Part shown: in pieces, positions 1-64,000 of the stretch | Position numbering within the stretch: the first letter of the stretch is position 1 | Layout of the letters: each line of letters begins with the position of its first letter | From: Asanoa ishikariensis | GTDB lineage: Bacteria; Actinomycetota; Actinomycetes; Mycobacteriales; Micromonosporaceae | Length of the DNA stretch: 64,000 bases | Assembly: GCF_900107455.1 (NCBI RefSeq) | Contig: NZ_FNQB01000003.1 | Location: 62,001-126,000, forward strand | Reading direction: 5' to 3' | Notes under the pieces: generated by a model | Database searches by the model: none | What the model was told of the DNA's origin: nothing | What the model saw: only the letters and a program-made list of their open reading frames with translations | Position numbers and translations under genes: made by a program

Positions 1-2201
1 GCGTGCAGGTGGCGGGAGCGAAACGTCTCACGGTGGTATTCGCCGATGACCCGCTCGCGTGCGGTGATCGCCTCGGACAGCAGCGCCACGGCGCCGAAGA
101 GGTCACCGGTCTCGCCGGTCCACCGGGCGATGTCGTGGCCGGCGGCCAGGGTCAGCGGATCGTCCACTCCGGACAGCAGGACGAGTGTGTTGCGTACCCG
201 CTTCAGTTTTTCGATCGCCAGTGTCGGATTGCCGGCCTGCCCGTACCATCTGGCGCTCGCCCATTCGCTGGCGGTCGTGTCGCGATGCGAGGCGCCCAGC
301 CGCACGGCGCGGGACCGCGCGTTCGCTGCGAGAGCTTCCGCCACCTCGAGCGCGCTCATGCCATCCTGCCGACCCAGGATCCGCCACCGTTCGAACTCGG
401 TCGCCAAGGTTTCGGGATGGTGACTGCCGATCGTGGCCGACTGGATCCGTTGGATGTCGGCGAGCTCATCCGTCACGTCCGCGCCGCTCCCGCGATCGCG
501 ACACAATGCCAGGACACGTCGGGTGACCAGCGTGTCCGGGTGGTCCGCGCCCAGCACCTCGGACTGGACGGCCACGACTTCGGACAGGTCGGTCTCGACC
601 GGCCGCAGATCGCCGGCCCGCGGTGCCGCGCAGGACCAACGGCCGTGAAGCTGACGGGCGAGCAGGGCATCCGGATGCCGTGGGCCCGCTGCCTCGGTCA
701 GCTCAGCGACACGAACGGCAAGACCGGTGGCCGCCGCTTCGGTGTCCCCGGCGATACCCGTCCAGTGGTCCAGGTCCCGGGTCAGCAGGAGCGTCCAAGG
801 ATGGTGCTGGCGGTGCTGGCGAGCGGTGGCGTCGACGTACGCGGTCAACGCTGTGCACGCGTCCCGCGCGAGACCAAGGTCCGCTTCGTACGCCCAGATT
901 GCGTGCTCCGACGCGATAGCTGAGGCGAGCAGGTCTCCGGATCGGGGCAACTGGCTCGCCAGTTGGGAGGCCAACTCGTATGCCCGCTGAGGGAAACCGG
1001 ATCTGCCGGTCCATCGGACCAGCCCCAGCTCACTCGCCGCGGTGTCGGGGTGGTGTTGGCCGAGGACCGCCCGTCGACGCTCGGCGACCTCGGTCATCGC
1101 CTCGGCTGCGGCCAGGGCACCGCCGGCCCGCCCTGCCCACAGCGCGTGTTGATGACGCACGCTGAGCGTCGCCGGGTCGTCCTCGCCCAGCCGGCCGGCC
1201 CGCTCGGTAGCCATGGTGGCCAACCTTTCAGCGGCCGTGGCGGGATCACCGGCGAATCCGGTCCAGACGGCCCACTGGAATCTGGCGTCGTCGGCTGCTT
1301 TCGTGTCGGCCAGGCCGGCAGCCGCGAAAGCGTCGAGGATCTCGCCGAACATCGCGGCGGCGCGCGTCAGTTGGCCCTGGGCTCCAACTTCGTTGGCCAA
1401 GGCGACCCGGCGTGCCAGCGTTTCCGGGTGGTGCGGGCCGAGTGGTTCGATGATCGTCTCGCGATAGGCACGGTTGCGGGCGAGCGCCAGGTCGGCGCCA
1501 GAGTCCGTGCCGCTTCGGTGGGGCGGCGGCAGACCGCGCCGGCGGTGCGCCGTCCGCAACGCCGTGAAAAGCGAGTCGAGCGTCAACAGTGGAGTCGCGC
1601 CGTCGATGCCCTCGCGGAGCAGGCGAATCAGCTCGCCGGTGAAGGCCGTGTGAGGCTCCTCCGGAGGTGCGTGGGCGATCTCGGTGCGGCTGGTCGACGT
1701 GAGGATGTAGGTGCCCGCGATGTCGAACTGCGCGGTGAGCGCCTCGTCGCCGCCGTCCAAGGCGTCTATCGCGCGACCGGAATAGCAACAATCCATGATC
1801 AGCACCCGGGTCGCGGCCCGGGACGACAGGATCTGCCTGCGCAGCACGGTCCACGGCAGCGCGGTGAACCAGGGCAGGTTCGGTCGCGTGCCGGGCAGGG
1901 CCAGCATCAGCTCGCCCGTCTCGTCGACGAGGCCGTGGCCGACGAAGTAGATCAGCAGGACGTCGTCCGCGGCCTCAACCGCCTCCTGCAGTGCCACACC
2001 GACCGCGGCCAGGTCGTCGGGATCGGTCAGGATGCGGCAGTTGTCCGGCGTGAAGCCGCCTGCGTCCTGATCGGTGAGGGCGCTCGCCAGATCGGCCAGG
2101 TTGGTCTTGGCAGCCGGCACCGGCGTCAAGCCCGACTCCGGGGGATAGTCGGCCACGCCGATCAGCACCGCCTGCGAGACCGCCGCGTTGGGTAGCCTCA
2201 T
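1..2201 (-). CDS. Caspase-fold (peptidase C14) protein with C-terminal TPR repeats, partial
   Basis: The gene reads leftward and runs off the left edge, so its C-terminus is missing; 733 residues are visible without a stop. Residues about 10-150 form a caspase/metacaspase fold: His89 lies in YFVGHG and Cys139 in MDCCYSG, so the catalytic dyad is intact. From about residue 250 to the edge there are kinesin-light-chain-like TPR repeats, recognised by GPHHPETLARR, LGQHHPDTAASE and IGEYHRETFRSR. No signal peptide is visible, so it is probably cytosolic. The ATG at 2201 overlaps the stop of the upstream oxidoreductase gene by four bases (ATGA), which indicates translational coupling in a six-gene operon with a CHAT peptidase and an EACC1 protein. 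TPR-fused caspases of this kind are common in actinobacterial conflict systems. The target is unknown. Confidence 0.88.
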   Translation of the reverse strand, partial: MRLPNAAVSQAVLIGVADYPPESGLTPVPAAKTNLADLASALTDQDAGGFTPDNCRILTDPDDLAAVGVALQEAVEAADDVLLIYFVGHGLVDETGELMLALPGTRPNLPWFTALPWTVLRRQILSSRAATRVLIMDCCYSGRAIDALDGGDEALTAQFDIAGTYILTSTSRTEIAHAPPEEPHTAFTGELIRLLREGIDGATPLLTLDSLFTALRTAHRRRGLPPPHRSGTDSGADLALARNRAYRETIIEPLGPHHPETLARRVALANEVGAQGQLTRAAAMFGEILDAFAAAGLADTKAADDARFQWAVWTGFAGDPATAAERLATMATERAGRLGEDDPATLSVRHQHALWAGRAGGALAAAEAMTEVAERRRAVLGQHHPDTAASELGLVRWTGRSGFPQRAYELASQLASQLPRSGDLLASAIASEHAIWAYEADLGLARDACTALTAYVDATARQHRQHHPWTLLLTRDLDHWTGIAGDTEAAATGLAVRVAELTEAAGPRHPDALLARQLHGRWSCAAPRAGDLRPVETDLSEVVAVQSEVLGADHPDTLVTRRVLALCRDRGSGADVTDELADIQRIQSATIGSHHPETLATEFERWRILGRQDGMSALEVAEALAANARSRAVRLGASHRDTTASEWASARWYGQAGNPTLAIEKLKRVRNTLVLLSGVDDPLTLAAGHDIARWTGETGDLFGAVALLSEAITARERVIGEYHRETFRSRHLH

Positions 2202-3562
2202 CGCCGACTCATGAGCAACTGGGCGGCTTCCGTCACGCCGTTGGACAGTGTGGGAAACACCGAGAACGTGCGGGCGACCTGGTCGACGGTCAACCGGGCC
2301 GCGATCGCCATGCTGATCGAGGTGATCAGCTCGCTGGCCCGCCGGGCGACGATGACGCCACCGACGACCGTGCCCTCGCGCTTGTCGCAGATGAGCTTGA
2401 TGAAACCTTCGTCAACCTGCTGGATCTTCGCGCTCGCGTTGCCGCCCAGCGGCAACACCACCAGGCTGCGCTCCTTGAACCCCGGGTCCGCGTACGTCTC
2501 ACCGACGTACGCGATCTCCGGCGAGGTCTGGACCGCGCGCGGCAGATGGGCGAGCCGCAGTGGTGTCGTCGGTGCGCTCAGCGCGTGGCGGACCGCGATC
2601 TGACCCTGGATCGCCGCGACGTTGGCCAGCGCGGGGGCGGTGCTGCACGAGCCCGCGGCGTAGATCCCGCGCGCGGTGGTCTGCGCGAATCCGTCCACCT
2701 TGATGTGTCCCGAGGCTGTCAGCTCGACCCGCGCCGCGCTGAGCCCAAGACCGCGCGCGTTGGCGACCAGACCCGCCGCGACCAGGACGCGGTCGCCGTC
2801 GACCTCGGTGCCGTCGGCGAGCACCACGCGCGCACCGTGCTCGCCCGCCACGACCCGCTCCATCGGGGTGCCCTGCACGATCGTCAGGCCGCGGGCGTGC
2901 AGGGTGTCCTCGATCAGCCGAACGGCATCGGGGTCGATACCGGGCAAGATCCGGTCATTCGCGATCAGCGTCACCTGTACGCCCATGGCCAGGTACGCGT
3001 GCGCGAGCTCGACGCCCGAGACGCCGGCGCCGACCACGACCAGGTGGTTCGGCAGCTCGGGCAGGTCGTAGAGGTCGCGATAGGTCAGGATCCGCTCGCC
3101 GTCCGGCTCGGCCATCGGCAACACCCGGGGCCGGGAACCGGTGGCGACCAGGATGACATCGGCCGGGAACTGTTCGTCATCATCCGTCACCACGGCATGA
3201 CTCGTCTCGCCGCGGACGATCTTGGCCCGACCGTTGACCACCCTGACGTTCGCCTTGTGGAGAACCGTCGACATGTCGGCGGACTGGGCGCCGGCCAGGA
3301 GCTTGACACGAGAGTGCAATGCCGCCGCGTCGACGGTGACGTCCAGCCCTCCGCTGTGCACACCGTGCGCCTCAGTGTCCCGATATCCGGAAACCACCTC
3401 CGCCGACGCCAGCAGCGTCCGCGACGGCACGCAGTCCGCCAACGTTGTCGCGCCGCCGACGGCGTCCATCTCCACCACGGTCACGTCCGCGCCGAGCTGC
3501 GCCCCCACCAGCGCGCCCTGGTAGCCGGCGAGTCCGCCGCCCAGGATGACCAGCCGGGTCAT
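2198..3562 (-). CDS. FAD-dependent pyridine nucleotide-disulfide oxidoreductase, LpdA/quinone-reductase type
   Basis: This 454-residue flavoprotein has an N-terminal FAD Rossmann motif (GGGLAGY, residues 8-14), an NAD(P)-binding motif (VVGAGVSGVE) near the middle, and a C-terminal dimerisation domain. It resembles mycobacterial LpdA (Rv3303c), a quinone reductase. It shares GGAxxLxDCVPS, which keeps only one of the two redox cysteines (Cys44) of true lipoamide dehydrogenases, so it should not be an E3 subunit. It sits between the EACC1 gene (4-nt overlap at its start) and the caspase gene (4-nt overlap at its stop), so it is embedded in the peptidase operon rather than adjacent by chance. I infer a redox-sensing or quinone-reducing role in that system. 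A plain housekeeping LpdA captured in the operon is the alternative. Confidence 0.85.
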   Translation of the reverse strand: MTRLVILGGGLAGYQGALVGAQLGADVTVVEMDAVGGATTLADCVPSRTLLASAEVVSGYRDTEAHGVHSGGLDVTVDAAALHSRVKLLAGAQSADMSTVLHKANVRVVNGRAKIVRGETSHAVVTDDDEQFPADVILVATGSRPRVLPMAEPDGERILTYRDLYDLPELPNHLVVVGAGVSGVELAHAYLAMGVQVTLIANDRILPGIDPDAVRLIEDTLHARGLTIVQGTPMERVVAGEHGARVVLADGTEVDGDRVLVAAGLVANARGLGLSAARVELTASGHIKVDGFAQTTARGIYAAGSCSTAPALANVAAIQGQIAVRHALSAPTTPLRLAHLPRAVQTSPEIAYVGETYADPGFKERSLVVLPLGGNASAKIQQVDEGFIKLICDKREGTVVGGVIVARRASELITSISMAIAARLTVDQVARTFSVFPTLSNGVTEAAQLLMSRR

Positions 3563-3945
3563 GCGGGATCGGAGTCAGGACCGCCGTCGGGTGAAGGCGC
3601 GGAGAGCGCCCGGCTCAACCGCTCGGCCTCGATCGCGAGCGCCGAGGCGTCGACCGGTCGCAGCCGCTTCGCCGAGATCTCACAGGTCGCCCCGGACTCC
3701 GCGGTGACCTTGATGGTGACATCGGAGTGCCGGTTGCGGAGCCACGTCACCAGCGCCACGGTGAACGCCCCGAGGCCACCGGGCCCGACGATCACGGCGA
3801 TGTCGGTGATCGTGCCGAGCTGCCCTTCCACCGGCGCCCTATGCCGCAGCGTGACACGGCCACGCAGGCTCTCGACATCGGCGAGCCAGGATCTGGCGCT
3901 CAGCAGGTCGTCGGGGTCTCCGTCAGCGAGCGCGATGAGGTACAC
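3559..3945 (-). CDS. EACC1-family protein (effector-associated constant component 1)
   Basis: A 128-residue protein with the pattern I associate with the EACC1 family: an N-terminal alpha/beta segment with RSWLADVESLRGRVTL (residues 18-33), a glycine-rich hydrophobic helix (IVGPGGLGAFTVALVTWL, about 52-69), then the strand DVTIKVTAESG and a final amphipathic helix. EACC1 is known from comparative genomics of bacterial conflict systems as an invariant partner of caspase, CHAT or trypsin-like effectors; its biochemical role is not established. The hydrophobic helix could insert in a membrane or pack against a partner. I chose the GTG at 3945 because the conserved N-terminal strand starts there; a TTG four codons upstream is possible. 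The stop overlaps the ATG of the oxidoreductase gene by four bases. Confidence 0.75.
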   Translation of the reverse strand: MYLIALADGDPDDLLSARSWLADVESLRGRVTLRHRAPVEGQLGTITDIAVIVGPGGLGAFTVALVTWLRNRHSDVTIKVTAESGATCEISAKRLRPVDASALAIEAERLSRALSAPSPDGGPDSDPA

Positions 3946-3998
3946 GCTTCCCAAGATGCCGGGTGTGCGGTCCGGCCGCGTCCCCCGTACGGATGGTG

Positions 3999-4844
3999 TC
4001 ACCAGATCACGACCGCCAGCGCGCCGCTGGCAACCACGGTGGCCGCCCAGGCGACCGAGAGTCGCAACGCCGGAGGCGCGGAGGCGACCGGCGGCGTCAC
4101 CGGCGGTGCGGCGGGGGCGACGGCGGCATCGAGGGGAATGTTGCGATGCCAGAAGAGTGCGAGCCGCTGCCAGAGCTCGGGCGTCTCCGAATCGGTGTTT
4201 CCGATCTGGCGGAGCAGGTCGCGTCGATAGAGGTCGAAGGTCGTGGCGGTGTAGACGGCGTACGTCCGGGCGTTGGCGACCGCCGCCCGATACGCCGTCC
4301 ACGCCGCGGCGGCCGGTGTCCAGTACCAGGCCAGGACCAGCCACCAGGGTGCGTCGGTGGCCACCAGGAAGACCGCCGCGGCGATGCCGAGGGCGCCCGA
4401 CAGCACGGCGAGGGTCAGGTGGAAGGTGATCGCCGCGCGGGTGGCGGCGAGCAGGGCCGCCCAGGGCTCGGGCACGACGGCGTACAGCCTGGGCCAGGTC
4501 ACCGCTGGGTCGATGCCGTACCGACTCGTGGGGTAGCGGTCGGCGCCGCGGAGCACGGTGCCCAGCACGGTGGGCCGGAACCACCGCCAGCCCCCTCGCG
4601 CGAACCTGAGGACGGCCGGAGCGGACGCGCTCAGCACCGCCGCCACGACGACGCCACTGACCAGGAAGCCGGTGGTGAGCACGGCTTTGGCACTCCCACT
4701 CTGCCGGTCCCAGACCACCAGCGTCTCGGCCAGGCCGTATCGGGTCATGGGTACGACCAGGAGCAGGCTCAGGAACGCCAGCGCGGGCAGGAGGGCGTTG
4801 ACGACGAAGCGCCGGTCGAACGCGCCGGTAAGGGTTTCCAGCAA
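3999..4844 (-). CDS. Polytopic membrane protein of the CHAT/caspase operon
   Basis: A 281-residue protein with hydrophobic segments at about 14-33, 56-78, 134-156, 163-184 and 262-281, so it should have four or five membrane spans. After the second span comes a cytosolic stretch with GTVLRGADRYPTSRYGID, a pattern I have seen in uncharacterised bacterial membrane proteins with the same DRRF-N-terminus. A proline/alanine-rich linker (about 240-260) precedes the last helix. The likely start is TTG at 4844, three bases after the stop of the upstream gene; an in-frame stop directly before it rules out a longer protein. It would be the membrane-anchored part of the operon, either the site of action or a pore-like effector. 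I do not recognise a named family. Confidence 0.7.
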   Translation of the reverse strand: MLETLTGAFDRRFVVNALLPALAFLSLLLVVPMTRYGLAETLVVWDRQSGSAKAVLTTGFLVSGVVVAAVLSASAPAVLRFARGGWRWFRPTVLGTVLRGADRYPTSRYGIDPAVTWPRLYAVVPEPWAALLAATRAAITFHLTLAVLSGALGIAAAVFLVATDAPWWLVLAWYWTPAAAAWTAYRAAVANARTYAVYTATTFDLYRRDLLRQIGNTDSETPELWQRLALFWHRNIPLDAAVAPAAPPVTPPVASAPPALRLSVAWAATVVASGALAVVIW

Positions 4845-4847
4845 CGG

Positions 4848-5429
4848 TCACCGCCGGCCGAGGACGAGGTCGTGGCGGGGCGCCTCGGGGCTCGCACAGG
4901 CGATGGGCGGGTCGGTGACGTACTCGACCAACTCGTTGAGATAGCCGCATCCGGCAGCCGCGCAGTGCAGCCTGGCCAGCGGCACCCGCGTCGCGGTGGG
5001 CCACGTGCCGTCCGTGGTCGGGCCATGTGGTCCAAGGCGCCGCTGTGCGGCCGCGTATCCGGGATCGGCCAGGTAGTCCACTATCGCCGACACGAGCAGG
5101 ATCGCGACCGGCTCGCCGGCCGGGTCGACGAGCAGCGCAGCGGGACTGTCCAGGTCGAGCAGTGTGATCGCGGGGGAGCTGACGAGGTCCGCCATGGCCA
5201 GGTCCGCCGGAAGGATCACCAGCGGCGGCAGCAGCGCGCGGGTCGCCGCCGACGTCACCGGCAGGGGCGGGTCCGGCTCTGCGGCGTCCAGGAGCGCGAT
5301 GACCAGGCCGGCCTCGGTGACGGCCACGTACCCGTGTCCGTCGGCTGCCCTGAGCAGGTCCGCCGGGGCCGCGTCGGACGGCACGGTCGCGGGCAGGCCG
5401 GTCGCGTAGTCGCGCAGGGTCCCTACCAC
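4848..5429 (-). CDS. Protein with CBS-like repeats and a C-terminal Cys/His cluster
   Basis: A 193-residue protein whose first 120 residues look like a diverged pair of CBS motifs: ATVPSDAAPADLLRAA with GYVAVTEAGLVIALL, then LLVDPAGEPVAILLVSAIVDYL. CBS pairs bind adenosine nucleotides in other proteins; whether this one does is inference. Residues 156-186 carry C-x4-C-x16-C-x7-H (Cys156, Cys161, Cys178, His186), which could bind one metal ion like a small zinc ribbon. The GTG start at 5429 overlaps the end of the CHAT gene by seven bases, and three bases separate its stop from the membrane protein start. A sensor or adaptor role linking ligand or metal state to the peptidases is plausible but unproven. 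Confidence 0.65.
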   Translation of the reverse strand: MVGTLRDYATGLPATVPSDAAPADLLRAADGHGYVAVTEAGLVIALLDAAEPDPPLPVTSAATRALLPPLVILPADLAMADLVSSPAITLLDLDSPAALLVDPAGEPVAILLVSAIVDYLADPGYAAAQRRLGPHGPTTDGTWPTATRVPLARLHCAAAGCGYLNELVEYVTDPPIACASPEAPRHDLVLGRR

Positions 5430-8146
5430 CAGTCGCCCGCCAGGACGAAGCCCGCCCAGTAGTACGGGTGGGCGAACGGTCGCAGGTCGTCGCGACGCGG
5501 CGTGGGACGCCGTCGCGCCAGGCGGGCCCGGGCCGCGCCGGTGTTGGCGATTCCGCGTCGCTCCAGCGGCAGCCGGAGGGCAAGCTCGTCGTACGTGTTG
5601 ATCGCCTCCGCGTAGTGGCCGGCCCGGTGGTGCAGGTCGGCGATGTCCTGGAGCAGCAGGAGCTCGGCCTGCTCGTCACCGTCTTCGCGGGCCGCCTGCC
5701 GGGCCGTCGCACATGCGGCGAGGACGGTATCGACGGGAAGATCCCTGATCATGAGCGCGGCGGCGCGCAGGGCGGCGGCCGCCGCCTCGCCCCGTCGCAG
5801 CCGCAGGTAGAACTCGTGCGTCAGAAGCCCGGTAGAGACGTCCTCCACCGACCACAGTGCGATCAGGGCCGTGGCGGCGCCGGCGTAGAGCACCGATCGC
5901 GTCAGGCCGATCAGCTCGTCTCCCGGCCGATTCTGGCTCAGGCCGGTGCGGCAGGCGCTGAGGGTCACCAGGCTCACGTCCAACCGTGTGTCGAGCAGAT
6001 CCGCCGCGCTGAGCATCTCCAGCTCACCCTCGGCCTGGCCGGCGAGCCAGATCCCGGACGCCAGCGGGTCCTCGCTGTTGAACTCGCCGTGACACGCCAG
6101 GTGCAGGACATCAGCATCGGCCGCCGCCACGACGGCCGCGCGGTTGGCGTCCCGGCCGAGCCGGACCTCGTCGCCGCCGAACAGGTCGACGATGGCGCGT
6201 GCTTGCAGCCTCGAGTAAGGCAGCGGCGATCGAGGATCAGCGTCGGCGAACGCCGCGATCCGGTCGTAGCGGCCCGTGCGCCGCCGTTGGCAGTGGGACA
6301 TCGTCGAAGCGCTCGGCGTGTACGACACCGGATTGCGCTGCAGCAGCGGCACACCGTCGACCTCGACGGCGTGCAGCGGCACGTGGTGGAGTGGGCCGTG
6401 CGGCACGATCCACACCACGTCGCCGGGCTCGGACCAGGCGCTGATCGGTGCCACGAGCGGGGCCAGACTCGTCTGCCAGTCGGCGCGCACCTCGGCACCC
6501 GGCCGGATCGTGTCCCCGGTGATGGAGGCGGCCGCCGCGGTGATGTATTCCTCGGAGATCGTCACGGTCACGAGCTCGGGGACCTTCAGGTCCTCGCGGC
6601 CCACGAGCACCACCACTAGCTCGCTGTTCATCAGGTAGTAGGAGAACAACACCGCGCGCGGCCTGGCCCCGTTCGCCGAGGCGCCCAGCAGCCGGCGCAC
6701 CGCGTCGTATCCACGCGGAACCCCGTGGCGCAGCTCGGCGTAGTCGGCCTCGCGCGCGCTGCCCCGCGCCAAGCGCTCCACGACCGCATCGAGTTTCGCC
6801 CGGGTCGACCGGGCTCGGGTCAGCGCCCGCTGCCGGTCCCGGCCACCCGTCTCGGCGGCCGCCGCCAACTCCGCGGTCAGCCGCTCGCGCAGCCGCGACT
6901 CCTTGCGGACGATCCTGGACCCGGTCAGCGGCGCGACGGTGTCGCCGAGCATCTCCAGGAACGTCCGCGAACGGGCGCTCTCGCCCAGCTCGAAGGCGCG
7001 GTAGAGGGCGAGGGCCCGCAGCTTTCCCTCGGATCGGGCCGCCACGCCGAGCATCATCGTCATCGCGGTCATGTGCGGCGACAGCGCACCTCCCACATGA
7101 GACCGCGCGTCGGCGTCCAGCACCGCTCCCCGCAACAGCTCAGCGACGTCCACCGCCTCGAGGGCCGCCTCCATCGCGCCCGGCAGGTCGGTGTCTGCGA
7201 GCTCCCACGCGAGCCCGTCCCGTGCGATGAGGTGCCACCACAGCAGACCCTGCTCCGCGGCGGTGTCACCGGCGCTACGCAGCAGGGTGATCGCTTCGTC
7301 CGTCCGGTCCGCTTCGGCGAGCGCCAATCCACGCAGGACACTGTCGCGGACCGGGTTGTCGCCGAGCATGGGCGGTTCGAGCGGTCGTCCGTCGAGAGCG
7401 GCAGCACGGGCCAGCGTCGGCAAATCCCGGAACCCGCTCAGAATGGACTGCACGACGGGATGCGCCTCGACGTCCGGGATTTCCTCGTCGCCCTCCTCAG
7501 CGCGGAGCGCCTGCCACCTCGTGCGCTCGCCCGCCGGCCCGACCAGGTCCTGCGAGAGCCGCGCGAGGCGCGCACTCTCGCGCTGGTCGCCGGTTCCCAG
7601 CGCCACGAGCGCCGCGAAGTTCAACGCCTCCCGGCGGATCTCCGACACCACCGCCTCGTTCTCGTACAGGACCGCGAACTCGCGCAGCGCCCCGGCGTTG
7701 TCGCCGAACACCGCGAGGAGGCTGGCCAGGTTGATCCGCTGCACGGCCGCCTGGTTGGTGCAGCCGAGACGCTCGTACCGCGCGAGGTTGTCCTGCCAGA
7801 TCGCGCGCGCCTCGTCGTCGCGCCCGATCCGCTGGAAGATCAGCCCTCGCCCGGTCTGACATCCGATCCTGGCCAGCTCGATCTTGCGGCGCACGACGGT
7901 CGCGACCGGTGGGTGGCATCGTGGCAGAAAGTCGCGCTCGAGTAGGTCCAGCACCTCCTCGCCGACCGTCACCGCGTGCAGTCCGTCCCGTGGCGGCAAC
8001 ATCGGCGTCGCGCTGGTGAGGTACAACGCGGGCACCAGCGACAGGTCCGGATCCGTCGTGGACAGGCCACGCAGCCACGTCTCCACCATGCGCCGCCGCT
8101 TGCCGGGCGACGCGGACAGGACCGACATTGCCGCAGCTGTGGTCAC
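5423..8146 (-). CDS. TPR-CHAT domain cysteine peptidase
   Basis: A 907-residue protein with an alpha-solenoid of TPR-like helices over about residues 30-400 and a CHAT (caspase HetF associated with TPRs) domain at about 480-790. The peptidase dyad is present: His686 in HLACHGEF and Cys732 in LSACRTGL. A further helical segment follows, and the protein ends in FAHPYYWAGFVLAGD, the usual terminal motif of CHAT proteins. CHAT peptidases act as separase-like proteases in conflict systems and in caspase activation in known cases. The start is GTG 8146, with a GGAGGTGA ribosome site nine bases upstream. This is the first gene of a six-gene operon that ends with the caspase gene. It could be the protease that activates the caspase or the membrane protein; this is inference. 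Confidence 0.9.
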   Translation of the reverse strand: MTTAAAMSVLSASPGKRRRMVETWLRGLSTTDPDLSLVPALYLTSATPMLPPRDGLHAVTVGEEVLDLLERDFLPRCHPPVATVVRRKIELARIGCQTGRGLIFQRIGRDDEARAIWQDNLARYERLGCTNQAAVQRINLASLLAVFGDNAGALREFAVLYENEAVVSEIRREALNFAALVALGTGDQRESARLARLSQDLVGPAGERTRWQALRAEEGDEEIPDVEAHPVVQSILSGFRDLPTLARAAALDGRPLEPPMLGDNPVRDSVLRGLALAEADRTDEAITLLRSAGDTAAEQGLLWWHLIARDGLAWELADTDLPGAMEAALEAVDVAELLRGAVLDADARSHVGGALSPHMTAMTMMLGVAARSEGKLRALALYRAFELGESARSRTFLEMLGDTVAPLTGSRIVRKESRLRERLTAELAAAAETGGRDRQRALTRARSTRAKLDAVVERLARGSAREADYAELRHGVPRGYDAVRRLLGASANGARPRAVLFSYYLMNSELVVVLVGREDLKVPELVTVTISEEYITAAAASITGDTIRPGAEVRADWQTSLAPLVAPISAWSEPGDVVWIVPHGPLHHVPLHAVEVDGVPLLQRNPVSYTPSASTMSHCQRRRTGRYDRIAAFADADPRSPLPYSRLQARAIVDLFGGDEVRLGRDANRAAVVAAADADVLHLACHGEFNSEDPLASGIWLAGQAEGELEMLSAADLLDTRLDVSLVTLSACRTGLSQNRPGDELIGLTRSVLYAGAATALIALWSVEDVSTGLLTHEFYLRLRRGEAAAAALRAAALMIRDLPVDTVLAACATARQAAREDGDEQAELLLLQDIADLHHRAGHYAEAINTYDELALRLPLERRGIANTGAARARLARRRPTPRRDDLRPFAHPYYWAGFVLAGDWW

Positions 8147-8202
8147 GGTCGCACGTCACCTCCACACCGGAACTGACACAGTAAGGGCGCGCTGTGCCGT
8201 CC

Positions 8203-8222
8203 GCTGTCCGATACGGGACAGC
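8203..8222. promoter_or_regulatory. Inverted repeat between TetR stop and CHAT start
   Basis: GCTGTCC (8203-8209) and GGACAGC (8216-8222) form a perfect 7-bp inverted repeat around GATACG. It lies immediately after the TetR stop and about 57 bases before the CHAT start. It could be a short terminator for TetR or an operator for the six-gene operon. There is no clear T-tract, so I lean slightly to an operator. The 80-base gap holds nothing else I can name. Confidence 0.35.
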
Positions 8223-8225
8223 GCC

Positions 8226-8798
8226 CTATCGGGAGACGCGGCTGAGCAGCAGGGCGAGCCTGCGCTCGTGGTCCTGGCGGGGGAGCCGACCGCCCCGCGT
8301 CAGTGACACGAGCCCGTGCAGGCCGCTCCACAGCACCTCGGCGAGCAGGTCCACGTTGTCGTCCCCGGCGATGGGACGGACCACCTGACGCAGCTCGTCG
8401 AAGCCGGCGTGCAGGGCCGCCGGTGCCTCGGGGGTGGCGAACGGCAGGCTGACCAACTGGTTGAACATCGCGTCGTAGAGCGCCGGGTGCTGCTCGGCGA
8501 ACGCGACATAGGCGGCCGCGACGTTGGCGAGGGCCTTCTGCGGGCTGCGGGTCGAGCCGCGGGCGGCGCGCATCTTGGCTGCGAGGTCGGCGAACCCTTC
8601 CACCGCCACGGCCGCCACGATCGCGTCCTTGCCCTTGAAGTGGCTGTAGAGCACGGGCTGGCTGTATTCGACGCGTTCGGCGAGGCGCCGGGTCGTCACG
8701 GCCTCCCAGCCCTCGGTCTCGGCCAGTTCCCGGGCCACGCTGACGATCAACCGTTCGCGGTCGGCCCGCTCCCGCTCCCGGCGCGCTTGGATGGACAT
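8226..8798 (-). CDS. TetR-family transcriptional regulator
   Basis: A 190-residue repressor from the ATG at 8798, which begins MSIQARRERERADRE. The helix-turn-helix occupies about residues 12-60 with TTRRLAERVEYSQPVLYSHFKGKDAIVAAV, split here as TTRRLAERV and QPVLYSHFKGKDA. The C-terminal half is the variable ligand-binding domain (TetR_C_13-like WHG). A longer reading from 8828 would run through the operator, so I prefer 8798. It is divergent from a DUF4267 membrane gene, and the 88-base gap holds three evenly spaced palindromes that it probably binds, repressing itself and the DUF4267 gene. No ligand can be named. Confidence 0.88.
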   Translation of the reverse strand: MSIQARRERERADRERLIVSVARELAETEGWEAVTTRRLAERVEYSQPVLYSHFKGKDAIVAAVAVEGFADLAAKMRAARGSTRSPQKALANVAAAYVAFAEQHPALYDAMFNQLVSLPFATPEAPAALHAGFDELRQVVRPIAGDDNVDLLAEVLWSGLHGLVSLTRGGRLPRQDHERRLALLLSRVSR

Positions 8799-8808
8799 GA
8801 CAGCGATC

Positions 8809-8871
8809 CTAGCATCGCTAGCACCCATGCCGACGCTATGTTAGCGTCGTTCTTGTTCCTAGCGACGCTAG
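8809..8871. promoter_or_regulatory. Three palindromes spaced 25 bp, probable TetR operators
   Basis: Three related palindromes of the TAGCG-type lie in the divergent gap: CTAGCATCGCTAG (8809-8821), CGACGCTATGTTAGCGTCG (8831-8849, 8-bp perfect arms) and CTAGCGACGCTAG (8859-8871, 6-bp perfect arms). Their centres at 8815, 8840 and 8865 are exactly 25 bases apart, so TetR dimers would bind on related faces. The third site ends five bases before the GGAGAG ribosome site of the DUF4267 gene, so occupancy should block transcription. Confidence 0.7.
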
Positions 8872-8886
8872 ATTTTGGAGAGACTC

Positions 8887-9252
8887 ATGCTCACCCCCAT
8901 CGCGTACGGCCTGGCCATCGTCCTCGACCTGCTGGTCGTCGTGATCGGCGCCCGGTTCCTGCTGCAGCCCGAAGCCGCCGCCACCGGCTACGGCGTGCCC
9001 GCCAGGCCCGGCGCCTACCTGACGATCAAGGGCGTGCGCGACCTCAGCTACGGCATCCTCGGGCTCGCCCTGATCGCCTTCGTCGGGCCGTTGGCGGCGG
9101 CCTGGTTCATGCTCGTCGTGGCCCTCAACCCGCTCGGCGACACTCTGATCGTGCTGCGCAACGGCGGCACCAAGGCCGTCGCCTTCGGCATCCACTTCGC
9201 CACCGCGGTCCTGGTCCTCGTCAGTGCCGGACTCCTGTTCGCCGTCAGGTGA
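8887..9252 (+). CDS. DUF4267 small membrane protein
   Basis: A 121-residue, strongly hydrophobic protein with four probable membrane helices (about residues 5-25, 48-68, 70-85 and 97-120). The sequence between helices 1 and 2 (GYGVPARPGAYLTIKGVRDLSYGIL) contains the charged KGVRD motif typical of DUF4267. The function of the family is unknown. I chose the ATG at 8887 over an upstream codon at 8875 because GGAGAG at 8877-8882 gives a normally spaced ribosome site. It is divergent from a TetR regulator with a multi-palindrome operator, so expression is probably induced by a small molecule. The 3' end overlaps the convergent serine hydrolase gene by eight bases. Confidence 0.85.
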   Translation: MLTPIAYGLAIVLDLLVVVIGARFLLQPEAAATGYGVPARPGAYLTIKGVRDLSYGILGLALIAFVGPLAAAWFMLVVALNPLGDTLIVLRNGGTKAVAFGIHFATAVLVLVSAGLLFAVR

Positions 9253-10156
9253 GCACCTGCGCGAGCGCGTCCTCCCACCGCACGGCGTCGTCATTGGACA
9301 GTGCGACGATGACGACGTCGTCGGGGAACCAGCCCACCAACGACTTGTAGCCAGGGTTGTCCCCGGTGTGCAGGACCGCGGGCCGCCCGTCGAAGGTCCC
9401 GACGTAGTGGCCGTAGCCGTAGCCGACGATCTCCAACCGGCCGTCGGGGCTGCGGTCGGGTTCCGGGAAGGCGACGTGCGGCGTCCGCATCAGCGCCAGC
9501 GAGGCCGGCGAGACCAGCGAGCCGTCGCGCACCGCGTGCGCGTACGCGACGAGGTCCGCGGCCGTCGAGAACATGTCACCCGACCCGATCATCGACCGCA
9601 GATCCCACGGCGCGACGGGCGTGCCCTGGTGATGACCCGGCGCCACGCCCAGCGGGGCCACGCCACTGCCGGTCGCGGCGAGACCGAGCGGCTTGAGGAT
9701 CTTCTCGACCAACAGCTCGGTGTACGGGCGCCCGGCGGCGCGCTCGGCGACGACGCCGGCCAGCAGGAAGGCCGGACTGGAGTAGTGGAACTCCTTGCCG
9801 GGCGCGGACAGCAACGGCGCGCGGACCACGAGCGCCAGCCGCTCGTCCCGCGTCGCCGGGGTTTTGGGGTCCATGCCAGGCACGTCCTGCCAATGACCGA
9901 TGCCGGACGTGTTGCTGAGGATGTGATGCAGAGACACGGACGGCTGCGCTTCCGGCAGCCAACGGGTGAGCGGTTCGTGCAGGTCGAGCACGCCGTCCTC
10001 GACCAGCATCAGCGCGAGCGTGGCCGTGAAGTTCTTGCTCACCGACGCGATCTGAAACGGCGTGGCCGACGTCCAGGGTCCGCGCGTGGTGGTCGCAACC
10101 GGATGCCCACCCCGCGTGACGGCGATGACACCCGAAAAGTTCTCGATCTCCGGCAT
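9245..10156 (-). CDS. Serine hydrolase of the beta-lactamase/penicillin-binding family
   Basis: A 303-residue beta-lactamase-fold protein. The catalytic motif SxxK is SVSK (Ser38-Lys41), the second motif is YSS near residue 127, and the third is HTGDNPG near residue 263, so the active site looks complete. No signal peptide is visible, so it may act in the cytosol as an esterase or peptidase, as with many EstB/LACTB-like proteins. The N-terminal domain is shorter than in class C beta-lactamases (about 360 residues), which makes antibiotic hydrolysis unlikely. Substrate unknown. It is convergent with the DUF4267 gene and followed at its upstream side by an orphan TadE-like gene. Confidence 0.85.
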   Translation of the reverse strand: MPEIENFSGVIAVTRGGHPVATTTRGPWTSATPFQIASVSKNFTATLALMLVEDGVLDLHEPLTRWLPEAQPSVSLHHILSNTSGIGHWQDVPGMDPKTPATRDERLALVVRAPLLSAPGKEFHYSSPAFLLAGVVAERAAGRPYTELLVEKILKPLGLAATGSGVAPLGVAPGHHQGTPVAPWDLRSMIGSGDMFSTAADLVAYAHAVRDGSLVSPASLALMRTPHVAFPEPDRSPDGRLEIVGYGYGHYVGTFDGRPAVLHTGDNPGYKSLVGWFPDDVVIVALSNDDAVRWEDALAQVLT

Positions 10157-10182
10157 CCGCCGATGCTAGCGGGCTTTCCTGG

Positions 10183-10563
10183 TCAGCCGACGAAGGTGTA
10201 CGGGCGATCGACCGAGATGATGCTGGACGCGGACGATCGCAGGACCACGTGGTCGTCGACCCCGAACCACCCGAGCCAGCCCGGGGTGCGGAGGGTGCAC
10301 CCCACGGACGAGGTCACGGTGCCGCCTCGGTGGAAGTTCGACGTGTCCGTCTCGACGGCCAAGCCGTCGCAGCGGACCGGCATGCTGTCGAGCGCGGGCC
10401 GGGTCGCGGGTTGCCCTTGTGCTGACGCCGTCGCGGCCGCCTCCGCGGCGTTGTCGATGCCCGCAGCCGCCCTCGCTATCGGGAGGCAGGTGAACCCGGC
10501 GTACACAACAAGAAGGACAGCCAACGCCACCATCGGCCTGATCCAGCGACGTCGCGCTCGCAC
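10183..10563 (-). CDS. Orphan TadE-like/secreted small protein
   Basis: A 126-residue protein with a basic N-terminus, one membrane helix (about residues 9-28) and then GIDNAAEAAATASA, which matches the alanine-rich helix of TadE-type pilus-assembly proteins. The rest is a small beta-domain with two cysteines (CDGLAVETDTSNF and GCTLRTPG) that could form a disulfide, ending RPYTF as TadE-like proteins often do near VDxYR. The start is GTG 10563. No other Tad pilus genes are near, so it is an orphan. Function unknown; assignment as TadE-like rests on pattern only. Confidence 0.6.
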   Translation of the reverse strand: MRARRRWIRPMVALAVLLVVYAGFTCLPIARAAAGIDNAAEAAATASAQGQPATRPALDSMPVRCDGLAVETDTSNFHRGGTVTSSVGCTLRTPGWLGWFGVDDHVVLRSSASSIISVDRPYTFVG

Positions 10564-10608
10564 GCGGTGAGGCTAGCCCATACGCGGCGTGTGGTGTTGC
10601 CCGTGCGC

Positions 10609-11460
10609 CTACTGCTCGACCGTCCCACGCGCCACCAGGCCGGCCTCGTACGCCGCGATGACGGCCTGCACGCGGTTGCGGCATTGGAGTTTGCGCAGGA
10701 CCTCGGACATGTGGGTCTTGACCGTCTCCTCACCGACCAGAAGCTCGGCGGCGATCTCGGCGTTGGACATGCCCTTGGCGGCCGCGCGGAGGACGTCGAG
10801 CTCGCGTCGGGTCAGCGTCGCGACCCGGTCCGCCCAGGGTCCTGACGCGTCGACGACCGCGGCTACCGCGGTCTCCGGCTCCACAGGCGAGCCAGCTTCT
10901 CGGCGGCGGAGCACGGCTCGCAGGAGCATGGCGGTGAGCACGACGGCGGCCAGCGCGCCCAGGTACGAAGCCAAGTAGAACTGCCTCGTGCTGTCGAGCC
11001 ACCGGACCGGGTCGCGGGATTCCAGGTTGACCGGCCCGACGAAAGGCACGTTCCAGTGCACGTCCGTCGTGCAGTAGACCATTGCCAGAGCGGTCACCAA
11101 GGCCCCGATCAACACCGCGTGCCGGCGTGCGCCGTCGAAGACCGCGACTCCCAACACGGCCAGGCTGGCGAGCCACCATCCCCAGGTCATCGCCCCCGGC
11201 ACTGGTGAGAGCAACCAGGGAGCAGCGACCAGCCAGCCGGCCAACCCGAGCCGGTAGCGGGACAACGCGACCGCCGCCGTTGCGGCCAGATTGGCGATCC
11301 AGAACGGGAGCTGAACCACATCGTCCCTGCTCTGTGGGGTCGCCAAGAGGACCAGCCCCACCAGGACCGCGAGGGTCAGCGGTGCAACCCACGCGCCTAC
11401 GGCGGATCGTAGGTCGCGCGGCGAGGTGGTGGCAGCTGCGGTGGCCATGGCTGGGAGCAT
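10609..11460 (-). CDS. Membrane-anchored LuxR-type transcriptional regulator
   Basis: A 283-residue protein with five or six predicted membrane helices in the first 190 residues and a LuxR-type helix-turn-helix at the C-terminus (about 217-275). The HTH is seen in [20 protein letters not shown] and [12 protein letters not shown]. It lacks a receiver domain, so the membrane part may sense the signal directly, as in other one-component membrane regulators. Two starts are possible, ATG 11460 (MLPAM) or ATG 11448 (MATAA); neither has a good ribosome site. Neighbours give no hint of the target. It is divergent from the repeat protein at 11581. Confidence 0.8.
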
Positions 11461-11580
11461 GCCAGCGCATCGGCGTTCGCCACCTCCCTGGCGAGGGGGA
11501 CTGGCCGTGCGCGCACCTCCCACCCAAGGGGGAGCGGTAGGGGCAGACAGGGGGTTGCGTCAATCTCTAGGATCGCCCGC

Positions 11581-12564
11581 ATGTTCGGACTCTTTCGCAA
11601 GTCGTCCCGTCCAGACACGGACGCCAGCCAGGCCGACCTGGAGCTGCGCGCCGTGCGTGACCGGGCGTTGGCGGGTGACTGGGCGGCGGCCCGTGACCTG
11701 ATCGGGGCCACCGGCCGGGATTGGGAGCTGCGTGGTCGCCGGCTCTCGGTGCTGGGCGTCGCCGCCGGGCAGTCCCCGCAGTGGCTGGACGCGTGGGAGG
11801 CCGCCGCGCCCGGCGATCCGACCGTCGCCATCCTGCGGGCGGACGCCCTGATGGACCAGGCCGGCAGGGCGCGGGGGTACGCGTCGGCAAGCAACACCAG
11901 CGAAGAGCAGTTCCGGGAGTTCGACCGCCTCTCCACCCTGGCGGCCCGGCAGAGTCAGCGCGCGGTGGACCTCAACCCTGACGACCCGTACCCCTGGGTG
12001 ACCCGCCTGGCCTCGATGCTCGCCGACGGCCACCGGCAGCACGGCGAGTTCCACGCGGCGATGACGGAGTCGGTCAAGCGCGACCCGTACAACTTCGAGA
12101 CCCATCTCATGGCTGTGACCTTCCTCTGCCAGAAGTGGTACGGGTCCCACGAGCTGATGTTCGAGGCCGCCCGCGAGCCCGCCGCCGCCGCGCCCGCCGG
12201 CTCGTCGGTGGCGATGCTGCCGTTGCTCGCCCACTTCGAGTACGCACTGCGCGAGTACGGCTTCGACACGCGCAAGGAGTCGCTGAGCGCGAAGGCGAAC
12301 TACTTCCACCGGCCCGAGGTGATCGGCGAGATCGAGGCGTGCGCCGCCAAGTGGCGTGGGGCGGGCGAGCCTCGGCTGATCGGTCGTGGCATCACGCTGC
12401 GGCACTGGCTGGCCCTGGCCAACTTCCTGGCCGGGCATGACCGGGAAGGCACCAGGGCGCTGGTCGCGCAGATCGGCCCGTACCTGGGAAGCACGGCGAC
12501 CTACGGCTACTTCTGGATGCGCCAGTCCGAGGGCTTCCGCGCCGTCGCGAACTGGGCCGGCTAG
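11581..12564 (+). CDS. TPR-like repeat protein, paralogue of the gene at 31541
   Basis: A 327-residue helical protein of unknown function that starts MFGLFRK and contains WAAARDLIGATG, WLDAWEAAAPGDPTVAILRA and the distinctive KWYGSHELMFEAAREP. The same order of motifs occurs in the minus-strand gene at 31541-32569 (MGLFKR, WVDAWARAEPGNPDALLVRG, KWHGSHEEMFAFAREA), so they are paralogues about 20 kb apart. The pattern of alternating aromatic and alanine positions suggests TPR-like helical pairs. No signal peptide or membrane helix. A short gene follows five bases downstream. I do not know a named family with a function. Confidence 0.8.
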   Translation: MFGLFRKSSRPDTDASQADLELRAVRDRALAGDWAAARDLIGATGRDWELRGRRLSVLGVAAGQSPQWLDAWEAAAPGDPTVAILRADALMDQAGRARGYASASNTSEEQFREFDRLSTLAARQSQRAVDLNPDDPYPWVTRLASMLADGHRQHGEFHAAMTESVKRDPYNFETHLMAVTFLCQKWYGSHELMFEAAREPAAAAPAGSSVAMLPLLAHFEYALREYGFDTRKESLSAKANYFHRPEVIGEIEACAAKWRGAGEPRLIGRGITLRHWLALANFLAGHDREGTRALVAQIGPYLGSTATYGYFWMRQSEGFRAVANWAG

Positions 12565-12568
12565 GTCC

Positions 12569-12757
12569 ATGCCCCGACTCGTGATCGAGCGCGGCCGCAC
12601 CGTGGTCCTAGCGGACGTCGCCGCCATGGTCGGCGCACCCGGTGCGGCCGCGGCAGGTCTGTGGTTCGCGGCGCGCGAGGCGCACGGCGCCCTGGTCGGG
12701 CAGTGCGACCTGACCGCCGCACACATCGCCGCCGCGATCGCGGACCTGGTGGCCTGA
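12569..12757 (+). CDS. Small hypothetical protein
   Basis: A 62-residue protein starting at ATG 12569, five bases after the stop of the repeat-protein gene. It begins MPRLVIERGRTVVLADV and has an alanine-rich hydrophobic middle. Third positions are GC-rich like real genes here. A weak AGG lies six bases upstream of the start. It ends just before a strong bidirectional terminator, which supports it as the last gene of a two-gene unit. No family is recognised. Confidence 0.5.
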   Translation: MPRLVIERGRTVVLADVAAMVGAPGAAAAGLWFAAREAHGALVGQCDLTAAHIAAAIADLVA

Positions 12758-12762
12758 CGGGT

Positions 12763-12790
12763 GGCAGGTCGGCCGAGTGGCCGACCTGCC
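12763..12790. terminator. Bidirectional hairpin terminator
   Basis: GGCAGGTCGGCC (12763-12774) and GGCCGACCTGCC (12779-12790) form a perfect 12-bp stem with a GAGT loop. It lies between the convergent ends of the genes at 12757 and 12801, the expected place for a shared terminator. There is no T-tract, as is common in actinobacteria. Confidence 0.8.
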
Positions 12791-12800
12791 TGGTGTGCCG

Positions 12801-13781
12801 TCAGCCGGCGGTGCAGGAGCGGACCTGCGCCCGGCCGCCGCTGTTGCCGTTGAACATCGTCGTGAAGCCGAACGTGTTGCCGCTGCCGTTGGAGCGCATC
12901 GTCAGCACCGTGCCGCTGCCGTCCACGCTCGCCGTGCCGTTCCAGGTCGTGGTGATTCGCTGCGGCGACGACACGGCCACGACCACCGTCCAGGAGCTCG
13001 CGCCGCTGACCGTGACCGACGTGTTGTAGCGGTCGCCCCAGACGTTCGGGTACGACAGCGACGCGGAGCAGGAGCCGCCACCGCCGGGTGGTGGAGTGCT
13101 ACCGCCGTCGGGTGCGACCGCGCGACCCGTCGATGCCGAGATCATGCCGGGGCACAGGTTGCGGCTCGTCAGGTTGGCCATGATCTGCGGGATCGCGTCG
13201 CGGGTGTTCTGGATGCCGTCGTGCATCAGGATGACCTGGCCCGACTGCAGGCGGCTGGCGTTGGAGACGATCTGGGAGACGCTGGCGCCGTTCCAGTCCT
13301 GCGAGTCCACGTCCCAGATCACCTGGCGCATGCCGAGCGACGAGGCGACCGACTGGAGCGTGCCGTTGGTCTCGCCGTACGGGGGCCGGAACAGTTGCGG
13401 CCGTACGCCGGTGGCCGACTGGATCGCCGAGCTCGCCTGCGACAAGTCCGACTGCATCTGCGACTGGCTCATCCCGGTCATGTGGGCGTGGTTCCAACTG
13501 TGGTTGCCGACCCACATGCCCGCCGACACCTGTGCCTGGGCCGCCGAGCGGTTGTTCTGCGCGTTCTGGCCCGTGTTGAACATCGTGGCCCGCACGCCGT
13601 TGGCGCGCAGCACGTTCAGCAGCGTCCCGGTGCTGCCGGTAGGCCCGTCGTCGAAGGTCAGCCCGACATAGCCGTTGCACGTCGCGGCGCCGGCCGGTGT
13701 CGCGGTGACGGTGATGGCGACACCTCCGAGTGCTACCGCGGTGGCGATCACCGCCAGCCGGGCGGTGCGGATACCGAACAT
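12801..13781 (-). CDS. Secreted polysaccharide deacetylase (CE4, NodB) with C-terminal CBM2
   Basis: A 326-residue secreted enzyme. Residues 1-33 are a signal peptide ending near ATPAGAA. The NodB domain carries TFDDGP (42-47, catalytic and metal Asp), HSWNH (metal His94 and His98) and RPPYGE (132-137), so it should be an active metal-dependent deacetylase of xylan, chitin or peptidoglycan. A PPPGGGG linker leads to a C-terminal CBM2-like module (about 235-326) with paired cysteines and exposed tryptophans, which points to binding of cellulose or xylan. The ATG at 13781 has a GGAGGAGG ribosome site. A promoter with -35 TTGACC lies just upstream, overlapping the end of the neighbouring methyltransferase gene. 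Confidence 0.92.
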   Translation of the reverse strand: MFGIRTARLAVIATAVALGGVAITVTATPAGAATCNGYVGLTFDDGPTGSTGTLLNVLRANGVRATMFNTGQNAQNNRSAAQAQVSAGMWVGNHSWNHAHMTGMSQSQMQSDLSQASSAIQSATGVRPQLFRPPYGETNGTLQSVASSLGMRQVIWDVDSQDWNGASVSQIVSNASRLQSGQVILMHDGIQNTRDAIPQIMANLTSRNLCPGMISASTGRAVAPDGGSTPPPGGGGSCSASLSYPNVWGDRYNTSVTVSGASSWTVVVAVSSPQRITTTWNGTASVDGSGTVLTMRSNGSGNTFGFTTMFNGNSGGRAQVRSCTAG

Positions 13782-13860
13782 ACCGAGGTCCTCCTCCGGT
13801 CACTGCCGCTCGGCCCGCGGTCGTGGTGAGGTCGGTGGTCCCATCGACCTCAATGGATGG

Positions 13861-13917
13861 AGTATTGCCACGGTGTTTCGGGCGGGTCAACGACTTCCGG
13901 AAAGTTTCGGAAACATC
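13861..13917 (-). promoter_or_regulatory. Promoter and imperfect repeat upstream of the CE4 gene
   Basis: Read on the minus strand, TTTCCGAAACTTTCCGGAAG is followed by TTGACC, then 18 bases, then AATACT, a plausible -35/-10 pair. The TTTCCGAAA/TTTCCGGAA direct-repeat-like element directly before the -35 could be an operator for a sugar-responsive regulator. The element also encodes the last residues of the methyltransferase, and its stop codon lies inside the -35. Confidence 0.5.
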
Positions 13918-14504
13918 CGGGTGGCGTGCACCGCGAGCCAGTCATGGTAGGCCCGGTGGCGCCCGATGCGGCCGACCTCGAACCCGGCAGCGGCCAGCAG
14001 CGCGGTCAGTGCCGGCTCGCGGTGATAGGTGAACCAGCGCCGGTGTGCGGAGTTGTAGTTGCGAGCGACCTCCCAACCCTCGCTGTCGCCCTCGGCCACG
14101 TTCAGGTAGAGCGCACCGCCGTCCCGCACGACCCGGGCGAACTCCGCGAGCACCGCCGGCACCTCGGGATGGGGGATGTGCAGCAGCGCGGCCTGGCACC
14201 AGACCGCGTCGGCCGACCCGGTCCGCAGCGGAAGCCGGCGCATGTCGGCCTGCGCGACATCGGGCACCCCGCCCGCGCGGAGCTGGCCGAGAGAAAGGTC
14301 GACGCCGACCACCCGGAAGCCGGACGAGCGCAGCAGGCCGAGCTCGCGGCCGGGCCCACAGCCCGCGTCGACAACGACACCACCCGGCGGGAGCATGGCA
14401 CGCATCGCGTCGAGGTCGCCTTGCAGACGGGCGTCGACGGGCGCCTTCCGCCTGGCGTACTCGGCCGCGATCAGGTCGTACGTCTCCCGGGTCTCGTCAA
14501 TCAT
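13887..14504 (-). CDS. Class I SAM-dependent methyltransferase
   Basis: A 205-residue methyltransferase. The SAM-binding motif I is VVDAGCGPGRELGLL (about 45-59), motif II GVDLS (about 68-72) and the later ADAVWCQAALLHIPHPE segment is the usual motif IV region. This small single-domain form is typical of UbiE/Methyltransf_11/25 proteins acting on small molecules; the substrate is unknown. It is divergent from a VOC protein with only 26 bases between the two starts, so the two share a very compact and probably leaderless promoter region containing CTAGCTAG. Confidence 0.88.
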   Translation of the reverse strand: MIDETRETYDLIAAEYARRKAPVDARLQGDLDAMRAMLPPGGVVVDAGCGPGRELGLLRSSGFRVVGVDLSLGQLRAGGVPDVAQADMRRLPLRTGSADAVWCQAALLHIPHPEVPAVLAEFARVVRDGGALYLNVAEGDSEGWEVARNYNSAHRRWFTYHREPALTALLAAAGFEVGRIGRHRAYHDWLAVHATRMFPKLSGSR

Positions 14505-14530
14505 GAAGAGACCCTAGCTAGCATGGCCAA

Positions 14531-14866
14531 ATGGACCTGTTCGCCGGAATCTCCGTCCGGGACTTTCCCACAGCGCTGAATTGGTACGAGCGGCTGCTCG
14601 GCGCCCCGCCGTCGTTCAAGCCGAACGACGTCGAGGCGGTCTGGGAGCTCGCCGAGCACCGCTTCGTCTACATAGAACAGCGGCCCGACCACGCCGGCCA
14701 CGCGCTGCAGACCGTCTTCGTCGACGACATCGCGGCGCGGGTCGCCGACATCGCCGGGCGGGGGCTCATGCCCGCCGTCGACGAGACCTACGACAACGGG
14801 GTACGCAAGGTGACCTACCGTGACCCCGAAGGCAACGAGTTCGGCTTCGGCGGCGCCACGACCTGA
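14531..14866 (+). CDS. VOC (glyoxalase/bleomycin-resistance-fold) protein
   Basis: A 111-residue single VOC domain made of two beta-alpha-beta-beta-beta units. It has FAGISVRDFPTALNWYERLL at the start and YRDPEGNEFGFGG at the end, the latter with the typical metal-ligand Glu. Proteins of this size act as dimers and cover glyoxalases, dioxygenases and drug-binding proteins, so the activity cannot be named. It is divergent from a methyltransferase, and its stop directly abuts the stop of the convergent CGNR gene. Confidence 0.85.
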   Translation: MDLFAGISVRDFPTALNWYERLLGAPPSFKPNDVEAVWELAEHRFVYIEQRPDHAGHALQTVFVDDIAARVADIAGRGLMPAVDETYDNGVRKVTYRDPEGNEFGFGGATT

Positions 14867-15460
14867 CTAGGCCCGCCGGGCGCGCAGGGCGCGGAGCTTG
14901 TGGCGGTTGCCGCACCGTTCCATCGCGCACCAGCGCCGAGCGCCGGGGCGCGACGAGTCGACGAACACCAGCGGGCAGTTGTCGCTCGCGCACTCACGGA
15001 TGCGCGAGGCGAGCGGTCCGGACAGCAGGTCGATCATCTCCCGCGCGAGGCTCGACAGCGCCTGCGTCGCGCGTACCGGCGACGCCCAGAGCGCGGTCGT
15101 CCCGTCAAGGGCCAGCGATGGCTGCAGCGGCGCCCCCGCCGCGGCCCGGTTGATGGTCGCCACCACGTCCTGAGGCAACGCCTCACCGGAGGCCCGGGCG
15201 TGTGCCGCGACCCAGATCGCCTGGCGCAGGGTCTTGGCCGCGGTGAGCTCGCGGGCCGACACCGGGACCGTGACGACCACCGACAGCGGCGGCGTGGCCA
15301 GCCACGCGGCGAGATCGGCCGGCTCGTGGAGGGACTCGAACACCGCGTACTGGCCCTCGCCGCCCGTGTGGGCGAAGTCCAGGCAGACCGCGCCGGCGTC
15401 GAACCAGAACGACCCTCCCTTGGGGTCGATCAGTCGTCTTCCGGTTGCGGTCACTCGCAT
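14867..15460 (-). CDS. CGNR zinc-finger (ABATE-domain) regulator
   Basis: A 197-residue protein from ATG 15460. The N-terminal ABATE domain (about 1-130) starts with FDAGAVCLDFAHT, and the C-terminal zinc finger has CASDNCPLVFVD, RWCAMERCGNRHKLRALR. The CGNR signature with its cysteines is intact. Such proteins are thought to be stress-responsive transcription regulators. It is divergent from a RidA protein across a 27-bp palindrome that covers both start codons, so autoregulation through that site is likely. Confidence 0.9.
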   Translation of the reverse strand: MRVTATGRRLIDPKGGSFWFDAGAVCLDFAHTGGEGQYAVFESLHEPADLAAWLATPPLSVVVTVPVSARELTAAKTLRQAIWVAAHARASGEALPQDVVATINRAAAGAPLQPSLALDGTTALWASPVRATQALSSLAREMIDLLSGPLASRIRECASDNCPLVFVDSSRPGARRWCAMERCGNRHKLRALRARRA

Positions 15461-15484
15461 GACACCACTATAACTGGTGTCATG
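15458..15484. promoter_or_regulatory. 27-bp palindrome spanning two start codons and two -10 elements
   Basis: CATGACACCA (15458-15467) and TGGTGTCATG (15475-15484) are perfect 10-bp arms around CTATAAC. The left arm contains the CGNR start codon and the right arm the RidA start codon. The centre reads TATAAC on one strand and TTATAG on the other, giving overlapping -10 boxes six to seven bases from each ATG. Both transcripts should be leaderless, and a dimer bound here would block both. Confidence 0.75.
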
Positions 15485-15868
15485 ATTCGACACATCAACC
15501 CCGAGGGAATGCATCGCAGCCCGGCGTTCAGCCAGGCGGTCGTGGTCGAGCAGCCGACCAAGACGATCTACATCGGCGGGCAGAACGGCGTCGACGCCGA
15601 CGGCAAGGTCGTCGGTCCCACGGTGGGGGAGCAGTCCCTGCAGGCGTTCCGCAACCTCGCGACGATCCTGGAGAGCGAAGGCGCGACCCTGGCCAACATC
15701 GTGCACTGGCGTATCGCCACGGTGGCGGGTCAGTCGTTCGACGACGGTGTGGCCGCGTTCCAGCAGGTCTGGAACCGGGAGGACCCGCCGCCGGCGATCA
15801 CCGTCCACGTTGTCGCCGACCTGGCCCCCGGCGTGCTCGTCGAGATCGACGCCGTCGCCGTCGTCTAG
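15482..15868 (+). CDS. RidA/YjgF-family protein
   Basis: A 128-residue protein of the RidA (YjgF/YER057c/UK114) family. It has HRSPAFSQAVVVEQP at the start, IYIGGQNGVDADGKVVG in the middle, and VWNREDPPPAITVHVV near the end. Archetypal RidA deaminates enamine/imine intermediates using a conserved Arg; here the equivalent position is in the NREDPPPA segment and the Arg is shifted, so it may be a paralogue with another role. The ATG at 15482 lies within a palindromic operator and the transcript is probably leaderless. Its stop overlaps the convergent hydrolase stop by four bases. Confidence 0.88.
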   Translation: MIRHINPEGMHRSPAFSQAVVVEQPTKTIYIGGQNGVDADGKVVGPTVGEQSLQAFRNLATILESEGATLANIVHWRIATVAGQSFDDGVAAFQQVWNREDPPPAITVHVVADLAPGVLVEIDAVAVV

Positions 15869-16560
15869 GAGCGCTCGACCTGGCGCACCGCGTCCATCAC
15901 GATGTCGACGACCGTGGCCGGCGAGGTGAGCATGGGCAGGTGGTCGACGGGTGCGGTGTGCACGTGCGCACCCATCCGCTCGGCCATGAAGCGCTGCGTC
16001 TCCGGCGGGATCATCCGGTCCTCCTCGGCCACCAGGTACCAGCTCTGGGTGTCCTTCCAGGACGGACGTGCCACCTGGACGCCGATGGCACCCGCCGCGA
16101 TCGGCCGTTGCGTGGCCGCCAGCAGCGCCTGCTCCTCTTCCGTCGCGTGCTGCGCGAACGCCGACGCGAAGGCCTCCTGCGGCAACCAGATGAGGCCGTG
16201 GCGGTCGGGACCCAGCTTGGGCGCCTGCGGGTGCGGGTCGGCCCGGTAGAACACGTCCGCCACGGTCTCGCCCTCGTCCGGGGCCAGCGCCGCTACGTAC
16301 ACCAGGGCCGCGACGTTGCCCTCGGTCGCCGACGAGATGACCGCTCCCGCGTACGCGTGTCCCACCAGCACCACCGGGCCGTCGACCACCTCGAGCGTGC
16401 GGTCGAGCGCGGCGACGTCGTCCGCCAGGGACGTCAGCGGCAACGGGGCGGCGACCGCCCGCACGCCCTGCGCCCGCAGTCCGGCGATCACCTTGTTCCA
16501 GCTCGAACCGTCGGCCCAGGCACCGTGCGCCAGCACCACCGTGACATCAGTCTCGGACAT
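15865..16560 (-). CDS. Alpha/beta hydrolase-fold protein lacking the nucleophile serine
   Basis: A 231-residue alpha/beta hydrolase related to the small esterase group with HGAWADGSSWNKV near the N-terminus. The nucleophile elbow is GHAYAG (residues 67-72) where active members have GHSYGG, so the catalytic Ser is Ala69. The acid and base positions (VAEEDRMIP, about 187-195, and DHLPMLTSP, about 208-216) are conserved. It may be a non-hydrolytic member, a ligand-binding protein or an enzyme with another mechanism. It ends four bases into the RidA gene and is divergent from the LAL regulator. Confidence 0.85.
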   Translation of the reverse strand: MSETDVTVVLAHGAWADGSSWNKVIAGLRAQGVRAVAAPLPLTSLADDVAALDRTLEVVDGPVVLVGHAYAGAVISSATEGNVAALVYVAALAPDEGETVADVFYRADPHPQAPKLGPDRHGLIWLPQEAFASAFAQHATEEEQALLAATQRPIAAGAIGVQVARPSWKDTQSWYLVAEEDRMIPPETQRFMAERMGAHVHTAPVDHLPMLTSPATVVDIVMDAVRQVERS

Positions 16561-16670
16561 CTCTGTTCACCTCCGGGATGGCTAATGGACGAAGCCTGCG
16601 CCGTAACGTGTGTGCCCCGCATCCGCCACTGGCCAGCCGGGAACGCCAGGCCGGGCTAGCGTGGAGGTTG

Positions 16671-19412
16671 ATGTATCGCGGACCTGGACTCCACGGTCGG
16701 CAGGCCGAGTGTGAGGTGCTCGACCAGGTCGCCGCTGACCTGTCGGCCGGCAAACCCGTGGTGCTGGTGCTGCGTGGAGAGGCCGGCGAGGGCAAGACCG
16801 CCCTGCTCGACTATCTGGCCGCCCAGGCGGCCGACACGCGGATCATCCGGGTTACCGGCGTGGAGTCCGAGATGGAGCTGCCGTACGCCGGCCTGCACCA
16901 GTTCTGCGTCTCGATGCTCGACCAGACGGACGACCTCCCGGCGCCGCAGCGGGACGCGCTGCGGGTCGCGTTCGGGCTCGTCGAGGGAACAGCACCAGAT
17001 CGGTTCTTGGTCGGGTTGGCAGTGCTTACCCTGCTCTCGGAGACGGCGCGTGGCGGGCCGCTCGTCTGTCTCGTCGACGACGTCCAGTGGCTCGACCGCG
17101 CCTCGGCCCAGGCGCTGGCCTTCGTGGCCCGGCGACTGGTCGCGGACCCGGTTGCCCTGGTCTTCGCCCAGTTGGCGCCCAGCACGGACGACGAGCTGCT
17201 CGGGCTGCCGGAACTGCTGGTGACGGGCCTGGACGACCACGCCGCGCGCGCGTTGTTGGCGTCGGCGGTGCCAACCCTGCGCGACGAGCGGGTGCGGGAC
17301 CGGATCCTGGCCGAGGCGCGGGGCAACCCACTCGCGCTGCTCGAGCTGCCGGCCGAGCTGACCTCGACGGAGCCCGAGCGGCCGGCGGAGAACCGGGCCG
17401 GTCGGGTCGAGCAGAGCTACATCCGTCGGGTACGCGCCCTGCCGGTGCAGACCCAACAGTTCCTGTTGCTGGCCGCCGTCGAACCCGTCGGCGACCCGAC
17501 CGTGCTGTGGAGTGCGGCGGCCCGGCTCGGCCTCGGCGAGGACGCCGCCGCGCCCGCGGAAGCCGACGGGCTTATCACCCTGGGCGCCCGGGTCAGCTTC
17601 GCCCACCCGCTGGTGCGTTCGGCCGTGCACCGCTCGGCCGGGCGGGCCCAGTTGCGCCAGGCGCACCGCGCGCTGGCGGAAGCGACCGATCGGCGGACCG
17701 ACCCGGACCGCCGCGCCTGGCACCTCGCGGCCGCCGCCGCGGCACCCGACGAGGAGCTGGCCGGTGAGCTGGAACGGTCCGCCAACCGGGCGCGGGCGCG
17801 CGGCGGTGCCGTCGCGGCGGCCGCCTTCCTGCAACGGGCCACCGAGCTGACACCGAGCCTGGCCCGCAGGGGCCTGCGGGCAGTCGCCGCCGCACAGGCC
17901 GCACTGGCCGCGGGCGCGTCCGACGCGGCCGACGAGCTGATCGGCACAGCGGAGATGGCCGACCTGGACGGCCTGCAGCTCGCCCGGGTGGAACGCCTGC
18001 GCGCGGAGCTGGTGTTCGCCCGTAGCCGAGGCACCGACGCACCGGAGCTGCTGCTCGACGCGGCGCGCCGGCTCACCCCGCTCGACGTGCCGATGGCGCG
18101 GGAGACGTACCTGGAAGCGTTGCTGGCGGCGATGTTCGCGGGCGCGGGGCGCCTCGAACCCGAACACGGCATGCGCGCCGTGGCCGAGGCGGCCCGATCG
18201 GTGCCGGCCAACCCGGGCTCGCAGGATCCGGTGGACCTGCTTCTCGACGGCCTGTCGGTGCAGTTCACCCAGGGATACGCCGAGGCGGCGCCGACGCTGC
18301 GGCAGGCCGTGGACGCCGTCCGCGCCCATCCCAAGGGCACGTTGGTCTGCCTGACGTGCTCGTTGGTCGCGATGGAGCTGTGGGAAGGACCCGCGTGGCG
18401 TGACCTGCTGGGCCGACATGTGCGCGGCGCCCGCGACACCGGCACGTTGAGCCTGCTCCCGATGGCCCTGGACTATCTCGCCAGCTTCCATCTTCAGGCC
18501 GGCGACTTCGCCACCGCCACCGCGCTGACCGACGAGGCGGCCGCGCTCAACGCCGCCATCCGGGTCGTGCCGCCGCCGTACACGCCGACGATGTTGGCGG
18601 CCTGGCGGGGCGACCAGCCCGAGACCGCCAAGCTCACCGAGGTCGGCATCCAGGACGCGTTCCCACGCGGCGAGGGCAGCGCGCTGGTGCTGACGGAGTA
18701 CGCGTCGGCGGTGCTGAACAACGGCCTGGGCCGCTGGGCGATCGCCCTCGCCGCCGCGCGGCGGGCGAGCAAGGGCGACCAGCTCGTGGCCAAGTCGTGG
18801 GCGCTGGCCGAGCTCGTGGAGTCGGCCGCACGGCTGGAGGAGTGGGACGTCGGCGCCGATGCCCTGCGTCAGCTCACCGAGCGGACCCAGGCGAGCGGCA
18901 CGTCCTGGGCGCTGGGCACCGAGGCCCGCGCGCGGGCGCTGTTGAGCCAGGGCGCTGAGGCCGACCGTCACTATCGGAGGGCCGTCGACCTGCTCGCCGA
19001 GTGCCGCATGAACGCGCACCTGGCCAGAGCCCAACTGGTGTACGGGGAGTGGCTGCGCCGCGACAACCGCCGTGTGGACGCCCGCGACCAGCTCCGGCAC
19101 GCCCACGACCTGTTCGTCCACATGGGAGCAGCGGCGTTCGCCGAGCGGGCGCGCAACGAGTTGCTGGCCACGGGCGAGACGGTGCGCAAACGTACCCCCG
19201 ACACCGCCCTGGACCTCACGCCGCAGGAGTCGCTGATCGCCTCCCTGGCCCGCGACGGCAAAACCAACCAGGAGATCGGCGCCGAGCTGTTCATCAGTCC
19301 GCGGACCGTCGAGTGGCATTTGCGGAAGGTCTTCGCGAAGCTCGCCATCGGCTCGCGCCGGGAACTACGCGACACCCCGCTCGACGCGGGCGTGACCGCC
19401 TCCTCCAAGTAG
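16671..19412 (+). CDS. LAL-type (large ATP-binding LuxR) transcriptional regulator
   Basis: A 913-residue regulator from ATG 16671. The N-terminal AAA/STAND ATPase has Walker A GEAGEGKT (residues 36-43) and Walker B LVCLVDDVQWLD. A long TPR-like middle follows, and a LuxR helix-turn-helix lies at the C-terminus, with LTPQESLIASLARDGKTNQE and TVEWHLRKVFAKL. LAL proteins activate nearby catabolic or biosynthetic genes, but no such cluster adjoins this one. A longer reading from 16578 would begin close to the divergent hydrolase promoter, so I chose the start where homology begins. GCTAGCGT nine bases before the ATG may be a -10 for a leaderless transcript. Confidence 0.9.
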   Translation: MYRGPGLHGRQAECEVLDQVAADLSAGKPVVLVLRGEAGEGKTALLDYLAAQAADTRIIRVTGVESEMELPYAGLHQFCVSMLDQTDDLPAPQRDALRVAFGLVEGTAPDRFLVGLAVLTLLSETARGGPLVCLVDDVQWLDRASAQALAFVARRLVADPVALVFAQLAPSTDDELLGLPELLVTGLDDHAARALLASAVPTLRDERVRDRILAEARGNPLALLELPAELTSTEPERPAENRAGRVEQSYIRRVRALPVQTQQFLLLAAVEPVGDPTVLWSAAARLGLGEDAAAPAEADGLITLGARVSFAHPLVRSAVHRSAGRAQLRQAHRALAEATDRRTDPDRRAWHLAAAAAAPDEELAGELERSANRARARGGAVAAAAFLQRATELTPSLARRGLRAVAAAQAALAAGASDAADELIGTAEMADLDGLQLARVERLRAELVFARSRGTDAPELLLDAARRLTPLDVPMARETYLEALLAAMFAGAGRLEPEHGMRAVAEAARSVPANPGSQDPVDLLLDGLSVQFTQGYAEAAPTLRQAVDAVRAHPKGTLVCLTCSLVAMELWEGPAWRDLLGRHVRGARDTGTLSLLPMALDYLASFHLQAGDFATATALTDEAAALNAAIRVVPPPYTPTMLAAWRGDQPETAKLTEVGIQDAFPRGEGSALVLTEYASAVLNNGLGRWAIALAAARRASKGDQLVAKSWALAELVESAARLEEWDVGADALRQLTERTQASGTSWALGTEARARALLSQGAEADRHYRRAVDLLAECRMNAHLARAQLVYGEWLRRDNRRVDARDQLRHAHDLFVHMGAAAFAERARNELLATGETVRKRTPDTALDLTPQESLIASLARDGKTNQEIGAELFISPRTVEWHLRKVFAKLAIGSRRELRDTPLDAGVTASSK

Positions 19413-19544
19413 CCCCCGGTACCCCTGAAGCGGACATCGGGGACAGCCCGGTCCGGTCCCCGTGCCCCCGTGAACCCGACCGGGCCTGCGCGACCGGGGT
19501 TCTCGACGGGCCTGAGCCACGTGCCGCGCCGCGACCGTGGGTGC

Positions 19545-20303
19545 ATGACAACCCCCACCGCAAGCGCCGAGCGCAACGTCGTCCAAGCCGTCGCCAACGA
19601 GGAGCTTCGAGTGCTCTACCAGCCCATCGTGCGGATAGCCGACCGGGCTGTCGTGGCCGTGGAGGCCCTGGTGCGCTGGGAGCACCCGGAGCACGGGCTG
19701 ATCACCCCGGACCAGTTCCTGCACACGGCCCACCGCGACGGGCACATGCCGCTGCTGGATCGTTGGGTCCTGTACCGCGCGTGCAGCGACCTGAAGTCGC
19801 TCGGGGCCGCCGCGCCCGAACACCTCAACGTCAACCTCTCCGCACCCACACTGGCGTCCGACTTCACCGAGCTCGTCGGCACCGCGCTCCAGCGGGCGGG
19901 GCTGCCCGCGCGGCGGCTGCGGCTGGAGCTCTCCGAAGGCGCCGACCTGGACACCCTCACCCAGGCCGGCCCGCGCCTGCAGAGCCTGATCGAGCGCGGC
20001 GTCGGTGTCGCCCTCGACGACATGGGAGCCGGGTCGACCGACCTGCGCTACCTCTCCAAGCTGGCGCTGCACGAGATCAAGATCGACAAGCAGTTCGTGG
20101 CCGGCATGCTGGACAACCCCCGCGACCACGCCATCGTCACGCTGCTCACCAACCTGGCCCACGGCCTGCGCCTGCACGTCACCGCCGAGGGCGTCGAGAC
20201 CGCGGAGCAACTGGCCGCCCTCGCCCGGATCGGGGTGTCGTACGCGCAGGGCTTCCACCTGGCCCGCCCGCTGACCCTGGCCGAGCTGACCGCCTCTCTC
20301 TAG
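19545..20303 (+). CDS. Stand-alone EAL-domain cyclic-di-GMP phosphodiesterase
   Basis: A 252-residue protein that is nearly all EAL domain, from ATG 19545. Signature motifs are present in order: EALVRW, NVNLS, LELSEG, ALDDMGAG, IKIDKQFV, AEGVET and AQGFHLARPL. The metal-binding Glu, Asn, Glu, Asp-Asp, the catalytic Lys and the final Glu and Gln are all kept, though loop 6 is DDMGAG in place of the usual DDFGTG, so it could be active on cyclic-di-GMP. There is no sensor or GGDEF domain and no membrane helix. It is convergent with the LacI gene with a 4-nt overlap of stops. Confidence 0.88.
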   Translation: MTTPTASAERNVVQAVANEELRVLYQPIVRIADRAVVAVEALVRWEHPEHGLITPDQFLHTAHRDGHMPLLDRWVLYRACSDLKSLGAAAPEHLNVNLSAPTLASDFTELVGTALQRAGLPARRLRLELSEGADLDTLTQAGPRLQSLIERGVGVALDDMGAGSTDLRYLSKLALHEIKIDKQFVAGMLDNPRDHAIVTLLTNLAHGLRLHVTAEGVETAEQLAALARIGVSYAQGFHLARPLTLAELTASL

Positions 20304-21328
20304 CGCTGGCGACGGTCCGTGCTCGACCTGACGGTCAGCACCGGTGTCAGGAGCGTCGCGGCGGGCGGCGGAGGGCCTGCGAGCTTCGCCATCAGCAGTG
20401 CCACCGCCTGCTTTCCGATCTCGTCCGCCGGGATCGACACCGAGGACAGGGCCGGCCGGGTACGTTCGGCGACCTGGTCCGGGCAGATCGCGATCACCGA
20501 CATGTCGCGGGGGACCCGCCGGCCCAACGACGGCAGCAGCCGCATCACATGGTCGACCGCCGCCTCGTTGTGCACCACGATGCCGGTCGTGTTCGGGTGG
20601 CGCCGCAACAAGTCACGCAACGTGGTGGCCACCGACACCTGGTCCTCCTCGCACGGCCACGCGACACCGGACACCTCCGCCTTCTCCACCGCCGCCAGGA
20701 AACCGGTCCGGGTGCGGTGGGCGAAACCGGTCCCGCGGGTGTAGACCACGGCCGGCGCACCGAGCAGGGCGACACCGCGGTGGCCGAGCGCGACCAGCTC
20801 CTCGACGCAGCGGGCGCCGGCGCGGTGGAAGTCCAGGTCGACACAGGTCAGCCCGCTCGGGTCGGCCGGAAAGCCGATCAGGACGCTCGGCCGGCGCAGC
20901 TCACGCAGCACCGGCACGCGCGGGTCCGACAGTTCGACGTCCATGACCACCACGCCGTCGACCATGGAGCTGTCGGCGACCCGGCGCAGGCCGTCCGGCC
21001 CTTCGTCGGCGGTCATGATCAGCACGTCGTGGTCGTGGCCACGGGCGCCGGTGACCACGGCGGTCATCAACTGCATGAGGATCGGCAGGTGCATGCCGGT
21101 GCGCAGCGGCAGGACCAGGGCGATCACGTTGGCCCGCCGGCTGGCCAGCGCCCGCGCGCCCGCGTTGGGCTGGAAACCCAGCGTCGCGATGCTGGCCAGG
21201 ACCCGCTCGCGGGTGGCGGCGGAGATGGCGCGCTTGGCCGACAGGACGTACGACACGGTGCTGACGGCCACCCCGGCGTGCTGCGCCACGTCGGCGATCG
21301 TCACCAGGTCGGGACGTTTGGCGGTCAT
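20300..21328 (-). CDS. LacI-family regulator coupled to the GH3 gene
   Basis: A 342-residue LacI/GalR repressor from ATG 21328. The N-terminal helix-turn-helix is VTIADVAQHAGVAVSTVSYV with the hinge helix NAGARALASRRAN, and the rest is a periplasmic-binding-protein-like sensor. Its start overlaps the stop of the GH3 gene by four bases (ATGA), so regulator and enzyme are made from one transcript. The probable operator is the 14-bp palindrome at 24150-24163 before the GH3 gene, giving autoregulation by the oligosaccharide that GH3 processes. Confidence 0.92.
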   Translation of the reverse strand: MTAKRPDLVTIADVAQHAGVAVSTVSYVLSAKRAISAATRERVLASIATLGFQPNAGARALASRRANVIALVLPLRTGMHLPILMQLMTAVVTGARGHDHDVLIMTADEGPDGLRRVADSSMVDGVVVMDVELSDPRVPVLRELRRPSVLIGFPADPSGLTCVDLDFHRAGARCVEELVALGHRGVALLGAPAVVYTRGTGFAHRTRTGFLAAVEKAEVSGVAWPCEEDQVSVATTLRDLLRRHPNTTGIVVHNEAAVDHVMRLLPSLGRRVPRDMSVIAICPDQVAERTRPALSSVSIPADEIGKQAVALLMAKLAGPPPPAATLLTPVLTVRSSTDRRQR

Positions 21329-24099
21329 GCGCGGAACTCGAGTCCGGCGACCCGGGTGCCGGCCGCTCCCAGCACGAGGTAGAGGTCGTGCACCGCGCCC
21401 GGGTGGACAAGCTCTCCACTGACCTCTGTCCGGCCTGCCGGCACCTCGAGGTCGGCGGCGACGAGGCCGGAGATCGGGTCGTCGAGCCGGACGGTCACCC
21501 GGGTTCCCCCGGGCGGCGCGGCGACGCGGACGACCACCTGCCGGGCCGCCGACGCGAGGTCGACGTCGTGGAAGGCCAGCCACGAACCCACCCCGGTCGC
21601 CAGGACCGCGTCGCCGCGCTCGGGCGTCTCCGCGGTCAGCACCGTCCCCGACTCGGCGTCCCGGTCCGCGGCCCGCAACGGCACGCGCAGCGGGTCGCGG
21701 GCACCGATCCGCTCGCCACGCACCCGCAGCGAGGTGACCGCGGCGGCGTCGAGACACGACCGTCCGACCCAGACGGTGTGCTCGGCGTCCTCGACAACCG
21801 GCCGGGTGTCCCAGATCGCGAGGTCCTGCGCGCGCAGCGTCAGCGTCACCGTCTCGCTCGCGCCAGGCGCGAGTCGTAACCGCCGGAATCCGCGCAGCCG
21901 GCGCAGCGGCTGCTTCACCCGCGAGGAGCGCTGTTGGCTGTAGAGCTGCACGACCTCTTCGCCAGGACGGTCACCGACGTTGCGCACGTCGACGCTGAGC
22001 TCCACCTGCCCGTCGGGGCCGACGGTACCCGCGCACCGCAGATCACTGTGGACGAAGCGGGTGTATCCGAGTCCGTGACCGAAGGGGTAGAGCGGCACGC
22101 CGCGGAAGTACTGGTACGTGGCGTCGGCCGAGATGATGTCGTAGTCGAGCAGATCCGGCAGCGCGGTCGCGTCGGCGTACCAGGTCTGCGGCAACCGCCC
22201 GACCGGCTCCGCCGGCTCGCCGTCGGCGGTCCGGCCCAGCAGCACGTCGGCGAGCGCGGCGCCGAACTCCTGCCCGCCGTGGGCCGACCACAGCACCGCC
22301 GCCACCGGGCCGATCGCGTAGGGATATCCACTCACCAGCAGCAGAACGGTGCGCGGGTTGGCGGCCTGGACCGCACGCAGCAGCGCCGCCTGAGCCGGTG
22401 GCAACGCGAGGTCGGCCCGATCCTGCGTCTCCCGGCCGCCGACCATCGGATGACTCCCGAGCGCCACGATGACCACGTCGACGTCCCGCGCGGCCGCCAC
22501 GGCCGCCTCGATGCCGTCGCTGACCAGGTCGACCTGGAACGGTGTGGCCAGGTCGGCGGTCAGGGCATCGGCGCGCAGGACGCCGTCGGCGGCGACGGTG
22601 ACCCAGCGGTCGGCCGCGAGCGAGCGCAGCACGGTGCCGTCGGGGCCGGTGGTCGCCTCGAACGTCTCGCGGACCACCCACTCGCCCGGCCCGGGACGGT
22701 CGTTGACCAGCACGCCCTGCTCGTCCGCACGGACGTAGCGACCGTTGCTGACTGCCCGCAGGGTGATCGCGTCGCTGCCCCAGTCGAGGACGTCGAAATG
22801 CGCCGCGTCACCCTCGTCCGTGACCCGGAGCGTCCCGCCGTCGGTGCGGACCCCGCCCCGCGCGGTCACCAGCGCGACGCGGTCGGCGCCTTCGGCGCAG
22901 CGCACCGAGCCGAGGCGCTCGGCCAGCCCGGCCACGGCGGTGACCGCGTACGGCAGCGAGCCGCTGTACCAGTCGAGCAGCACCGTGTCGCCGAGCGGGC
23001 CGACGACGGCGACGCTCTGCCCGGCCCGGATCGGCAGCACCCCGTCGTTGCGCAGCAGCACGATCGCGCGCCGGGCGGCCTCGCGGGCCAGCCTCTGGTG
23101 GTCGGGACAGTTGACCACCTCGGTCGTGACCGCGGCGTACGGGTTGCGCTCCGGCGGGTCGAACTCGCCGAGGCGGAGCCGGACACCCAGGACGCGGGTG
23201 ACCGCCCGGTCGACGTCGGCCGGCTCCACCAGCCCACGCTCCAGCGCCTCGGTGATCCGGCGGATCGTCGGCACGGGATCGGCGCCGTCCTCGGTGAAGC
23301 AGTCGACACCGGCCCGCAGCGCCGCCGCGAAGCCGGTGACCTGGTCTGGGTGGGTGCCCTGCTCGCCGGCGAGGTTGCTCGCCGCCCCGGCGTCGCCGAC
23401 GACGAGGAGGTCGTCGCTCGTCCATTCGCGCAGCGTCCCCAACAGCGGGCTGACGTGCGCGGGACGACCGTTGACCAGGTTGTACGAGGCCATCACGGCT
23501 CCGGCGGCGCCCGCCTCGATCGGGGCACGGAACGCCGGAAGCTCGTACTCGTGGAGGACCCGTGGCGGAAGGTCGCTGGAGGTCAGGTGCCGGTCGGTCT
23601 CGTTGTTGTAGCCGAGGAAGTGCTTGAGCGTCGGCACGGTGCGCAGATAGGTGGGGTGATCACCCCGCAGGCCCGAGGCGTACGCGGTGCCGAGCACCCC
23701 GGTCAGCCAGGGGTCCTCGGCGTAGCCCTCCTCGTTGCGGCCCCAGCGCGGGTCGCGCAGCGGGTTGACCACCGGCGCCCACACGTTGAGGCCGACACCC
23801 GGGTCCTTGCGGTGCATGCCGCGGACCTCGTCGCCGACCGCCGCACCGACCCGGCGCACGAGGTCGGGGTCCCAGGTCGCACCCAGCCCGACGGCCTGCG
23901 GGAAGACCGTCGCGATGCCGAGCCAGGCCACGCCGTGCAGCGCCTCCGTGCCGGTCTTGAACGCCGCGATGTCCAGCCGGGGGATCGCCGCCTGGTGCTG
24001 ATGCAGCAACGCCACTTTCTCGGCGACGGTGAGCCGGGCGACCAGGTCGGCCAGCCGCACGGCCGGCGATGCGTCCGGGTCACGGAAAGGTTCGTCCAT
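21325..24099 (-). CDS. Multidomain GH3 beta-glycosidase
   Basis: A 924-residue glycoside hydrolase family 3 enzyme without a signal peptide. The N-terminal (alpha/beta)8 barrel has KHFLGYNNE and RHLTSSDLPPRVLHEYELP, and the nucleophile-region Asp is in LLVVGDAGAASN, as in beta-xylosidase-like members. The C-terminal alpha/beta sandwich is interrupted by a beta-trefoil-like insert (about residues 410-525, with LRAVSNGRYVRADEQG). A FN3-like domain and a CBM6-like module (final 130 residues, ending HDLYLVLGAAGTRVAGLEF) follow. It is probably a cytosolic beta-xylosidase or beta-glucosidase. The ATG at 24099 has a GGGAGGAGAG ribosome site. LacI is coupled downstream. Confidence 0.9.
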   Translation of the reverse strand: MDEPFRDPDASPAVRLADLVARLTVAEKVALLHQHQAAIPRLDIAAFKTGTEALHGVAWLGIATVFPQAVGLGATWDPDLVRRVGAAVGDEVRGMHRKDPGVGLNVWAPVVNPLRDPRWGRNEEGYAEDPWLTGVLGTAYASGLRGDHPTYLRTVPTLKHFLGYNNETDRHLTSSDLPPRVLHEYELPAFRAPIEAGAAGAVMASYNLVNGRPAHVSPLLGTLREWTSDDLLVVGDAGAASNLAGEQGTHPDQVTGFAAALRAGVDCFTEDGADPVPTIRRITEALERGLVEPADVDRAVTRVLGVRLRLGEFDPPERNPYAAVTTEVVNCPDHQRLAREAARRAIVLLRNDGVLPIRAGQSVAVVGPLGDTVLLDWYSGSLPYAVTAVAGLAERLGSVRCAEGADRVALVTARGGVRTDGGTLRVTDEGDAAHFDVLDWGSDAITLRAVSNGRYVRADEQGVLVNDRPGPGEWVVRETFEATTGPDGTVLRSLAADRWVTVAADGVLRADALTADLATPFQVDLVSDGIEAAVAAARDVDVVIVALGSHPMVGGRETQDRADLALPPAQAALLRAVQAANPRTVLLLVSGYPYAIGPVAAVLWSAHGGQEFGAALADVLLGRTADGEPAEPVGRLPQTWYADATALPDLLDYDIISADATYQYFRGVPLYPFGHGLGYTRFVHSDLRCAGTVGPDGQVELSVDVRNVGDRPGEEVVQLYSQQRSSRVKQPLRRLRGFRRLRLAPGASETVTLTLRAQDLAIWDTRPVVEDAEHTVWVGRSCLDAAAVTSLRVRGERIGARDPLRVPLRAADRDAESGTVLTAETPERGDAVLATGVGSWLAFHDVDLASAARQVVVRVAAPPGGTRVTVRLDDPISGLVAADLEVPAGRTEVSGELVHPGAVHDLYLVLGAAGTRVAGLEFRA

Positions 24100-24149
24100 A
24101 AGTCGTGCTCTCCTCCCGAGGGCCTGCGGGCAGGCGTCATCGCGGGTGG

Positions 24150-24163
24150 TCGAAGCGCTTCGA
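24150..24163. promoter_or_regulatory. LacI-type operator before GH3-LacI operon
   Basis: TCGAAGCGCTTCGA is a perfect 14-bp palindrome with the central CG-type symmetry of LacI-family operators (compare the AGCGCT core of CebR sites). It lies 51 bases upstream of the GH3 ATG, a normal place for a repressor site over the promoter. Confidence 0.75.
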
Positions 24164-24179
24164 CAATGGTGCTTAAAGA

Positions 24180-24217
24180 ACTCCGTCGGCCCGGACACGT
24201 GAATGTCTCGACGGAGT
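24180..24217 (-). terminator. Hairpin terminator after the ROK gene
   Basis: ACTCCGTCG (24180-24188) and CGACGGAGT (24209-24217) are perfect 9-bp arms with a 20-base loop. Read on the minus strand, the stem is followed by TCTTTAAG, a short T-rich run, 33 bases after the ROK stop. This fits an intrinsic terminator that separates ROK from the GH3 operon. Confidence 0.55.
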
Positions 24218-24249
24218 CATCCCGAGGCTGACAGTGTGGCCACCCACAG

Positions 24250-25359
24250 TCAAGAGGTAGCCGGGAGCGCGCCTTCTTCGAGACGTGCGAAGGCGAGGGC
24301 GGCGCCGCCGAGGGCGACGGCGTTCGGCTCCACGGTGGACGGCGCGACGACCGGACGGCGGCCGAGTCCTGCCGTCGCCGCGGGCACCAGCCATGGCGCG
24401 AGCGGGGCGAGTACGCCGCCGAGCAGGACGACCTCAGGATCGAGCACGTCCGCCAGCGTCTGGACGGCGACGCCGAGCCGGGCGCCGGCCGCGGTCAGCG
24501 CTCCGACGGTGGTCGCGTCACCGGCCTGTGCCAGGGCGACGATCCGCTCGACGGCGGCACCCCAGTCCGGCACGTCGACCTCGCCGAGCACGCCGCGGAC
24601 CAGGCCCGGCAGCCCGAGGTCGAGGTCCAGGCACCCCCGCCGGCCGCAGGCACACTCGGCACCGCCGGGGTCCACGACGAGATGCCCGACCCGCCCGCCC
24701 CGCAGCGGCCGGCCGTCCGCGATGATCCCGGCGGTGACGCCGATCCCACCGTGCAGGTGGACCAGGTCGGTGCAGCCCGGGCGTTCGCGCTGGTCCGCGA
24801 GTGCGGCCAGGACGGCCGCGGGCTCGACGACGACCTCGAACGCCGGATCGTGCAGGCTTCGGTTCAGCAGCGCGGCCAGGCCCTCGACCGCGCCTTCGGG
24901 TGCGCCGAGCGTGAGGCCGAGCACCGTGCGGCCCTGGCCGGTCACCTTGCCGACCACGCGGGCGGCCAACGCCGCGACCGCCGCGACGGTGCGGCCGGGT
25001 GGCGCGTCCGGCCCTGGCGCCGCCCGGCGCCAGGTCAGCAGGCGGGTGCCGGTGAAGTCGACCGCGACCGCGTTGAGGTGGTCGGCCGCGATCTCGATGC
25101 CGATCGCCGCGTACGGCCGGCCTTCGAGCGTCAACATCGTCGCGGGCCGGCCGATCCGGCTGCCGACCAGGCCCGACTCGCGGAGCAGCCGGCGCTCGAT
25201 GAGCTCGGTGACGAGGCTGGACACGGTCGCCTTGTTGAGTCCCGTCGCGGTGGCGATGTCCGCGCGTGAGCACGGGGCGTGCACGCGGACATGCCGCAGG
25301 ACGAGGGCCAGGTTGGTCGCCCGCACGTCCATCAGGTCGGCAGGCCGGGTCGCGGTCAC
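24250..25359 (-). CDS. ROK-family transcriptional repressor
   Basis: A 369-residue XylR/NagC-type ROK regulator. The N-terminal winged helix is SRADIATATGLNKATVSSLV, and the sugar-kinase-like domain carries the ROK zinc motif ECACGRRGCLD (normally CxCGxxGCxE, here Asp last) and the GGRVGHLVVDP loop. The kinase catalytic Asp of true glucokinases is not obvious, consistent with a sensor. It starts at GTG 25359 and is divergent from a sugar ABC transporter plus GH42 gene. A 19-bp palindrome in the gap is its likely operator. The inducer would be a galactoside or product of GH42. Confidence 0.92.
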   Translation of the reverse strand: MTATRPADLMDVRATNLALVLRHVRVHAPCSRADIATATGLNKATVSSLVTELIERRLLRESGLVGSRIGRPATMLTLEGRPYAAIGIEIAADHLNAVAVDFTGTRLLTWRRAAPGPDAPPGRTVAAVAALAARVVGKVTGQGRTVLGLTLGAPEGAVEGLAALLNRSLHDPAFEVVVEPAAVLAALADQRERPGCTDLVHLHGGIGVTAGIIADGRPLRGGRVGHLVVDPGGAECACGRRGCLDLDLGLPGLVRGVLGEVDVPDWGAAVERIVALAQAGDATTVGALTAAGARLGVAVQTLADVLDPEVVLLGGVLAPLAPWLVPAATAGLGRRPVVAPSTVEPNAVALGGAALAFARLEEGALPATS

Positions 25360-25432
25360 GGGTGCAACTATGCCGCACCCGACGGCCGTACCGTCATCGT
25401 CTCTTGTGGTGGTTCTGACCGTCGTCTATTTT

Positions 25433-25451
25433 GTTTGGCTACAAGCCAAAC
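25433..25451. promoter_or_regulatory. Probable ROK operator
   Basis: GTTTGGC (25433-25439) and GCCAAAC (25445-25451) form a perfect 7-bp inverted repeat around TACAA, flanked by TTTT and TAAA. The AT-rich flanks with TTTGG/CCAAA arms resemble ROK sites in other actinobacteria. It ends seven bases before the GGAGAGGAG ribosome site of the solute-binding-protein gene. Confidence 0.7.
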
Positions 25452-25473
25452 TAAATCCGGAGAGGAGCGCGCC

Positions 25474-27129
25474 GTGAAGGTCGACACGGGCGCCACCACC
25501 AGCAGGCGGGCCTTTCTGGGCCTGGTCGGAATAAGCGCCACCGCGGGGCTCCTGGGCGGCTGCGGTGACAAGGCCGCCCCGGGCGGCGCCACCCAGAAGC
25601 TCGACGCCCTCGCCGGCGTCCTGCCCGAACAGGGCGCACTGCCGGCGGGCATCCCGAAGCCCGACGTCATCAGCACCCGCCCGGTCGCCGACGGCTACAC
25701 GCGGTTCCCCAGCGCCCTGGTCGACGCGATCTCGCAGCAGCCCGGTGCCGGTGGCAAACCCGTCACCGCGATGACCCCGGCCTGGGGTCCGGCGCCACCC
25801 AGCGGGGCGAACAACAACTACCTGACGGCGATCAACGCGAAGCTCGGGACGCCGGTCGAGTTCAGCGTCCAGGACGGCAACACGTACGCGGAGAAGCTCG
25901 GTGCGATCCTCGGCGCCCGCGACGTGCCGGACCTGCTCTGCGTGCCGGGCTGGGAGGTCGCGAAGCTGGCGCGCTTCTCGGACGCGGTGAAGGCGCTGTT
26001 CGAGGACCTGACCCCGTTCCTGTCCGGAGCCGCGGTCAAGGCCTACCCGATGCTCGCGACCCTGCCGACGGGTGCCTGGCGCAACGCGTGCTGGAACGGC
26101 CGGCTGATGGCCGTGCCCAACCCGACCGACAACCCGTTCCCGTACACCCTCTTCTATCGCAAGGACCTGCTCAAGGGGCCGGCACCGACCTCGATCGACG
26201 AGCTGTACGCGACCGGCAAGGCGGTCACCGACGCGCGCAAGGGTGTCTGGGCGTTCGACAACATCTTCGCGATGGTCCAGATGTTCCACAAAGCCCCCGG
26301 CAGCAAGGACGGGTGGCGGCGGCGATCCGACGGGACGCCCGAGTTCAAGTACGAGACGCCCGAGTTCCGCCAGGCCGCCGAGTTCATGGCCAAGCTCTAC
26401 GCCGAGGGTCTGGTGCACCCGGACGTCGTCGCGAGCCGGGGCGCCGACGCCAAACAGCTCCTGCAGAGCGGGAAGATCCTCTTCAAGCAGGACGGCATGG
26501 GAATGTGGCAGCCCATGCAGGCCGAGCAGCAGAACGTCACGCCCGGCTTCGAGGTGGCGCCGGTGCCGTTGTTCGCCGTCGGTGGCGGCAGCCCGCTCGC
26601 GTGGGGCGACGACGAGCCGATCTCGTACACCTTCGTCAAGAAGGGTCTCGGCAAGGAACGGGTCGAGGAGCTCCTGCGGCTCGTCAACTGGTGCTCGGCG
26701 CCGTTCGGCACCAACGAGTACAACCTGCGGGAGTTCGGCGTCGAGGGCAAGCAGCACACCCGCGGGCCGGATGGCCCGGTCAAGACGGACCTCGGCTTCA
26801 AGGAGATCCAGAACCAGTACTTCTTCATCAGCGGCCGGACCCCGGTCGTGCAGCCCACACCGCAGACGCCGAAATACGTGCCGGACATGCTGGCGTACGC
26901 GAACGCCTCTGTCGCGCACCTCGAGAAGGACCCGTGGGACGGTCTCAAGTTCGAGATGCCGGCGAAGTACAAGGCCGGGCTGGTGCCCTCGGACGACCAG
27001 ATCAACGACATCCTGCGCGGCCGCCGGCCGTTGGCCGACCTCGACGCGGTCGTCAAGGAATGGCGGGCGAACGGTGGCGACGAGGCCCGCGACCTGCTCG
27101 GCAAAGCGTTGGCCGACAACGGGCGATGA
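25474..27129 (+). CDS. Sugar ABC transporter, solute-binding lipoprotein (CUT1)
   Basis: A 551-residue extracellular solute-binding protein. The N-terminus TSRRAFLGLVGISATAG with LLGGCG has a twin-arginine motif and a lipobox, so it should be a Tat-exported lipoprotein. The length and layout match the LipO/family 1 binding proteins for oligosaccharides (about 500-560 residues). It starts at GTG 25474 after the ribosome site GGAGAGGAG. The first permease gene overlaps its stop by four bases. The context with GH42 suggests a galacto-oligosaccharide as ligand. Confidence 0.92.
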   Translation: MKVDTGATTSRRAFLGLVGISATAGLLGGCGDKAAPGGATQKLDALAGVLPEQGALPAGIPKPDVISTRPVADGYTRFPSALVDAISQQPGAGGKPVTAMTPAWGPAPPSGANNNYLTAINAKLGTPVEFSVQDGNTYAEKLGAILGARDVPDLLCVPGWEVAKLARFSDAVKALFEDLTPFLSGAAVKAYPMLATLPTGAWRNACWNGRLMAVPNPTDNPFPYTLFYRKDLLKGPAPTSIDELYATGKAVTDARKGVWAFDNIFAMVQMFHKAPGSKDGWRRRSDGTPEFKYETPEFRQAAEFMAKLYAEGLVHPDVVASRGADAKQLLQSGKILFKQDGMGMWQPMQAEQQNVTPGFEVAPVPLFAVGGGSPLAWGDDEPISYTFVKKGLGKERVEELLRLVNWCSAPFGTNEYNLREFGVEGKQHTRGPDGPVKTDLGFKEIQNQYFFISGRTPVVQPTPQTPKYVPDMLAYANASVAHLEKDPWDGLKFEMPAKYKAGLVPSDDQINDILRGRRPLADLDAVVKEWRANGGDEARDLLGKALADNGR

Positions 27130-28082
27130 CCCGGACAGGTACGACCCGGCGGCGCGCGCCGTTGCGGGCCAGGCTGCGGCGCGACTGGCCGCTGCTGGTG
27201 ATGGTCCTGCCCGGCGCGCTGCTGCTGCTGGTGTTCCACTACGTGCCGACCCTCGGCAACGTGGTCGCGTTCCAGGACTACAACCCGTACCTCGGCGACA
27301 GCGCGCTGCAGGCGCTGGTCAACAGCCCCTTCATCGGTCTCGACAACTTCCGCGCCCTGTTCGCGACGCCGGCGTTCTGGGACGCGCTCTGGAACACCCT
27401 GTCCATCACCGCTTTCCAGCTCGTGTTCTTCTTCCCGTTGCCGATCGCATTGGCGCTGCTGCTCGACAGCGTCCTGTCGAGGCGGGTGCGCACGCTGGTC
27501 CAGACGATCGTCTACTTGCCACACTTCTTCAGCTGGGTCCTGGTCGTCACGTTCTTCGTGCAGATGCTGGGCGGGGCCGGACTGCTCGCCCAGGAGCTGC
27601 GCCAGGCGGGCATCTCCCCGCCGGAGATCATGACCAACCCGGACACGTTCCTGCTCCTGGTCACCGCCGAAGTCGTCTGGAAGGACGTCGGCTGGGGCAC
27701 CATCGTCTTCCTGGCCGCACTGTCCACGATCGACCCGCACCTCTACGAGGCCGCCGCGGCCGACGGCGCCGGACGGTGGCGGCGGCTCTGGCACATCGCC
27801 CTGCCCGGGCTGCGCCCGGTCATCGTCCTGCTGCTGATCCTGCGGCTCGGCGACGCGTTGTCGGTCGGCTTCGAGCAGTTCCTGCTGCAACGTGAGGCGG
27901 TGGGCCGTCAGGCCGCCGAGGTGCTCGACACGTTCGTCTACTACCACGCCATCACCACCGGGGACTACGGGTTCGGCGCCGCGGCCGGGCTCTTCAAGGC
28001 GGCCGTCGGGCTGGTGCTGATCCTGCTGGCCAACAAGCTCGCCCATCTGTTCGGGGAACGGGGGGTCTACTCGCGCTCATGA
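27126..28082 (+). CDS. Sugar ABC transporter permease (LplB type)
   Basis: A 318-residue inner-membrane permease with six probable helices. The basic N-terminus is followed by WPLLVMVLPGALLLLVFHYV and DYNPYLG, and the cytosolic EAA loop is YEAAAADGAGRWRRLWHIAL, which contacts the ATPase. It belongs to the LplB/UgpA group of CUT1 permeases. It starts at ATG 27126 inside the stop of the binding-protein gene, and its own stop overlaps the second permease. No ATPase gene is present in the unit; a shared MsiK-like ATPase elsewhere is expected. Confidence 0.92.
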   Translation: MTRTGTTRRRAPLRARLRRDWPLLVMVLPGALLLLVFHYVPTLGNVVAFQDYNPYLGDSALQALVNSPFIGLDNFRALFATPAFWDALWNTLSITAFQLVFFFPLPIALALLLDSVLSRRVRTLVQTIVYLPHFFSWVLVVTFFVQMLGGAGLLAQELRQAGISPPEIMTNPDTFLLLVTAEVVWKDVGWGTIVFLAALSTIDPHLYEAAAADGAGRWRRLWHIALPGLRPVIVLLLILRLGDALSVGFEQFLLQREAVGRQAAEVLDTFVYYHAITTGDYGFGAAAGLFKAAVGLVLILLANKLAHLFGERGVYSRS

Positions 28083-28960
28083 GACCTGTCTGGGAGGAGA
28101 AGCCCGGCGTCGCCGGCCAGGCCGCGAAGGGAACGGTGCTGACCGCCGTCGTGCTGGTCGTGCTGGTCCCGCTGTGGGTGGCACTGGTCACCAGCCTGTC
28201 CTCGCGCGCGACCATCAATGCCGCCGGTGGCCTCGTGTTCGTGCCGCGCGGGATCGACATGTCCGCCTACCGGATCATCTTCGCGGGCGGGCAGATCAGC
28301 CAGGCACTGTGGATCAGCACGCTGGTCACCGTGTGCGGCACCCTGGTGAGCCTGCTGGTCACCATCCCGGCCGCGTACGGCCTGTCCCGCCCCGGCTCGG
28401 TCGGCCATCGCGGTCTGCTGTTCTTCTTCCTGCTGACCTTCCTGATCTATCCGGGACTGGTCCCGAGCTACCTGGTGGTGACCGGTGTCGGCCTCAAGGA
28501 CAGCCTCTGGGCGCTGATCCTGCCCAGCGCGATCAACGTCTTCAACTTCGTCGTCGTACGGGCGTTCTTCCAGGGACTGCCCGCCGAGTTGCTCGACAGC
28601 GCCCGGGTCGACGGCGCCGGGGAGTTCCGCATCCTGTGGCGGATCGTGCTGCCCCTGTCGAAGGCGGTCGTCGCGGTGGTCGGGCTCTTCTACGCCGTCG
28701 GCTACTGGAACGTCTGGTTCTCGGCGCTGCTCTACATCGACGACAACGAGAAGTTCCCGATCCAACGCGTGCTACAGACGTTCATCCTGGCCGGCCAGAC
28801 GCCGCAGACCTCCGGCACTGCGGTCGGCACGGCGCTGCCACCGACCCTGGCCATCAAGATGGCGGTCGTCGTCGTGACCGTCGCACCGATCGCCGCCGTA
28901 TACCCCTTCGTGCAACGCCACTTCACGCGCGGCGTGATCCTTGGCGCCGTCAAAGGCTGA
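28079..28960 (+). CDS. Sugar ABC transporter permease (YtcP/AraQ type)
   Basis: A 293-residue second permease with six helices. The EAA loop is LDSARVDGAGEFRILWRIVL. The N-terminal part has SSRATINAAGGLVFVPRGID, as in YtcP-like partners of LplB permeases. It starts at ATG 28079 (4-nt overlap with the first permease). The two permeases form the heteromeric channel for the lipoprotein at 25474. The GH42 gene follows after five bases. Confidence 0.92.
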   Translation: MRPVWEEKPGVAGQAAKGTVLTAVVLVVLVPLWVALVTSLSSRATINAAGGLVFVPRGIDMSAYRIIFAGGQISQALWISTLVTVCGTLVSLLVTIPAAYGLSRPGSVGHRGLLFFFLLTFLIYPGLVPSYLVVTGVGLKDSLWALILPSAINVFNFVVVRAFFQGLPAELLDSARVDGAGEFRILWRIVLPLSKAVVAVVGLFYAVGYWNVWFSALLYIDDNEKFPIQRVLQTFILAGQTPQTSGTAVGTALPPTLAIKMAVVVVTVAPIAAVYPFVQRHFTRGVILGAVKG

Positions 28961-28965
28961 CGGCG

Positions 28966-30906
28966 GTGTTCTACGGCGGCGACTACAACCCCGAGCAGTG
29001 GACCGCGCCGGTGTGGCACGAGGACATCGCGCTCATGCGGGCGGCCGGGGTCACGCTGGTCACCGTCGGCGTCTTCGCCTGGTCGGCACTGGAACGCGCG
29101 CCGGGCCGGTACGACTTCGGGTGGCTCGACACCGTCCTGGACGGGCTCGCCGACGCCGGCATCCGCGTGGCCCTGGCCACGCCCACGGCCGCACCGCCAC
29201 CCTGGTTCAGCCGGCGGCATCCGGAGTCGCTGCCGGTCGGACCCGACGGCGTGCGGCTCAGCCCCGGCAGCCGGGACACCTACTGCGCCAGCGCACCCGC
29301 GTACCGGGCCGCGGCTCGCCGCATCGCTCTGGCTCTGGGTGCGCGCTACGGGGGTCACCCCGCGCTGGCACTGTGGCGGGTGCACAACGAGTACGGCACG
29401 ACCTGCTACTGCGACCTGACGGCCGCTGCGTTCCGGGCTTGGCTGCAGCGGCGCTACGGCAGCCTTGACGCTCTCAACGACGCGTGGACGACGGCCTTCT
29501 GGAGCCAGCGGTACGGCGACTGGGAGCTCGTTCTGCCGCCCCGTCGAACGCAGTACCTGGCCAATCCGACGCAGGTGCTCGACTTCCGCCGCTTCACCTC
29601 CGACGAACTGCTCGACGCGTACCGGGAGCAGCGGGACGTGCTTCGCGCCGCGGCCCCGGGCATCCCGGTGACCACGAACTACGTGCTCGGCGACTGGGTC
29701 CCGGTCGACCACGTCCGCTGGTCGAGGGAGGTCGACCTGGTCGCCGTCGACCATTACCCGTCTTCGTCCGGACCGTCGGCCGAGGAGGAGGCCGCCTTCC
29801 TCGCCGATCTCGCCCGCGGCTGGTCCGGGGACAAGGGTTGGCTCCTGATGGAGAGCGCGCCCAATCTCATCTACACACCCGGCCGGATGCACACCAAGGA
29901 GCCCGGCCGGATGACCCGCCAGGCCCTGGCGGCGGTCGCGCGAGGCTCGCGCGGCGCGATGTTCTTCCAATGGCGGGCGTCACGGGGAGGAGCCGAGCTC
30001 TTCCACTCGGCCCTGGTGCCACACGCCGGCACCGACAGCCGGGTCTTCCGCGAGGCGCTTGCCCTTGGCCCGACCCTGGCCCGGACGACCGAAGTGCTCG
30101 GTGCCGCTGTGGAAGCCCGGGTCGCCGTCGGCTACCACGAACCGTCCGCGTGGGCGCTGGCCGCGACCGTGCTGCCGTCGGACGCGGTCGACCACCGGGC
30201 CGAGGCCCGGCACGCCCACCGCGCACTGTCCCGTCTTGGCATCACCTGCGACGTGGTCGGCGACCTCGACGACCTGTCCCGCTACGCCGTCCTCGTGCTG
30301 CCCTGCTGGTACCTGCTCACCGACTCACAGGCCGCCGAGCTGACCGCGTGGGTCACGGGCGGCGGCCGGCTAGTCGTGACCTACCTGTCCGGCGTCGCCG
30401 ACGAGCACGCCCGCGTGCGGCTCGGCGGATATCCAGGAGCGCTGCGTGAACTGCTGGGGGTGCGGGTCGAGGAGTTCCACCCGCTGGCCAGCGGCTGGAG
30501 TGAGACCGTGCACTTGGCCGGCGCTGTCGCCACGGTCTTCTATGCGGGCGGCGGCCCCGCCGTCACGCGGCACCGCGTCGGGTCCGGCGACGCGTGGTAC
30601 GTCTCCACTCGGTTGGCCGACGACGCCTACGCCGACCTGCTCGGTGCGATCGCGACGGAGGCCGGCGTGGCGCCGGTCCGACCACGTCCACCGGCCGGGG
30701 TGGAGGTCGTCCGACGCACGGCGGGCGACCGGAGCTGGCTCTTCGCGATCAACCACGGCGAGATGCCGTACGACCTGCGCGCCGAGGGAATCGATCTCCT
30801 CACCGGCGAAACCGTCACCTGGAACACGGTCCTTCGGCCCGGCGCGGCGATGGTCGTACGGGAAGCGTCGGCATCCGCCAGATCGGCCCCGGGCGTCGGG
30901 GACTAG
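28966..30906 (+). CDS. GH42 beta-galactosidase
   Basis: A 646-residue cytosolic glycoside hydrolase family 42 enzyme from GTG 28966, which yields MFYGGDYNPEQW, the standard N-terminus of the family. The acid/base is Glu142 in HNEYG and the nucleophile Glu296 in LLMESAPN. The barrel is followed by a trimerisation domain (YAVLVLPCWYLLT) and a C-terminal beta-domain, the full normal architecture. It hydrolyses terminal beta-galactosyl residues from oligosaccharides, presumably those imported by the preceding transporter, with the ROK protein as repressor. Confidence 0.94.
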   Translation: MFYGGDYNPEQWTAPVWHEDIALMRAAGVTLVTVGVFAWSALERAPGRYDFGWLDTVLDGLADAGIRVALATPTAAPPPWFSRRHPESLPVGPDGVRLSPGSRDTYCASAPAYRAAARRIALALGARYGGHPALALWRVHNEYGTTCYCDLTAAAFRAWLQRRYGSLDALNDAWTTAFWSQRYGDWELVLPPRRTQYLANPTQVLDFRRFTSDELLDAYREQRDVLRAAAPGIPVTTNYVLGDWVPVDHVRWSREVDLVAVDHYPSSSGPSAEEEAAFLADLARGWSGDKGWLLMESAPNLIYTPGRMHTKEPGRMTRQALAAVARGSRGAMFFQWRASRGGAELFHSALVPHAGTDSRVFREALALGPTLARTTEVLGAAVEARVAVGYHEPSAWALAATVLPSDAVDHRAEARHAHRALSRLGITCDVVGDLDDLSRYAVLVLPCWYLLTDSQAAELTAWVTGGGRLVVTYLSGVADEHARVRLGGYPGALRELLGVRVEEFHPLASGWSETVHLAGAVATVFYAGGGPAVTRHRVGSGDAWYVSTRLADDAYADLLGAIATEAGVAPVRPRPPAGVEVVRRTAGDRSWLFAINHGEMPYDLRAEGIDLLTGETVTWNTVLRPGAAMVVREASASARSAPGVGD

Positions 30907-30915
30907 GCTCCCGCC

Positions 30916-31536
30916 GTGGCCAGGTATTTCGACGTACATCCGGACAACCCGGCGCCGCGGACGGTCGGCCAGGTGGTCAGCCTGATCGACAGCGGCGGGC
31001 TGGTGGCCTATCCCACGGACTCGCTCTACGCGTTCGGCTGCCGGCTCGGCAACGTCGACGGCATCGACCGGATCCGCCGCATCCGCCACCTCGACAGCGG
31101 CCACCACTTCACGCTGGTCTGCCGGGACTTCAGCCAGCTCGGCCAGTTCGTGCAGATCAACAACGCCCGCTTCCGGGCGGTGCGGGCCGCGACGCCGGGC
31201 AGCTACACGTTCATCCTGCCGGCGACCAAAGAGGTGCCTCGGCGGTTGCAGCACCCGCGCAAACGTACCGTCGGCGTCCGGATCCCGGACCACGTCGTGG
31301 CGCAGGCGCTGCTCGCCGCCCTGGGCGAGCCGCTGGTGTCGAGCTCGCTGCTCCTGCCGGGCGACGAGGAGCCGATGACCCAAGGCTGGGAGATCAAGGA
31401 ACGGCTCGACCACGTGGTGGACGCGGTCGTCGACTCCGGTGACTGCGGCACGGTCCCGACCACGGTGATCGACTGGAGCGACGACGAGCCGGTCATCCTC
31501 CGCCGGGGCGCCGGCGACCCCGCCCGCTTCGAGTAG
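30916..31536 (+). CDS. Sua5/YciO/YrdC-domain protein
   Basis: A 206-residue protein consisting only of the YrdC domain, which in TsaC/Sua5 makes threonylcarbamoyl-AMP for tRNA t6A. Motifs are GGLVAYPTDSLYAFGCRL, HHFTLVCRDFSQL and TVGVRIPDH. The spacing and the C-terminal PMTQGWEIKERLDHVVD fit the YciO branch better than TsaC, so it may be a paralogue without t6A activity. It starts at GTG 30916, with TAGGCT seven bases before the start suggesting a leaderless transcript. It is not functionally tied to the GH42 unit. Confidence 0.85.
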   Translation: MARYFDVHPDNPAPRTVGQVVSLIDSGGLVAYPTDSLYAFGCRLGNVDGIDRIRRIRHLDSGHHFTLVCRDFSQLGQFVQINNARFRAVRAATPGSYTFILPATKEVPRRLQHPRKRTVGVRIPDHVVAQALLAALGEPLVSSSLLLPGDEEPMTQGWEIKERLDHVVDAVVDSGDCGTVPTTVIDWSDDEPVILRRGAGDPARFE

Positions 31537-31540
31537 GCCC

Positions 31541-32569
31541 TCAGGCCTTCAGCGCGGCTTTCCGGGCCTTGAGGAACGCGTGGGCTCCGGTTTTCTCGCT
31601 GGACCAACCCCACGGCAGGTCGCTCATGTAGGGCCCGATCGCCGCGATGACGGCCTTGTTGTCGGCGTGCCGATCGGCCCGCCAGAGCGCGTAGGCGAGC
31701 TGGTTGAGGTCGTCGTACCAGCAGCCGTGCCGGCGGGCCGGCCGGGCGAACCAGCGGTGGAGCGCGGCGTCGAGCTCGGCGTGCAGCCCCGGGTCGCGCC
31801 TCCAGTGGCCGGTCTGGGCGACCGACTGCTTCAACGTCAGCTCCCGCCTCATCATCCACATGTCCCATTCGGCGGTCGCCTTCAGCGGCAGCACCTTCAG
31901 CGGCGATCCGTCCGGCGCGGTGGCGGCGGCCTCGCGGGCGAAGGCGAACATCTCCTCGTGGGAGCCGTGCCACTTGTGGCACAGGTACATGAGCTTGAAG
32001 TTGTGCGCCTCGACGTGGCCCGGCTCCCGCATCACGACCTCCGACCAGCAGCGCTCGAGCTGGTCGCGTGGCGCGTTGAGCGCGGTCGCGAGGATCAGGC
32101 GGTGCACCCAGGGCAGCGGGTCGGCCTCGGCCAGATGGGCGGCCCGGTCGTAGAGCGGCACCGCGAGCACGAGCAGGCGGTGGAACTCGGAGACGGCGTC
32201 GGCGCCGACGGTGGAGGCCCAACCGCCGCCGCGCACCTCCCAGGCCCGGCTGATCAATGACCGGCCCCGCACCAGCAACGCGTCCGGGTTGCCCGGCTCG
32301 GCCCGCGCCCATGCGTCGACCCAGGTGGCGTCCTCCACCGGCCCAGGGGCGGCCGGAGCACCGTTGACCGTCGCCTCCGACAGCACCCACACGTAGCGGG
32401 CCCGCCGGTCCTCGTCGCCGGCGGTCGTGGCCAGCAGATCGCGGGCCACCGCCCAGTCACCGCCGGCCACGAGGTCGTCATGCGCCTTGCGCAGCGCGTC
32501 GTCGTCCTGCGCCGGATGTGCGTCGAACACGATGTCAGGAGCGGCAGCGGCGCGTTTGAAGAGACCCAC
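31541..32569 (-). CDS. TPR-like repeat protein, paralogue of the gene at 11581
   Basis: A 342-residue protein from GTG 32569 (MGLFKRAAAAPD), the start that matches MFGLFRK of the paralogue at 11581; an ATG at 32587 would add six residues. Shared motifs are GDWAVARDLLATT, WVDAWARAEPGNPDALLVRG, CHKWHGSHEEMFAFAREA and the C-terminal AAIGPYMSDLP. It looks helical with no signal peptide or membrane segment. The function is unknown. It is convergent with the YrdC gene, only four bases separating the stops. Confidence 0.8.
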   Translation of the reverse strand: MGLFKRAAAAPDIVFDAHPAQDDDALRKAHDDLVAGGDWAVARDLLATTAGDEDRRARYVWVLSEATVNGAPAAPGPVEDATWVDAWARAEPGNPDALLVRGRSLISRAWEVRGGGWASTVGADAVSEFHRLLVLAVPLYDRAAHLAEADPLPWVHRLILATALNAPRDQLERCWSEVVMREPGHVEAHNFKLMYLCHKWHGSHEEMFAFAREAAATAPDGSPLKVLPLKATAEWDMWMMRRELTLKQSVAQTGHWRRDPGLHAELDAALHRWFARPARRHGCWYDDLNQLAYALWRADRHADNKAVIAAIGPYMSDLPWGWSSEKTGAHAFLKARKAALKA

Positions 32570-32611
32570 GGGCGCGCACACTACCAACGGATGCGCGCCC
32601 GCAGGGGGCGG

Positions 32612-33523
32612 TCAACCCGCCGTCAGCACGATCTTGCCGCGCAGGCCGCCGGCCTCGACGAGGCGGTGGGCCTCGGCCGCTTCGGTGAGCGGCATCGTGG
32701 CCGCGACCCGCGTGCGCAGCGTGCCCGCGGCCATCAGCCCCACCAGGTCGGCCAGCACGTCCCGGTCGAGGTGGATGAGCTGGAGCTGTTGGCGCACCTT
32801 GCGATCGGTCGGCGGCGTCGGTCGTGTGGTCACGACGACGCCCTCGTCCGCGACGGCGGGGAGCGCCGCGTCGCCCAGCGGGATCGCGTCCAGCACGGCG
32901 CCCGCCGGGCCGACCGTGGCCAGGTCGGTCGTTCGCGCGATCACCTCGGCCGCGCCGAGGCTGGCGACCCACTCCTCGTCGTCGTGGCTGGCGCCCCCGA
33001 GCACGCGGTGACCCCGTTGGGCGGCGAGCTGCACGGCGAACCCACCGACCCCGCCGCTGGCGCCGGTGACCAGCACCGTCGAGGCCTCCTCCAGCGACAG
33101 TGCGGCCAGGGCCTGGTGTGCGGTGACCGCGTTGAGCGGCGCCGTGGCCGCGGACACGAGGTCGAGCCCGGCCGGCACCGGGACGAGCCATCCCGCGTCC
33201 GCCGCGACCAGCTCCGCGTAGCTGCCGGGCGTCCCGCGGGTCAGGTACCAGGGGATCATCCCGACGACGCGGTCGCCGACCTGGAACTCGGTGACCTCCG
33301 CGCCCACCGAGTCCACCTCGCCCGCGACGTCCCAGCCGCACAGGAAGGGCGGCGGCACCGGGCCGCCGGGGATCATCCCGATGCGGGCCGCGATGTCGGC
33401 GGGCTGCACGCAGACCGCCCGCACCCGCACCACGACCTGCCCCGGTCGCGCGACCGGATCGGGAAGTTCGGCCACCTTCAGCACCTCGGGTCCGCCCGGT
33501 GCCGTGACGATCACTCCATACAT
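32612..33523 (-). CDS. MDR-superfamily NAD(P)-dependent oxidoreductase (quinone-oxidoreductase-like)
   Basis: A 303-residue medium-chain dehydrogenase/reductase. The N-terminal GroES-like domain contains VRVRAVCVQPADIAARIG and the Rossmann domain VLVTGASGGVGGFAVQLA. Zinc ligands are absent, so it belongs to the quinone-oxidoreductase/zeta-crystallin group. The ATG start is at 33523. No neighbouring gene reveals the substrate. It might reduce quinones or alkenals with NADPH. Confidence 0.88.
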   Translation of the reverse strand: MYGVIVTAPGGPEVLKVAELPDPVARPGQVVVRVRAVCVQPADIAARIGMIPGGPVPPPFLCGWDVAGEVDSVGAEVTEFQVGDRVVGMIPWYLTRGTPGSYAELVAADAGWLVPVPAGLDLVSAATAPLNAVTAHQALAALSLEEASTVLVTGASGGVGGFAVQLAAQRGHRVLGGASHDDEEWVASLGAAEVIARTTDLATVGPAGAVLDAIPLGDAALPAVADEGVVVTTRPTPPTDRKVRQQLQLIHLDRDVLADLVGLMAAGTLRTRVAATMPLTEAAEAHRLVEAGGLRGKIVLTAG

Positions 33524-33550
33524 CGGTCCAGTATGGAGACAGGCTCACGT

Positions 33551-34411
33551 CTACGAAAGACGTACGTCGCTCAGCTCTAGCAGTGCGGTCGGTCGCGGTT
33601 CCTCGGCGTCCCGGTCCGGCGGCCGCATCGGGTCGAAGCCGCGCAACGGGCCGAAGTCGATGCCGGTGCGCGCTTCGGCGTCGCTGACCTGGATCTGGTA
33701 CGTGCGGTACGGCCCGAGCGGCGGTTGCTCAGCCTCGCGCTCGAGCGCGTCGAGCAACTCCGTCTGTGCGATCAGGTACGCGGTGGCGTGCACCGCCTCC
33801 GTGGTCGCCACCGCGACGACCTTCCAGTACGCGCGCGGGATGCGTACACCCCGGTAGATCGGGTCGTCGGGGTGGAAGATCGGTCCGGTGTAGACATTGG
33901 CGCGCAGGCGGTCGTCGGCCACGGCGGAGAGGATGTAGTCCTCGAGCCCTTGCCACGTGGCATTGTTCTGGTTGAAGTCGCGGTGCTGCGGCGCGCAGTT
34001 GGTGTAGTGGTAGGTGTCGGCGACCGCCGCGGTGGCCTCCGCACGCGTCTCGCCCCAGAGCATGTCCGCGCGGCGGTTGAGGTGGCCGCGGTCGAGGTCG
34101 TTGCCCGAATAGAGGGCGTTGCCGGCCTGTGCGGTGGCCGGCAGGCGCGGGTCGAGACTCCAGCGGTCGCTGGACGGGACCTGCGCGAAGCGGCGGCTCC
34201 CGTCGACGTTGGCGGCGACGAAGACGGCCAGGCGGCGCGAGACGTGCATGACCACCGAGAAGTGGTGGTAGCGCAGGGCCGCGCCCGCGTCGGCCTCGAC
34301 CAGGGGCAGCGGCAGCGCCAGGCCGAGGAACTTGTCGTCGAACCCGGGCCTGGACGCGTAGTCGGGGTCGATGCGCAGTGCGCGTGGTTCGAGCGCGGTC
34401 ATCCTCTTCAT
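33551..34411 (-). CDS. DNA/RNA non-specific endonuclease (NUC family), no signal peptide
   Basis: A 286-residue beta-beta-alpha-metal nuclease. The catalytic motif DRGH lies in DLDRGHLNRRADM, and the metal-ligand Asn is in the later NQNNATWQGLEDYI. Secreted relatives such as NucA have a signal peptide; none is visible here, so the enzyme should be intracellular unless exported another way. The ATG at 34411 has a GGAGGG ribosome site and overlaps the stop of the LLM flavin-enzyme gene by four bases (ATGA), implying coupled expression. No obvious inhibitor gene adjoins it. Confidence 0.88.
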   Translation of the reverse strand: MKRMTALEPRALRIDPDYASRPGFDDKFLGLALPLPLVEADAGAALRYHHFSVVMHVSRRLAVFVAANVDGSRRFAQVPSSDRWSLDPRLPATAQAGNALYSGNDLDRGHLNRRADMLWGETRAEATAAVADTYHYTNCAPQHRDFNQNNATWQGLEDYILSAVADDRLRANVYTGPIFHPDDPIYRGVRIPRAYWKVVAVATTEAVHATAYLIAQTELLDALEREAEQPPLGPYRTYQIQVSDAEARTGIDFGPLRGFDPMRPPDRDAEEPRPTALLELSDVRLS

Positions 34412-35163
34412 GCCAGTGGTCCCTCCTCGATGCGGGCGGCCGAGTCGTCGCGCCACCAGCCGAGCGCCTCCACCCACCAGGTCAGACCGGCGTCCGCGTA
34501 CGGCGTGATGTGCTCGCGCGCCGACGCCGCCTCGGTCGCGCCCTCTGCGGCGACCTCGAACCGTTGGCCGGCGAGGCCGCGCACGAACGACGTGGCCGCG
34601 GCGACCTCTTCGACGGGCGAGTTGCGCGTGTGGTGGCCCTCGAACGTCGCCAGCACACCGTCGAAACGTGCGGCCCGCCGCAGCCCGACCCGCCGCGGCC
34701 AGCGGCCACCGCACCAGATCGGGATGTCGTCGACGCCCCACTCCGCCCAGAGCCGTTTCAGCGTGTCGAGGCGGTCGTCCAGCGCCTTTCCCCGCGTACG
34801 CAGGTCAGGGTCGAGCCCGAAGTCGGTGTATTCCTTGTCGAACGCTCCGATCGTGGCGAGCACGGTCAGCCGACCGCCGGAGAGCGCGTGGATGGCCGCG
34901 GTGTCCTGGGCGACCTCCTGGACCTGCCGGCGGGGGAGCACCACGGTGAGAATGATCCGGATGCGCGAGGTGCGCGCCGCGATGGCCGCCGCCGCGACGG
35001 TCGGGCTCGCGACCGGCCAGCCGGGCTCGTCGGACAGCAGATGGTCCCAGAGTTGCACGCCGTCCCAGCCGTGGCGTTCGGCGCTGACCGCCAGGTCGGT
35101 CAGTGTCCGCACGTCGCCGAACTCGCCGACCGTCGGCAGCCCGACGGCGAACTTCAGGTCCAT
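34408..35163 (-). CDS. LLM-class flavin-dependent oxidoreductase
   Basis: A 251-residue luciferase-like monooxygenase (F420- or FMN-dependent). It begins DLKFAVGLPTVGEFGD and has AERHGWDGVQLWDHLL, RTSRIRIILTVVLPRRQVQ and LSGGRLTVLATIGAFDKEY, the typical barrel motifs, though it is shorter than the common 280-340 residues. Substrate unknown. It is the first gene of a two-gene unit with a DNA/RNA endonuclease and is divergent from the MalT-like regulator. Confidence 0.87.
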   Translation of the reverse strand: MDLKFAVGLPTVGEFGDVRTLTDLAVSAERHGWDGVQLWDHLLSDEPGWPVASPTVAAAAIAARTSRIRIILTVVLPRRQVQEVAQDTAAIHALSGGRLTVLATIGAFDKEYTDFGLDPDLRTRGKALDDRLDTLKRLWAEWGVDDIPIWCGGRWPRRVGLRRAARFDGVLATFEGHHTRNSPVEEVAAATSFVRGLAGQRFEVAAEGATEAASAREHITPYADAGLTWWVEALGWWRDDSAARIEEGPLA

Positions 35164-35228
35164 GGACGAACGCTGTCACGCCCGGGCGACGATGCCAAGT
35201 CGCATCTTCGGGCTTCTATCATCCCGAC

Positions 35229-37838
35229 ATGGTGGTTCTCGCGACCAAGCTGTTCGCGCCGGCCCGGCGCGCGCGGTTGGTCGCCCGGCCCCGGGTCACG
35301 CAGCGGCTCGACGCCACGCTCGACGCGGGCAACCGGTTGACCCTCGTGTCGGCGCCGGCCGGCTTCGGCAAGACCACCGTGCTCGGCGACTGGCTCGCCG
35401 GCCTCGAACAGCAGGTGGGTTGGCTCTCGCTGGACGACGGCGACAACGACCCGGCCCGGTTCCTGGCGCACCTGCTGGCCGCGCTCGCGCGAGCCGGCCT
35501 CGACGTCGACGCGGCGATCACCGACCTGACGTCGCTCGTCAACGACATCGTTCGGGCCGGTGCGGAACAGGGTGCGCGGTGGATCGTGGTCCTCGACGAC
35601 TACCACTGCATCGTGGCGGCCGAGGTCCACGAGTCGGTGACCTTCCTGCTCGACCACCTCCCGCACCAGGTCCGGCTGGTCATCGCGACCCGCGCCGACC
35701 CGCCGCTGCCGCTGGCCCGGTTGCGCAGCCGTGGGCAGCTCACCGAGGTGCGCGCCGCCGACCTGAGGTTCACCCCGGCGGAGGCGGGGGAGTTCCTCAA
35801 CCGGGTCATGGCGCTGGACCTCACCGCCGGAGACGTCGCGGCGCTGGAGGACCGCACCGAGGGTTGGGCCGCCGGTCTGCAGCTCGCCGCACTGTCCCTG
35901 CGCGGTGTCGCGGACCGGGCCGAGGTCGCCGGTTTCATCGCGGCGTTCACCGGTAGCAACCGGTTCGTCATCGACTACCTGGCCGACGAGGTGTTGGCCC
36001 GCCAACCTCCGGAGGTACGCGACTTCCTGCTCCGCACCGCCGTCCTCGACCGGCTCACCGGCCCGTTGTGCGACGCCGTCACGGGCGGCACCGACGGCAC
36101 GCGGACCTTGGCGGACCTCGAACGCGACAACCTCTTCGTCGTGCCGCTCGACAACGACCGCTCCTGGTACCGGTACCACCACCTGTTCGCCGACGTGCTC
36201 CGCGCCCGCCTGCTCGCCGAGAGCCCCGAACCGCCGGCGCGCCTGCACGAGCGGGCCAGCGCCTGGTTCGCCGCACACGGGCTGGTCGCGGACGCGGTCC
36301 GGCACGCACTCGCCGCGGCGGACTTCGCCCGGGCCGCCGTCCTGATCGAACAGGCGCTGCCCGAGCTGCGCCGGGCCCGGCAGGACACCCTGCTGATGAC
36401 CTGGATCCGATCCCTGCCCGAGCCGATGATCCGCCGCAGCCCGGTCCTGAGCATCGTCTCCGGCTGGTCGCGCTTGATGGCACGTGATCTCGACGGGCTC
36501 ACGTCGCGGCTCGACGACGCCGAGTCGGCGCTGGCGGCCGGCGCGCGTGACCCTGACCTCGCGACCACCTGGGCCGACACCGAGGACCTGCGGACGGCGC
36601 CGGCGACCATCGCGGTCTACCGTGCGGCGCTGGCGCAGGCCCACGGCGATGTCGACGGCACGGTGCGCGAGGCCCGGCATGCCCTGAGCCTGGCCGGCCC
36701 GGACGACCATTTCGTACGCGGCGCCGGCGGCGGCTTCCTCGGCCTGGCCGCCTGGGCGGCGGGGAACGTGCAGGAGGCACTGTCCACCTTCGCCGCCGCC
36801 GTCCGCAGCCTGCACGCGGCGGGCAACGTCGTCGACGAGTTGGACAGCACGGTGGTGCTCGCCGACATGTGGATCGCCGCCGGCCGGCCGGGTCAGGCCC
36901 GCCGGCTGCTCGAGGAGGCGCTGCGGACCGCTGTCGCGGGCGGACCGCCGTACCCCCGGGCGACCGCCGATCTCCATGTCGGTCTGGCCGATCTCGACCG
37001 GGAGTTGGACGACCTGGCGAGCGCCGAGGCGCACCTCGAGTCGGCCCGCGCGCTCGCCGAGAAGGCGTCCATCACGGAGAACCAGCACCGTTGGTACGTC
37101 GTCATGGCCCAGGTCCGCGCCGCGGCCGGCGACTACGACGAGGCGGCGCTCCTGCTCGACCAGGCGGCGGCGCTCTATCGGCGCGGGTTCTATCCCGACC
37201 TGCGCCCGATCGCCGCGCTGAAGGCGCGAATCCAGATCGCCGGCGGTTCCCTGGGGGCCGAGGGGTGGGCCGCGCAGGTCACCCTGGACGACGAGCCCGA
37301 CTACGCGCGTGAGTACGAGCACCTGACGCTGGCCCGGCTGCTGCTCTTCCGCCGCTCGTCGATCCCCGCGGTGCTGGCTCTGCTCGACCGCTTGCACGCC
37401 GCGGCGGTGGCGGCGCGGCGGGACGGCAGCGTGCGGGAGATCCGGGTACTGCAGGCGTTGGCGCACCAGGCGGGTGGCGACCTGCCCGAGGCGCTCGCCG
37501 CGCTCGAACGAAGCTTCGACACGCCGGAGCCGGCCGGCCAGGTCCGCCTGTATCTGGACGAGGGCGCACCGATGGCGGCTCTGCTGGGGCGCGGCGGCGA
37601 GCTCGCCCGGGCCTTGCTCTCACGCCGGACCACCGTCGTCGAGCCGGGCCTGTTGAGCCACCGGGAACTGCAGGTCCTGCGGCTCCTCGACAGCGGACTG
37701 ACCGGGCCGCAGATCGCCCGCGAGCTGTTCGTCACGGTCAACACCCTGCGTACCCACACCAAGCGCATCTTCACCAAGCTCGACGTGACCACCCGGGCGG
37801 CGGCGGTGCGGCGCGCCCGGGACCGCGGGCTTCTGTAG
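35229..37838 (+). CDS. MalT-like LuxR-family regulator (LAL type)
   Basis: An 869-residue regulator from ATG 35229 (MVVLATKLFAPARRARLV). The STAND ATPase has Walker A SAPAGFGKTT (41-50) and Walker B WIVVLDDYHCI, then a winged-helix and a MalT-type TPR domain, ending in a LuxR HTH with LLSHRELQVLRLLDSGLTGP and TLRTHTKRIFTKLDV. The N-terminal pattern is the MalT-like group common in actinobacteria. It is followed by a membrane gene and a 71-residue gene; a cluster of GTCAC repeats lies between it and them, so it probably activates that pair. Confidence 0.92.
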   Translation: MVVLATKLFAPARRARLVARPRVTQRLDATLDAGNRLTLVSAPAGFGKTTVLGDWLAGLEQQVGWLSLDDGDNDPARFLAHLLAALARAGLDVDAAITDLTSLVNDIVRAGAEQGARWIVVLDDYHCIVAAEVHESVTFLLDHLPHQVRLVIATRADPPLPLARLRSRGQLTEVRAADLRFTPAEAGEFLNRVMALDLTAGDVAALEDRTEGWAAGLQLAALSLRGVADRAEVAGFIAAFTGSNRFVIDYLADEVLARQPPEVRDFLLRTAVLDRLTGPLCDAVTGGTDGTRTLADLERDNLFVVPLDNDRSWYRYHHLFADVLRARLLAESPEPPARLHERASAWFAAHGLVADAVRHALAAADFARAAVLIEQALPELRRARQDTLLMTWIRSLPEPMIRRSPVLSIVSGWSRLMARDLDGLTSRLDDAESALAAGARDPDLATTWADTEDLRTAPATIAVYRAALAQAHGDVDGTVREARHALSLAGPDDHFVRGAGGGFLGLAAWAAGNVQEALSTFAAAVRSLHAAGNVVDELDSTVVLADMWIAAGRPGQARRLLEEALRTAVAGGPPYPRATADLHVGLADLDRELDDLASAEAHLESARALAEKASITENQHRWYVVMAQVRAAAGDYDEAALLLDQAAALYRRGFYPDLRPIAALKARIQIAGGSLGAEGWAAQVTLDDEPDYAREYEHLTLARLLLFRRSSIPAVLALLDRLHAAAVAARRDGSVREIRVLQALAHQAGGDLPEALAALERSFDTPEPAGQVRLYLDEGAPMAALLGRGGELARALLSRRTTVVEPGLLSHRELQVLRLLDSGLTGPQIARELFVTVNTLRTHTKRIFTKLDVTTRAAAVRRARDRGLL

Positions 37839-37878
37839 GTCACATCGTCGGTCACATCATGTGGTGACGCGCGGTCAC
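37839..37878. promoter_or_regulatory. Cluster of GTCAC repeats, probable activator sites
   Basis: Four GTCAC half-sites occur in 40 bases: GTCACATC at 37839 and 37851 (direct repeat, 12 bases apart), GTGAC at 37864 and GTCAC at 37874. They precede TAGGTT (37891-37896), a possible -10, and the gene at 37936. The arrangement suits a multimeric LuxR/MalT-type activator, most likely the one encoded just upstream. Confidence 0.55.
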
Positions 37879-37935
37879 CCGGTCCGCTCCTAGGTTTCGG
37901 GACATGCAATGGGCAGACCTGAAAGAGGAGCGGAC

Positions 37936-38619
37936 ATGACCATCACACCCACCACCCTGAGCCGGGCGGCCGGCGTAGCAGCCGTCCTGGCCGGACTGAT
38001 CTTCGTCGGTGTCCAGATCGGGCACCCTCACTCCGACGTCACCTCCGTCGGGACGACCGAGTGGGCCGTGCGCAACTCGCTCAAGGTGCTCATGGCCGCC
38101 CTGGCCCTGGCCGGCATCACCGGCATGTACCTGCGCGGGGTGACCCGGATCGGTGTGCTCGGCCTGGTCGGTTACCTCGTGCTCGCCGTCGGCTACCTCT
38201 CCATCGTGAGCACCGCCTTCATCTCCGCGTACGTGCTGCCGGCGCTCGCGGACACCAACCCCGGCTATGTCAACGACGTGCTCGCGGTGGGGACGAACGG
38301 CACCGCCGAGGGCGACATCGGCCTCCTAGGCGGCATCATCCGGGTGCAGGGCTTCGCCTACCTGGCCGGCGGCCTGATCTTCGGCATCGCGCTGTACCGG
38401 TCGCGGGTCCTCGCCCGCTGGGCCGCCGCGCTGCTGGCCGTCGGGGGCGTGGTCACCGTCGTGCTCGCGATCCTGCCGGACGCGTTCTACCGGCTCCTGG
38501 CCTTCCCGAACGGCATCGCGATGATCGGCCTGGGCTGCGCGCTGTGGCGTGCCGGCACCACGACCGCATCCGCACCGGCCGGCGGTCACCGCGCGGTCGT
38601 GACGGCCGATGCCGAATGA
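37936..38619 (+). CDS. Four- to six-helix membrane protein linked to a MalT-like regulator
   Basis: A 227-residue membrane protein with probable helices at about 14-28, 50-63, 74-96, 140-160 and 168-200. It contains GVQIGHPHSDVTSVGTTEWAV, a loop I associate with uncharacterised actinobacterial proteins found after MalT-like regulators. The ATG at 37936 follows an AGAGGAG ribosome site. The next gene overlaps by four bases. Function unknown; the recurrent trio of LuxR, membrane protein and small protein is the only clue. Confidence 0.75.
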   Translation: MTITPTTLSRAAGVAAVLAGLIFVGVQIGHPHSDVTSVGTTEWAVRNSLKVLMAALALAGITGMYLRGVTRIGVLGLVGYLVLAVGYLSIVSTAFISAYVLPALADTNPGYVNDVLAVGTNGTAEGDIGLLGGIIRVQGFAYLAGGLIFGIALYRSRVLARWAAALLAVGGVVTVVLAILPDAFYRLLAFPNGIAMIGLGCALWRAGTTTASAPAGGHRAVVTADAE

Positions 38620-38831
38620 ACCCGCGCCACTACGAGCTCCGGGTCGAGGGGCACCTCGACGAGCGCTGGTCGGCCTGGTTCGCCGGGCTGACCGTCGTCC
38701 ACGAAACCGACGGCACCACCATCCTGCGCGGCGCCCTGACCGATCAGGCGGAACTGCACGGAGTGCTCGCCAAGGTCCGCGACCTCGGCACCCCGTTGAT
38801 CTCGCTCACGACGATCGAGGCTACCGATTGA
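38616..38831 (+). CDS. Small conserved protein of the MalT-like cassette
   Basis: A 71-residue protein that starts at ATG 38616 inside the stop of the membrane gene. It has MNPRHYELRVEGHLDERW and TILRGALTDQAELHGVLAK, ending SLTTIEA. The small alpha/beta pattern recalls ACT-like folds, but I cannot assign a function. Proteins of this exact type recur beside LuxR regulators in actinobacteria. Confidence 0.75.
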   Translation: MNPRHYELRVEGHLDERWSAWFAGLTVVHETDGTTILRGALTDQAELHGVLAKVRDLGTPLISLTTIEATD

Positions 38832-38876
38832 TCGGAACGGGCCAGGTTGTCGCTTCAAGGTTTTTACGATGACCCG

Positions 38877-39644
38877 ATGGACGACTTTCCGCGGATGGCA
38901 GCCGAGACCGACCGGATCGAGCCGGCGCCGCGACGGCTGCGGGCCGTCCTCGGCGGCGAGCAGATCTTCGACACGACGGCGGCCTTGTACGTGTGGGAGG
39001 CGCCGTACTACCCGCAGTACTACGTCCCGCTGGGCGACGTCGTGTCCCGGTTCCTCGTCGACGAACAGCACGAGCAGCACCTGAAGCGCGGCACCGCGCG
39101 GCGCTTCGGGCTGACGGCCGGCGGCCAGGAACGACCGGGAACGGTGTGGGTCTTCGGCGCGGACGCGCTGACGGGCCTGTCCGGGTACGTGCGCTTCGAC
39201 TGGGCCGCGTTGGACGCCTGGTACGAGGAGGACGAGCGGATCTTCGTCCACGCGCGCAACCCGTACGTCCGGGTCGACGCGCTGCGCTCACACCGGCACG
39301 TGCGCGTCTCGCTGAACGGCGTCGTGCTCGCCGAGACCACGACGCCGGTGCTGGTGTTCGAGACGGGCCTGCCGACGCGCTACTACATCGACCGCGCCTC
39401 GGTCCGATTCGCCAACCTGGTCCGCACGGAGACGGAGACGGCCTGCGCCTACAAGGGCACGACGAGCGACTACTGGTCGCTGGCGGGCGGCGGCGACGCG
39501 GAGTCGGACATCGCCTGGTCCTACACCTTCCCGACCCGGGCGCTGTCGCCGATCGCGGACCTGGTCGCCTTCTACAACGAGAAGGTCGACATCCACCTGG
39601 ACGGCACGCTGCTGGAGCGCCCGCGGACCCATTTCGTCCGCTAG
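38877..39644 (+). CDS. DUF427-domain protein
   Basis: A 255-residue protein with two DUF427-like units. The first has RRLRAVLGGEQIFDT and YVWEAPYYPQYYVP, the second VSLNGVVLAETTTPVLVFE, RYYIDRASV and YKGTTSDYWSL. The pattern YxxxxDV and TxCxYKG is typical of the family; the function is unknown, with a proposed cyclic small beta-barrel fold. The ATG at 38877 is preceded by TACGAT (38865-38870), suggesting a leaderless transcript; an upstream start at 38847 is less likely. Its stop overlaps the convergent serine-hydrolase-like gene. Confidence 0.82.
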   Translation: MDDFPRMAAETDRIEPAPRRLRAVLGGEQIFDTTAALYVWEAPYYPQYYVPLGDVVSRFLVDEQHEQHLKRGTARRFGLTAGGQERPGTVWVFGADALTGLSGYVRFDWAALDAWYEEDERIFVHARNPYVRVDALRSHRHVRVSLNGVVLAETTTPVLVFETGLPTRYYIDRASVRFANLVRTETETACAYKGTTSDYWSLAGGGDAESDIAWSYTFPTRALSPIADLVAFYNEKVDIHLDGTLLERPRTHFVR

Positions 39645-40810
39645 CTCGTCAGCAGGGCGCCGATCCGGTTCGCGACCGTCTCGGCGGAGTTCACCTCCGT
39701 CGTCGTCCGGCCGCGGGTGGTGGCCACCGCTATGGCGATGTCCTTGCCCGGCAGGTAGGTCTGCACCGCCGAGTATCCGGCCAGCGACGGCTTCTGCAGG
39801 ATCCAACCGTTCTGGACGATGACGCCGAGCCCGAAGTGATGCTGCTGGGTCTGAGGCACGCACAGGGTCGCGGGGCAATCCTTCGTCGGCCCGCCCAGGC
39901 CGACCGTGCCCGGGTTGAGCAGTTCGCGGAACGACTTCGCCGAGATCAGCCGGCCGGTGCCCACGGCCCTCGCCGAGACCGCCAGATCACAGATGTTCGA
40001 GGTGAGGATCGCGCCGTCCGCCGTGCTCCAGGACGGGTTCCAGTAGGTCGCGTCCTCGAAGAACCCACGCTCGATGGTGTAGCTGTGCAGGACCGGCCCC
40101 GGGATGACCGCGCTGGTCTCGCTCACGGTCGCCGACAGGCGCAGCGGGTTCAGGACCTGCCGGCGCAACAGTTCCTTGAGCGGCGTACGCGTGACGCGCT
40201 CGAGGATCTGGCCCAGGATGATGAAGTTGGCGTGGGAGTAGCTCCAGTTCGTGCCGGGCTCGTACCACGACGGGCGATCCAGGGCGAGGTCGAGCAGCTC
40301 CTGCGCGGTCCAGTGCCGGAACGGGTCGGCGTAGAGGCGTTTGACGAACGGCGCGTAGCTCTCGAAGTCCGGGTAGCCGGACGTGGTGCTGCCCAACATG
40401 CGCAACGTGACCTTGTCGGCCTGGCGAAGTGCGGGGAACCAGCGCGCGATCGGGTCGTCGAGCGAGACGACGCCCTTGTCGACGAGCTGGAGCAACACCA
40501 GATTCATATACGCGATGCCGACAGATCCCGCGCGGAAGCGCATGTCCGTGGTCGCGGGCACGTCGGCCATCGACTCGCCCACCGCGGCCGTCACGACCTC
40601 CCGCCCGCGGACCGTCACGCGTACGACGGCCGCGCTGAGGTCGAGGTCCCGCCGCACCGACTCGGCGACGCCGACGATCCGCGCCGCCGTCCCGCGCGGC
40701 TTCGCGGTCGCGACACATCGTGCGCTCTCGACGGCCCCGGCCGGCCCGACCCAGCCGCCGGCGGCGACCAGGACGGCAATGATCACCATGGACAGCGCGA
40801 TGCGTCTCAT
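39641..40810 (-). CDS. Secreted beta-lactamase-fold protein with degenerate active site
   Basis: A 389-residue protein with a signal peptide (about 1-26) and the penicillin-binding/class C beta-lactamase fold. The expected SxxK motif reads SVGI (Ser96-Ile99), so the general-base Lys is lost, and the YxN motif is YSH in NWSYSHANF. The third motif region is also weak. It is probably catalytically dead or altered and could bind peptidoglycan or another ligand. An intact homologue lies at 9245. It is divergent from the methyltransferase at 40875. Confidence 0.8.
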   Translation of the reverse strand: MRRIALSMVIIAVLVAAGGWVGPAGAVESARCVATAKPRGTAARIVGVAESVRRDLDLSAAVVRVTVRGREVVTAAVGESMADVPATTDMRFRAGSVGIAYMNLVLLQLVDKGVVSLDDPIARWFPALRQADKVTLRMLGSTTSGYPDFESYAPFVKRLYADPFRHWTAQELLDLALDRPSWYEPGTNWSYSHANFIILGQILERVTRTPLKELLRRQVLNPLRLSATVSETSAVIPGPVLHSYTIERGFFEDATYWNPSWSTADGAILTSNICDLAVSARAVGTGRLISAKSFRELLNPGTVGLGGPTKDCPATLCVPQTQQHHFGLGVIVQNGWILQKPSLAGYSAVQTYLPGKDIAIAVATTRGRTTTEVNSAETVANRIGALLTS

Positions 40811-40874
40811 TTGGCCACTTTAAGCCGACTTGCGACGTTGACTCCGCGCCTCGCCGCGTAGTTGGCTTCCGGGC

Positions 40875-41606
40875 ATGGCGCGCATCGCATACGACGACGC
40901 GGACGCCGCGGCGTTCGAGGCGGCCCGGCACCTGACCGACGACGGGCTCGCCGCCTGGCGGACCGCCGTCGCCCGGCATCTCTCGCCACGGCCGGGCATG
41001 CGGGTGCTCGACCTGGGTGCCGGCACCGGACGTTGGGCACGGGCCTTCACCACGTGGTTCCCCGGCATCGAGGTCCTCGCGGTGGAGCCGTCCGAGGCGA
41101 TGCGCACCCGTTCCGTGTTCGCGCCTGTCGTCGCGGGCGACGCCGCGCACCTCCCGCTCGACGACGACAGCGTCGACGGCGCGTGGATGTCCACCGTCAT
41201 CCACCACGTCCCGGACCTGGCAGCCGCCGCACACGAGTTGCGCCGGGTCCTGCGCCCGGGCGCACCGCTGCTGATCCGCTCGGCGTTCGCCGGCCGGCAC
41301 GAGGGGATCACCCTGTTCCGCTGGTTCCCGGAAGCGATCCGCGTGCTCGACACCTACCCCAGCATCGCCGAGGTCGAAGACGCCTTCTCGCGTGCCGGAT
41401 TCGAGACGGCCGCCCTCGAACAGATACCGCAGACCACCGCCGCGTCGCTGCGGGAGGCAGCGACTGCCCTGCGGCGCGACGCACACACCCCGCTGAAGCT
41501 GATCACCGATGACGAGTACGCCGCCGGCCTGCGGCGGATGCATGAGGGGACCCGGGTCGAGAACAGACCTGTGGTCGACGTGCTGGACCTACTGGTGCTG
41601 CGCTAG
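40875..41606 (+). CDS. Class I SAM-dependent methyltransferase
   Basis: A 243-residue methyltransferase. Motif I is RVLDLGAGTGRWARAF (about 43-58), motif II VLAVEPSEAM and the motif IV region DDSVDGAWMSTVIHHVPD. It is of the UbiE/Methyltransf_11 type acting on a small molecule; the substrate is unknown. It is divergent from the degenerate beta-lactamase-fold gene, and its stop overlaps the convergent LacI gene by four bases. Confidence 0.87.
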   Translation: MARIAYDDADAAAFEAARHLTDDGLAAWRTAVARHLSPRPGMRVLDLGAGTGRWARAFTTWFPGIEVLAVEPSEAMRTRSVFAPVVAGDAAHLPLDDDSVDGAWMSTVIHHVPDLAAAAHELRRVLRPGAPLLIRSAFAGRHEGITLFRWFPEAIRVLDTYPSIAEVEDAFSRAGFETAALEQIPQTTAASLREAATALRRDAHTPLKLITDDEYAAGLRRMHEGTRVENRPVVDVLDLLVLR

Positions 41607-42631
41607 GTGCGGACCGGGCGCTGGCCGCCGAGGGTGCTTTCCCGCGTGACCAGTCGGAACGGGGGCTGGACGTCGTACGGTGGCTCGACCGGTTTGCCCT
41701 CGATGCGGGCTACCAGCGACTGCACCGCGAGCCGGCCGATGTGTTCCTTGTCCGGGGAGATCGTGGTCAGGGTCGGGTTGCTGAACCGCCCTTCCTCGAT
41801 GTCGTCGATGCCGATCACCGCGACGTCCTCCGGGATCCGCAGCCCCGCCTCGGCCACCGCGCGCATCGCGCCGATCGCGACCAGGTCGTTGTAGGCGAAG
41901 ACCGCGTCCGGTGGTTGGGTGCGTGCCAGCAGGTCGCGCATCGCCATCAGGCCGTCGGCCCGGCCGAACGCGGTCGTCGGCGCGGCCAGCGCCGGGTCCC
42001 AGGGCAGGCCGGCGCCGGCCAGCGCCTCCCGGTAGCCGCGTAGCCGCAGGTGCGCCGACTGGCGGTGGTCGCCGGCCTGCGCGCCGATGAAGGCGATCCG
42101 GTAGCGGTCCAGCGAGACCAGGTGCTGCACCGCGACGTGGCTCGCGGCGATGTTGTCGATGGCGATGTGGTCGTGCGGCACGTCGTAGACGCCCTCGCCG
42201 ATCAGCACCATCGGGGTCGCCGGTGGGCGGGCCAGCACGTCCTCGCGGGAGACCGCGACCGGGCTGAAGATCAGGCCGTCGACGATCTGCCGTCGGGAGT
42301 TGTCGATCATCGAGAGCTCGTGCTCGTACGAGCCGGCCGTGTCCTCCATGACCAGCGTGTAGCCCTGGCTCGTGGCCTCGCGGATCGCGGCGCCGGCGAG
42401 CTCGGCGAAGTACGGGTTGTCGAGCTCGGGAATGGCCAGCGCGATGATGCCCGTGCGGCCCAGCCGCAGGTGCCGTGCGCTGAGGTTGGGCGCGTAGCCC
42501 AGCTCGTCGATCGCCGACTGCACCCGCACCCGGGTCTCCTCACCGACCGGCCGGTAGCCGTTGACCACATTGGACACGGTGGACAACGAGACGCCGGCCC
42601 GCGCGGCGATGTCCTTCAGGCTGACGACCAC
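41603..42631 (-). CDS. LacI-family regulator divergent from the GH2 gene
   Basis: A 342-residue LacI/GalR repressor from GTG 42631 (MVVSLKDIAARAGVS), with a GGAG ribosome site seven bases upstream. The helix-turn-helix is KDIAARAGVSLSTVSNVVNG and the hinge NLSARHLRLG. The sensor domain ends in the usual DDIEEGRFSNPTLTTI. It faces a secreted GH2 enzyme gene; the TATAACGTTATA palindrome overlapping that gene's -10 is its probable operator. The inducer is likely a sugar from an arabinose- or galactose-containing glycan. Confidence 0.92.
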   Translation of the reverse strand: MVVSLKDIAARAGVSLSTVSNVVNGYRPVGEETRVRVQSAIDELGYAPNLSARHLRLGRTGIIALAIPELDNPYFAELAGAAIREATSQGYTLVMEDTAGSYEHELSMIDNSRRQIVDGLIFSPVAVSREDVLARPPATPMVLIGEGVYDVPHDHIAIDNIAASHVAVQHLVSLDRYRIAFIGAQAGDHRQSAHLRLRGYREALAGAGLPWDPALAAPTTAFGRADGLMAMRDLLARTQPPDAVFAYNDLVAIGAMRAVAEAGLRIPEDVAVIGIDDIEEGRFSNPTLTTISPDKEHIGRLAVQSLVARIEGKPVEPPYDVQPPFRLVTRESTLGGQRPVRT

Positions 42632-42689
42632 GTGTGCACTCCAAGGTTCAGCGCAGCCGTCGCGCCGCGCAGACATCGACTGTCGTCCA

Positions 42690-42725
42690 TTGACTGGCAG
42701 GTCAATCGGGCTCTATAACGTTATA
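42690..42725 (+). promoter_or_regulatory. Promoter of the GH2 gene with overlapping LacI operator
   Basis: TTGACT (42690-42695) and TATAAC (42714-42719) are a near-consensus -35/-10 pair separated by 18 bases. The perfect 12-bp palindrome TATAACGTTATA (42714-42725) covers the -10, and TTGAC/GTCAA (42690-42694 and 42701-42705) is a second inverted repeat over the -35. A LacI dimer at the palindrome would block transcription of the GH2 gene 50 bases downstream. Confidence 0.8.
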
Positions 42726-42775
42726 CAGGCGACTATCGATGCCCTCAAGGCTTGAGCAGAAGGAACGGAGCAGGT

Positions 42776-45112
42776 ATGAAACCGTCCCGTCGTACCTCCC
42801 TCGTCGCGGTCCTGGCCCTCGTGACCGGGCTGTTGGCGACGCCGACCGCCGCGCGGGCCGCACCGGCCAAGACGCCTCCGCTGACCACGCCGTGGACCGC
42901 GCAGGCGCTCAGCGGCACCCCGTTGCCGGAGTACCCGCGCCCGCAGATGACCCGGCCCGACTGGCAGAACCTCAACGGCGAATGGCAGCTCCGCCAGTCG
43001 GCCACCGACGACGCGCCGCAGTTCAACACCACCCTGCCGGAGCGGGTCAACGTGCCTTTCCCGGTCGAGTCGGCGCTGTCGGGCGTCATGCGCGCCGCCA
43101 ACGACAACCGCAACTACCTCTTCTACCGGCGCACCTTCACCGTCCCGGCGGGCTGGTCCGGGCGGCGCGTGCAGCTCAACTTCGGCGCCGTCGACTGGCA
43201 GACCACGGTGTGGGTCAACGGCCAGCAGGTCGGTGGGCACACCGGCGGCTACGACGCCTTCACGTTCGACATCACGGATCGACTGAACGGGGCCACCAAC
43301 GAGCTCGTCGTCAAGGTCTGGGACCCGAGCGACACCCGCCAGAACGGCAGCCTCCAGCCGATCGGCAAGCAGACCAAGACACCCAACGGCATCTTCTACA
43401 CGCCGAGCTCGGGCATCTGGCAGACGGTCTGGCTGGAGCCGACGCCGGCCGCGTCGATCAGCTCGGTCGACCTCTATCCCAACCTGTCCAACAACACCAT
43501 CCGGGTGCGGGTGTTCACCCGCGGCACCGTCACCGGCCACACCGTGCTGGCCGAGGCGCTGAACGGGTCCACCGTGGTCGGCACCGCCACCGGCGGGTTC
43601 ACGGAGTTCTCCGTCCCGGTGCCGTCCGCGCGGCGCTGGTCGCCGGACGACCCGTTCCTCTACAACCTGCGGGTCACGCTGCACAACTCCGGTGGGTCGC
43701 AGGTCGACCGGACCACGCACTACTTCGGGATGCGGGAGATCACCACAGGCCTGGTCAACGGGGTGCGGCGGCCGCTGCTGAACGGCCAGTTCGTGTTCCA
43801 GACCGGCACGCTCGACCAGGGCTACTGGCCGGACGGCGTCTACACCGCCCCGACCGACGCGGCGCTCGCCTTCGACCTCCAGAAGCACAAGGACCTGGGC
43901 TTCAACATGGTCCGCAAGCACATCAAGGTGGAGCCGCAGCGCTGGTTCTACCACGCGGACCGGCTCGGCGTGCTCGTCTGGCAGGACGTGCCGTCACTGA
44001 CCGCGCAGAACATCGACGCGAACGCGGCGCAGCAGGCCCAGTTCGAGGCGGAGGCGCGCGAGATCGTCGACGAGCACCGCTCGTCGCCGGCAGTGGTCGC
44101 ATACACGGTTTATAACGAGGGCTGGGGCGAGCGTTCCTTGGCCGACACCCAACGGGTGGGACAGAACGTCAAGAACCAGGACTCGACCCGGCTCGTCAAC
44201 GTCCACAGTGGCTACAACTGTTGCCAGTCACTGGGCAACCCCGGCAACGGCGACATCGACGACTGGCACGTCTACCTCGGCCCCGATGCGCCGCTGGCCT
44301 CCAACCGCATCTCGGTGCTCGGCGAGTTCGGCGGGCTCGGCCTGCACACCCCGGGGCACGAGTGGAGCCCGAGCGGAGGGTTCTTCGCGTACGAGTGGCA
44401 GGCGAACGCCACGGCGTTGACCGACCGCTACGTCGGGCTGGTCGCCGGCGTGCAGAACCTGATGCTCGGCCGCGGGCTGTCAGCGGCGATCTACACCGAG
44501 ATCACCGATCTCGAAGGTGAGCTCAACGGCTTCGTCACCTACGACCGGCAGGTGGTGAAGATGGACCAGGCCCGGGTACGCGCGGCCAACCAGGCGGTGA
44601 TCGCGGCCTCCCGCGCCCTGCCCGCCCTGGCCCCGACCGCGCTGCCGGTCAACCAGCGCCGGTCGCTCCAGGTGACGACACCCGGCTTCACCAACCGCTA
44701 CCTGCGGCACCAGAACAGCCTGGCGTACACCGAGGTCGTCACCGCGGCGTCGTCGGCGCTGCTGAAGAGCGACGCCACGTACACGATCCGGGCGGGTCTG
44801 GCCGACGCGTCCTGCTACTCGTTCGAGTCGGTCAACTTCCCGGGCCAGTTCCTCCGCCACGCCAACTCCCGCGTGCAGAACTCGGTCAACGACGGCTCGG
44901 CCCTGCTGCGCGCGGACGCGACCTGGTGCGCCCGCACGGGGCTGACAGGTTCCGGGGTCTCCCTGGAGTCGTGGAACTTCCGGGGCTCGTACCTCCGCCA
45001 CCACAACTCGGAGGTCTGGCTCGCCAACGGCTCCGGCGGCGCGACCTACAACTCCCCGTCCTCCTGGACAGCCGACAGCACCTGGAACATCGCAACACCC
45101 TGGGCGCCATAG
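42776..45112 (+). CDS. Secreted GH2 glycosidase with C-terminal AbfB (CBM42) domain
   Basis: A 778-residue secreted enzyme. Residues 1-29 are a signal peptide (LLATPTAARAA). A GH2 sugar-binding domain, an immunoglobulin-like domain and a TIM barrel follow; the acid/base is Glu448 in YNEGWGE and the nucleophile Glu517 in LGEFGGLG. The last 150 residues are an AbfB beta-trefoil with repeated YLRHQNS, FLRHANSRV and YLRHHNSEV units, which binds arabinofuranose side chains. The specificity (beta-galactosidase, mannosidase or other GH2 activity) cannot be read from motifs. The promoter carries a LacI operator and the gene ends at a strong terminator. Confidence 0.92.
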   Translation: MKPSRRTSLVAVLALVTGLLATPTAARAAPAKTPPLTTPWTAQALSGTPLPEYPRPQMTRPDWQNLNGEWQLRQSATDDAPQFNTTLPERVNVPFPVESALSGVMRAANDNRNYLFYRRTFTVPAGWSGRRVQLNFGAVDWQTTVWVNGQQVGGHTGGYDAFTFDITDRLNGATNELVVKVWDPSDTRQNGSLQPIGKQTKTPNGIFYTPSSGIWQTVWLEPTPAASISSVDLYPNLSNNTIRVRVFTRGTVTGHTVLAEALNGSTVVGTATGGFTEFSVPVPSARRWSPDDPFLYNLRVTLHNSGGSQVDRTTHYFGMREITTGLVNGVRRPLLNGQFVFQTGTLDQGYWPDGVYTAPTDAALAFDLQKHKDLGFNMVRKHIKVEPQRWFYHADRLGVLVWQDVPSLTAQNIDANAAQQAQFEAEAREIVDEHRSSPAVVAYTVYNEGWGERSLADTQRVGQNVKNQDSTRLVNVHSGYNCCQSLGNPGNGDIDDWHVYLGPDAPLASNRISVLGEFGGLGLHTPGHEWSPSGGFFAYEWQANATALTDRYVGLVAGVQNLMLGRGLSAAIYTEITDLEGELNGFVTYDRQVVKMDQARVRAANQAVIAASRALPALAPTALPVNQRRSLQVTTPGFTNRYLRHQNSLAYTEVVTAASSALLKSDATYTIRAGLADASCYSFESVNFPGQFLRHANSRVQNSVNDGSALLRADATWCARTGLTGSGVSLESWNFRGSYLRHHNSEVWLANGSGGATYNSPSSWTADSTWNIATPWAP

Positions 45113-45121
45113 AACCACCGA

Positions 45122-45153
45122 CGGGTGCGGCGGCGTCGGCTCCGCCGCACCCG
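45122..45153 (+). terminator. Hairpin terminator after GH2
   Basis: CGGGTGCGGCGG (45122-45133) and CCGCCGCACCCG (45142-45153) form a perfect 12-bp stem with an 8-base loop, nine bases after the GH2 stop. No T-tract follows. The structure separates the GH2 gene from the 2H-phosphoesterase-like gene. Confidence 0.75.
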
Positions 45154-45166
45154 CGGGTGGGAGACT

Positions 45167-45799
45167 GTGTCCTTGATTGATCGATACCAGGAGCTCTGGC
45201 GGCAGGGCCGCCGCGCCGTGCTGCGCGGAGACGTGGACGTCCAGCCGTTCGGCACAGGGTGCTGGCCGCTGTCGGTCGCGCTGCGCCTGGACCCGCCCAC
45301 CCGCGCCCGGTTCGCCGACCTTGCCGCGGAGGCGGCCGCGCTCGTCGGCGACGCCTACCTTTTCGACCACCATGTGACCGTGCGGGCCGTCGACGACGGT
45401 GGGCTCGCGCTCTACGAAAGCGCGTTACGGGAGGCGACCGCCGGTCTCGGGCCGGTGCGGTTGCGTTTCGACGGCGTCGTCCTGACCCGGAGCAACCTGA
45501 TGGCCTGCGGCTACCCGGTCGACGACACGGCATCGCGATTGCGGGCCAGGCTCGCGGAAGCACTGGCGGCCAGGGGAGCCGACGGCTTGGAACGCGGCCG
45601 CAGCCGGGACATCTGGCACACCACGCTGGTCGGGTTCGGTGGCCCGGTCGCCGACCCGCGTGGCCTGGTCGAGTGGGTCACGGACCGACTCGACCAGCCG
45701 TTCGGAACCGCGCGGTGCGACGTCGCGGACCTGAACCGCTGGACGGCCGCGGAGCGACAGCAGCACGCCATCCCGATCTTCAGCGCCCCGCTGGGGTGA
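45167..45799 (+). CDS. 2H phosphoesterase-like protein
   Basis: A 210-residue protein with two HxT motifs about 80 residues apart, HHVTVRAV (about 65) and WHTTLVGF (about 147), the signature of the 2H phosphoesterase superfamily (RNA ligase-like/cyclic phosphodiesterase). Each motif is followed by a hydrophobic strand. The substrate might be a 2',3'-cyclic nucleotide or RNA end. The start may be GTG 45167 or TTG 45173; the latter has better spacing to GGGAG. It is convergent with the DUF1963-like gene, with no gap. Confidence 0.7.
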   Translation: MSLIDRYQELWRQGRRAVLRGDVDVQPFGTGCWPLSVALRLDPPTRARFADLAAEAAALVGDAYLFDHHVTVRAVDDGGLALYESALREATAGLGPVRLRFDGVVLTRSNLMACGYPVDDTASRLRARLAEALAARGADGLERGRSRDIWHTTLVGFGGPVADPRGLVEWVTDRLDQPFGTARCDVADLNRWTAAERQQHAIPIFSAPLG

Positions 45800-46711
45800 T
45801 CAGGAGCAGTCGAAGCGGTAGTCGAACGGGCGGTCGGGGCAGGTCGGGCAGACGAACAGGTAGATGCCGCCGACGTCGCCGAGCATCAGGCCGGCCGGGT
45901 TCTGGATGTGTCGCCACGGATGATCATCGGAGCCGGCGACGTCCCAGCCGGCCATCGCCGGGCGGTCCTGCAACGGGATCCAGCGCTTCTCGTCGCCTCG
46001 GCTGAACTCCCAGCTGGCCACGGTGAGCAGGTGGGCCATCCGGGCGCCGCAGCCGCAGGTCGGCCAGTCCGGTTCCTGGGTCCAGCCGGGATAGCCGCCG
46101 ACCTTCGTACCCGATGCGACCGCCAGGTCGGTCTCGTACTCCCAACCGGTCTCCCGCTCGACCCGCTCGATCGTGTCCTTGATCTGAGACCAGACGGCCT
46201 CCGGCAGGTCGTCGCTCGGGTACTCGGTCACCCGTTCCGGATGCAGGACGCACGGGTCGGGCACGTGCTGGACGTCCGCCTCCTCGTCCGGCTCGGGCTG
46301 CTCCGCCAGCCGTGCGCCAACGTCGGCGCGGCGCCGCCACCTCAGCTCGGGCCGCGGCGAGGTCCACGGTTCGTGATCGAACGGGCACCACAGCACCTGC
46401 AGCACGTCCGTGCCGGCGGGAAACGGGAGTTCCGGAACGTCCTCGGCGAAGAGTTGCAGCACCGGGACGAGCGGCACCTCGGCCTCGCCGGGCTCACCGT
46501 CGAGGTGGTCGGCCGGCTCGGGTCCGTCGCAGACCGGCCACGGCTCCCGCGCGGGCCACAGCAGCGGGCCGCCCATCGAGCTCTGGTCCGCGGTCGGCGC
46601 TCCCGGGCGGGGATGCAGCCGGACCGTCGTCATCGCGAAGGGCACGACCTCCGGAAAGACCTCGGGCACGTCGATCGGGCTGGCGGCGGTGGTATGCACG
46701 GCGACGATCAT
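45800..46711 (-). CDS. DUF1963-like (YwqG-type) protein
   Basis: A 303-residue protein from ATG 46711. The pattern GGPLLWPAREPWPVC near the N-terminus, KVGGYPGWTQEPDWPTC in the middle and AGSDDHPWRHIQNPAG near the end fits DUF1963/YwqG-like proteins. Two cysteine pairs (TCGCG, about 236-240, and CPTCPD near the C-terminus) could bind a metal. No function is known. The GNAT gene lies one base upstream, so the two are co-transcribed. Confidence 0.72.
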   Translation of the reverse strand: MIVAVHTTAASPIDVPEVFPEVVPFAMTTVRLHPRPGAPTADQSSMGGPLLWPAREPWPVCDGPEPADHLDGEPGEAEVPLVPVLQLFAEDVPELPFPAGTDVLQVLWCPFDHEPWTSPRPELRWRRRADVGARLAEQPEPDEEADVQHVPDPCVLHPERVTEYPSDDLPEAVWSQIKDTIERVERETGWEYETDLAVASGTKVGGYPGWTQEPDWPTCGCGARMAHLLTVASWEFSRGDEKRWIPLQDRPAMAGWDVAGSDDHPWRHIQNPAGLMLGDVGGIYLFVCPTCPDRPFDYRFDCS

Positions 46712-46712
46712 C

Positions 46713-47207
46713 TCAGTCTGTCTTGAGGGACACCTCGTACAGGTAGACGTCGCCGAAGGTGCCTGTGCGGCGGAAGCCGGCGCGTTCGAGGGTGCGCTGG
46801 GAGGCGACGTTGTCCGCGGTGGTGTCGGCGACGACTCGGGACAACCCGTGATCGGCCGCGACGTCGAGCAGCGCGCTGAGTGCCTCTGCCGCGTAGCCGT
46901 GTCCGCGCGCCGACGGGGATAGGCCGTAACCGACCTCCACACACCCGTCGGCGGGCTGGCCCTTGAAGCCGATGCCGCCGATGGCCCTCCCGTCAGCGGC
47001 CCGGGTGATCCGGTAGTGCCCGAACGGGCGCTGGTCACCATGGGCGGCCGTCGTTCTGAGAAAGGCCGTCACACCGATGACGTCGCCGTCGAACGGAAAG
47101 TCGTCAGCCCAGGTGTCTTCGGCTTCGGCGCGCCGACCGATGATGCGTTCGCCCTCCGCCGCGTCGATGGCGTGCAGGCGCAGGCGTGGCGTGTGAAGTT
47201 CGGTCAC
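46713..47207 (-). CDS. GNAT-family N-acetyltransferase (RimJ/RimL type)
   Basis: A 164-residue acetyltransferase from GTG 47207 (MTELHTPRLRLHAI). The acetyl-CoA-binding motif is GLSPSARGHGYAAEAL and the C-terminal motif VASQRTLERAGFRRTG, typical of the RimJ/L group. The substrate could be a protein N-terminus or small amine. Its stop lies one base before the DUF1963-like gene, so they form a unit. Confidence 0.88.
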   Translation of the reverse strand: MTELHTPRLRLHAIDAAEGERIIGRRAEAEDTWADDFPFDGDVIGVTAFLRTTAAHGDQRPFGHYRITRAADGRAIGGIGFKGQPADGCVEVGYGLSPSARGHGYAAEALSALLDVAADHGLSRVVADTTADNVASQRTLERAGFRRTGTFGDVYLYEVSLKTD

Positions 47208-47254
47208 GGGCGACAGCGAAGCAACCCTCGGCCCTTCGCACAAGCCGATTAATC

Positions 47255-48493
47255 TCAGAGGAGGCTCGACGCGGGCAACGGGGTCGGCAGGGGCGCCGGC
47301 AACGGGGCCGCCACGTACTCGAGCAGCACCGCCCGCACGTAGCGCGGTGTGGTGGGGAGGTCGGCCGACCCGACAGCGAACATCGTCGTGCTGTCCGGGC
47401 TCGCGGTGATCGCGTTGAGGCTCATGCCGATCGCGTCCGGCGGCTGTGGCGCCCGCTCGCTGACCCAACCGCGTTCGTTGTACGTGACGAGGTCCGCCTT
47501 CGGCTCCAGGGACGTTCTGGTCAACCACGCCCGTCCGGCCGGGTCCGTGGCCACGTCGGGCTGGGGGCCGTCCGGAGCGTCGCGGAGCACTTCGAAGGAC
47601 TTACCGCCGCCGCGTACGGCCAACCCGTGCTCGCCGACCGCCCAGAGCTCACCGGGCGAGCGACCCGACAGCGCGTTGAACGCGGTCTCCTGGTTGTTGA
47701 TGCCCACCTGGACCGTACGCCAGCCTGAGCCGTTCCAACGGAAGAGCAGCGGACCCTTGAAACCCTTCCACGCCCCGTTGCCGGCGGCCCAGATGTCGTT
47801 CGGGCCGAAGGCCTTGATGGCGGTGAAGTTGCAGAAGTTCGGCATGCCGCCGAAGGACGTGCCGCCGGTGCGGCATTCGGCGGGGGACCGGTGCGACCGC
47901 CAGGATCGGCCGTCCCACTCCTCGATGAGCACGTCGCTCTGGTCGTTGCCCACCAGCCAGGCATGTCCACCCACGACGGTGAGCCCGGTGATCAGCGAGT
48001 AGCCCTTGCTGCCCTGCGGGAACGGCACCTCGCGCCAAGCGGTCCCGTCGTAGTGCAGGACGTGCGCCACCTGGTCGTCCGGGCTGGGTGCGGACTCGTT
48101 GCCGACGACCCAGACGTCGGTGGGCGAGTCGGCCGCGACCAGGTTGAACCCACCGTGCCAGGCGATCGGCGGCAGCGCCGCGCGGGTCCAGCCCGTGCCG
48201 TCCCGCTGGAGGATCAGCGGCTTTCCGGTGTCGTCCGGCTTCTCGGGCGAGTAGGACTCGCTGCCGACGGCCCACGCGTGTGTGGCGTCCACCGACACGA
48301 CGTCCCACAGCGCACTCGTCGGCCCGCCCAGTTCCGGCAGGCGGGCGAGGCGCCAGGTCGGCGGCGGCGCGGTGACGACGACTTCAGGTGACCCGGTGGG
48401 GGAGGCCGGGACGGGTTGAGACGGAGATGTGCCGGTGCCGGTGCACCCCGATACGAGCAGAACGGCGGCCAACGCCGCGGCAATCTTCCGCAT
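47255..48493 (-). CDS. Propeller-like repeat lipoprotein
   Basis: A 412-residue lipoprotein with the lipobox LVSGC (about 13-17) after a short signal sequence, then a Ser/Pro-rich linker. The body holds at least five repeats with W-x-V-G cores (HAWAVG, DVWVVG, HAWLVG, DIWAAG, ELWAVG), spaced 40-60 residues, consistent with a beta-propeller facing outside the cell. The start is ATG 48493. Ligand or partner unknown. It is divergent from the DHA2 exporter gene with 124 bases between. Confidence 0.75.
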   Translation of the reverse strand: MRKIAAALAAVLLVSGCTGTGTSPSQPVPASPTGSPEVVVTAPPPTWRLARLPELGGPTSALWDVVSVDATHAWAVGSESYSPEKPDDTGKPLILQRDGTGWTRAALPPIAWHGGFNLVAADSPTDVWVVGNESAPSPDDQVAHVLHYDGTAWREVPFPQGSKGYSLITGLTVVGGHAWLVGNDQSDVLIEEWDGRSWRSHRSPAECRTGGTSFGGMPNFCNFTAIKAFGPNDIWAAGNGAWKGFKGPLLFRWNGSGWRTVQVGINNQETAFNALSGRSPGELWAVGEHGLAVRGGGKSFEVLRDAPDGPQPDVATDPAGRAWLTRTSLEPKADLVTYNERGWVSERAPQPPDAIGMSLNAITASPDSTTMFAVGSADLPTTPRYVRAVLLEYVAAPLPAPLPTPLPASSLL

Positions 48494-48617
48494 GGCGCTG
48501 ATGATCGCAGGACGCCGCCATAGCCGAGGTCCCCGCATTTCGCCACTTACCCAGATAAAGTGACTCACCATAGCGACGAGTGATGCGGCGGGGGCCATCT
48601 CGTGGCGGCCGCTGGCC

Positions 48618-50186
48618 GTGTTGGGACTGGCCCAGTTTCTGATGGTCCTCGACACGTCGGTCATGAACGTGTCGATCAGCCAGCTTGTCGACGACTTCGA
48701 CACGGACGTCACCGCGATCCAGTCCGTCATCACCCTCTACACACTGGTGATGGCGGCGTTCATGATTACCGGCGGCAAGCTGGGGGACCTGTGGGGTCGC
48801 CGCCGGGCTTTCGTGGTCGGCATGGTCATCTACGGCGTCGGCACGACGCTCACCGCCGTCGCTCCGACGCTGTTGGTTCTGGTGCTCGGATGGTCGGTCA
48901 TCGAAGGGCTCGGCGCCGTGCTGGTGCTGCCGTCGCTGGCCGCGCTGGTCGGCGCCAACTACACCGGATCGGCCCGGGCCACCGCCTACGGGGTGATCGG
49001 CGGCGTGGCCGGAGCCGGCATCGCGGTGGGACCGCTGCTGGGCGGGTGGGTCACCACGTACCTCACCTGGCGGTTGGTGTTCGCCGGCGAGGCCGTGCTG
49101 GTCGTCGTCATCCTGCTGCTCACGCCCTGGATCCGCGACGTCGAAGGGGCCGCGCGGCGGACCCGGCTCGACGGCGTCGGCGCGGCGCTGTCCGCGGCCG
49201 GCATGGCGCTGGTCGTGCTCGGTGTGCTCCAGAGCAGCACCTGGGGGTGGCTCCGGCCGCGCGACACGCCCGTGGAGATCTTCGGCTTCGCGCCGACCCT
49301 GTTCGTCGTCGCGGCGGGTGCCGCTCTGCTCGCCTGTTTTCTGGCCTGGATACGGCGTCGGCAGGCGGCGGGCCGCCAGCCGTTGGTCGAGCCGGAGCTG
49401 TTGGCCGCTCCACCGTTGCGCGCCGGCCTGTCGATGCTGTTCGTGCAGAACCTCGTCCTGCTGGGCGTCTTCTTCGCGATTCCGTTGTACGTGCAGGTCG
49501 TACTCGGGCTAGACGCCTTCGAAACGGGGTTGAGGCTGCTGCCCGCGTCGGTGGGGATGTTGGTCGCGGCGATGTGCGGGTCGTTCCTCGGCCGCCGGGC
49601 CGGCCCGCGCCTGATCGTCCAGATCGCCGTCGCGACGGTCGTGGCAGCGGTGCTCTGGCTGGTGAGCACGGTGCGGCCCAGTCTCGACGAGGTCTCGTTC
49701 AGCCTGGCCCTGGCATTGTTCGGGATCGGCATGGGTCTGCTCGCGTCGCAGCTCGGCTACGTGGTGCAGGGCAGCGTGGGGGAGAAGGAACGCAGCGAAG
49801 TCGGCGGCCTGCAGTACACCGCGCAGAACCTGGGGTCCTCGCTCGGCACCGCGCTGGTCGGCGCGGTGCTGATCGCCGCGCTCAGTGGGACCTTCACCGA
49901 CCGCATCTCCGCCGACCCCCGCATCTCGGACGCGGTCGAGCAGCAGGCCACCGTCCGGATCAGCGCCGGCATCACGTTCGTGTCCACGACCGACCTGCGG
50001 GCGGCGCTCGACCGCACCGCCGTGCCGCCGGCCGAGGTGGACGCGATCGTCGACGGGTATGCCGAAGCCCAGTTACGCAGTCTGCGGGCTGCGCTGCTGG
50101 CGGCCGCGGTGTTCGCGGCGGCCGGCTTCCTCGCTACCCGACGCCTGCCGACCGGCGTACCCACACCGCTAGGGACCGCCGATTGA
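48618..50186 (+). CDS. MFS exporter, DHA2 (EmrB/QacA) family
   Basis: A 14-helix drug/proton antiporter of about 522 residues. The first helix contains LAQFLMVLDTSVMNVSISQL, motif A is GGKLGDLWGRRRAFVVG, and the motif C region is GGVAGAGIAVGPLLGGW. The GTG at 48618 is the first standard start codon in the frame, but the usual WRPLAVL leader of this family is encoded upstream without a start, so the true start may be an unusual codon (ATA 48570 after an AGATAAAG -10) or CTG. No substrate can be named. The PPOX/DHFR-like genes are convergent. Confidence 0.88.
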   Translation: MLGLAQFLMVLDTSVMNVSISQLVDDFDTDVTAIQSVITLYTLVMAAFMITGGKLGDLWGRRRAFVVGMVIYGVGTTLTAVAPTLLVLVLGWSVIEGLGAVLVLPSLAALVGANYTGSARATAYGVIGGVAGAGIAVGPLLGGWVTTYLTWRLVFAGEAVLVVVILLLTPWIRDVEGAARRTRLDGVGAALSAAGMALVVLGVLQSSTWGWLRPRDTPVEIFGFAPTLFVVAAGAALLACFLAWIRRRQAAGRQPLVEPELLAAPPLRAGLSMLFVQNLVLLGVFFAIPLYVQVVLGLDAFETGLRLLPASVGMLVAAMCGSFLGRRAGPRLIVQIAVATVVAAVLWLVSTVRPSLDEVSFSLALALFGIGMGLLASQLGYVVQGSVGEKERSEVGGLQYTAQNLGSSLGTALVGAVLIAALSGTFTDRISADPRISDAVEQQATVRISAGITFVSTTDLRAALDRTAVPPAEVDAIVDGYAEAQLRSLRAALLAAAVFAAAGFLATRRLPTGVPTPLGTAD

Positions 50187-50196
50187 AATGACTCCA

Positions 50197-50580
50197 TCAC
50201 GAGACGCCCACCTTCTGGCGGTCGATCTCGATGAGCGCGACGACCCGCTCGTCCTCCCGGGGGTACGGCTGACCGACGTACTTGGTGGACAACTCGTCGA
50301 CGACGGCCCAGGCGGCGTCGCCCTCCAGCCACCGCACGACGTGGCCGCGGATGATGACGGGCTCGAACGGGTTCTCGGCCGGCGCCAGGGACAGCGCGAC
50401 GCGTGGGTCGCGGCGCAGGTTGCGGGCCTTGCGGGAGCCCGGTCCGGTGAGGAACACGACGTGGTCGCCGTGCGTGCCGACCCAGACGGGCACGGTGTGC
50501 GGTGCGCCGTCGGGCAGGACGGTGGCGAGGTGGGCGATCTCGGTGCCGTCAAGTGCGCGGCGGACGGTGGGGTCGAGCAT
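50197..50580 (-). CDS. PPOX-class (F420- or FMN-dependent) protein
   Basis: A 127-residue split-barrel flavoprotein of the PPOX group. It has AHLATVLPDGAPHTVPVWVG at the start, FLTGPGSRKARNLRRDPRVA in the middle and WAVVDELSTKYVGQPYP near the end, matching F420-dependent members common in actinobacteria. The gene lies nine bases downstream of the DHFR-like gene and is probably in the same unit, controlled by the HxlR protein encoded divergently. Confidence 0.87.
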   Translation of the reverse strand: MLDPTVRRALDGTEIAHLATVLPDGAPHTVPVWVGTHGDHVVFLTGPGSRKARNLRRDPRVALSLAPAENPFEPVIIRGHVVRWLEGDAAWAVVDELSTKYVGQPYPREDERVVALIEIDRQKVGVS

Positions 50581-50589
50581 GGTCAGCTC

Positions 50590-51183
50590 CTAGCGTTCGA
50601 TGGCGTAGCGCAGGTGGGTGACTCCGGGCGCGGGGACCGCCTCGACGAGGCGCAGGCGCACGTGCTCCGGCAGTGACTGGAAGAAGGGCCGGCCGCCGCC
50701 GAGCAGGATCGGCACCTGGTGGAGCACCACCTCGTCGACGAGGCCCGCCGCCAGCGCCGAGGTCAGCGCGCCGCCGCCCATGAGGCCGACGTCCCGGTCG
50801 CCGGCGACCTCGCGGGCGGCGCCGATCGCGTCCGCGATGCCGGTGGTGACCAGCGTCTGCCGCTCGCTGAGCTCCGGCACGGGTCGGTGGCTGAGGACGA
50901 TCAGCGGAGCCGTCGGGTGTGGACTGCCGCCGCCGAAGTGGTCCGAGTCGTCGTAGGTGTTGCGACCCGCCACGACCGCGCCCAGATTGCCGGCGACCGC
51001 GTCGAACAGCCGGGCGCTGGGCTCGCTCAGCTTGAACCCGTCGAACACCGCGCTCGGCGTGTCGCCGTCGAAGTACCAGTCGAAGAGCATCGTGCCGTCG
51101 CCGAGTCCGCGCCCGGCGCCCGGCGCGTGCCCGGTGATGTAGCCGTCGACCGACACCGCGTGGCCGCTGATGACCTTGCCCAT
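50590..51183 (-). CDS. Dihydrofolate-reductase-fold (RibD C-terminal-like) protein
   Basis: A 197-residue protein of the DHFR/RibD-C family from ATG 51183. It has ISGHAVSVDGYITGHAPG, GAVVAGRNTYDDSDHFGG and DVGLMGGGALTSALAAGLV, and ends like other small reductases. It is too diverged to be a housekeeping folate enzyme. An NAD(P)H-dependent reduction of an unknown compound is likely. The promoter region shared with the divergent HxlR gene carries a 15-bp palindrome. Confidence 0.87.
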   Translation of the reverse strand: MGKVISGHAVSVDGYITGHAPGAGRGLGDGTMLFDWYFDGDTPSAVFDGFKLSEPSARLFDAVAGNLGAVVAGRNTYDDSDHFGGGSPHPTAPLIVLSHRPVPELSERQTLVTTGIADAIGAAREVAGDRDVGLMGGGALTSALAAGLVDEVVLHQVPILLGGGRPFFQSLPEHVRLRLVEAVPAPGVTHLRYAIER

Positions 51184-51238
51184 TGTCACGATCCCTTCTG
51201 GAGTTCCTTCGGGGGACTCTGTGACCATAACAACGTAA

Positions 51239-51253
51239 GTTCCCTCAGGGAAC
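51239..51253. promoter_or_regulatory. Probable HxlR operator
   Basis: GTTCCCTCAGGGAAC is a perfect palindrome with 7-bp arms around one C, in the gap between the divergent DHFR-like and HxlR genes. A weaker copy (GAGTTCC...GGACTC, 51211-51230) lies beside it. HxlR proteins bind such short palindromes near their own genes. Confidence 0.65.
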
Positions 51254-51274
51254 CCCAATTGCTAATGTCGGCTC

Positions 51275-51754
51275 ATGCAACGCACGGACTTCAGCGCGAT
51301 GGCGTGCTCGATCGCGCGCACGCTCGATGTCATCGGCGAGCCCTGGTCCCCGCTGGTCCTGCGCGACGTCTGGGTCGGCCTCAACCGGTTCGAGCAGCTC
51401 CAGGCCGACCTCGGCATCTCCCGCAAGGTGCTGACCGAGCGGCTGAACCACCTGGTCGAGCAGGGCGTGCTCGAGCGCCGTCCCTACGACCGTAGACCGC
51501 GCTACGAGTACGTGCTGACGGAAAAGGGCACTGAGCTCGTCGACCTGCTGATGGTCATGGCCGGCTGGGGAGACAAGTGGCTGGCGGGGGAGGCCGGCCC
51601 GCCGGTGCTCTATCGGCACCACGCGTGCGGTGAGATCAGCGGCGTCGACCTGCGCTGCACCGCCTGCGGCGAGCCGATGCACGCGAACGACATCGACCCG
51701 CTGCCCGGCCCGGGCGCGGCGCCGACCACGGCTCGACCACCTGCCGGCAGGTAG
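51275..51754 (+). CDS. HxlR-family transcriptional regulator
   Basis: A 159-residue HxlR winged-helix regulator with CSIARTLDVIGEPWSPLVLR, FEQLQADLGISRKVLTERL and RRPRYEYVLTEKGTELVDL. The first cysteine (Cys11) is the redox-sensing position in some family members. The C-terminal tail has four cysteines and a His (HHACGEI, CTACGEPMH), which look like a zinc knuckle. It is divergent from a reductase gene with a palindrome between, so it probably responds to an electrophile or redox signal. Confidence 0.9.
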   Translation: MQRTDFSAMACSIARTLDVIGEPWSPLVLRDVWVGLNRFEQLQADLGISRKVLTERLNHLVEQGVLERRPYDRRPRYEYVLTEKGTELVDLLMVMAGWGDKWLAGEAGPPVLYRHHACGEISGVDLRCTACGEPMHANDIDPLPGPGAAPTTARPPAGR

Positions 51755-51771
51755 CCACCACCCGTGGTCGG
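51722..51771. terminator. Nested hairpin between HxlR and FAD oxidase genes
   Basis: CCGACCACGG (51722-51731) pairs with CCGTGGTCGG (51762-51771), and ACCTGCCGGCAGGT (51739-51752) is an inner perfect palindrome. The structure begins inside the last codons of HxlR and lies between convergent genes, so it could terminate transcription from both sides. Confidence 0.5.
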
Positions 51772-51786
51772 AGCCGCGTCCCATTC

Positions 51787-53202
51787 TTACGACCGGTCGG
51801 CGAAGCGGCCGTCCGGGTCCCAATGCCGCTTCAGTGCGACCAGACGCGCGTGGACGTCGGCCGGGTACGCCGTCGCCAGGTGTTCGGCGCGGCCGTCACC
51901 CGGGGTGAGGAAGTTGGCGAAGGTCCGCCCCGTCGTCCAGGCACCGAGCTCGGACAGGACCCGTTCGTGGAACGCGGTGTGTGCCGCCGCTTCGTCGGCC
52001 GCCGCGACACTGGCCAGGAAGAGCAGGAACGGCGCGTCCCGGTTGGCGACGGCGTTCGGTTCCCGTGGCGGCCGGCGCAGCGCGCCGGCGAGGTGGCGCA
52101 GCTCGACCAGCGTGACGGGCACGTCGGCGTTCTCGACGGCCACGTCGACCAGCCGGTCGACCGCCTCGGCCGGGAGGTCGCGCAGCAGCGCCGACCGCTC
52201 GTAGACCGGCATCGGATCGACCGGGTCGGAGTGGATCGCGGCGACCGCGGTGTACGGCATCTCGCCGACCGCGTCGATGATCGCGGGCGCCGCGGCCCGG
52301 ATCGGTGCGACGTGGCGCGCGCCGTCGTCCGCCGAGCCGAGGTAGGCCACCCGGACGTGCACGACGAGCCGCCCGCGCAACGGCTCGGGCACCGCCGCGA
52401 TCGGTGGCATGCGCAGCACCGCGATCGAGGAGCTGAGCTCGTCCGGCGTGCCCTCGACCCAGTCCCGCCACGCGTGCAGCACGGCGCCGGCGTGCTCGCC
52501 GTCGAAGAAGATGGCGCCGCCGTAGAGGTGGGACAGCGGGAAGAGCCGGAACTCGATGGCGGTGATGACCCCGAAGCCGCTCTTGCCGCCCCGCAGGCCC
52601 CAGAACAGCTCAGGGTCCGATGCAGCCGTGACCGTACGGGCGACGCCGTCCGCGGTCACGAGGTCGATCGAGATGACGTTGTCGGCGGCGTATCCGCGGG
52701 TGCGCCCAAGGATCGGGCTCAGGCCTCCACCAAGCGTGTATCCCACGACGCCGACGGTGGGCGACGATCCGTTCGCGGCGGCGAGCCCGTGTCGAGCGGC
52801 CGCGTCGATGACCTGTTGCCACCGGGCTCCGGCACCGACCCGGGCGGTCCAGCTCGCGGGGTCGACGGTGACCTCGGTCATCCGTTCGGTGTTGATCAGA
52901 AGTCCGCCTTCGGTCGCCGTGCCCGGTCCGTGACCGGTGGACCGCACCGCGACGCGGAGGCGGTGTTCGGTGGCGAAGCGGACCGTCTCGGCCACGTCTT
53001 CCGGGGTGGCCGTCGCGACGACGACCAGTGGGCGATGGCGCACCGTGAGGTTGTAGCCGACCAGCGCGGCGCTGTGGCCGTCCTCGCCGGGCAGGTGGAC
53101 CGCGGCCCCCTCGGACAGCCGGCCGGCCAGGATAGTCGCCGCCGCGGCGGCGGCCGTCTCGTCGGGCGTCAGGGTCGTCAGGTGCGTCGATGATGTGGTC
53201 AT
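51787..53202 (-). CDS. FAD-binding oxidoreductase, BBE (berberine-bridge-enzyme-like) family
   Basis: A 471-residue flavin oxidase from ATG 53202. The PCMH-type FAD domain has VAVRSTGHGPGTATEGGLLI, with the His that can be covalently attached to FAD, and GYTLGGGLSPILGRTRGYAAD. The cysteine usually used for a second covalent link is missing (NGSSPTVGVVG), so flavin attachment should be by His only. The C-terminal BBE segment has KRHWDPDGRFAD. No signal peptide. Substrate unknown. It is divergent from the SARP gene, which may control it. Confidence 0.9.
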   Translation of the reverse strand: MTTSSTHLTTLTPDETAAAAAATILAGRLSEGAAVHLPGEDGHSAALVGYNLTVRHRPLVVVATATPEDVAETVRFATEHRLRVAVRSTGHGPGTATEGGLLINTERMTEVTVDPASWTARVGAGARWQQVIDAAARHGLAAANGSSPTVGVVGYTLGGGLSPILGRTRGYAADNVISIDLVTADGVARTVTAASDPELFWGLRGGKSGFGVITAIEFRLFPLSHLYGGAIFFDGEHAGAVLHAWRDWVEGTPDELSSSIAVLRMPPIAAVPEPLRGRLVVHVRVAYLGSADDGARHVAPIRAAAPAIIDAVGEMPYTAVAAIHSDPVDPMPVYERSALLRDLPAEAVDRLVDVAVENADVPVTLVELRHLAGALRRPPREPNAVANRDAPFLLFLASVAAADEAAAHTAFHERVLSELGAWTTGRTFANFLTPGDGRAEHLATAYPADVHARLVALKRHWDPDGRFADRS

Positions 53203-53336
53203 GACCCGAGCCAACGCCGGTCCCGTCGATGATCGGCGGGCGCGCGTTGGACGTTGGGTTGACGTTCGATTGACGACGGCGGTTCGGCACTCGGGCGTTC
53301 GGCGGCTAGCGTGGGCGGAGCCAGCGCTTGGGGGAG

Positions 53337-55193
53337 ATGATGACGACGCGGCCCGACGTCCGGTTCGAGGTCCTCGGTCCGGTCCGGATGTGGCGAGGCG
53401 GTCACCAGGTGCCGCTGGGGTCACCGCAGCAGGTCGTGCTGCTCGCGATGTTGCTGCTCCGGGAGGGGCGGCCCGCGTCGGTCGACGAGGTCACCAGTGC
53501 CCTCTGGGACGGCGACCCTCCCCGCGCGGCCACCAGCACCATCCGCACCTACGTCTCCCGCCTGCGGCGCGTTCTCGACGGCACCTCCGCGACGATCGAG
53601 ACCGTCGGCGACGGGTACGCGCTGCGCGTACCCGAGGCGTCGGTCGATGTCATGCGGTTCCGGCGGTCCGTCGCGCGTGGCCGTGAGCTCCAGGCATCCG
53701 GTGATGCCGCCGGGGCGGCGGCCGTCCTGGCCGAGTCGCTGGAACTGTGGCGTGGGCCCGCGCTGGCCGGTCTGCCGGGCCGGTTCGCGGGCCGTCAGCG
53801 GACGCGCCTGGAGGAGGGCCGCCAGGCCGCCGACGAGTCCCGACTCTCCGCGCTGCTCGACGCGTTCCCGAACCAGCAGGCGGAAGCGGTGCTGGACCTC
53901 GTCGCGATGGTCGAGGCCTTCCCGCTGCGCGAAGGGCCGCGGCTCCTGCTCATGCGGGCCCTGCACGGCAGCGGCCGCCAGGGCGACGCGCTCGCGGTGT
54001 ATCGCGAGGGTCGCGCGTGCCTCAAGGACGATCTCGGACTCGAGCCGGGTCCGGCGTTGCGCCAGCTCCACGAGCGGATCCTGCGCGGCGACCTGACACC
54101 GGCCACCCCTTCGCCGGACGCGGTCAGCGGACCGACCCGGCTTCCGCACGACCTGGCCGACTTCACCGGGCGCGAGACGGAGCTCGCCGCGATCAGCGCC
54201 GGACTGCTGGACGGACCGGGTTGGGTCGGCATCGCCGGGATCGACGGCATAGGGCGCACGGCCACCGCGGTGCGGGCCGCGCACCGGCTTCGCGACCGGT
54301 TCACCGGTGGCCAGCTCTACGCCGATGTCGCCAGTTCCGTCGACCTCGCCGACATCCTCGCCACGTGGCTGAGCGCCTTCGACCTGCCGGCGTCCGACCT
54401 GCCGGAGTCGGTCAACGGTCGCCTGGCAATGCTGCATCGGGCCGCGGCCGGCCGGCCGCTGCTGATCGTGCTCGACAACGTCGACGATCCGGCGCTCCTG
54501 GAGCCGCTGCTGCGGTCCCGGCCGCCCGGCGGCCTCCTGATGACCACCCGCCGCAGGCATACGGAGCTCGCGGCCGTGTGGGTAACGATCGGCGGCCTGC
54601 GGACCGACGACGCGCTGGTCCTGCTGGAGCGGATGGCGGGCGCGGATCGGGTCGCGTCCGACCGACCGGCGGCCGAGCGGCTGACCCGGCTGGCGTGGGG
54701 CTGGCCGCTGCCGTTGCGGCTGCTCGGAGCGCGCCTACGCGACCGGCCGATGTGGAGCATCGCGGACATCGCACACGAGCTCGACCGCGAACTGCACAAC
54801 GTCACGGGCGTGTTGCACGACGAGTGCCTCGCGGCCGAGGCGCCACTGGTGCGCGCCTACGACCGGCTGCGGCCGGCGCAGGCGCGGGCGTTGCGGCTCG
54901 CGGCGGTCATCGAGCAGGAGGAGTTCACCACCCAGGACGTGGCCGCGTTGCTGGCCGTGTCCGTCGGTGCGGCCTTCAGCGCCATCGACCCGCTGGTCGA
55001 TCTGGGCCTGATCGGGGAGGCCGCGAGTCCCCACAGCTATCGCCTCCATCCGATCGTCCGCGCGTTCGCCCGCCGGCTGGCGCACACGGTCGAGGGCACC
55101 GCCGGTGTCACCGCGGCACGTGACCGGCTGTCCGTCCTGCGTGCCGGCGCTGACCTGCCGGCGCTCGAAAGCTCGTTGACCGTCGCTTCGTAG
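53337..55193 (+). CDS. AfsR/SARP-family regulator with degenerate STAND ATPase
   Basis: A 618-residue regulator. The N-terminal SARP winged helix and bacterial transcriptional-activation domain (about 1-250) have FEVLGPVRMWRGGHQVPLG, YVSRLRRVLDG and ALHGSGRQGDALAVYREGR. An NB-ARC-like ATPase follows, but Walker A reads GIAGIDGIGRT (298-308), so the invariant Lys is Arg, while Walker B LLIVLDNVDD is intact. No TPR tail is present. SARPs normally activate secondary metabolism, but no biosynthetic cluster is next to it. Starts at ATG 53337 or 53340 follow GGGGGAG directly. Confidence 0.88.
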   Translation: MMTTRPDVRFEVLGPVRMWRGGHQVPLGSPQQVVLLAMLLLREGRPASVDEVTSALWDGDPPRAATSTIRTYVSRLRRVLDGTSATIETVGDGYALRVPEASVDVMRFRRSVARGRELQASGDAAGAAAVLAESLELWRGPALAGLPGRFAGRQRTRLEEGRQAADESRLSALLDAFPNQQAEAVLDLVAMVEAFPLREGPRLLLMRALHGSGRQGDALAVYREGRACLKDDLGLEPGPALRQLHERILRGDLTPATPSPDAVSGPTRLPHDLADFTGRETELAAISAGLLDGPGWVGIAGIDGIGRTATAVRAAHRLRDRFTGGQLYADVASSVDLADILATWLSAFDLPASDLPESVNGRLAMLHRAAAGRPLLIVLDNVDDPALLEPLLRSRPPGGLLMTTRRRHTELAAVWVTIGGLRTDDALVLLERMAGADRVASDRPAAERLTRLAWGWPLPLRLLGARLRDRPMWSIADIAHELDRELHNVTGVLHDECLAAEAPLVRAYDRLRPAQARALRLAAVIEQEEFTTQDVAALLAVSVGAAFSAIDPLVDLGLIGEAASPHSYRLHPIVRAFARRLAHTVEGTAGVTAARDRLSVLRAGADLPALESSLTVAS

Positions 55194-55200
55194 GCCGGCT

Positions 55201-55235
55201 CCGGGGAGCGCGACGCTGGCGCGCCCGCTCCCCGG
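55201..55235. terminator. Bidirectional hairpin terminator
   Basis: CCGGGGAGCG (55201-55210) and CGCTCCCCGG (55226-55235) make a perfect 10-bp stem with a 15-base loop between the convergent ends of the SARP gene and the surface-anchored protein gene. Confidence 0.75.
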
Positions 55236-55259
55236 CCGTCTGACCAACTCCATGCGCGG

Positions 55260-56027
55260 TCAGGCGGGCTGCTGGCGCCTCCGCAGGACGAACCAGAGCA
55301 CCATCCCGCTGAGTACGACCATGAGGACCAGCGCGAGCGGCTGGGTGTCAGTGGGTTCCGGCGCCGGGCCGGCGCCGGTCTCGGTGCCGGTGGGCAGCCA
55401 GTTGCCCGGAGCGTGCGCGGCCGCGACGGCCTTGTGCAGGTCGCCCTTGCCACGGATGGCCGGCAGCTTCCCGGCGGCCACCTTGGACAGACCCTGGGCC
55501 GAGCCGTCCGACCGGACGTCGACGAGACCGCCGACCCGGGCGTCCTGGACCACCTGACCCGACACCATGCCGGAGGCCAGTGCCCTGCCGCCCACCGCAT
55601 CGTCGTCCACGTAGGTCATCGAGACCTGGCCCGTCGCGGAGACGGCCGCCGCGATCGTCCCCACCACGACGCCGGACTGGTAGAGCGGGGCCACCCACTC
55701 GTCGCTCGCGACCACCGGCTGGCCGGCGCCGCCTTCGACGAACGCGTCGTTCCAGGTGTGCAGCCGCACCGGCGTGCCGGCCCGGTAGCCGTTGACCGGC
55801 TTGCCGGGTTGGATGGCGCCGGGGCCGGCCTCGATCGCCAGGTTCGCCGCCGGGCGGCCGAGCACGTCGCCGGCGACCCGTGGTGCGTCCTGCGCGAACC
55901 AGGCTCCGACCTCCGTCGGCGCGGCAGCGTCGCCTGGCTCGGCGAGTGCCGGTGATGCGAGCAGGGTGAGACCGGCGGCGACGGACAGGGCCAGGCCGGC
56001 GGCGCGGAGCAACCTCATCGCGGTCAT
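55260..56027 (-). CDS. Secreted, C-terminally membrane-anchored protein of the papain-like protease operon
   Basis: A 255-residue protein with a signal peptide (about 1-32, ending ASPALAEPG), an extracellular domain of about 190 residues, a Pro/Thr-rich stretch and a C-terminal helix (LALVLMVVLSGMVLWFVL) followed by RRRQQ. It should be tethered outside the cell by this tail. LPTGT occurs before the helix but is not a true LPxTG sorting signal. It lies eight bases downstream of a secreted papain-like protease gene and may be its substrate, inhibitor or anchor. The ATG at 56027 has GAGGA upstream. Family unknown. Confidence 0.75.
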   Translation of the reverse strand: MTAMRLLRAAGLALSVAAGLTLLASPALAEPGDAAAPTEVGAWFAQDAPRVAGDVLGRPAANLAIEAGPGAIQPGKPVNGYRAGTPVRLHTWNDAFVEGGAGQPVVASDEWVAPLYQSGVVVGTIAAAVSATGQVSMTYVDDDAVGGRALASGMVSGQVVQDARVGGLVDVRSDGSAQGLSKVAAGKLPAIRGKGDLHKAVAAAHAPGNWLPTGTETGAGPAPEPTDTQPLALVLMVVLSGMVLWFVLRRRQQPA

Positions 56028-56035
56028 CGGTGTCC

Positions 56036-56605
56036 TCACTTTCGGTAGAGGTGGATGAGGGTGCCCGAGGCGGCGTAGAACGAGGTGTTGTTGGCATAGC
56101 TGCCCCACTCGCGCGACGTCGAGGTCCCGGTCGCCGGGTCGATGTAGGACAGCCCGTACGAGTAGCCGGTGTTGTAGTAGCCCCGCACCACGTGGGCATG
56201 GCCGGCGCCGTTGGACCGCCACACGATCCGGCTGTAGACCGGGCGGTTGACGTCCATCTCGGAGACCACGTACGCCCAGCTCAGCACCACCTCGGTGCCG
56301 GGGTTGACGCCGCGCTTGTTGAGCGCGTTCATCACGTTGGCGGTCGTGCCCGTCACGTTGCCGCACGACGAGGAGTTCTTGCCGTCCTTGACGAGTTGGC
56401 ATTGCGCGATGGTCGAGCCGGTCTGGTAGCGGATAATCATTTTTGCGGACGCCGCCCAGCACCAGTTCGAGTTTTCCTGCGCATAGGCCGTGACACTGAG
56501 AACTTTTTCGACCGCGTTCGCGGCCGATGGCGCGGTGAAGACCATTCCGACGGTAATCGACAGCACTGCGAGTACGCGCGTGGCAAGACTCCGTTGCAGG
56601 TTCAC
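56036..56605 (-). CDS. Secreted papain-like cysteine protease (AvrRpt2/C70- or C39-like)
   Basis: A 189-residue secreted protein. The signal peptide ends near residue 31 (APSAANA). The mature part has QENSNWCWAASAKMII, the papain-like active-site helix with Cys49 and an oxyanion Gln43, then Cys69 and Cys81 (possible disulfide), His138 in GHAHVVRGYY and Asp156 in YIDPATG. This Cys-His-Asp set and the small size match the AvrRpt2/C70 and peptidase C39_2 groups. It starts at GTG 56605 with GGAGG six bases upstream. It lies between a lipoprotein gene and a gene for a membrane-anchored surface protein, all in one orientation with 8-13 base gaps. Confidence 0.85.
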   Translation of the reverse strand: MNLQRSLATRVLAVLSITVGMVFTAPSAANAVEKVLSVTAYAQENSNWCWAASAKMIIRYQTGSTIAQCQLVKDGKNSSSCGNVTGTTANVMNALNKRGVNPGTEVVLSWAYVVSEMDVNRPVYSRIVWRSNGAGHAHVVRGYYNTGYSYGLSYIDPATGTSTSREWGSYANNTSFYAASGTLIHLYRK

Positions 56606-56618
56606 ATGAAACCTCCGG

Positions 56619-57167
56619 TTAGGTTTTCCGAACCGTGAAAGTGGCGGCGTCGGGGAATGCGACCGGCTCTGCCTTGACGCCGCAGAAGGCGAGGAACGTC
56701 GAGAGCTTTGTGGGGAGTCCGGCTTCGACCTCGAACGGGTCGGGGTTGTCGTCGACGATGCCGCGGGCGGTGAACGTGTCCGCCTCGGTCTCGCTCGCGA
56801 CCAGCCGGGCGCCGCCCGGGAGCGTGACGGCATAGCGGTTCGGGGTGATCGACTCCTGGACTAAAGCGGTCCCTTCTGGCCACAGCGGCATCCGCTCCAC
56901 GCCGTCCACGACGACGGTGACGCAGCCGTTCGCGCGGAGCGCGAGCCGCCCTTCCAGTGCTTTCGATGGCGCGGTGAAGTGGTCGGGCATCGGGGGATCG
57001 CGGAGATCGGCGACGTCGACGAAGCCCGTGCCGACACTGGTGTCGGCCGGTGTGGTGCCCGGCGCCGCACCGAGCGCGGCCTCATCGCCGCCGCCGGTGG
57101 CACACGCCGCCAGGAAGCTCAACAGTCCACAACAGACAAGGGCAGGCCAGGGCAAGCGTCGTCGCAT
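56619..57167 (-). CDS. Hypothetical lipoprotein of the papain-like protease operon
   Basis: A 182-residue protein with signal peptide and lipobox (LSFLAACATGGG; Cys22), so it should be a surface lipoprotein. The mature part holds two cysteines (RANGCVTVVVDGVER and AFCGVKAE) that may pair, and a beta-rich pattern with RYAVTLPGGARLV. It is the first gene of the three-gene unit with the papain-like protease (13 bases downstream). A propeptide-like inhibitor or chaperone role is possible but there is no direct evidence. Confidence 0.72.
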   Translation of the reverse strand: MRRRLPWPALVCCGLLSFLAACATGGGDEAALGAAPGTTPADTSVGTGFVDVADLRDPPMPDHFTAPSKALEGRLALRANGCVTVVVDGVERMPLWPEGTALVQESITPNRYAVTLPGGARLVASETEADTFTARGIVDDNPDPFEVEAGLPTKLSTFLAFCGVKAEPVAFPDAATFTVRKT

Positions 57168-57514
57168 GGTGGTACCGCTCTTCCGATGTGATGGATACGC
57201 GGTCGCCTGCGAACGGCCGCTTTTCCGGCCGTGATTGTGGGCGACCGCGCGCGCAGTCGCTTTGTGCTTATCGTCCTAAGGGCAGGCGAATAGGCGCGCT
57301 CTCGCTGGCCCCCGTCCGCCGCGCGTCGCAATTGCCTTGCTGAGAAAGCCGATCCCCTCAAGCAACGTAGCTTGTTAACGCTCACATTTCAAGGCGTGAA
57401 TGGCTGGTGTGGACCGGCAGAAGTCAATGTCGTACGCGGCGACCCATTCGTCCGGCTCGGCCGCTTTCGCCGCCCTAGGTGGCGGCAGAAGCGCGCTCCG
57501 CCTATGTTCGTCCG
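57168..57514. other. 347-base intergenic region with nested hairpin
   Basis: The longest gap in the window lies between the lipoprotein gene (minus) and the aldo/keto reductase gene (plus). It is less GC-rich near 57340-57400 and holds the nested hairpin at 57198-57249. TATGTT at 57503-57508 is a likely -10 for a leaderless reductase transcript. I see no convincing small gene or RNA beyond the hairpin. Confidence 0.6.
57198..57249 (-). promoter_or_regulatory. Nested hairpin in the leader of the lipoprotein operon
   Basis: Outer arms CGCGGTCGCC (57198-57207) and GGCGACCGCG (57240-57249) are perfect over 10 bp, and inner arms ACGGCCG (57213-57219) and CGGCCGT (57226-57232) over 7 bp. On the minus strand the structure lies 31 bases upstream of the lipoprotein start, so it could be a leader RNA element controlling translation or transcription of the protease operon. 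It could also be an operator or terminator. Confidence 0.45.
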
Positions 57515-58396
57515 GTGTCTCCTGACAAGATCAACGCGGCTTCGGCCGGCACGTGGACCCTCGGCCGCGACCTGACCGTCAACCGGATCGGGTTCGGCGC
57601 GATGCGGCTGACGGGCAGCGCCGCCTTCGACCTCGGCACACCCAGCGACCGCGACCGCGTCATCGGCGTGCTGCGCCGTGCGGTCGAACTGGGCGTGAAC
57701 CACATCGACACCGCGGCGTTCTATTTCTCCCGGCTGCGTTCGGCCAACGAGCTGATCAACCGCGCGCTGGCGCCGTACCCGGCCGATCTGGTCATCACCA
57801 CCAAGGTCGGACCTGGCCGCGATCCCTCCGGTGACTGGCTCCCCCTGGCCCGGCCGGACCAACTGCGCGGCCAGGTCGAGGAGAACCTGCGCCAACTCGG
57901 CCGCGACCACCTGGACGTGGTGAACCTGCGCCAACACGGCCTCGACTCGATCGCCGAGCACTTCGGTGCGCTCGCCGACCTGCGCGACGCGGGCCTGATC
58001 CGGCACCTGGGCATCTCGAACGTCCGCCCACACCACCTCGCACAGGCCCAGGCGATCGCCCCTGTCGTCTGCGTCCAGAACGCGTACGGCCTCCACAACC
58101 GCATCAGCGACGGCACCCTGCGCGCGTGCGGCGAGCAGGGCATCGCGTTCGTGCCCTTCTTCTCGATCGCCGGCGACGGGCGTGACGCCGGAGGTGTCGC
58201 CGAGGACGACGCGGTCCTCGCCGTAGCCCGCGCGCACGGCGCCACGCCGGCGCAGGTCCGGGTCGCCTGGACGCTGAGCCGCGGACCGCACGTGCTGGCC
58301 ATCCCGGGCACGGGCAACCCGGACCACCTGATCGAGAACCTGGCCGCCGGGGCGCTTCGGTTGTCCACGGAGGAGCTCGCGAGCCTCGACGGCTAA
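57515..58396 (+). CDS. Aldo/keto reductase
   Basis: A 293-residue AKR-superfamily oxidoreductase from GTG 57515. It has VNRIGFGAMRLTG, GVNHIDTAAFYFSR (catalytic Asp and Tyr), LVITTKVGPGRD (Lys) and IPGTGNPDHLIENL (NADPH binding). The usual His of the tetrad is replaced in VVNLRQHG, as in several NADPH-dependent AKRs of the YajO/Tas kind. It reduces carbonyl compounds with NADPH; the substrate is unknown. TATGTT seven bases before the start suggests a leaderless message. Confidence 0.88.
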   Translation: MSPDKINAASAGTWTLGRDLTVNRIGFGAMRLTGSAAFDLGTPSDRDRVIGVLRRAVELGVNHIDTAAFYFSRLRSANELINRALAPYPADLVITTKVGPGRDPSGDWLPLARPDQLRGQVEENLRQLGRDHLDVVNLRQHGLDSIAEHFGALADLRDAGLIRHLGISNVRPHHLAQAQAIAPVVCVQNAYGLHNRISDGTLRACGEQGIAFVPFFSIAGDGRDAGGVAEDDAVLAVARAHGATPAQVRVAWTLSRGPHVLAIPGTGNPDHLIENLAAGALRLSTEELASLDG

Positions 58397-58419
58397 GGCG
58401 CGGCTGTCTCGATGATCCG

Positions 58420-58917
58420 CTAGTGGAGGGCCGCCTTGAGGCCGACCACGACGAGCCCGAGGACGCCCGCGAAGGCCGTCGCCCCCCAGCGCGGCCATCC
58501 CGTGAGGCCGGCGCCGCGGGCCGCCAGCCAGCCGAGCACAACCAACAGGAACACGGTGTACGCGAGCGCGGCGTCGAGCGCGGCCGCACTGCTCGCGCCG
58601 GCAAGGCGGGACAGCAGCAGCACGAGCAACGGGGTGATCGAGGCCTGGATCAGCGCCCAGCCCGCGGTCAACACGTGGAGCACGTCCGTGCGGGTCACCG
58701 ACGCGCCCCGGGCAGCCAGGCCCAACAGTTCCGAATAGCGTTCGGCCAGCCAGTAGACCAACAGCGTGACCAACACCGTCGCAGCAACCCGGCCAACGCC
58801 GTAGTTGCCCGACGCCGCCAGAGTCGAGGCGCAGATGACCGTGCCATAGATGCCGGCCGGCACCCACGGCGCGGCGACCCACATCCCCTTGCGGGCTCCG
58901 GCTTTGTCCATCGGCAC
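58420..58917 (-). CDS. Small integral membrane protein
   Basis: A 165-residue protein with four hydrophobic segments (about 17-34, 43-57, 86-105 and 115-133) and a final helix near 145-163. It has NYGVGRVAATVLVTLLVYWLAERY and a conserved-looking charged segment TRTDVLHVL. The start may be GTG 58917 or ATG 58911. Function unknown. It lies between the aldo/keto reductase and the DapA-like gene with no operon link visible. Confidence 0.7.
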   Translation of the reverse strand: MPMDKAGARKGMWVAAPWVPAGIYGTVICASTLAASGNYGVGRVAATVLVTLLVYWLAERYSELLGLAARGASVTRTDVLHVLTAGWALIQASITPLLVLLLSRLAGASSAAALDAALAYTVFLLVVLGWLAARGAGLTGWPRWGATAFAGVLGLVVVGLKAALH

Positions 58918-58957
58918 CGATTATCACCGCCAAACCACCACCAAGCCGAACAAAAGG

Positions 58958-59848
58958 TCAGGCCGGCGCGGCGATGCTTTCCAGCGCCTCCGCGAGCCGC
59001 CGCACCTGTGGCGGCGTGGCCTCCAACAACGGAGAGCGCACCGTCGGGTGGGGAATGATCCCCAGTTCGGCTAGTGCCGCCTTGGCCATGACGGCGCCTT
59101 GGGCCGTGCCCATGACGGCGTCCACCAACGGGGCCAGCGACCGCGCGATAACGCGCCCCGACGAGAGGTCCCCGGCACGCACCGCGCGGATCAGCGAACC
59201 CACCCGGTCGGCGGTCACGTTGCCCACGACGCTGACCACCCCGGCAGCGCCGCTGGCCAGGTAGGGCAGGTTGAGCTCGTCGATCCCGCAGTAGTAGGCC
59301 AGCGACGAATCCGCCATCACCGCCATCGCCGCGGCCAGGTCGCCCTTGGCGTCCTTGACCGCCCTGATCCGTGGGTGCCCGGCGAGCTCGACCAGGGTGG
59401 CCGGTTCGAACGCGATGCCGGTGCGCACCGGTACGTCGTACAACATCACGGGCAGTTCGGTGGCGTCCGCCACCGCCACGCAATGGGCGATCACCCCCGC
59501 CTGGGTCGGCCGCGAGTAGTAGGGGCATACGAGCAACAGCGCGTCCGCGCCGGCGGCCGCCGCAGCCTGGGCCCGCCGGATGCTGTCCGCCGTGTCGTAC
59601 GTGCCGACACCGGCGACCACCCGAGAGCGACCAGCCGACCGGGCGACTACCGCACCGACCAGCGACGATGCCTCCAAAGCGGTCAGGGTCGGCGACTCAC
59701 CGGTGGTCCCGCCCACCACGAGGCCGTCACACCCGGTGGAGACCAGGTGGTCGACGAGCCCGGCCACGCCGGTCGAGCAGATCGCGCCGTCGGGCCGCAT
59801 CGGGGTCACCATCGCGACGAGGTTCGTACCGAACAGAAGATCCGTCAT
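58958..59848 (-). CDS. DapA/dihydrodipicolinate-synthase-family aldolase
   Basis: A 296-residue class I aldolase. It has GTTGESPTLT (substrate loop), YYSRPTQ, MLYDVPVRTG with the catalytic Tyr, and RAVKDAKGD with the Schiff-base Lys. These are the motifs of 4-hydroxy-tetrahydrodipicolinate synthase and related N-acetylneuraminate-lyase-type enzymes. It is divergent from a LysR gene with a clear inverted repeat between, an arrangement atypical for housekeeping lysine biosynthesis, so it may be a paralogue for a regulated pathway. The start is ATG 59848. Confidence 0.88.
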   Translation of the reverse strand: MTDLLFGTNLVAMVTPMRPDGAICSTGVAGLVDHLVSTGCDGLVVGGTTGESPTLTALEASSLVGAVVARSAGRSRVVAGVGTYDTADSIRRAQAAAAAGADALLLVCPYYSRPTQAGVIAHCVAVADATELPVMLYDVPVRTGIAFEPATLVELAGHPRIRAVKDAKGDLAAAMAVMADSSLAYYCGIDELNLPYLASGAAGVVSVVGNVTADRVGSLIRAVRAGDLSSGRVIARSLAPLVDAVMGTAQGAVMAKAALAELGIIPHPTVRSPLLEATPPQVRRLAEALESIAAPA

Positions 59849-59883
59849 GGCCCGAGCCTGCCCGCGACCCATACCTAAGGTCC

Positions 59884-59919
59884 AGCGATGCTTTATTGCC
59901 AAAACCGCGTAGCATCGCT
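59884..59919. promoter_or_regulatory. Inverted repeat in the DapA/LysR divergent region
   Basis: AGCGATGCT (59884-59892) and AGCATCGCT (59911-59919) form a perfect 9-bp inverted repeat with 18 bases between. The right arm ends two bases before the LysR ATG. The spacing is longer than a simple T-N11-A site and could bind a LysR tetramer, repressing its own gene and controlling the DapA-like gene. Confidence 0.65.
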
Positions 59920-59921
59920 TC

Positions 59922-60806
59922 ATGATCGATGTTGCTGCTTTGCGGGCTTTGCGGTCCGTGGCCACCCGGGGGACGCTCGCGCGGGCCGCCGACGATCTCG
60001 GCTTCACCGCCTCCGCCGTGTCGCAGCAGATCAAGCGCCTCGAACGCCAGGTCGGTGTGCCCGTCCTGGCCCAGGCCGGCCGCGGCGTCGTGCTCACCCC
60101 CGCCGGCCAGGCCATCGTCGACTCGGCACCTGACGTCTTCCAGGCCCTGGAACGCTGCGCCGAGGCGGCCCGGTCGGTCGCCGACGGCGCGCCAAGGGGT
60201 GTCCTAAGGGTGGTCGCCTTCTCGACCGCCATCCGCGGCCTGCTCGCCCCGGCCATCAAGGAACTCCAGAAGCGCTGCCCGGACCTCAAGGTGCACGTCA
60301 CCGAGCAGGACCCAGACCAGGCCCTGCACAGCGTCGACGCCGGGACCGCCGACCTCGCCCTGATCCACGACGCCGATGGGCTGCCTGCCCAGTTGCCACC
60401 GTCAATGACCCAGCGACACCTGCACACCGACACCGGCGACGTCGTCATGAGCCGGACGCATCCGTTGGCGCAGCACGAGAAACCCCTCGCCAGTGAAGAC
60501 CTCGCCGGCCACGCCTGGGTCACCAGCCCGCCCGGCACGGTGTGCCACCAGTGGTTCCGGCGACTGTTCGCCAACGCGCCCGAGGAACCGGAAGTGCGCC
60601 ACCTGGTCGACGACTTCGCGACCCAACTGGCACTCGTCGAAGGCGGCGCGGTCCTCGCCCTCATCCCGCGCCTGGCCCGCCCGCCGCTGGGCGACGGGCT
60701 CGTCGCCCACCCACTGCTGAGACAACCGAAGCGCGAGGTGTACGCCGCCTGGCGGCGCAGTGCCGACGCCAGCCCCGCGATCCAGGCAGTGGTCAGCGCG
60801 CTGTGA
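59922..60806 (+). CDS. LysR-family transcriptional regulator
   Basis: A 294-residue LysR regulator. The N-terminal winged helix is ALRALRSVATRGTLARAADD with FTASAVSQQIKRLERQVGV, and the remaining 200 residues form the effector-binding domain. The ATG at 59922 is immediately preceded by the right arm of an inverted repeat. It is divergent from the DapA-like gene and probably controls it; the 3' end overlaps the convergent phosphotransferase gene by 14 bases. Confidence 0.92.
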   Translation: MIDVAALRALRSVATRGTLARAADDLGFTASAVSQQIKRLERQVGVPVLAQAGRGVVLTPAGQAIVDSAPDVFQALERCAEAARSVADGAPRGVLRVVAFSTAIRGLLAPAIKELQKRCPDLKVHVTEQDPDQALHSVDAGTADLALIHDADGLPAQLPPSMTQRHLHTDTGDVVMSRTHPLAQHEKPLASEDLAGHAWVTSPPGTVCHQWFRRLFANAPEEPEVRHLVDDFATQLALVEGGAVLALIPRLARPPLGDGLVAHPLLRQPKREVYAAWRRSADASPAIQAVVSAL

Positions 60807-61794
60807 GCCCCGCCGCGAGCAGCGGCGCGACCGCCTCTTCGGCCTGCGCCGAGGTCGCGTCGGCGGCCGCACCCTGGCGCGCGCGGTAGCTGATGCCCTG
60901 CGCGATGACGGCCAGCTTGAAGTTGGCCAGCGCCAGGTAGAACGGCCAGTGATCGAGATCGACCCCGCGCCGCCGGGCGTACGCGGAGGCGATCGCGTCG
61001 GCGTCGGGGAGCCGGTCGCTCGCCCACGCGGCGTCCAGGCCGAGGATGGGGTCGAGCTGCGGCTGCCGGTACACGCACATGAGGGCCACGTCGGTCTGCA
61101 CGTCGCCGACCGTCGCGAGCTCCCAGTCGACGACCGCGAGCACCTTGGTGATGTCGGAGGCGTCGAGCAGCGTGTTGTCGATCCGGTAGTCGCCGTGCAC
61201 CACGCCGATGTGCGCCGGCCGGTCGGGCAGCGTGGAGAGCAGGTGGGCGTGCAACCGGTCCGCGTCCGGCAGGTCGTGGCTCTTGACCTCGTTCCACTGC
61301 CGCCACCACAGCGCGACCTGGCGCTCGAGGAAGCCGTCGGGCCGGCCAAGACCACGCAGCCCGACCTCGTCCACGTCGACGGAGTGCAGGTCCGCCAGGA
61401 CCCGGACCAGCTCCGTGACACAGGACTCCAACTCCACCGACGGATAAGCGTCGAGCTGCTCCCGCGTACGCACGACCTGTCCCGAGACGAACCCGGTCAC
61501 GGCGAACGGGGCGCCGAGCACCGACGTGTCCTCGCAGAGTGCGACCACCGGCGGCACGGGGACGGCGCTGTACTGCAACGCGCGCACGACCCGCCATTCC
61601 CGCGCCACGTCGTGCGCCGACTGGGTCAGGCCCGACACCGGCGGACGGCGGACCACCCAGCGGTGCGTGCCGTCGGTGACGGCATACGTCAGGTTGGACC
61701 GGCCGCCGCTGATGAGATCGGAGGAGAGCGGACCCGCGACGGGCACACCCGCAGAAGCGAGGAACCGGCCCAGGGCCGCCAGGTCGAGGCTCAT
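60793..61794 (-). CDS. APH-like phosphotransferase family protein
   Basis: A 333-residue protein of the aminoglycoside phosphotransferase superfamily, in the subgroup found with acyl-CoA dehydrogenases (ACAD10/11-like). It has VVRRPPVSG, VVHGDYRIDNTLLD (catalytic loop HxDxxxxN) and AVVDWELATVGD (metal site), with RPDG and KLAVIAQGI near the end. It likely phosphorylates a hydroxyacyl-CoA or similar. The ATG at 61794 overlaps the upstream SDR stop by four bases. Last gene of a lipid-related operon. Confidence 0.88.
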   Translation of the reverse strand: MSLDLAALGRFLASAGVPVAGPLSSDLISGGRSNLTYAVTDGTHRWVVRRPPVSGLTQSAHDVAREWRVVRALQYSAVPVPPVVALCEDTSVLGAPFAVTGFVSGQVVRTREQLDAYPSVELESCVTELVRVLADLHSVDVDEVGLRGLGRPDGFLERQVALWWRQWNEVKSHDLPDADRLHAHLLSTLPDRPAHIGVVHGDYRIDNTLLDASDITKVLAVVDWELATVGDVQTDVALMCVYRQPQLDPILGLDAAWASDRLPDADAIASAYARRRGVDLDHWPFYLALANFKLAVIAQGISYRARQGAAADATSAQAEEAVAPLLAAGLTAR

Positions 61795-62537
61795 GCCTCG
61801 TACCCCTTCGTCCCGGCGCGGCTGAGCACGAGCTCGTTGACCACGGTGCGCGGCGACAGGGAGAGCAGGGCGCTGACCGCGGTGACCACGTCTGAAACGG
61901 GGATCATCGCCGACGGCGGCACCGAGTCGTGCACCCACGCGCTCATGTCGGTGTCCACATAGCCGGGTGCGATGGCCGTGGCGGTGACGCCGGCGCCCGA
62001 CTCCTCCGCGTTGAACCCGCGGCACAACGCCAGCAGCGCCGCCTTGGTGGCGCCATAGACCGCGAGCGACGGCTCCGCGTACACCCCACCGATGGACGCG
62101 AGGGCGATCACCTTCGCACCGTGGGAAGGACGCCGCGACGCCGCGGTACGCAGCATCGGCAGCGCGTCGCGGATCAGCAGGAACGGCGCGCGGGTGTTGA
62201 GCGCGAACTGCTTGTCGTAACGGTGGGTCTGGTAACCGTGCAGCGGAGCCGCCGAGCCGACCCCGGCGGCGAGGACGAGCGCGTCCAACGAGTCGTGGTG
62301 GACGGCGTGGGCGGCGACGACGGCGGCCGGCGCCTCGGGTGCAGCCAGGTCGACCTCCACACACTCCACATGGGACGCACCGGCGGCGGTCAGCTCCAGG
62401 GCCGCCGCGGCCAGGCGGGACGGGTCCCGTGCGACGAGGGTCAGCCGCCAGCCCCGCTGGGCCAGGTCGAGCGCGATGCCCCGCCCGATCCCGCGGGACG
62501 CGCCGGTGACCACCGCGGACCGCGCCGCGGCCGTCAC
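61791..62537 (-). CDS. Short-chain dehydrogenase/reductase
   Basis: A 248-residue SDR from GTG 62537. Motifs are TGASRGIG (cofactor), NNAG-equivalent LVLAAGVGS, catalytic Ser in IALASIGGVY and YGATK (Tyr and Lys). The start overlaps the TetR stop by four bases (GTGA) and its own stop overlaps the phosphotransferase start. It probably oxidises or reduces a hydroxyacyl-type substrate in the same pathway. Confidence 0.9.
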   Translation of the reverse strand: MTAAARSAVVTGASRGIGRGIALDLAQRGWRLTLVARDPSRLAAAALELTAAGASHVECVEVDLAAPEAPAAVVAAHAVHHDSLDALVLAAGVGSAAPLHGYQTHRYDKQFALNTRAPFLLIRDALPMLRTAASRRPSHGAKVIALASIGGVYAEPSLAVYGATKAALLALCRGFNAEESGAGVTATAIAPGYVDTDMSAWVHDSVPPSAMIPVSDVVTAVSALLSLSPRTVVNELVLSRAGTKGYEA

Positions 62538-63145
62538 CGCGGTGTCTCTTCGCTGATGCCCACGATCGAGCGCGCGATGGTCAGGTAGCGGTCGAGCAGC
62601 GCTTCGACCGGCAGGCTGCCGTCCGGCCGGTACCACGACGCGACACCCACGCACAGCGACGCGATGGCCCGGCTGGCGTCCTTCGGGTAGGACGTCGAGA
62701 AGTCGCCGTCGCGCACGCCGGCCAGGATCACCTCGTCGAGCATGTGCTGCTGCTCGTCGCGCTTGGCGACGTAACGCTCCCGGTTGCCGGGCTCCAGGCT
62801 GCGCAGCTCGGCGGTCGAGACCATCGCACCCGTGCGCCGGTACATGTGGAACCGCAGCATCGACTCGACCAGCGCGTCGAACTGCGACCGGGGGTCCGGC
62901 GTCGCGCCGGACAGCGCCGCACGGCTGCGGGTCAGCAGCTCGTCGATGATGACCGTCATGAGGTCGACGAGGATGTCCTGCTTCGACGGGTAGTAGTGGT
63001 AGACCCCGGGCACCGACAGCCCCGAGCGGCGGGCCAGGTCACGCGTCGTCGTGCCGTGGTAGCCGTGCTCGTAGAAGGCCGACAGGGCCGCGTCGAGGAT
63101 GCGCGGGAAGTCGAGGGTTTCGTACTCGCGCCACTGCAACGTCAT
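62534..63145 (-). CDS. TetR-family regulator of the acyl-CoA operon
   Basis: A 203-residue TetR regulator from ATG 63145. The helix-turn-helix is YHGTTTRDLARRSGLSVPG with VYHYYPSKQDILVDLM, and the C-terminal domain resembles FadR/KstR2-type TetR proteins that bind acyl-CoA. It overlaps the genes on both sides by four bases, so it is co-transcribed with the acetoacetyl-CoA synthetase and SDR genes and may repress the operon until acyl-CoA is present. Confidence 0.92.
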   Translation of the reverse strand: MTLQWREYETLDFPRILDAALSAFYEHGYHGTTTRDLARRSGLSVPGVYHYYPSKQDILVDLMTVIIDELLTRSRAALSGATPDPRSQFDALVESMLRFHMYRRTGAMVSTAELRSLEPGNRERYVAKRDEQQHMLDEVILAGVRDGDFSTSYPKDASRAIASLCVGVASWYRPDGSLPVEALLDRYLTIARSIVGISEETPR

Positions 63146-64000
63146 CGCTGTCCCCGCTTCGTGCGTGCGGCGGCGACGAGGGCGTCGAGCGCCTCCGGAT
63201 CGTCGACCGCGCCTCGGTTGATCACTTGCTCCGGATCGGCGCCCTGGAGGATCCGCTTGACCGGAACCTCCAAACGCTTGCCGGTACGCGTGTGCGGCAG
63301 CCGCGAAACGATGACCACGTCGTCCGGCGCGTGCCGTGGCGAAGCCCGCTCCGTGATGCGCTGCCGGAGAAGGGAGACGAGATTGGCCGGGTCCGGCGAG
63401 CCGTGCGGGACGACGAACAGCGGCAGCCAATAGCCGCCGTCGGGCTCTTCCACACCCACGACCAGGGCGTCCGCCACCTCGGGCAGGTCGCTGATCGCGT
63501 CGTAGATCTCCGCCGAGCCCAACCGGACCCCGTGGCGGTTGATGGTCGCGTCCGAGCGCCCGAGGATGACAACCGTGCCACGCTCCGTGCGCACGGTCAG
63601 GTCTCCGTGCCGCCAGACACCGGGGAAGTCCGCGAAATAGGTGTCGTTCAGCTTCCGGTCGTCGGGGTCGGCCCAGAAACGCAGGGGCATCGACGGCATC
63701 GGCTCGGTGATCACCATTTCTCCCGGCGTGCCGGCCGGGACCTCCTCGCCGTCAGCGTTCCAGACCTGGACCGCCGCTCCGAGCGCGGGGGCACTGATCT
63801 CCCCGTCGTAGACGGGTGTGGTCGGTGCACTGGCGACGAAGATCCCGCAGATGTCCGTACCTCCACTCATCGATCCTAGTTGGACGCTCGCGCTGACGTG
63901 GTGCCGGAACCAGGCGTTGGCGGAGGCCGGCAGCACCGATCCGGTGACGCCGACCAGCCGCAGCTTTGACAGGTCGAGCTCCCGTCCAGGTTCGAGGCCG
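63142..64000 (-). CDS. Acetoacetyl-CoA synthetase (AMP-forming), partial
   Basis: The gene runs off the right edge, so the N-terminal part is missing; about 286 C-terminal residues are visible. It has LRLVGVTGSVLPAS, SGGTDICGIFVA, GVWRHGDLTVRTERG (adenylate-forming core A8 region), ILGRSDATINRHGVRLGSAE and HTRTGKRLEVPVKRIL with the catalytic Lys. These match acetoacetate-CoA ligases. It activates acetoacetate or a similar acid. It is the upstream gene of a tightly overlapping operon (TetR, SDR, APH-like). Confidence 0.9.
   Translation of the reverse strand, partial: GLEPGRELDLSKLRLVGVTGSVLPASANAWFRHHVSASVQLGSMSGGTDICGIFVASAPTTPVYDGEISAPALGAAVQVWNADGEEVPAGTPGEMVITEPMPSMPLRFWADPDDRKLNDTYFADFPGVWRHGDLTVRTERGTVVILGRSDATINRHGVRLGSAEIYDAISDLPEVADALVVGVEEPDGGYWLPLFVVPHGSPDPANLVSLLRQRITERASPRHAPDDVVIVSRLPHTRTGKRLEVPVKRILQGADPEQVINRGAVDDPEALDALVAAARTKRGQR

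What the first reader, a model, noticed from the sequence alone, without database searches (positions are those of the whole stretch)
1..8146. Six-gene operon with two caspase-fold peptidases, EACC1, a membrane protein, CBS-like/Zn protein and an LpdA-type oxidoreductase
The minus-strand genes TPR-CHAT, CBS-like/Cys-His, membrane, EACC1, LpdA-like and caspase-TPR are separated by overlaps of 7 or 4 bases or gaps of 3-53 bases. CHAT, caspase and EACC1 are known parts of bacterial conflict systems; this combination with a membrane protein and a flavoenzyme is not one I know. I infer a cascade in which a sensor (CBS-like or redox) triggers CHAT, which acts on the caspase or the membrane protein.
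Basis: partly seen in the sequence, partly recalled or inferred. Interest (0 to 1): 0.85.

Follow-up and report, generated by a model that had tools for sequence, protein, structure and literature searches.

The report
Two protease modules joined in operon
Six tightly packed genes of an actinobacterium join two protease-plus-membrane-protein modules, seen apart in the other genomes looked at, around an altered metabolic flavoprotein; this looks like a composite self-defence or self-destruct locus, and one of the modules seems not to be described yet.

Summary
The six genes are real, intact and tightly packed; the caspase gene ends 144 bases beyond the window. They are not a conserved six-family system but two modules joined. 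Module A is TPR-CHAT protease + CBS-like/zinc-ribbon protein + membrane protein. It was seen at ten other actinobacterial loci: seven with all three genes on one strand, two (Actinomadura) with a divergent CHAT, one (Frankia) without CHAT and with a kinase in place of the CBS-like part. Its two smaller proteins match no Pfam, NCBIfam or PADLOC model. Module B is the published EACC1-caspase pair (Kaur 2020, System 4), here with a divergent paralogue of the NAD(P)H-quinone dehydrogenase LpdA between EACC1 and caspase, which 0 of 99 other EACC1 loci show. The paralogue has lost an FAD-motif Asp kept in 50 of 50 LpdAs compared. No other locus examined joins modules A and B. In a sister genome both flanking genes are present but one STAND-type gene replaces the block, and DNA homology ends at the block's edges, so the six genes behave as one cargo. 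Most likely function (inferred): membrane-linked, protease-triggered growth arrest or death. New variant of a known kind.

The parts
5423..8146 (-). TPR-CHAT protease, 907 aa; CHAT domain 564-905 with an insert of roughly 70 residues before the C-terminal ...GDW shared with the same-strand module A CHATs
   Evidence: PF12770 188.9 bits; His686, Cys732; insert
4848..5429 (-). CBS-like protein with C-terminal zinc-ribbon-like Cys/His set, 193 aa (putative adaptor)
   Evidence: Cys156, Cys161, Cys178, His186 invariant in 8 of 8; low-confidence model; zinc binding inferred
3999..4844 (-). Membrane protein, 281 aa, mostly helical with 4-5 long hydrophobic helices, conserved WPRL motif (putative effector)
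   Evidence: No Pfam, NCBIfam or PADLOC match; alignments; model pLDDT 75.2, no PDB match
3559..3945 (-). EACC1, one glycine-rich hydrophobic helix; may start at 4002 instead
   Evidence: PF19953 E 5.7e-22; own second copies
2198..3562 (-). Divergent LpdA paralogue (NAD(P)H-quinone dehydrogenase family)
   Evidence: NF005883 504 bits over 479; Asp to Ser at 305, Lys to Arg at 48; longest branch of 51
1..2201 (-). EACC1-type caspase with C-terminal TPR, 781 aa; continues 144 bases left of the window
   Evidence: NF047832 237.7 bits over 140; PF00656, TPR_12; end

Best explanation
A composite conflict (growth-arrest or death) locus made of two membrane-linked protease modules carried as one block. 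Module A: the TPR part of the CHAT protein senses a trigger; the CBS-like/zinc-ribbon protein is an adaptor that sets the threshold (a nucleotide or partner signal); CHAT cleaves the adaptor or the membrane protein, which then disturbs the membrane. Module B: EACC1, a one-helix membrane component, holds and activates the caspase-TPR protein, as Kaur et al. propose for System 4; the LpdA-derived flavoprotein made between them ties this arm to the NAD(P)H/quinone state, more likely as a sensor or scaffold than as a normal enzyme. Shown: gene content, intact catalytic boxes, recurrence of module A, the usual EACC1-caspase order elsewhere, block exchange with the sister genome, loss of invariant flavoprotein residues. 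Inferred: every functional step.
For: Module A recurs at ten other loci. CHAT domains near 13 of 26 membrane-protein relatives in 20 genomes against 0.19 expected. EACC1 followed by a caspase domain in 59 of 70 and 23 of 29 loci. The caspase still scores as EACC1-associated although LpdA parts it from EACC1. Six genes replaced as one block in sister genome G101. EACC1 systems are tied to multicellular bacteria and read as conflict systems in PMC7159879.
Against: No phage, toxicity or cleavage data. Modules A and B together only in this genome, LpdA insert only here, so the joint function rests on a single case. 30 of 46 membrane-protein relatives have no CHAT domain in the stretch fetched, so that family is not tied to CHAT alone. 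The two Actinomadura CHATs are divergent, lack the insert, and one is interrupted in its record. PADLOC has no model for five of the six proteins and only a weak caspase match.
Confidence: 0.45

Rival explanations
1. Two independent systems parked side by side at a variable site (a small defence island), each with its own trigger; the shared orientation is convenience and the flavoprotein a recent hitch-hiker.
For: Each module is complete and recurs alone; the widest junction, 53 bases if EACC1 starts at 3945, lies exactly between the modules; the site holds other genes in G101, G072 and G052.
Against: Block exchanged whole; LpdA is inside module B with 4-base overlaps on both sides; the seam itself overlaps by 4 bases if EACC1 starts at 4002.
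Confidence: 0.3
2. A stress or developmental signalling operon that tunes proteolysis to redox and energy state in the normal life cycle, not a conflict system.
For: EACC1 systems are concentrated in multicellular bacteria (671 organisms, 650 multicellular, PMC7159879 Table 1, passage); CBS-like and flavoprotein parts suit metabolic sensing.
Against: Patchy distribution and block exchange between sister genomes look like cargo rather than core development.
Confidence: 0.15

Closest known systems
EACC1-caspase two-gene system ('System 4', Kaur et al. 2020, PMC7159879; passages and section 33 seen)
   Same: EACC1 upstream, caspase protein downstream on the same strand, variable C-terminal part (here TPR); both pass their family models
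   Different: A flavoprotein gene lies between the two; the pair sits behind a CHAT/zinc-ribbon/membrane module
TPR-CHAT protease Csx29 of type III-E CRISPR (NF041237; PMC10028731 seen only in the listing)
   Same: TPR + CHAT architecture; protease encoded next to its likely substrate (the latter recalled)
   Different: 42.6 bits against a cut-off of 300; partners here are a zinc-ribbon protein and a membrane protein
NAD(P)H-quinone dehydrogenase LpdA (NF005883)
   Same: Whole-length homology, both nucleotide-binding regions and the dimerisation domain
   Different: At most 53% identical to any listed LpdA, invariant Asp and Lys changed, inside a protease operon; a normal copy exists elsewhere in the genome

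Membership tests
EACC1-caspase System 4 | EACC1 protein encoded 5' | tested here: met
   PF19953 78.2 bits, cut-off 23.6
EACC1-caspase System 4 | 3' protein with N-terminal caspase of the EACC1-associated type | tested here: met
   NF047832 237.7 bits, cut-off 140
EACC1-caspase System 4 | The two genes adjacent | tested here: not met
   LpdA-like gene 2198-3562 lies between; elsewhere a caspase domain follows in 59 of 70 and 23 of 29 loci, LpdA in 0 of 99
EACC1-caspase System 4 | Caspase activity and effector release by proteolysis | not testable with these tools
   Proposed, not shown, in PMC7159879
CHAT proteases | CHAT domain with His and Cys boxes | tested here: met
   PF12770 188.9 bits, cut-off 24; His686, Cys732
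Craspase TPR-CHAT (Csx29) | Passes NF041237 | tested here: not met
   42.6 bits, cut-off 300
LpdA, NAD(P)H-quinone dehydrogenase | Passes NF005883 | tested here: met
   504 bits, cut-off 479
LpdA, NAD(P)H-quinone dehydrogenase | Residues invariant in LpdAs (AAGD Asp, PSK Lys) | tested here: not met
   Asp and Lys in 50 of 50 others, Ser305 and Arg48 here
CBS-domain protein | CBS recognised by profile | tested here: inconclusive
   No match for the window protein; E 0.026, below cut-off, for homologue L136; one CBS-like unit in a model of pLDDT 54

The most novel reading that the evidence does not exclude
A redox-gated two-protease death switch: a repurposed LpdA reads the NAD(P)H/quinone state at the membrane and releases the EACC1-caspase arm, which together with a so far undescribed CHAT/zinc-ribbon/membrane-protein triplet opens the membrane. 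That would be a bacterial counterpart to metabolic-stress control of caspases.
Probability: 0.12. Interest if true: 0.8.

Novelty: new variant of a known kind. Interest (0 to 1): 0.5.

Why it matters
It offers a testable three-gene CHAT module with a membrane-protein family that has no model in the three libraries searched and is often found beside CHAT proteases; a natural case in which two protease systems are joined; and a core flavoenzyme recruited into a caspase operon. If the flavoprotein gates the caspase, redox state would be directly linked to bacterial caspase-type death.

Tried and rejected
Rejected: (1) a conserved six-family system: not seen together at any other locus examined. 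(2) The 717-aa ORF 5712-3559 as a gene: it overlaps the CHAT, CBS-like and membrane genes, and EACC1 is its C-terminal end. (3) LpdA as the displaced housekeeping copy: another LpdA, which groups with those of the genus, is at C4:272867. (4) TetR at 8226-8828 as part of the block: it is present without the block in the sister genome. (5) Csx29/Craspase membership.

Led nowhere: the single-sequence search for the CBS-like protein matched 5 of 300 genomes, own included; of the four others G077 is a module A locus, the G074 place showed no module genes by eye, and the G229 and G134 places were not examined. Fold search of the membrane protein: 51 matches, none at E 0.001 or better, best 2.1. The model of the CBS-like protein was too poor to search. 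Plasmid search with the membrane protein: no match; phage and viral collections were not searched. The tree cannot place the LpdA paralogue nearer to this family or to the rest of the class, because it is unrooted and both groupings are the same split pattern. Seven paper searches; for EACC1 in this sense only PMC7159879 and PMC8195603 came up (passages of the latter seen).

Caveats on counts: the EACC1 loci are the 30 for which the tool gave loci in the family search (high-scoring, about one per genome), 40 places that I picked from the rest of the printed list (over 150 rows printed, more not listed), and 29 class loci; they are not a random sample. The own genome's second EACC1 copy is in the 70 as L184 (only about 300 bases upstream held); its duplicate L240 was dropped from the class set. 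One of the 59 caspase domains is 1,499 bases away. The caspase and EACC1 HMMs were built from the window plus the first 30 loci, so for those the test is partly circular. The 13 of 26 CHAT flags were entered by hand; one (G117) rests on a partial CHAT match 3.5 kb away that one search does not show. The fetched stretches around the 46 membrane-protein places are of unequal length (6.9-20 kb). The LPDA query was run on 28 module A and membrane-protein loci, not on the other 26.

Full report
What is there. Six minus-strand genes run from 8146 to 144 bases left of the window: TPR-CHAT, CBS-like/zinc-ribbon, membrane protein, EACC1, LpdA-like, caspase-TPR. The next gene to the left is convergent and ends at -146; the TetR gene on the right ends 79 bases before the CHAT start. 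Pfam supports CHAT, EACC1, caspase and the flavoprotein domains; NCBIfam supports LpdA and an EACC1-associated caspase above cut-off. The CBS-like and membrane proteins match nothing in Pfam, NCBIfam or PADLOC.

Module A. The membrane protein has relatives in 39 of 200 genomes of the family, own included. All 46 other places were fetched. A CHAT domain is in the fetched stretch in 16 of 46, a caspase domain in 1 (L070, in the same genus), EACC1 in 0. In the 20 genomes whose CHAT genes I counted, 13 of 26 places have a CHAT domain within about 6 kb, against 0.19 expected from the CHAT density (see caveats). A scan of genome contigs with a membrane-protein alignment gave 8 named loci: Micromonospora okii, M. 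sp. ATCC 39149, Actinoplanes siamensis, Nonomuraea glycinis, Actinomadura pelletieri, Actinomadura spongiicola, Frankia sp. AgB1.9 and M. sp. CPCC 205371. In 8 of 8 a protein matching the CBS-like/zinc-ribbon HMM lies directly upstream, weakly in the last three kinds (E 2e-6 to 2e-4). A CHAT gene is next to it in 7 of 8: same strand in five, divergent in both Actinomadura, of which A. pelletieri has it interrupted in the record. In Frankia a protein kinase stands in place of the CBS-like part while the Cys/His set stays, and no CHAT was found. Of the 46 family places four carry the triplet (L069, L072, L073, L079); two of these are the same contigs as L143 and L138. So ten distinct module A loci besides the window were seen. 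None of the ten has EACC1, caspase or LpdA in the stretch held. The Cys/His set is invariant in 8 of 8 aligned proteins.

CHAT insert. Eight of eight same-strand module A CHATs compared (window included; L143 and L079 stand for their duplicates) have an insert before a ...GDW end; six others, among them the two divergent Actinomadura CHATs, lack it. By eye the insert looks TPR-like; not tested by profile. At five loci (L072, L073, L079/L138, L136, L137) a 1,130-1,271-aa gene follows the membrane gene; the four of these scanned have TPR repeats, and L073's protein ends much like the linker before the CHAT domain of the window protein.

Module B. Kaur et al. 2020 (PMC7159879; passages and section 33 seen) define EACC1 followed by a caspase with variable C-terminal domains as System 4. 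EACC1 was found in 135 of 200 family genomes. A caspase domain follows EACC1 on the same strand in 59 of 70 family loci and 23 of 29 class loci. LpdA is in 0 of 70 and 0 of 29, module A parts in 0 of 70 and 0 of 29. Among the loci examined the window is the only one where a flavoprotein parts EACC1 from an EACC1-type caspase.

The flavoprotein. It passes the LpdA model. The same genome has another LpdA at C4:272867, 51% identical to it, which groups with those of the genus. Among 200 family and 296 class genomes (own included in both) no listed match other than itself exceeds 53% identity. Its branch is the longest of 51. The Asp of AAGD and the Lys of PSK, present in 50 of 50 LpdAs compared, are Ser and Arg; the first Cys of the C-x4-C motif, present in 39 of 50, is Thr. 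That the Asp and Lys lie at the flavin is recalled from the enzyme family. I infer altered flavin chemistry or a sensor role.

One block. In sister genome G101, whose flanks are 82-91% identical in DNA, the TetR and lipocalin-like genes are both present, but one BTAD-NB-ARC-TPR gene lies between them; DNA homology ends at window -156 and 8225. The TetR gene has other downstream neighbours in G072 and G052 too. The five other genomes of the genus have no match to the CBS-like protein. So the six genes were gained, lost or exchanged together at a variable site; which state is older is not known. No long repeat marks the edges (one shared 11-mer), and the window has no tRNA gene.

Mechanism. Both modules pair a caspase-fold protease with a membrane protein: CHAT with the multi-helix protein, caspase with EACC1. 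The simplest reading is two protease-triggered membrane arms, with a zinc-ribbon adaptor on one and a metabolic flavoprotein on the other. That the adaptor's front part varies (CBS-like or kinase) while the Cys/His set stays suggests a variable input on a constant connector. No step has been tested.

Novelty. EACC1-caspase is known. I found no description of the CHAT/zinc-ribbon/membrane triplet in the searches made, and its membrane protein has no family model in the three libraries searched; both statements reach no further than these searches. Overall a new variant of a known kind, of moderate interest.

Noticed in passing
window 8202-8223: Palindrome with 8-base arms and 6-base spacer between TetR and the CHAT start, inside the block; only exact copy of its core in the window (chance mean 0.22 at one mismatch). 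It differs from the repeats in the TetR promoter region. Operator or terminator, unknown.
   Followed up: partly
L142:8717-9988: Frankia: Ser/Thr kinase domain fused to the same Cys/His C-terminus, directly upstream of a membrane-protein relative.
   Followed up: partly
L073:5635-9135 and likewise L072, L079, L136, L137: A large gene after module A, with TPR repeats in the four scanned; L073's ends like a pre-CHAT linker while some module A CHAT genes are short (442-634 aa), which hints at a split TPR-CHAT protein.
   Followed up: partly
L073:9135-10673 (C-terminus), also L072 and L079: These membrane proteins carry a further hydrophobic helix and an extra C-terminal region; the window's protein keeps the helix only (by eye).
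   Followed up: no
L070:3929-13076: Same genus (G052): caspase protein with many hydrophobic helices, then a membrane-protein relative, then a KAP NTPase; the family also occurs near a caspase.
   Followed up: no
L147:11323-13839: BTAD-NB-ARC-TPR regulator-like gene at the same site in the sister genome G101.
   Followed up: partly
L140:6988-9436: Actinomadura pelletieri CHAT region is interrupted in the record, where A. spongiicola has one frame of 815 aa.
   Followed up: no
window 16578-19412: 944-aa AAA_16/LuxR-type STAND regulator.
   Followed up: no
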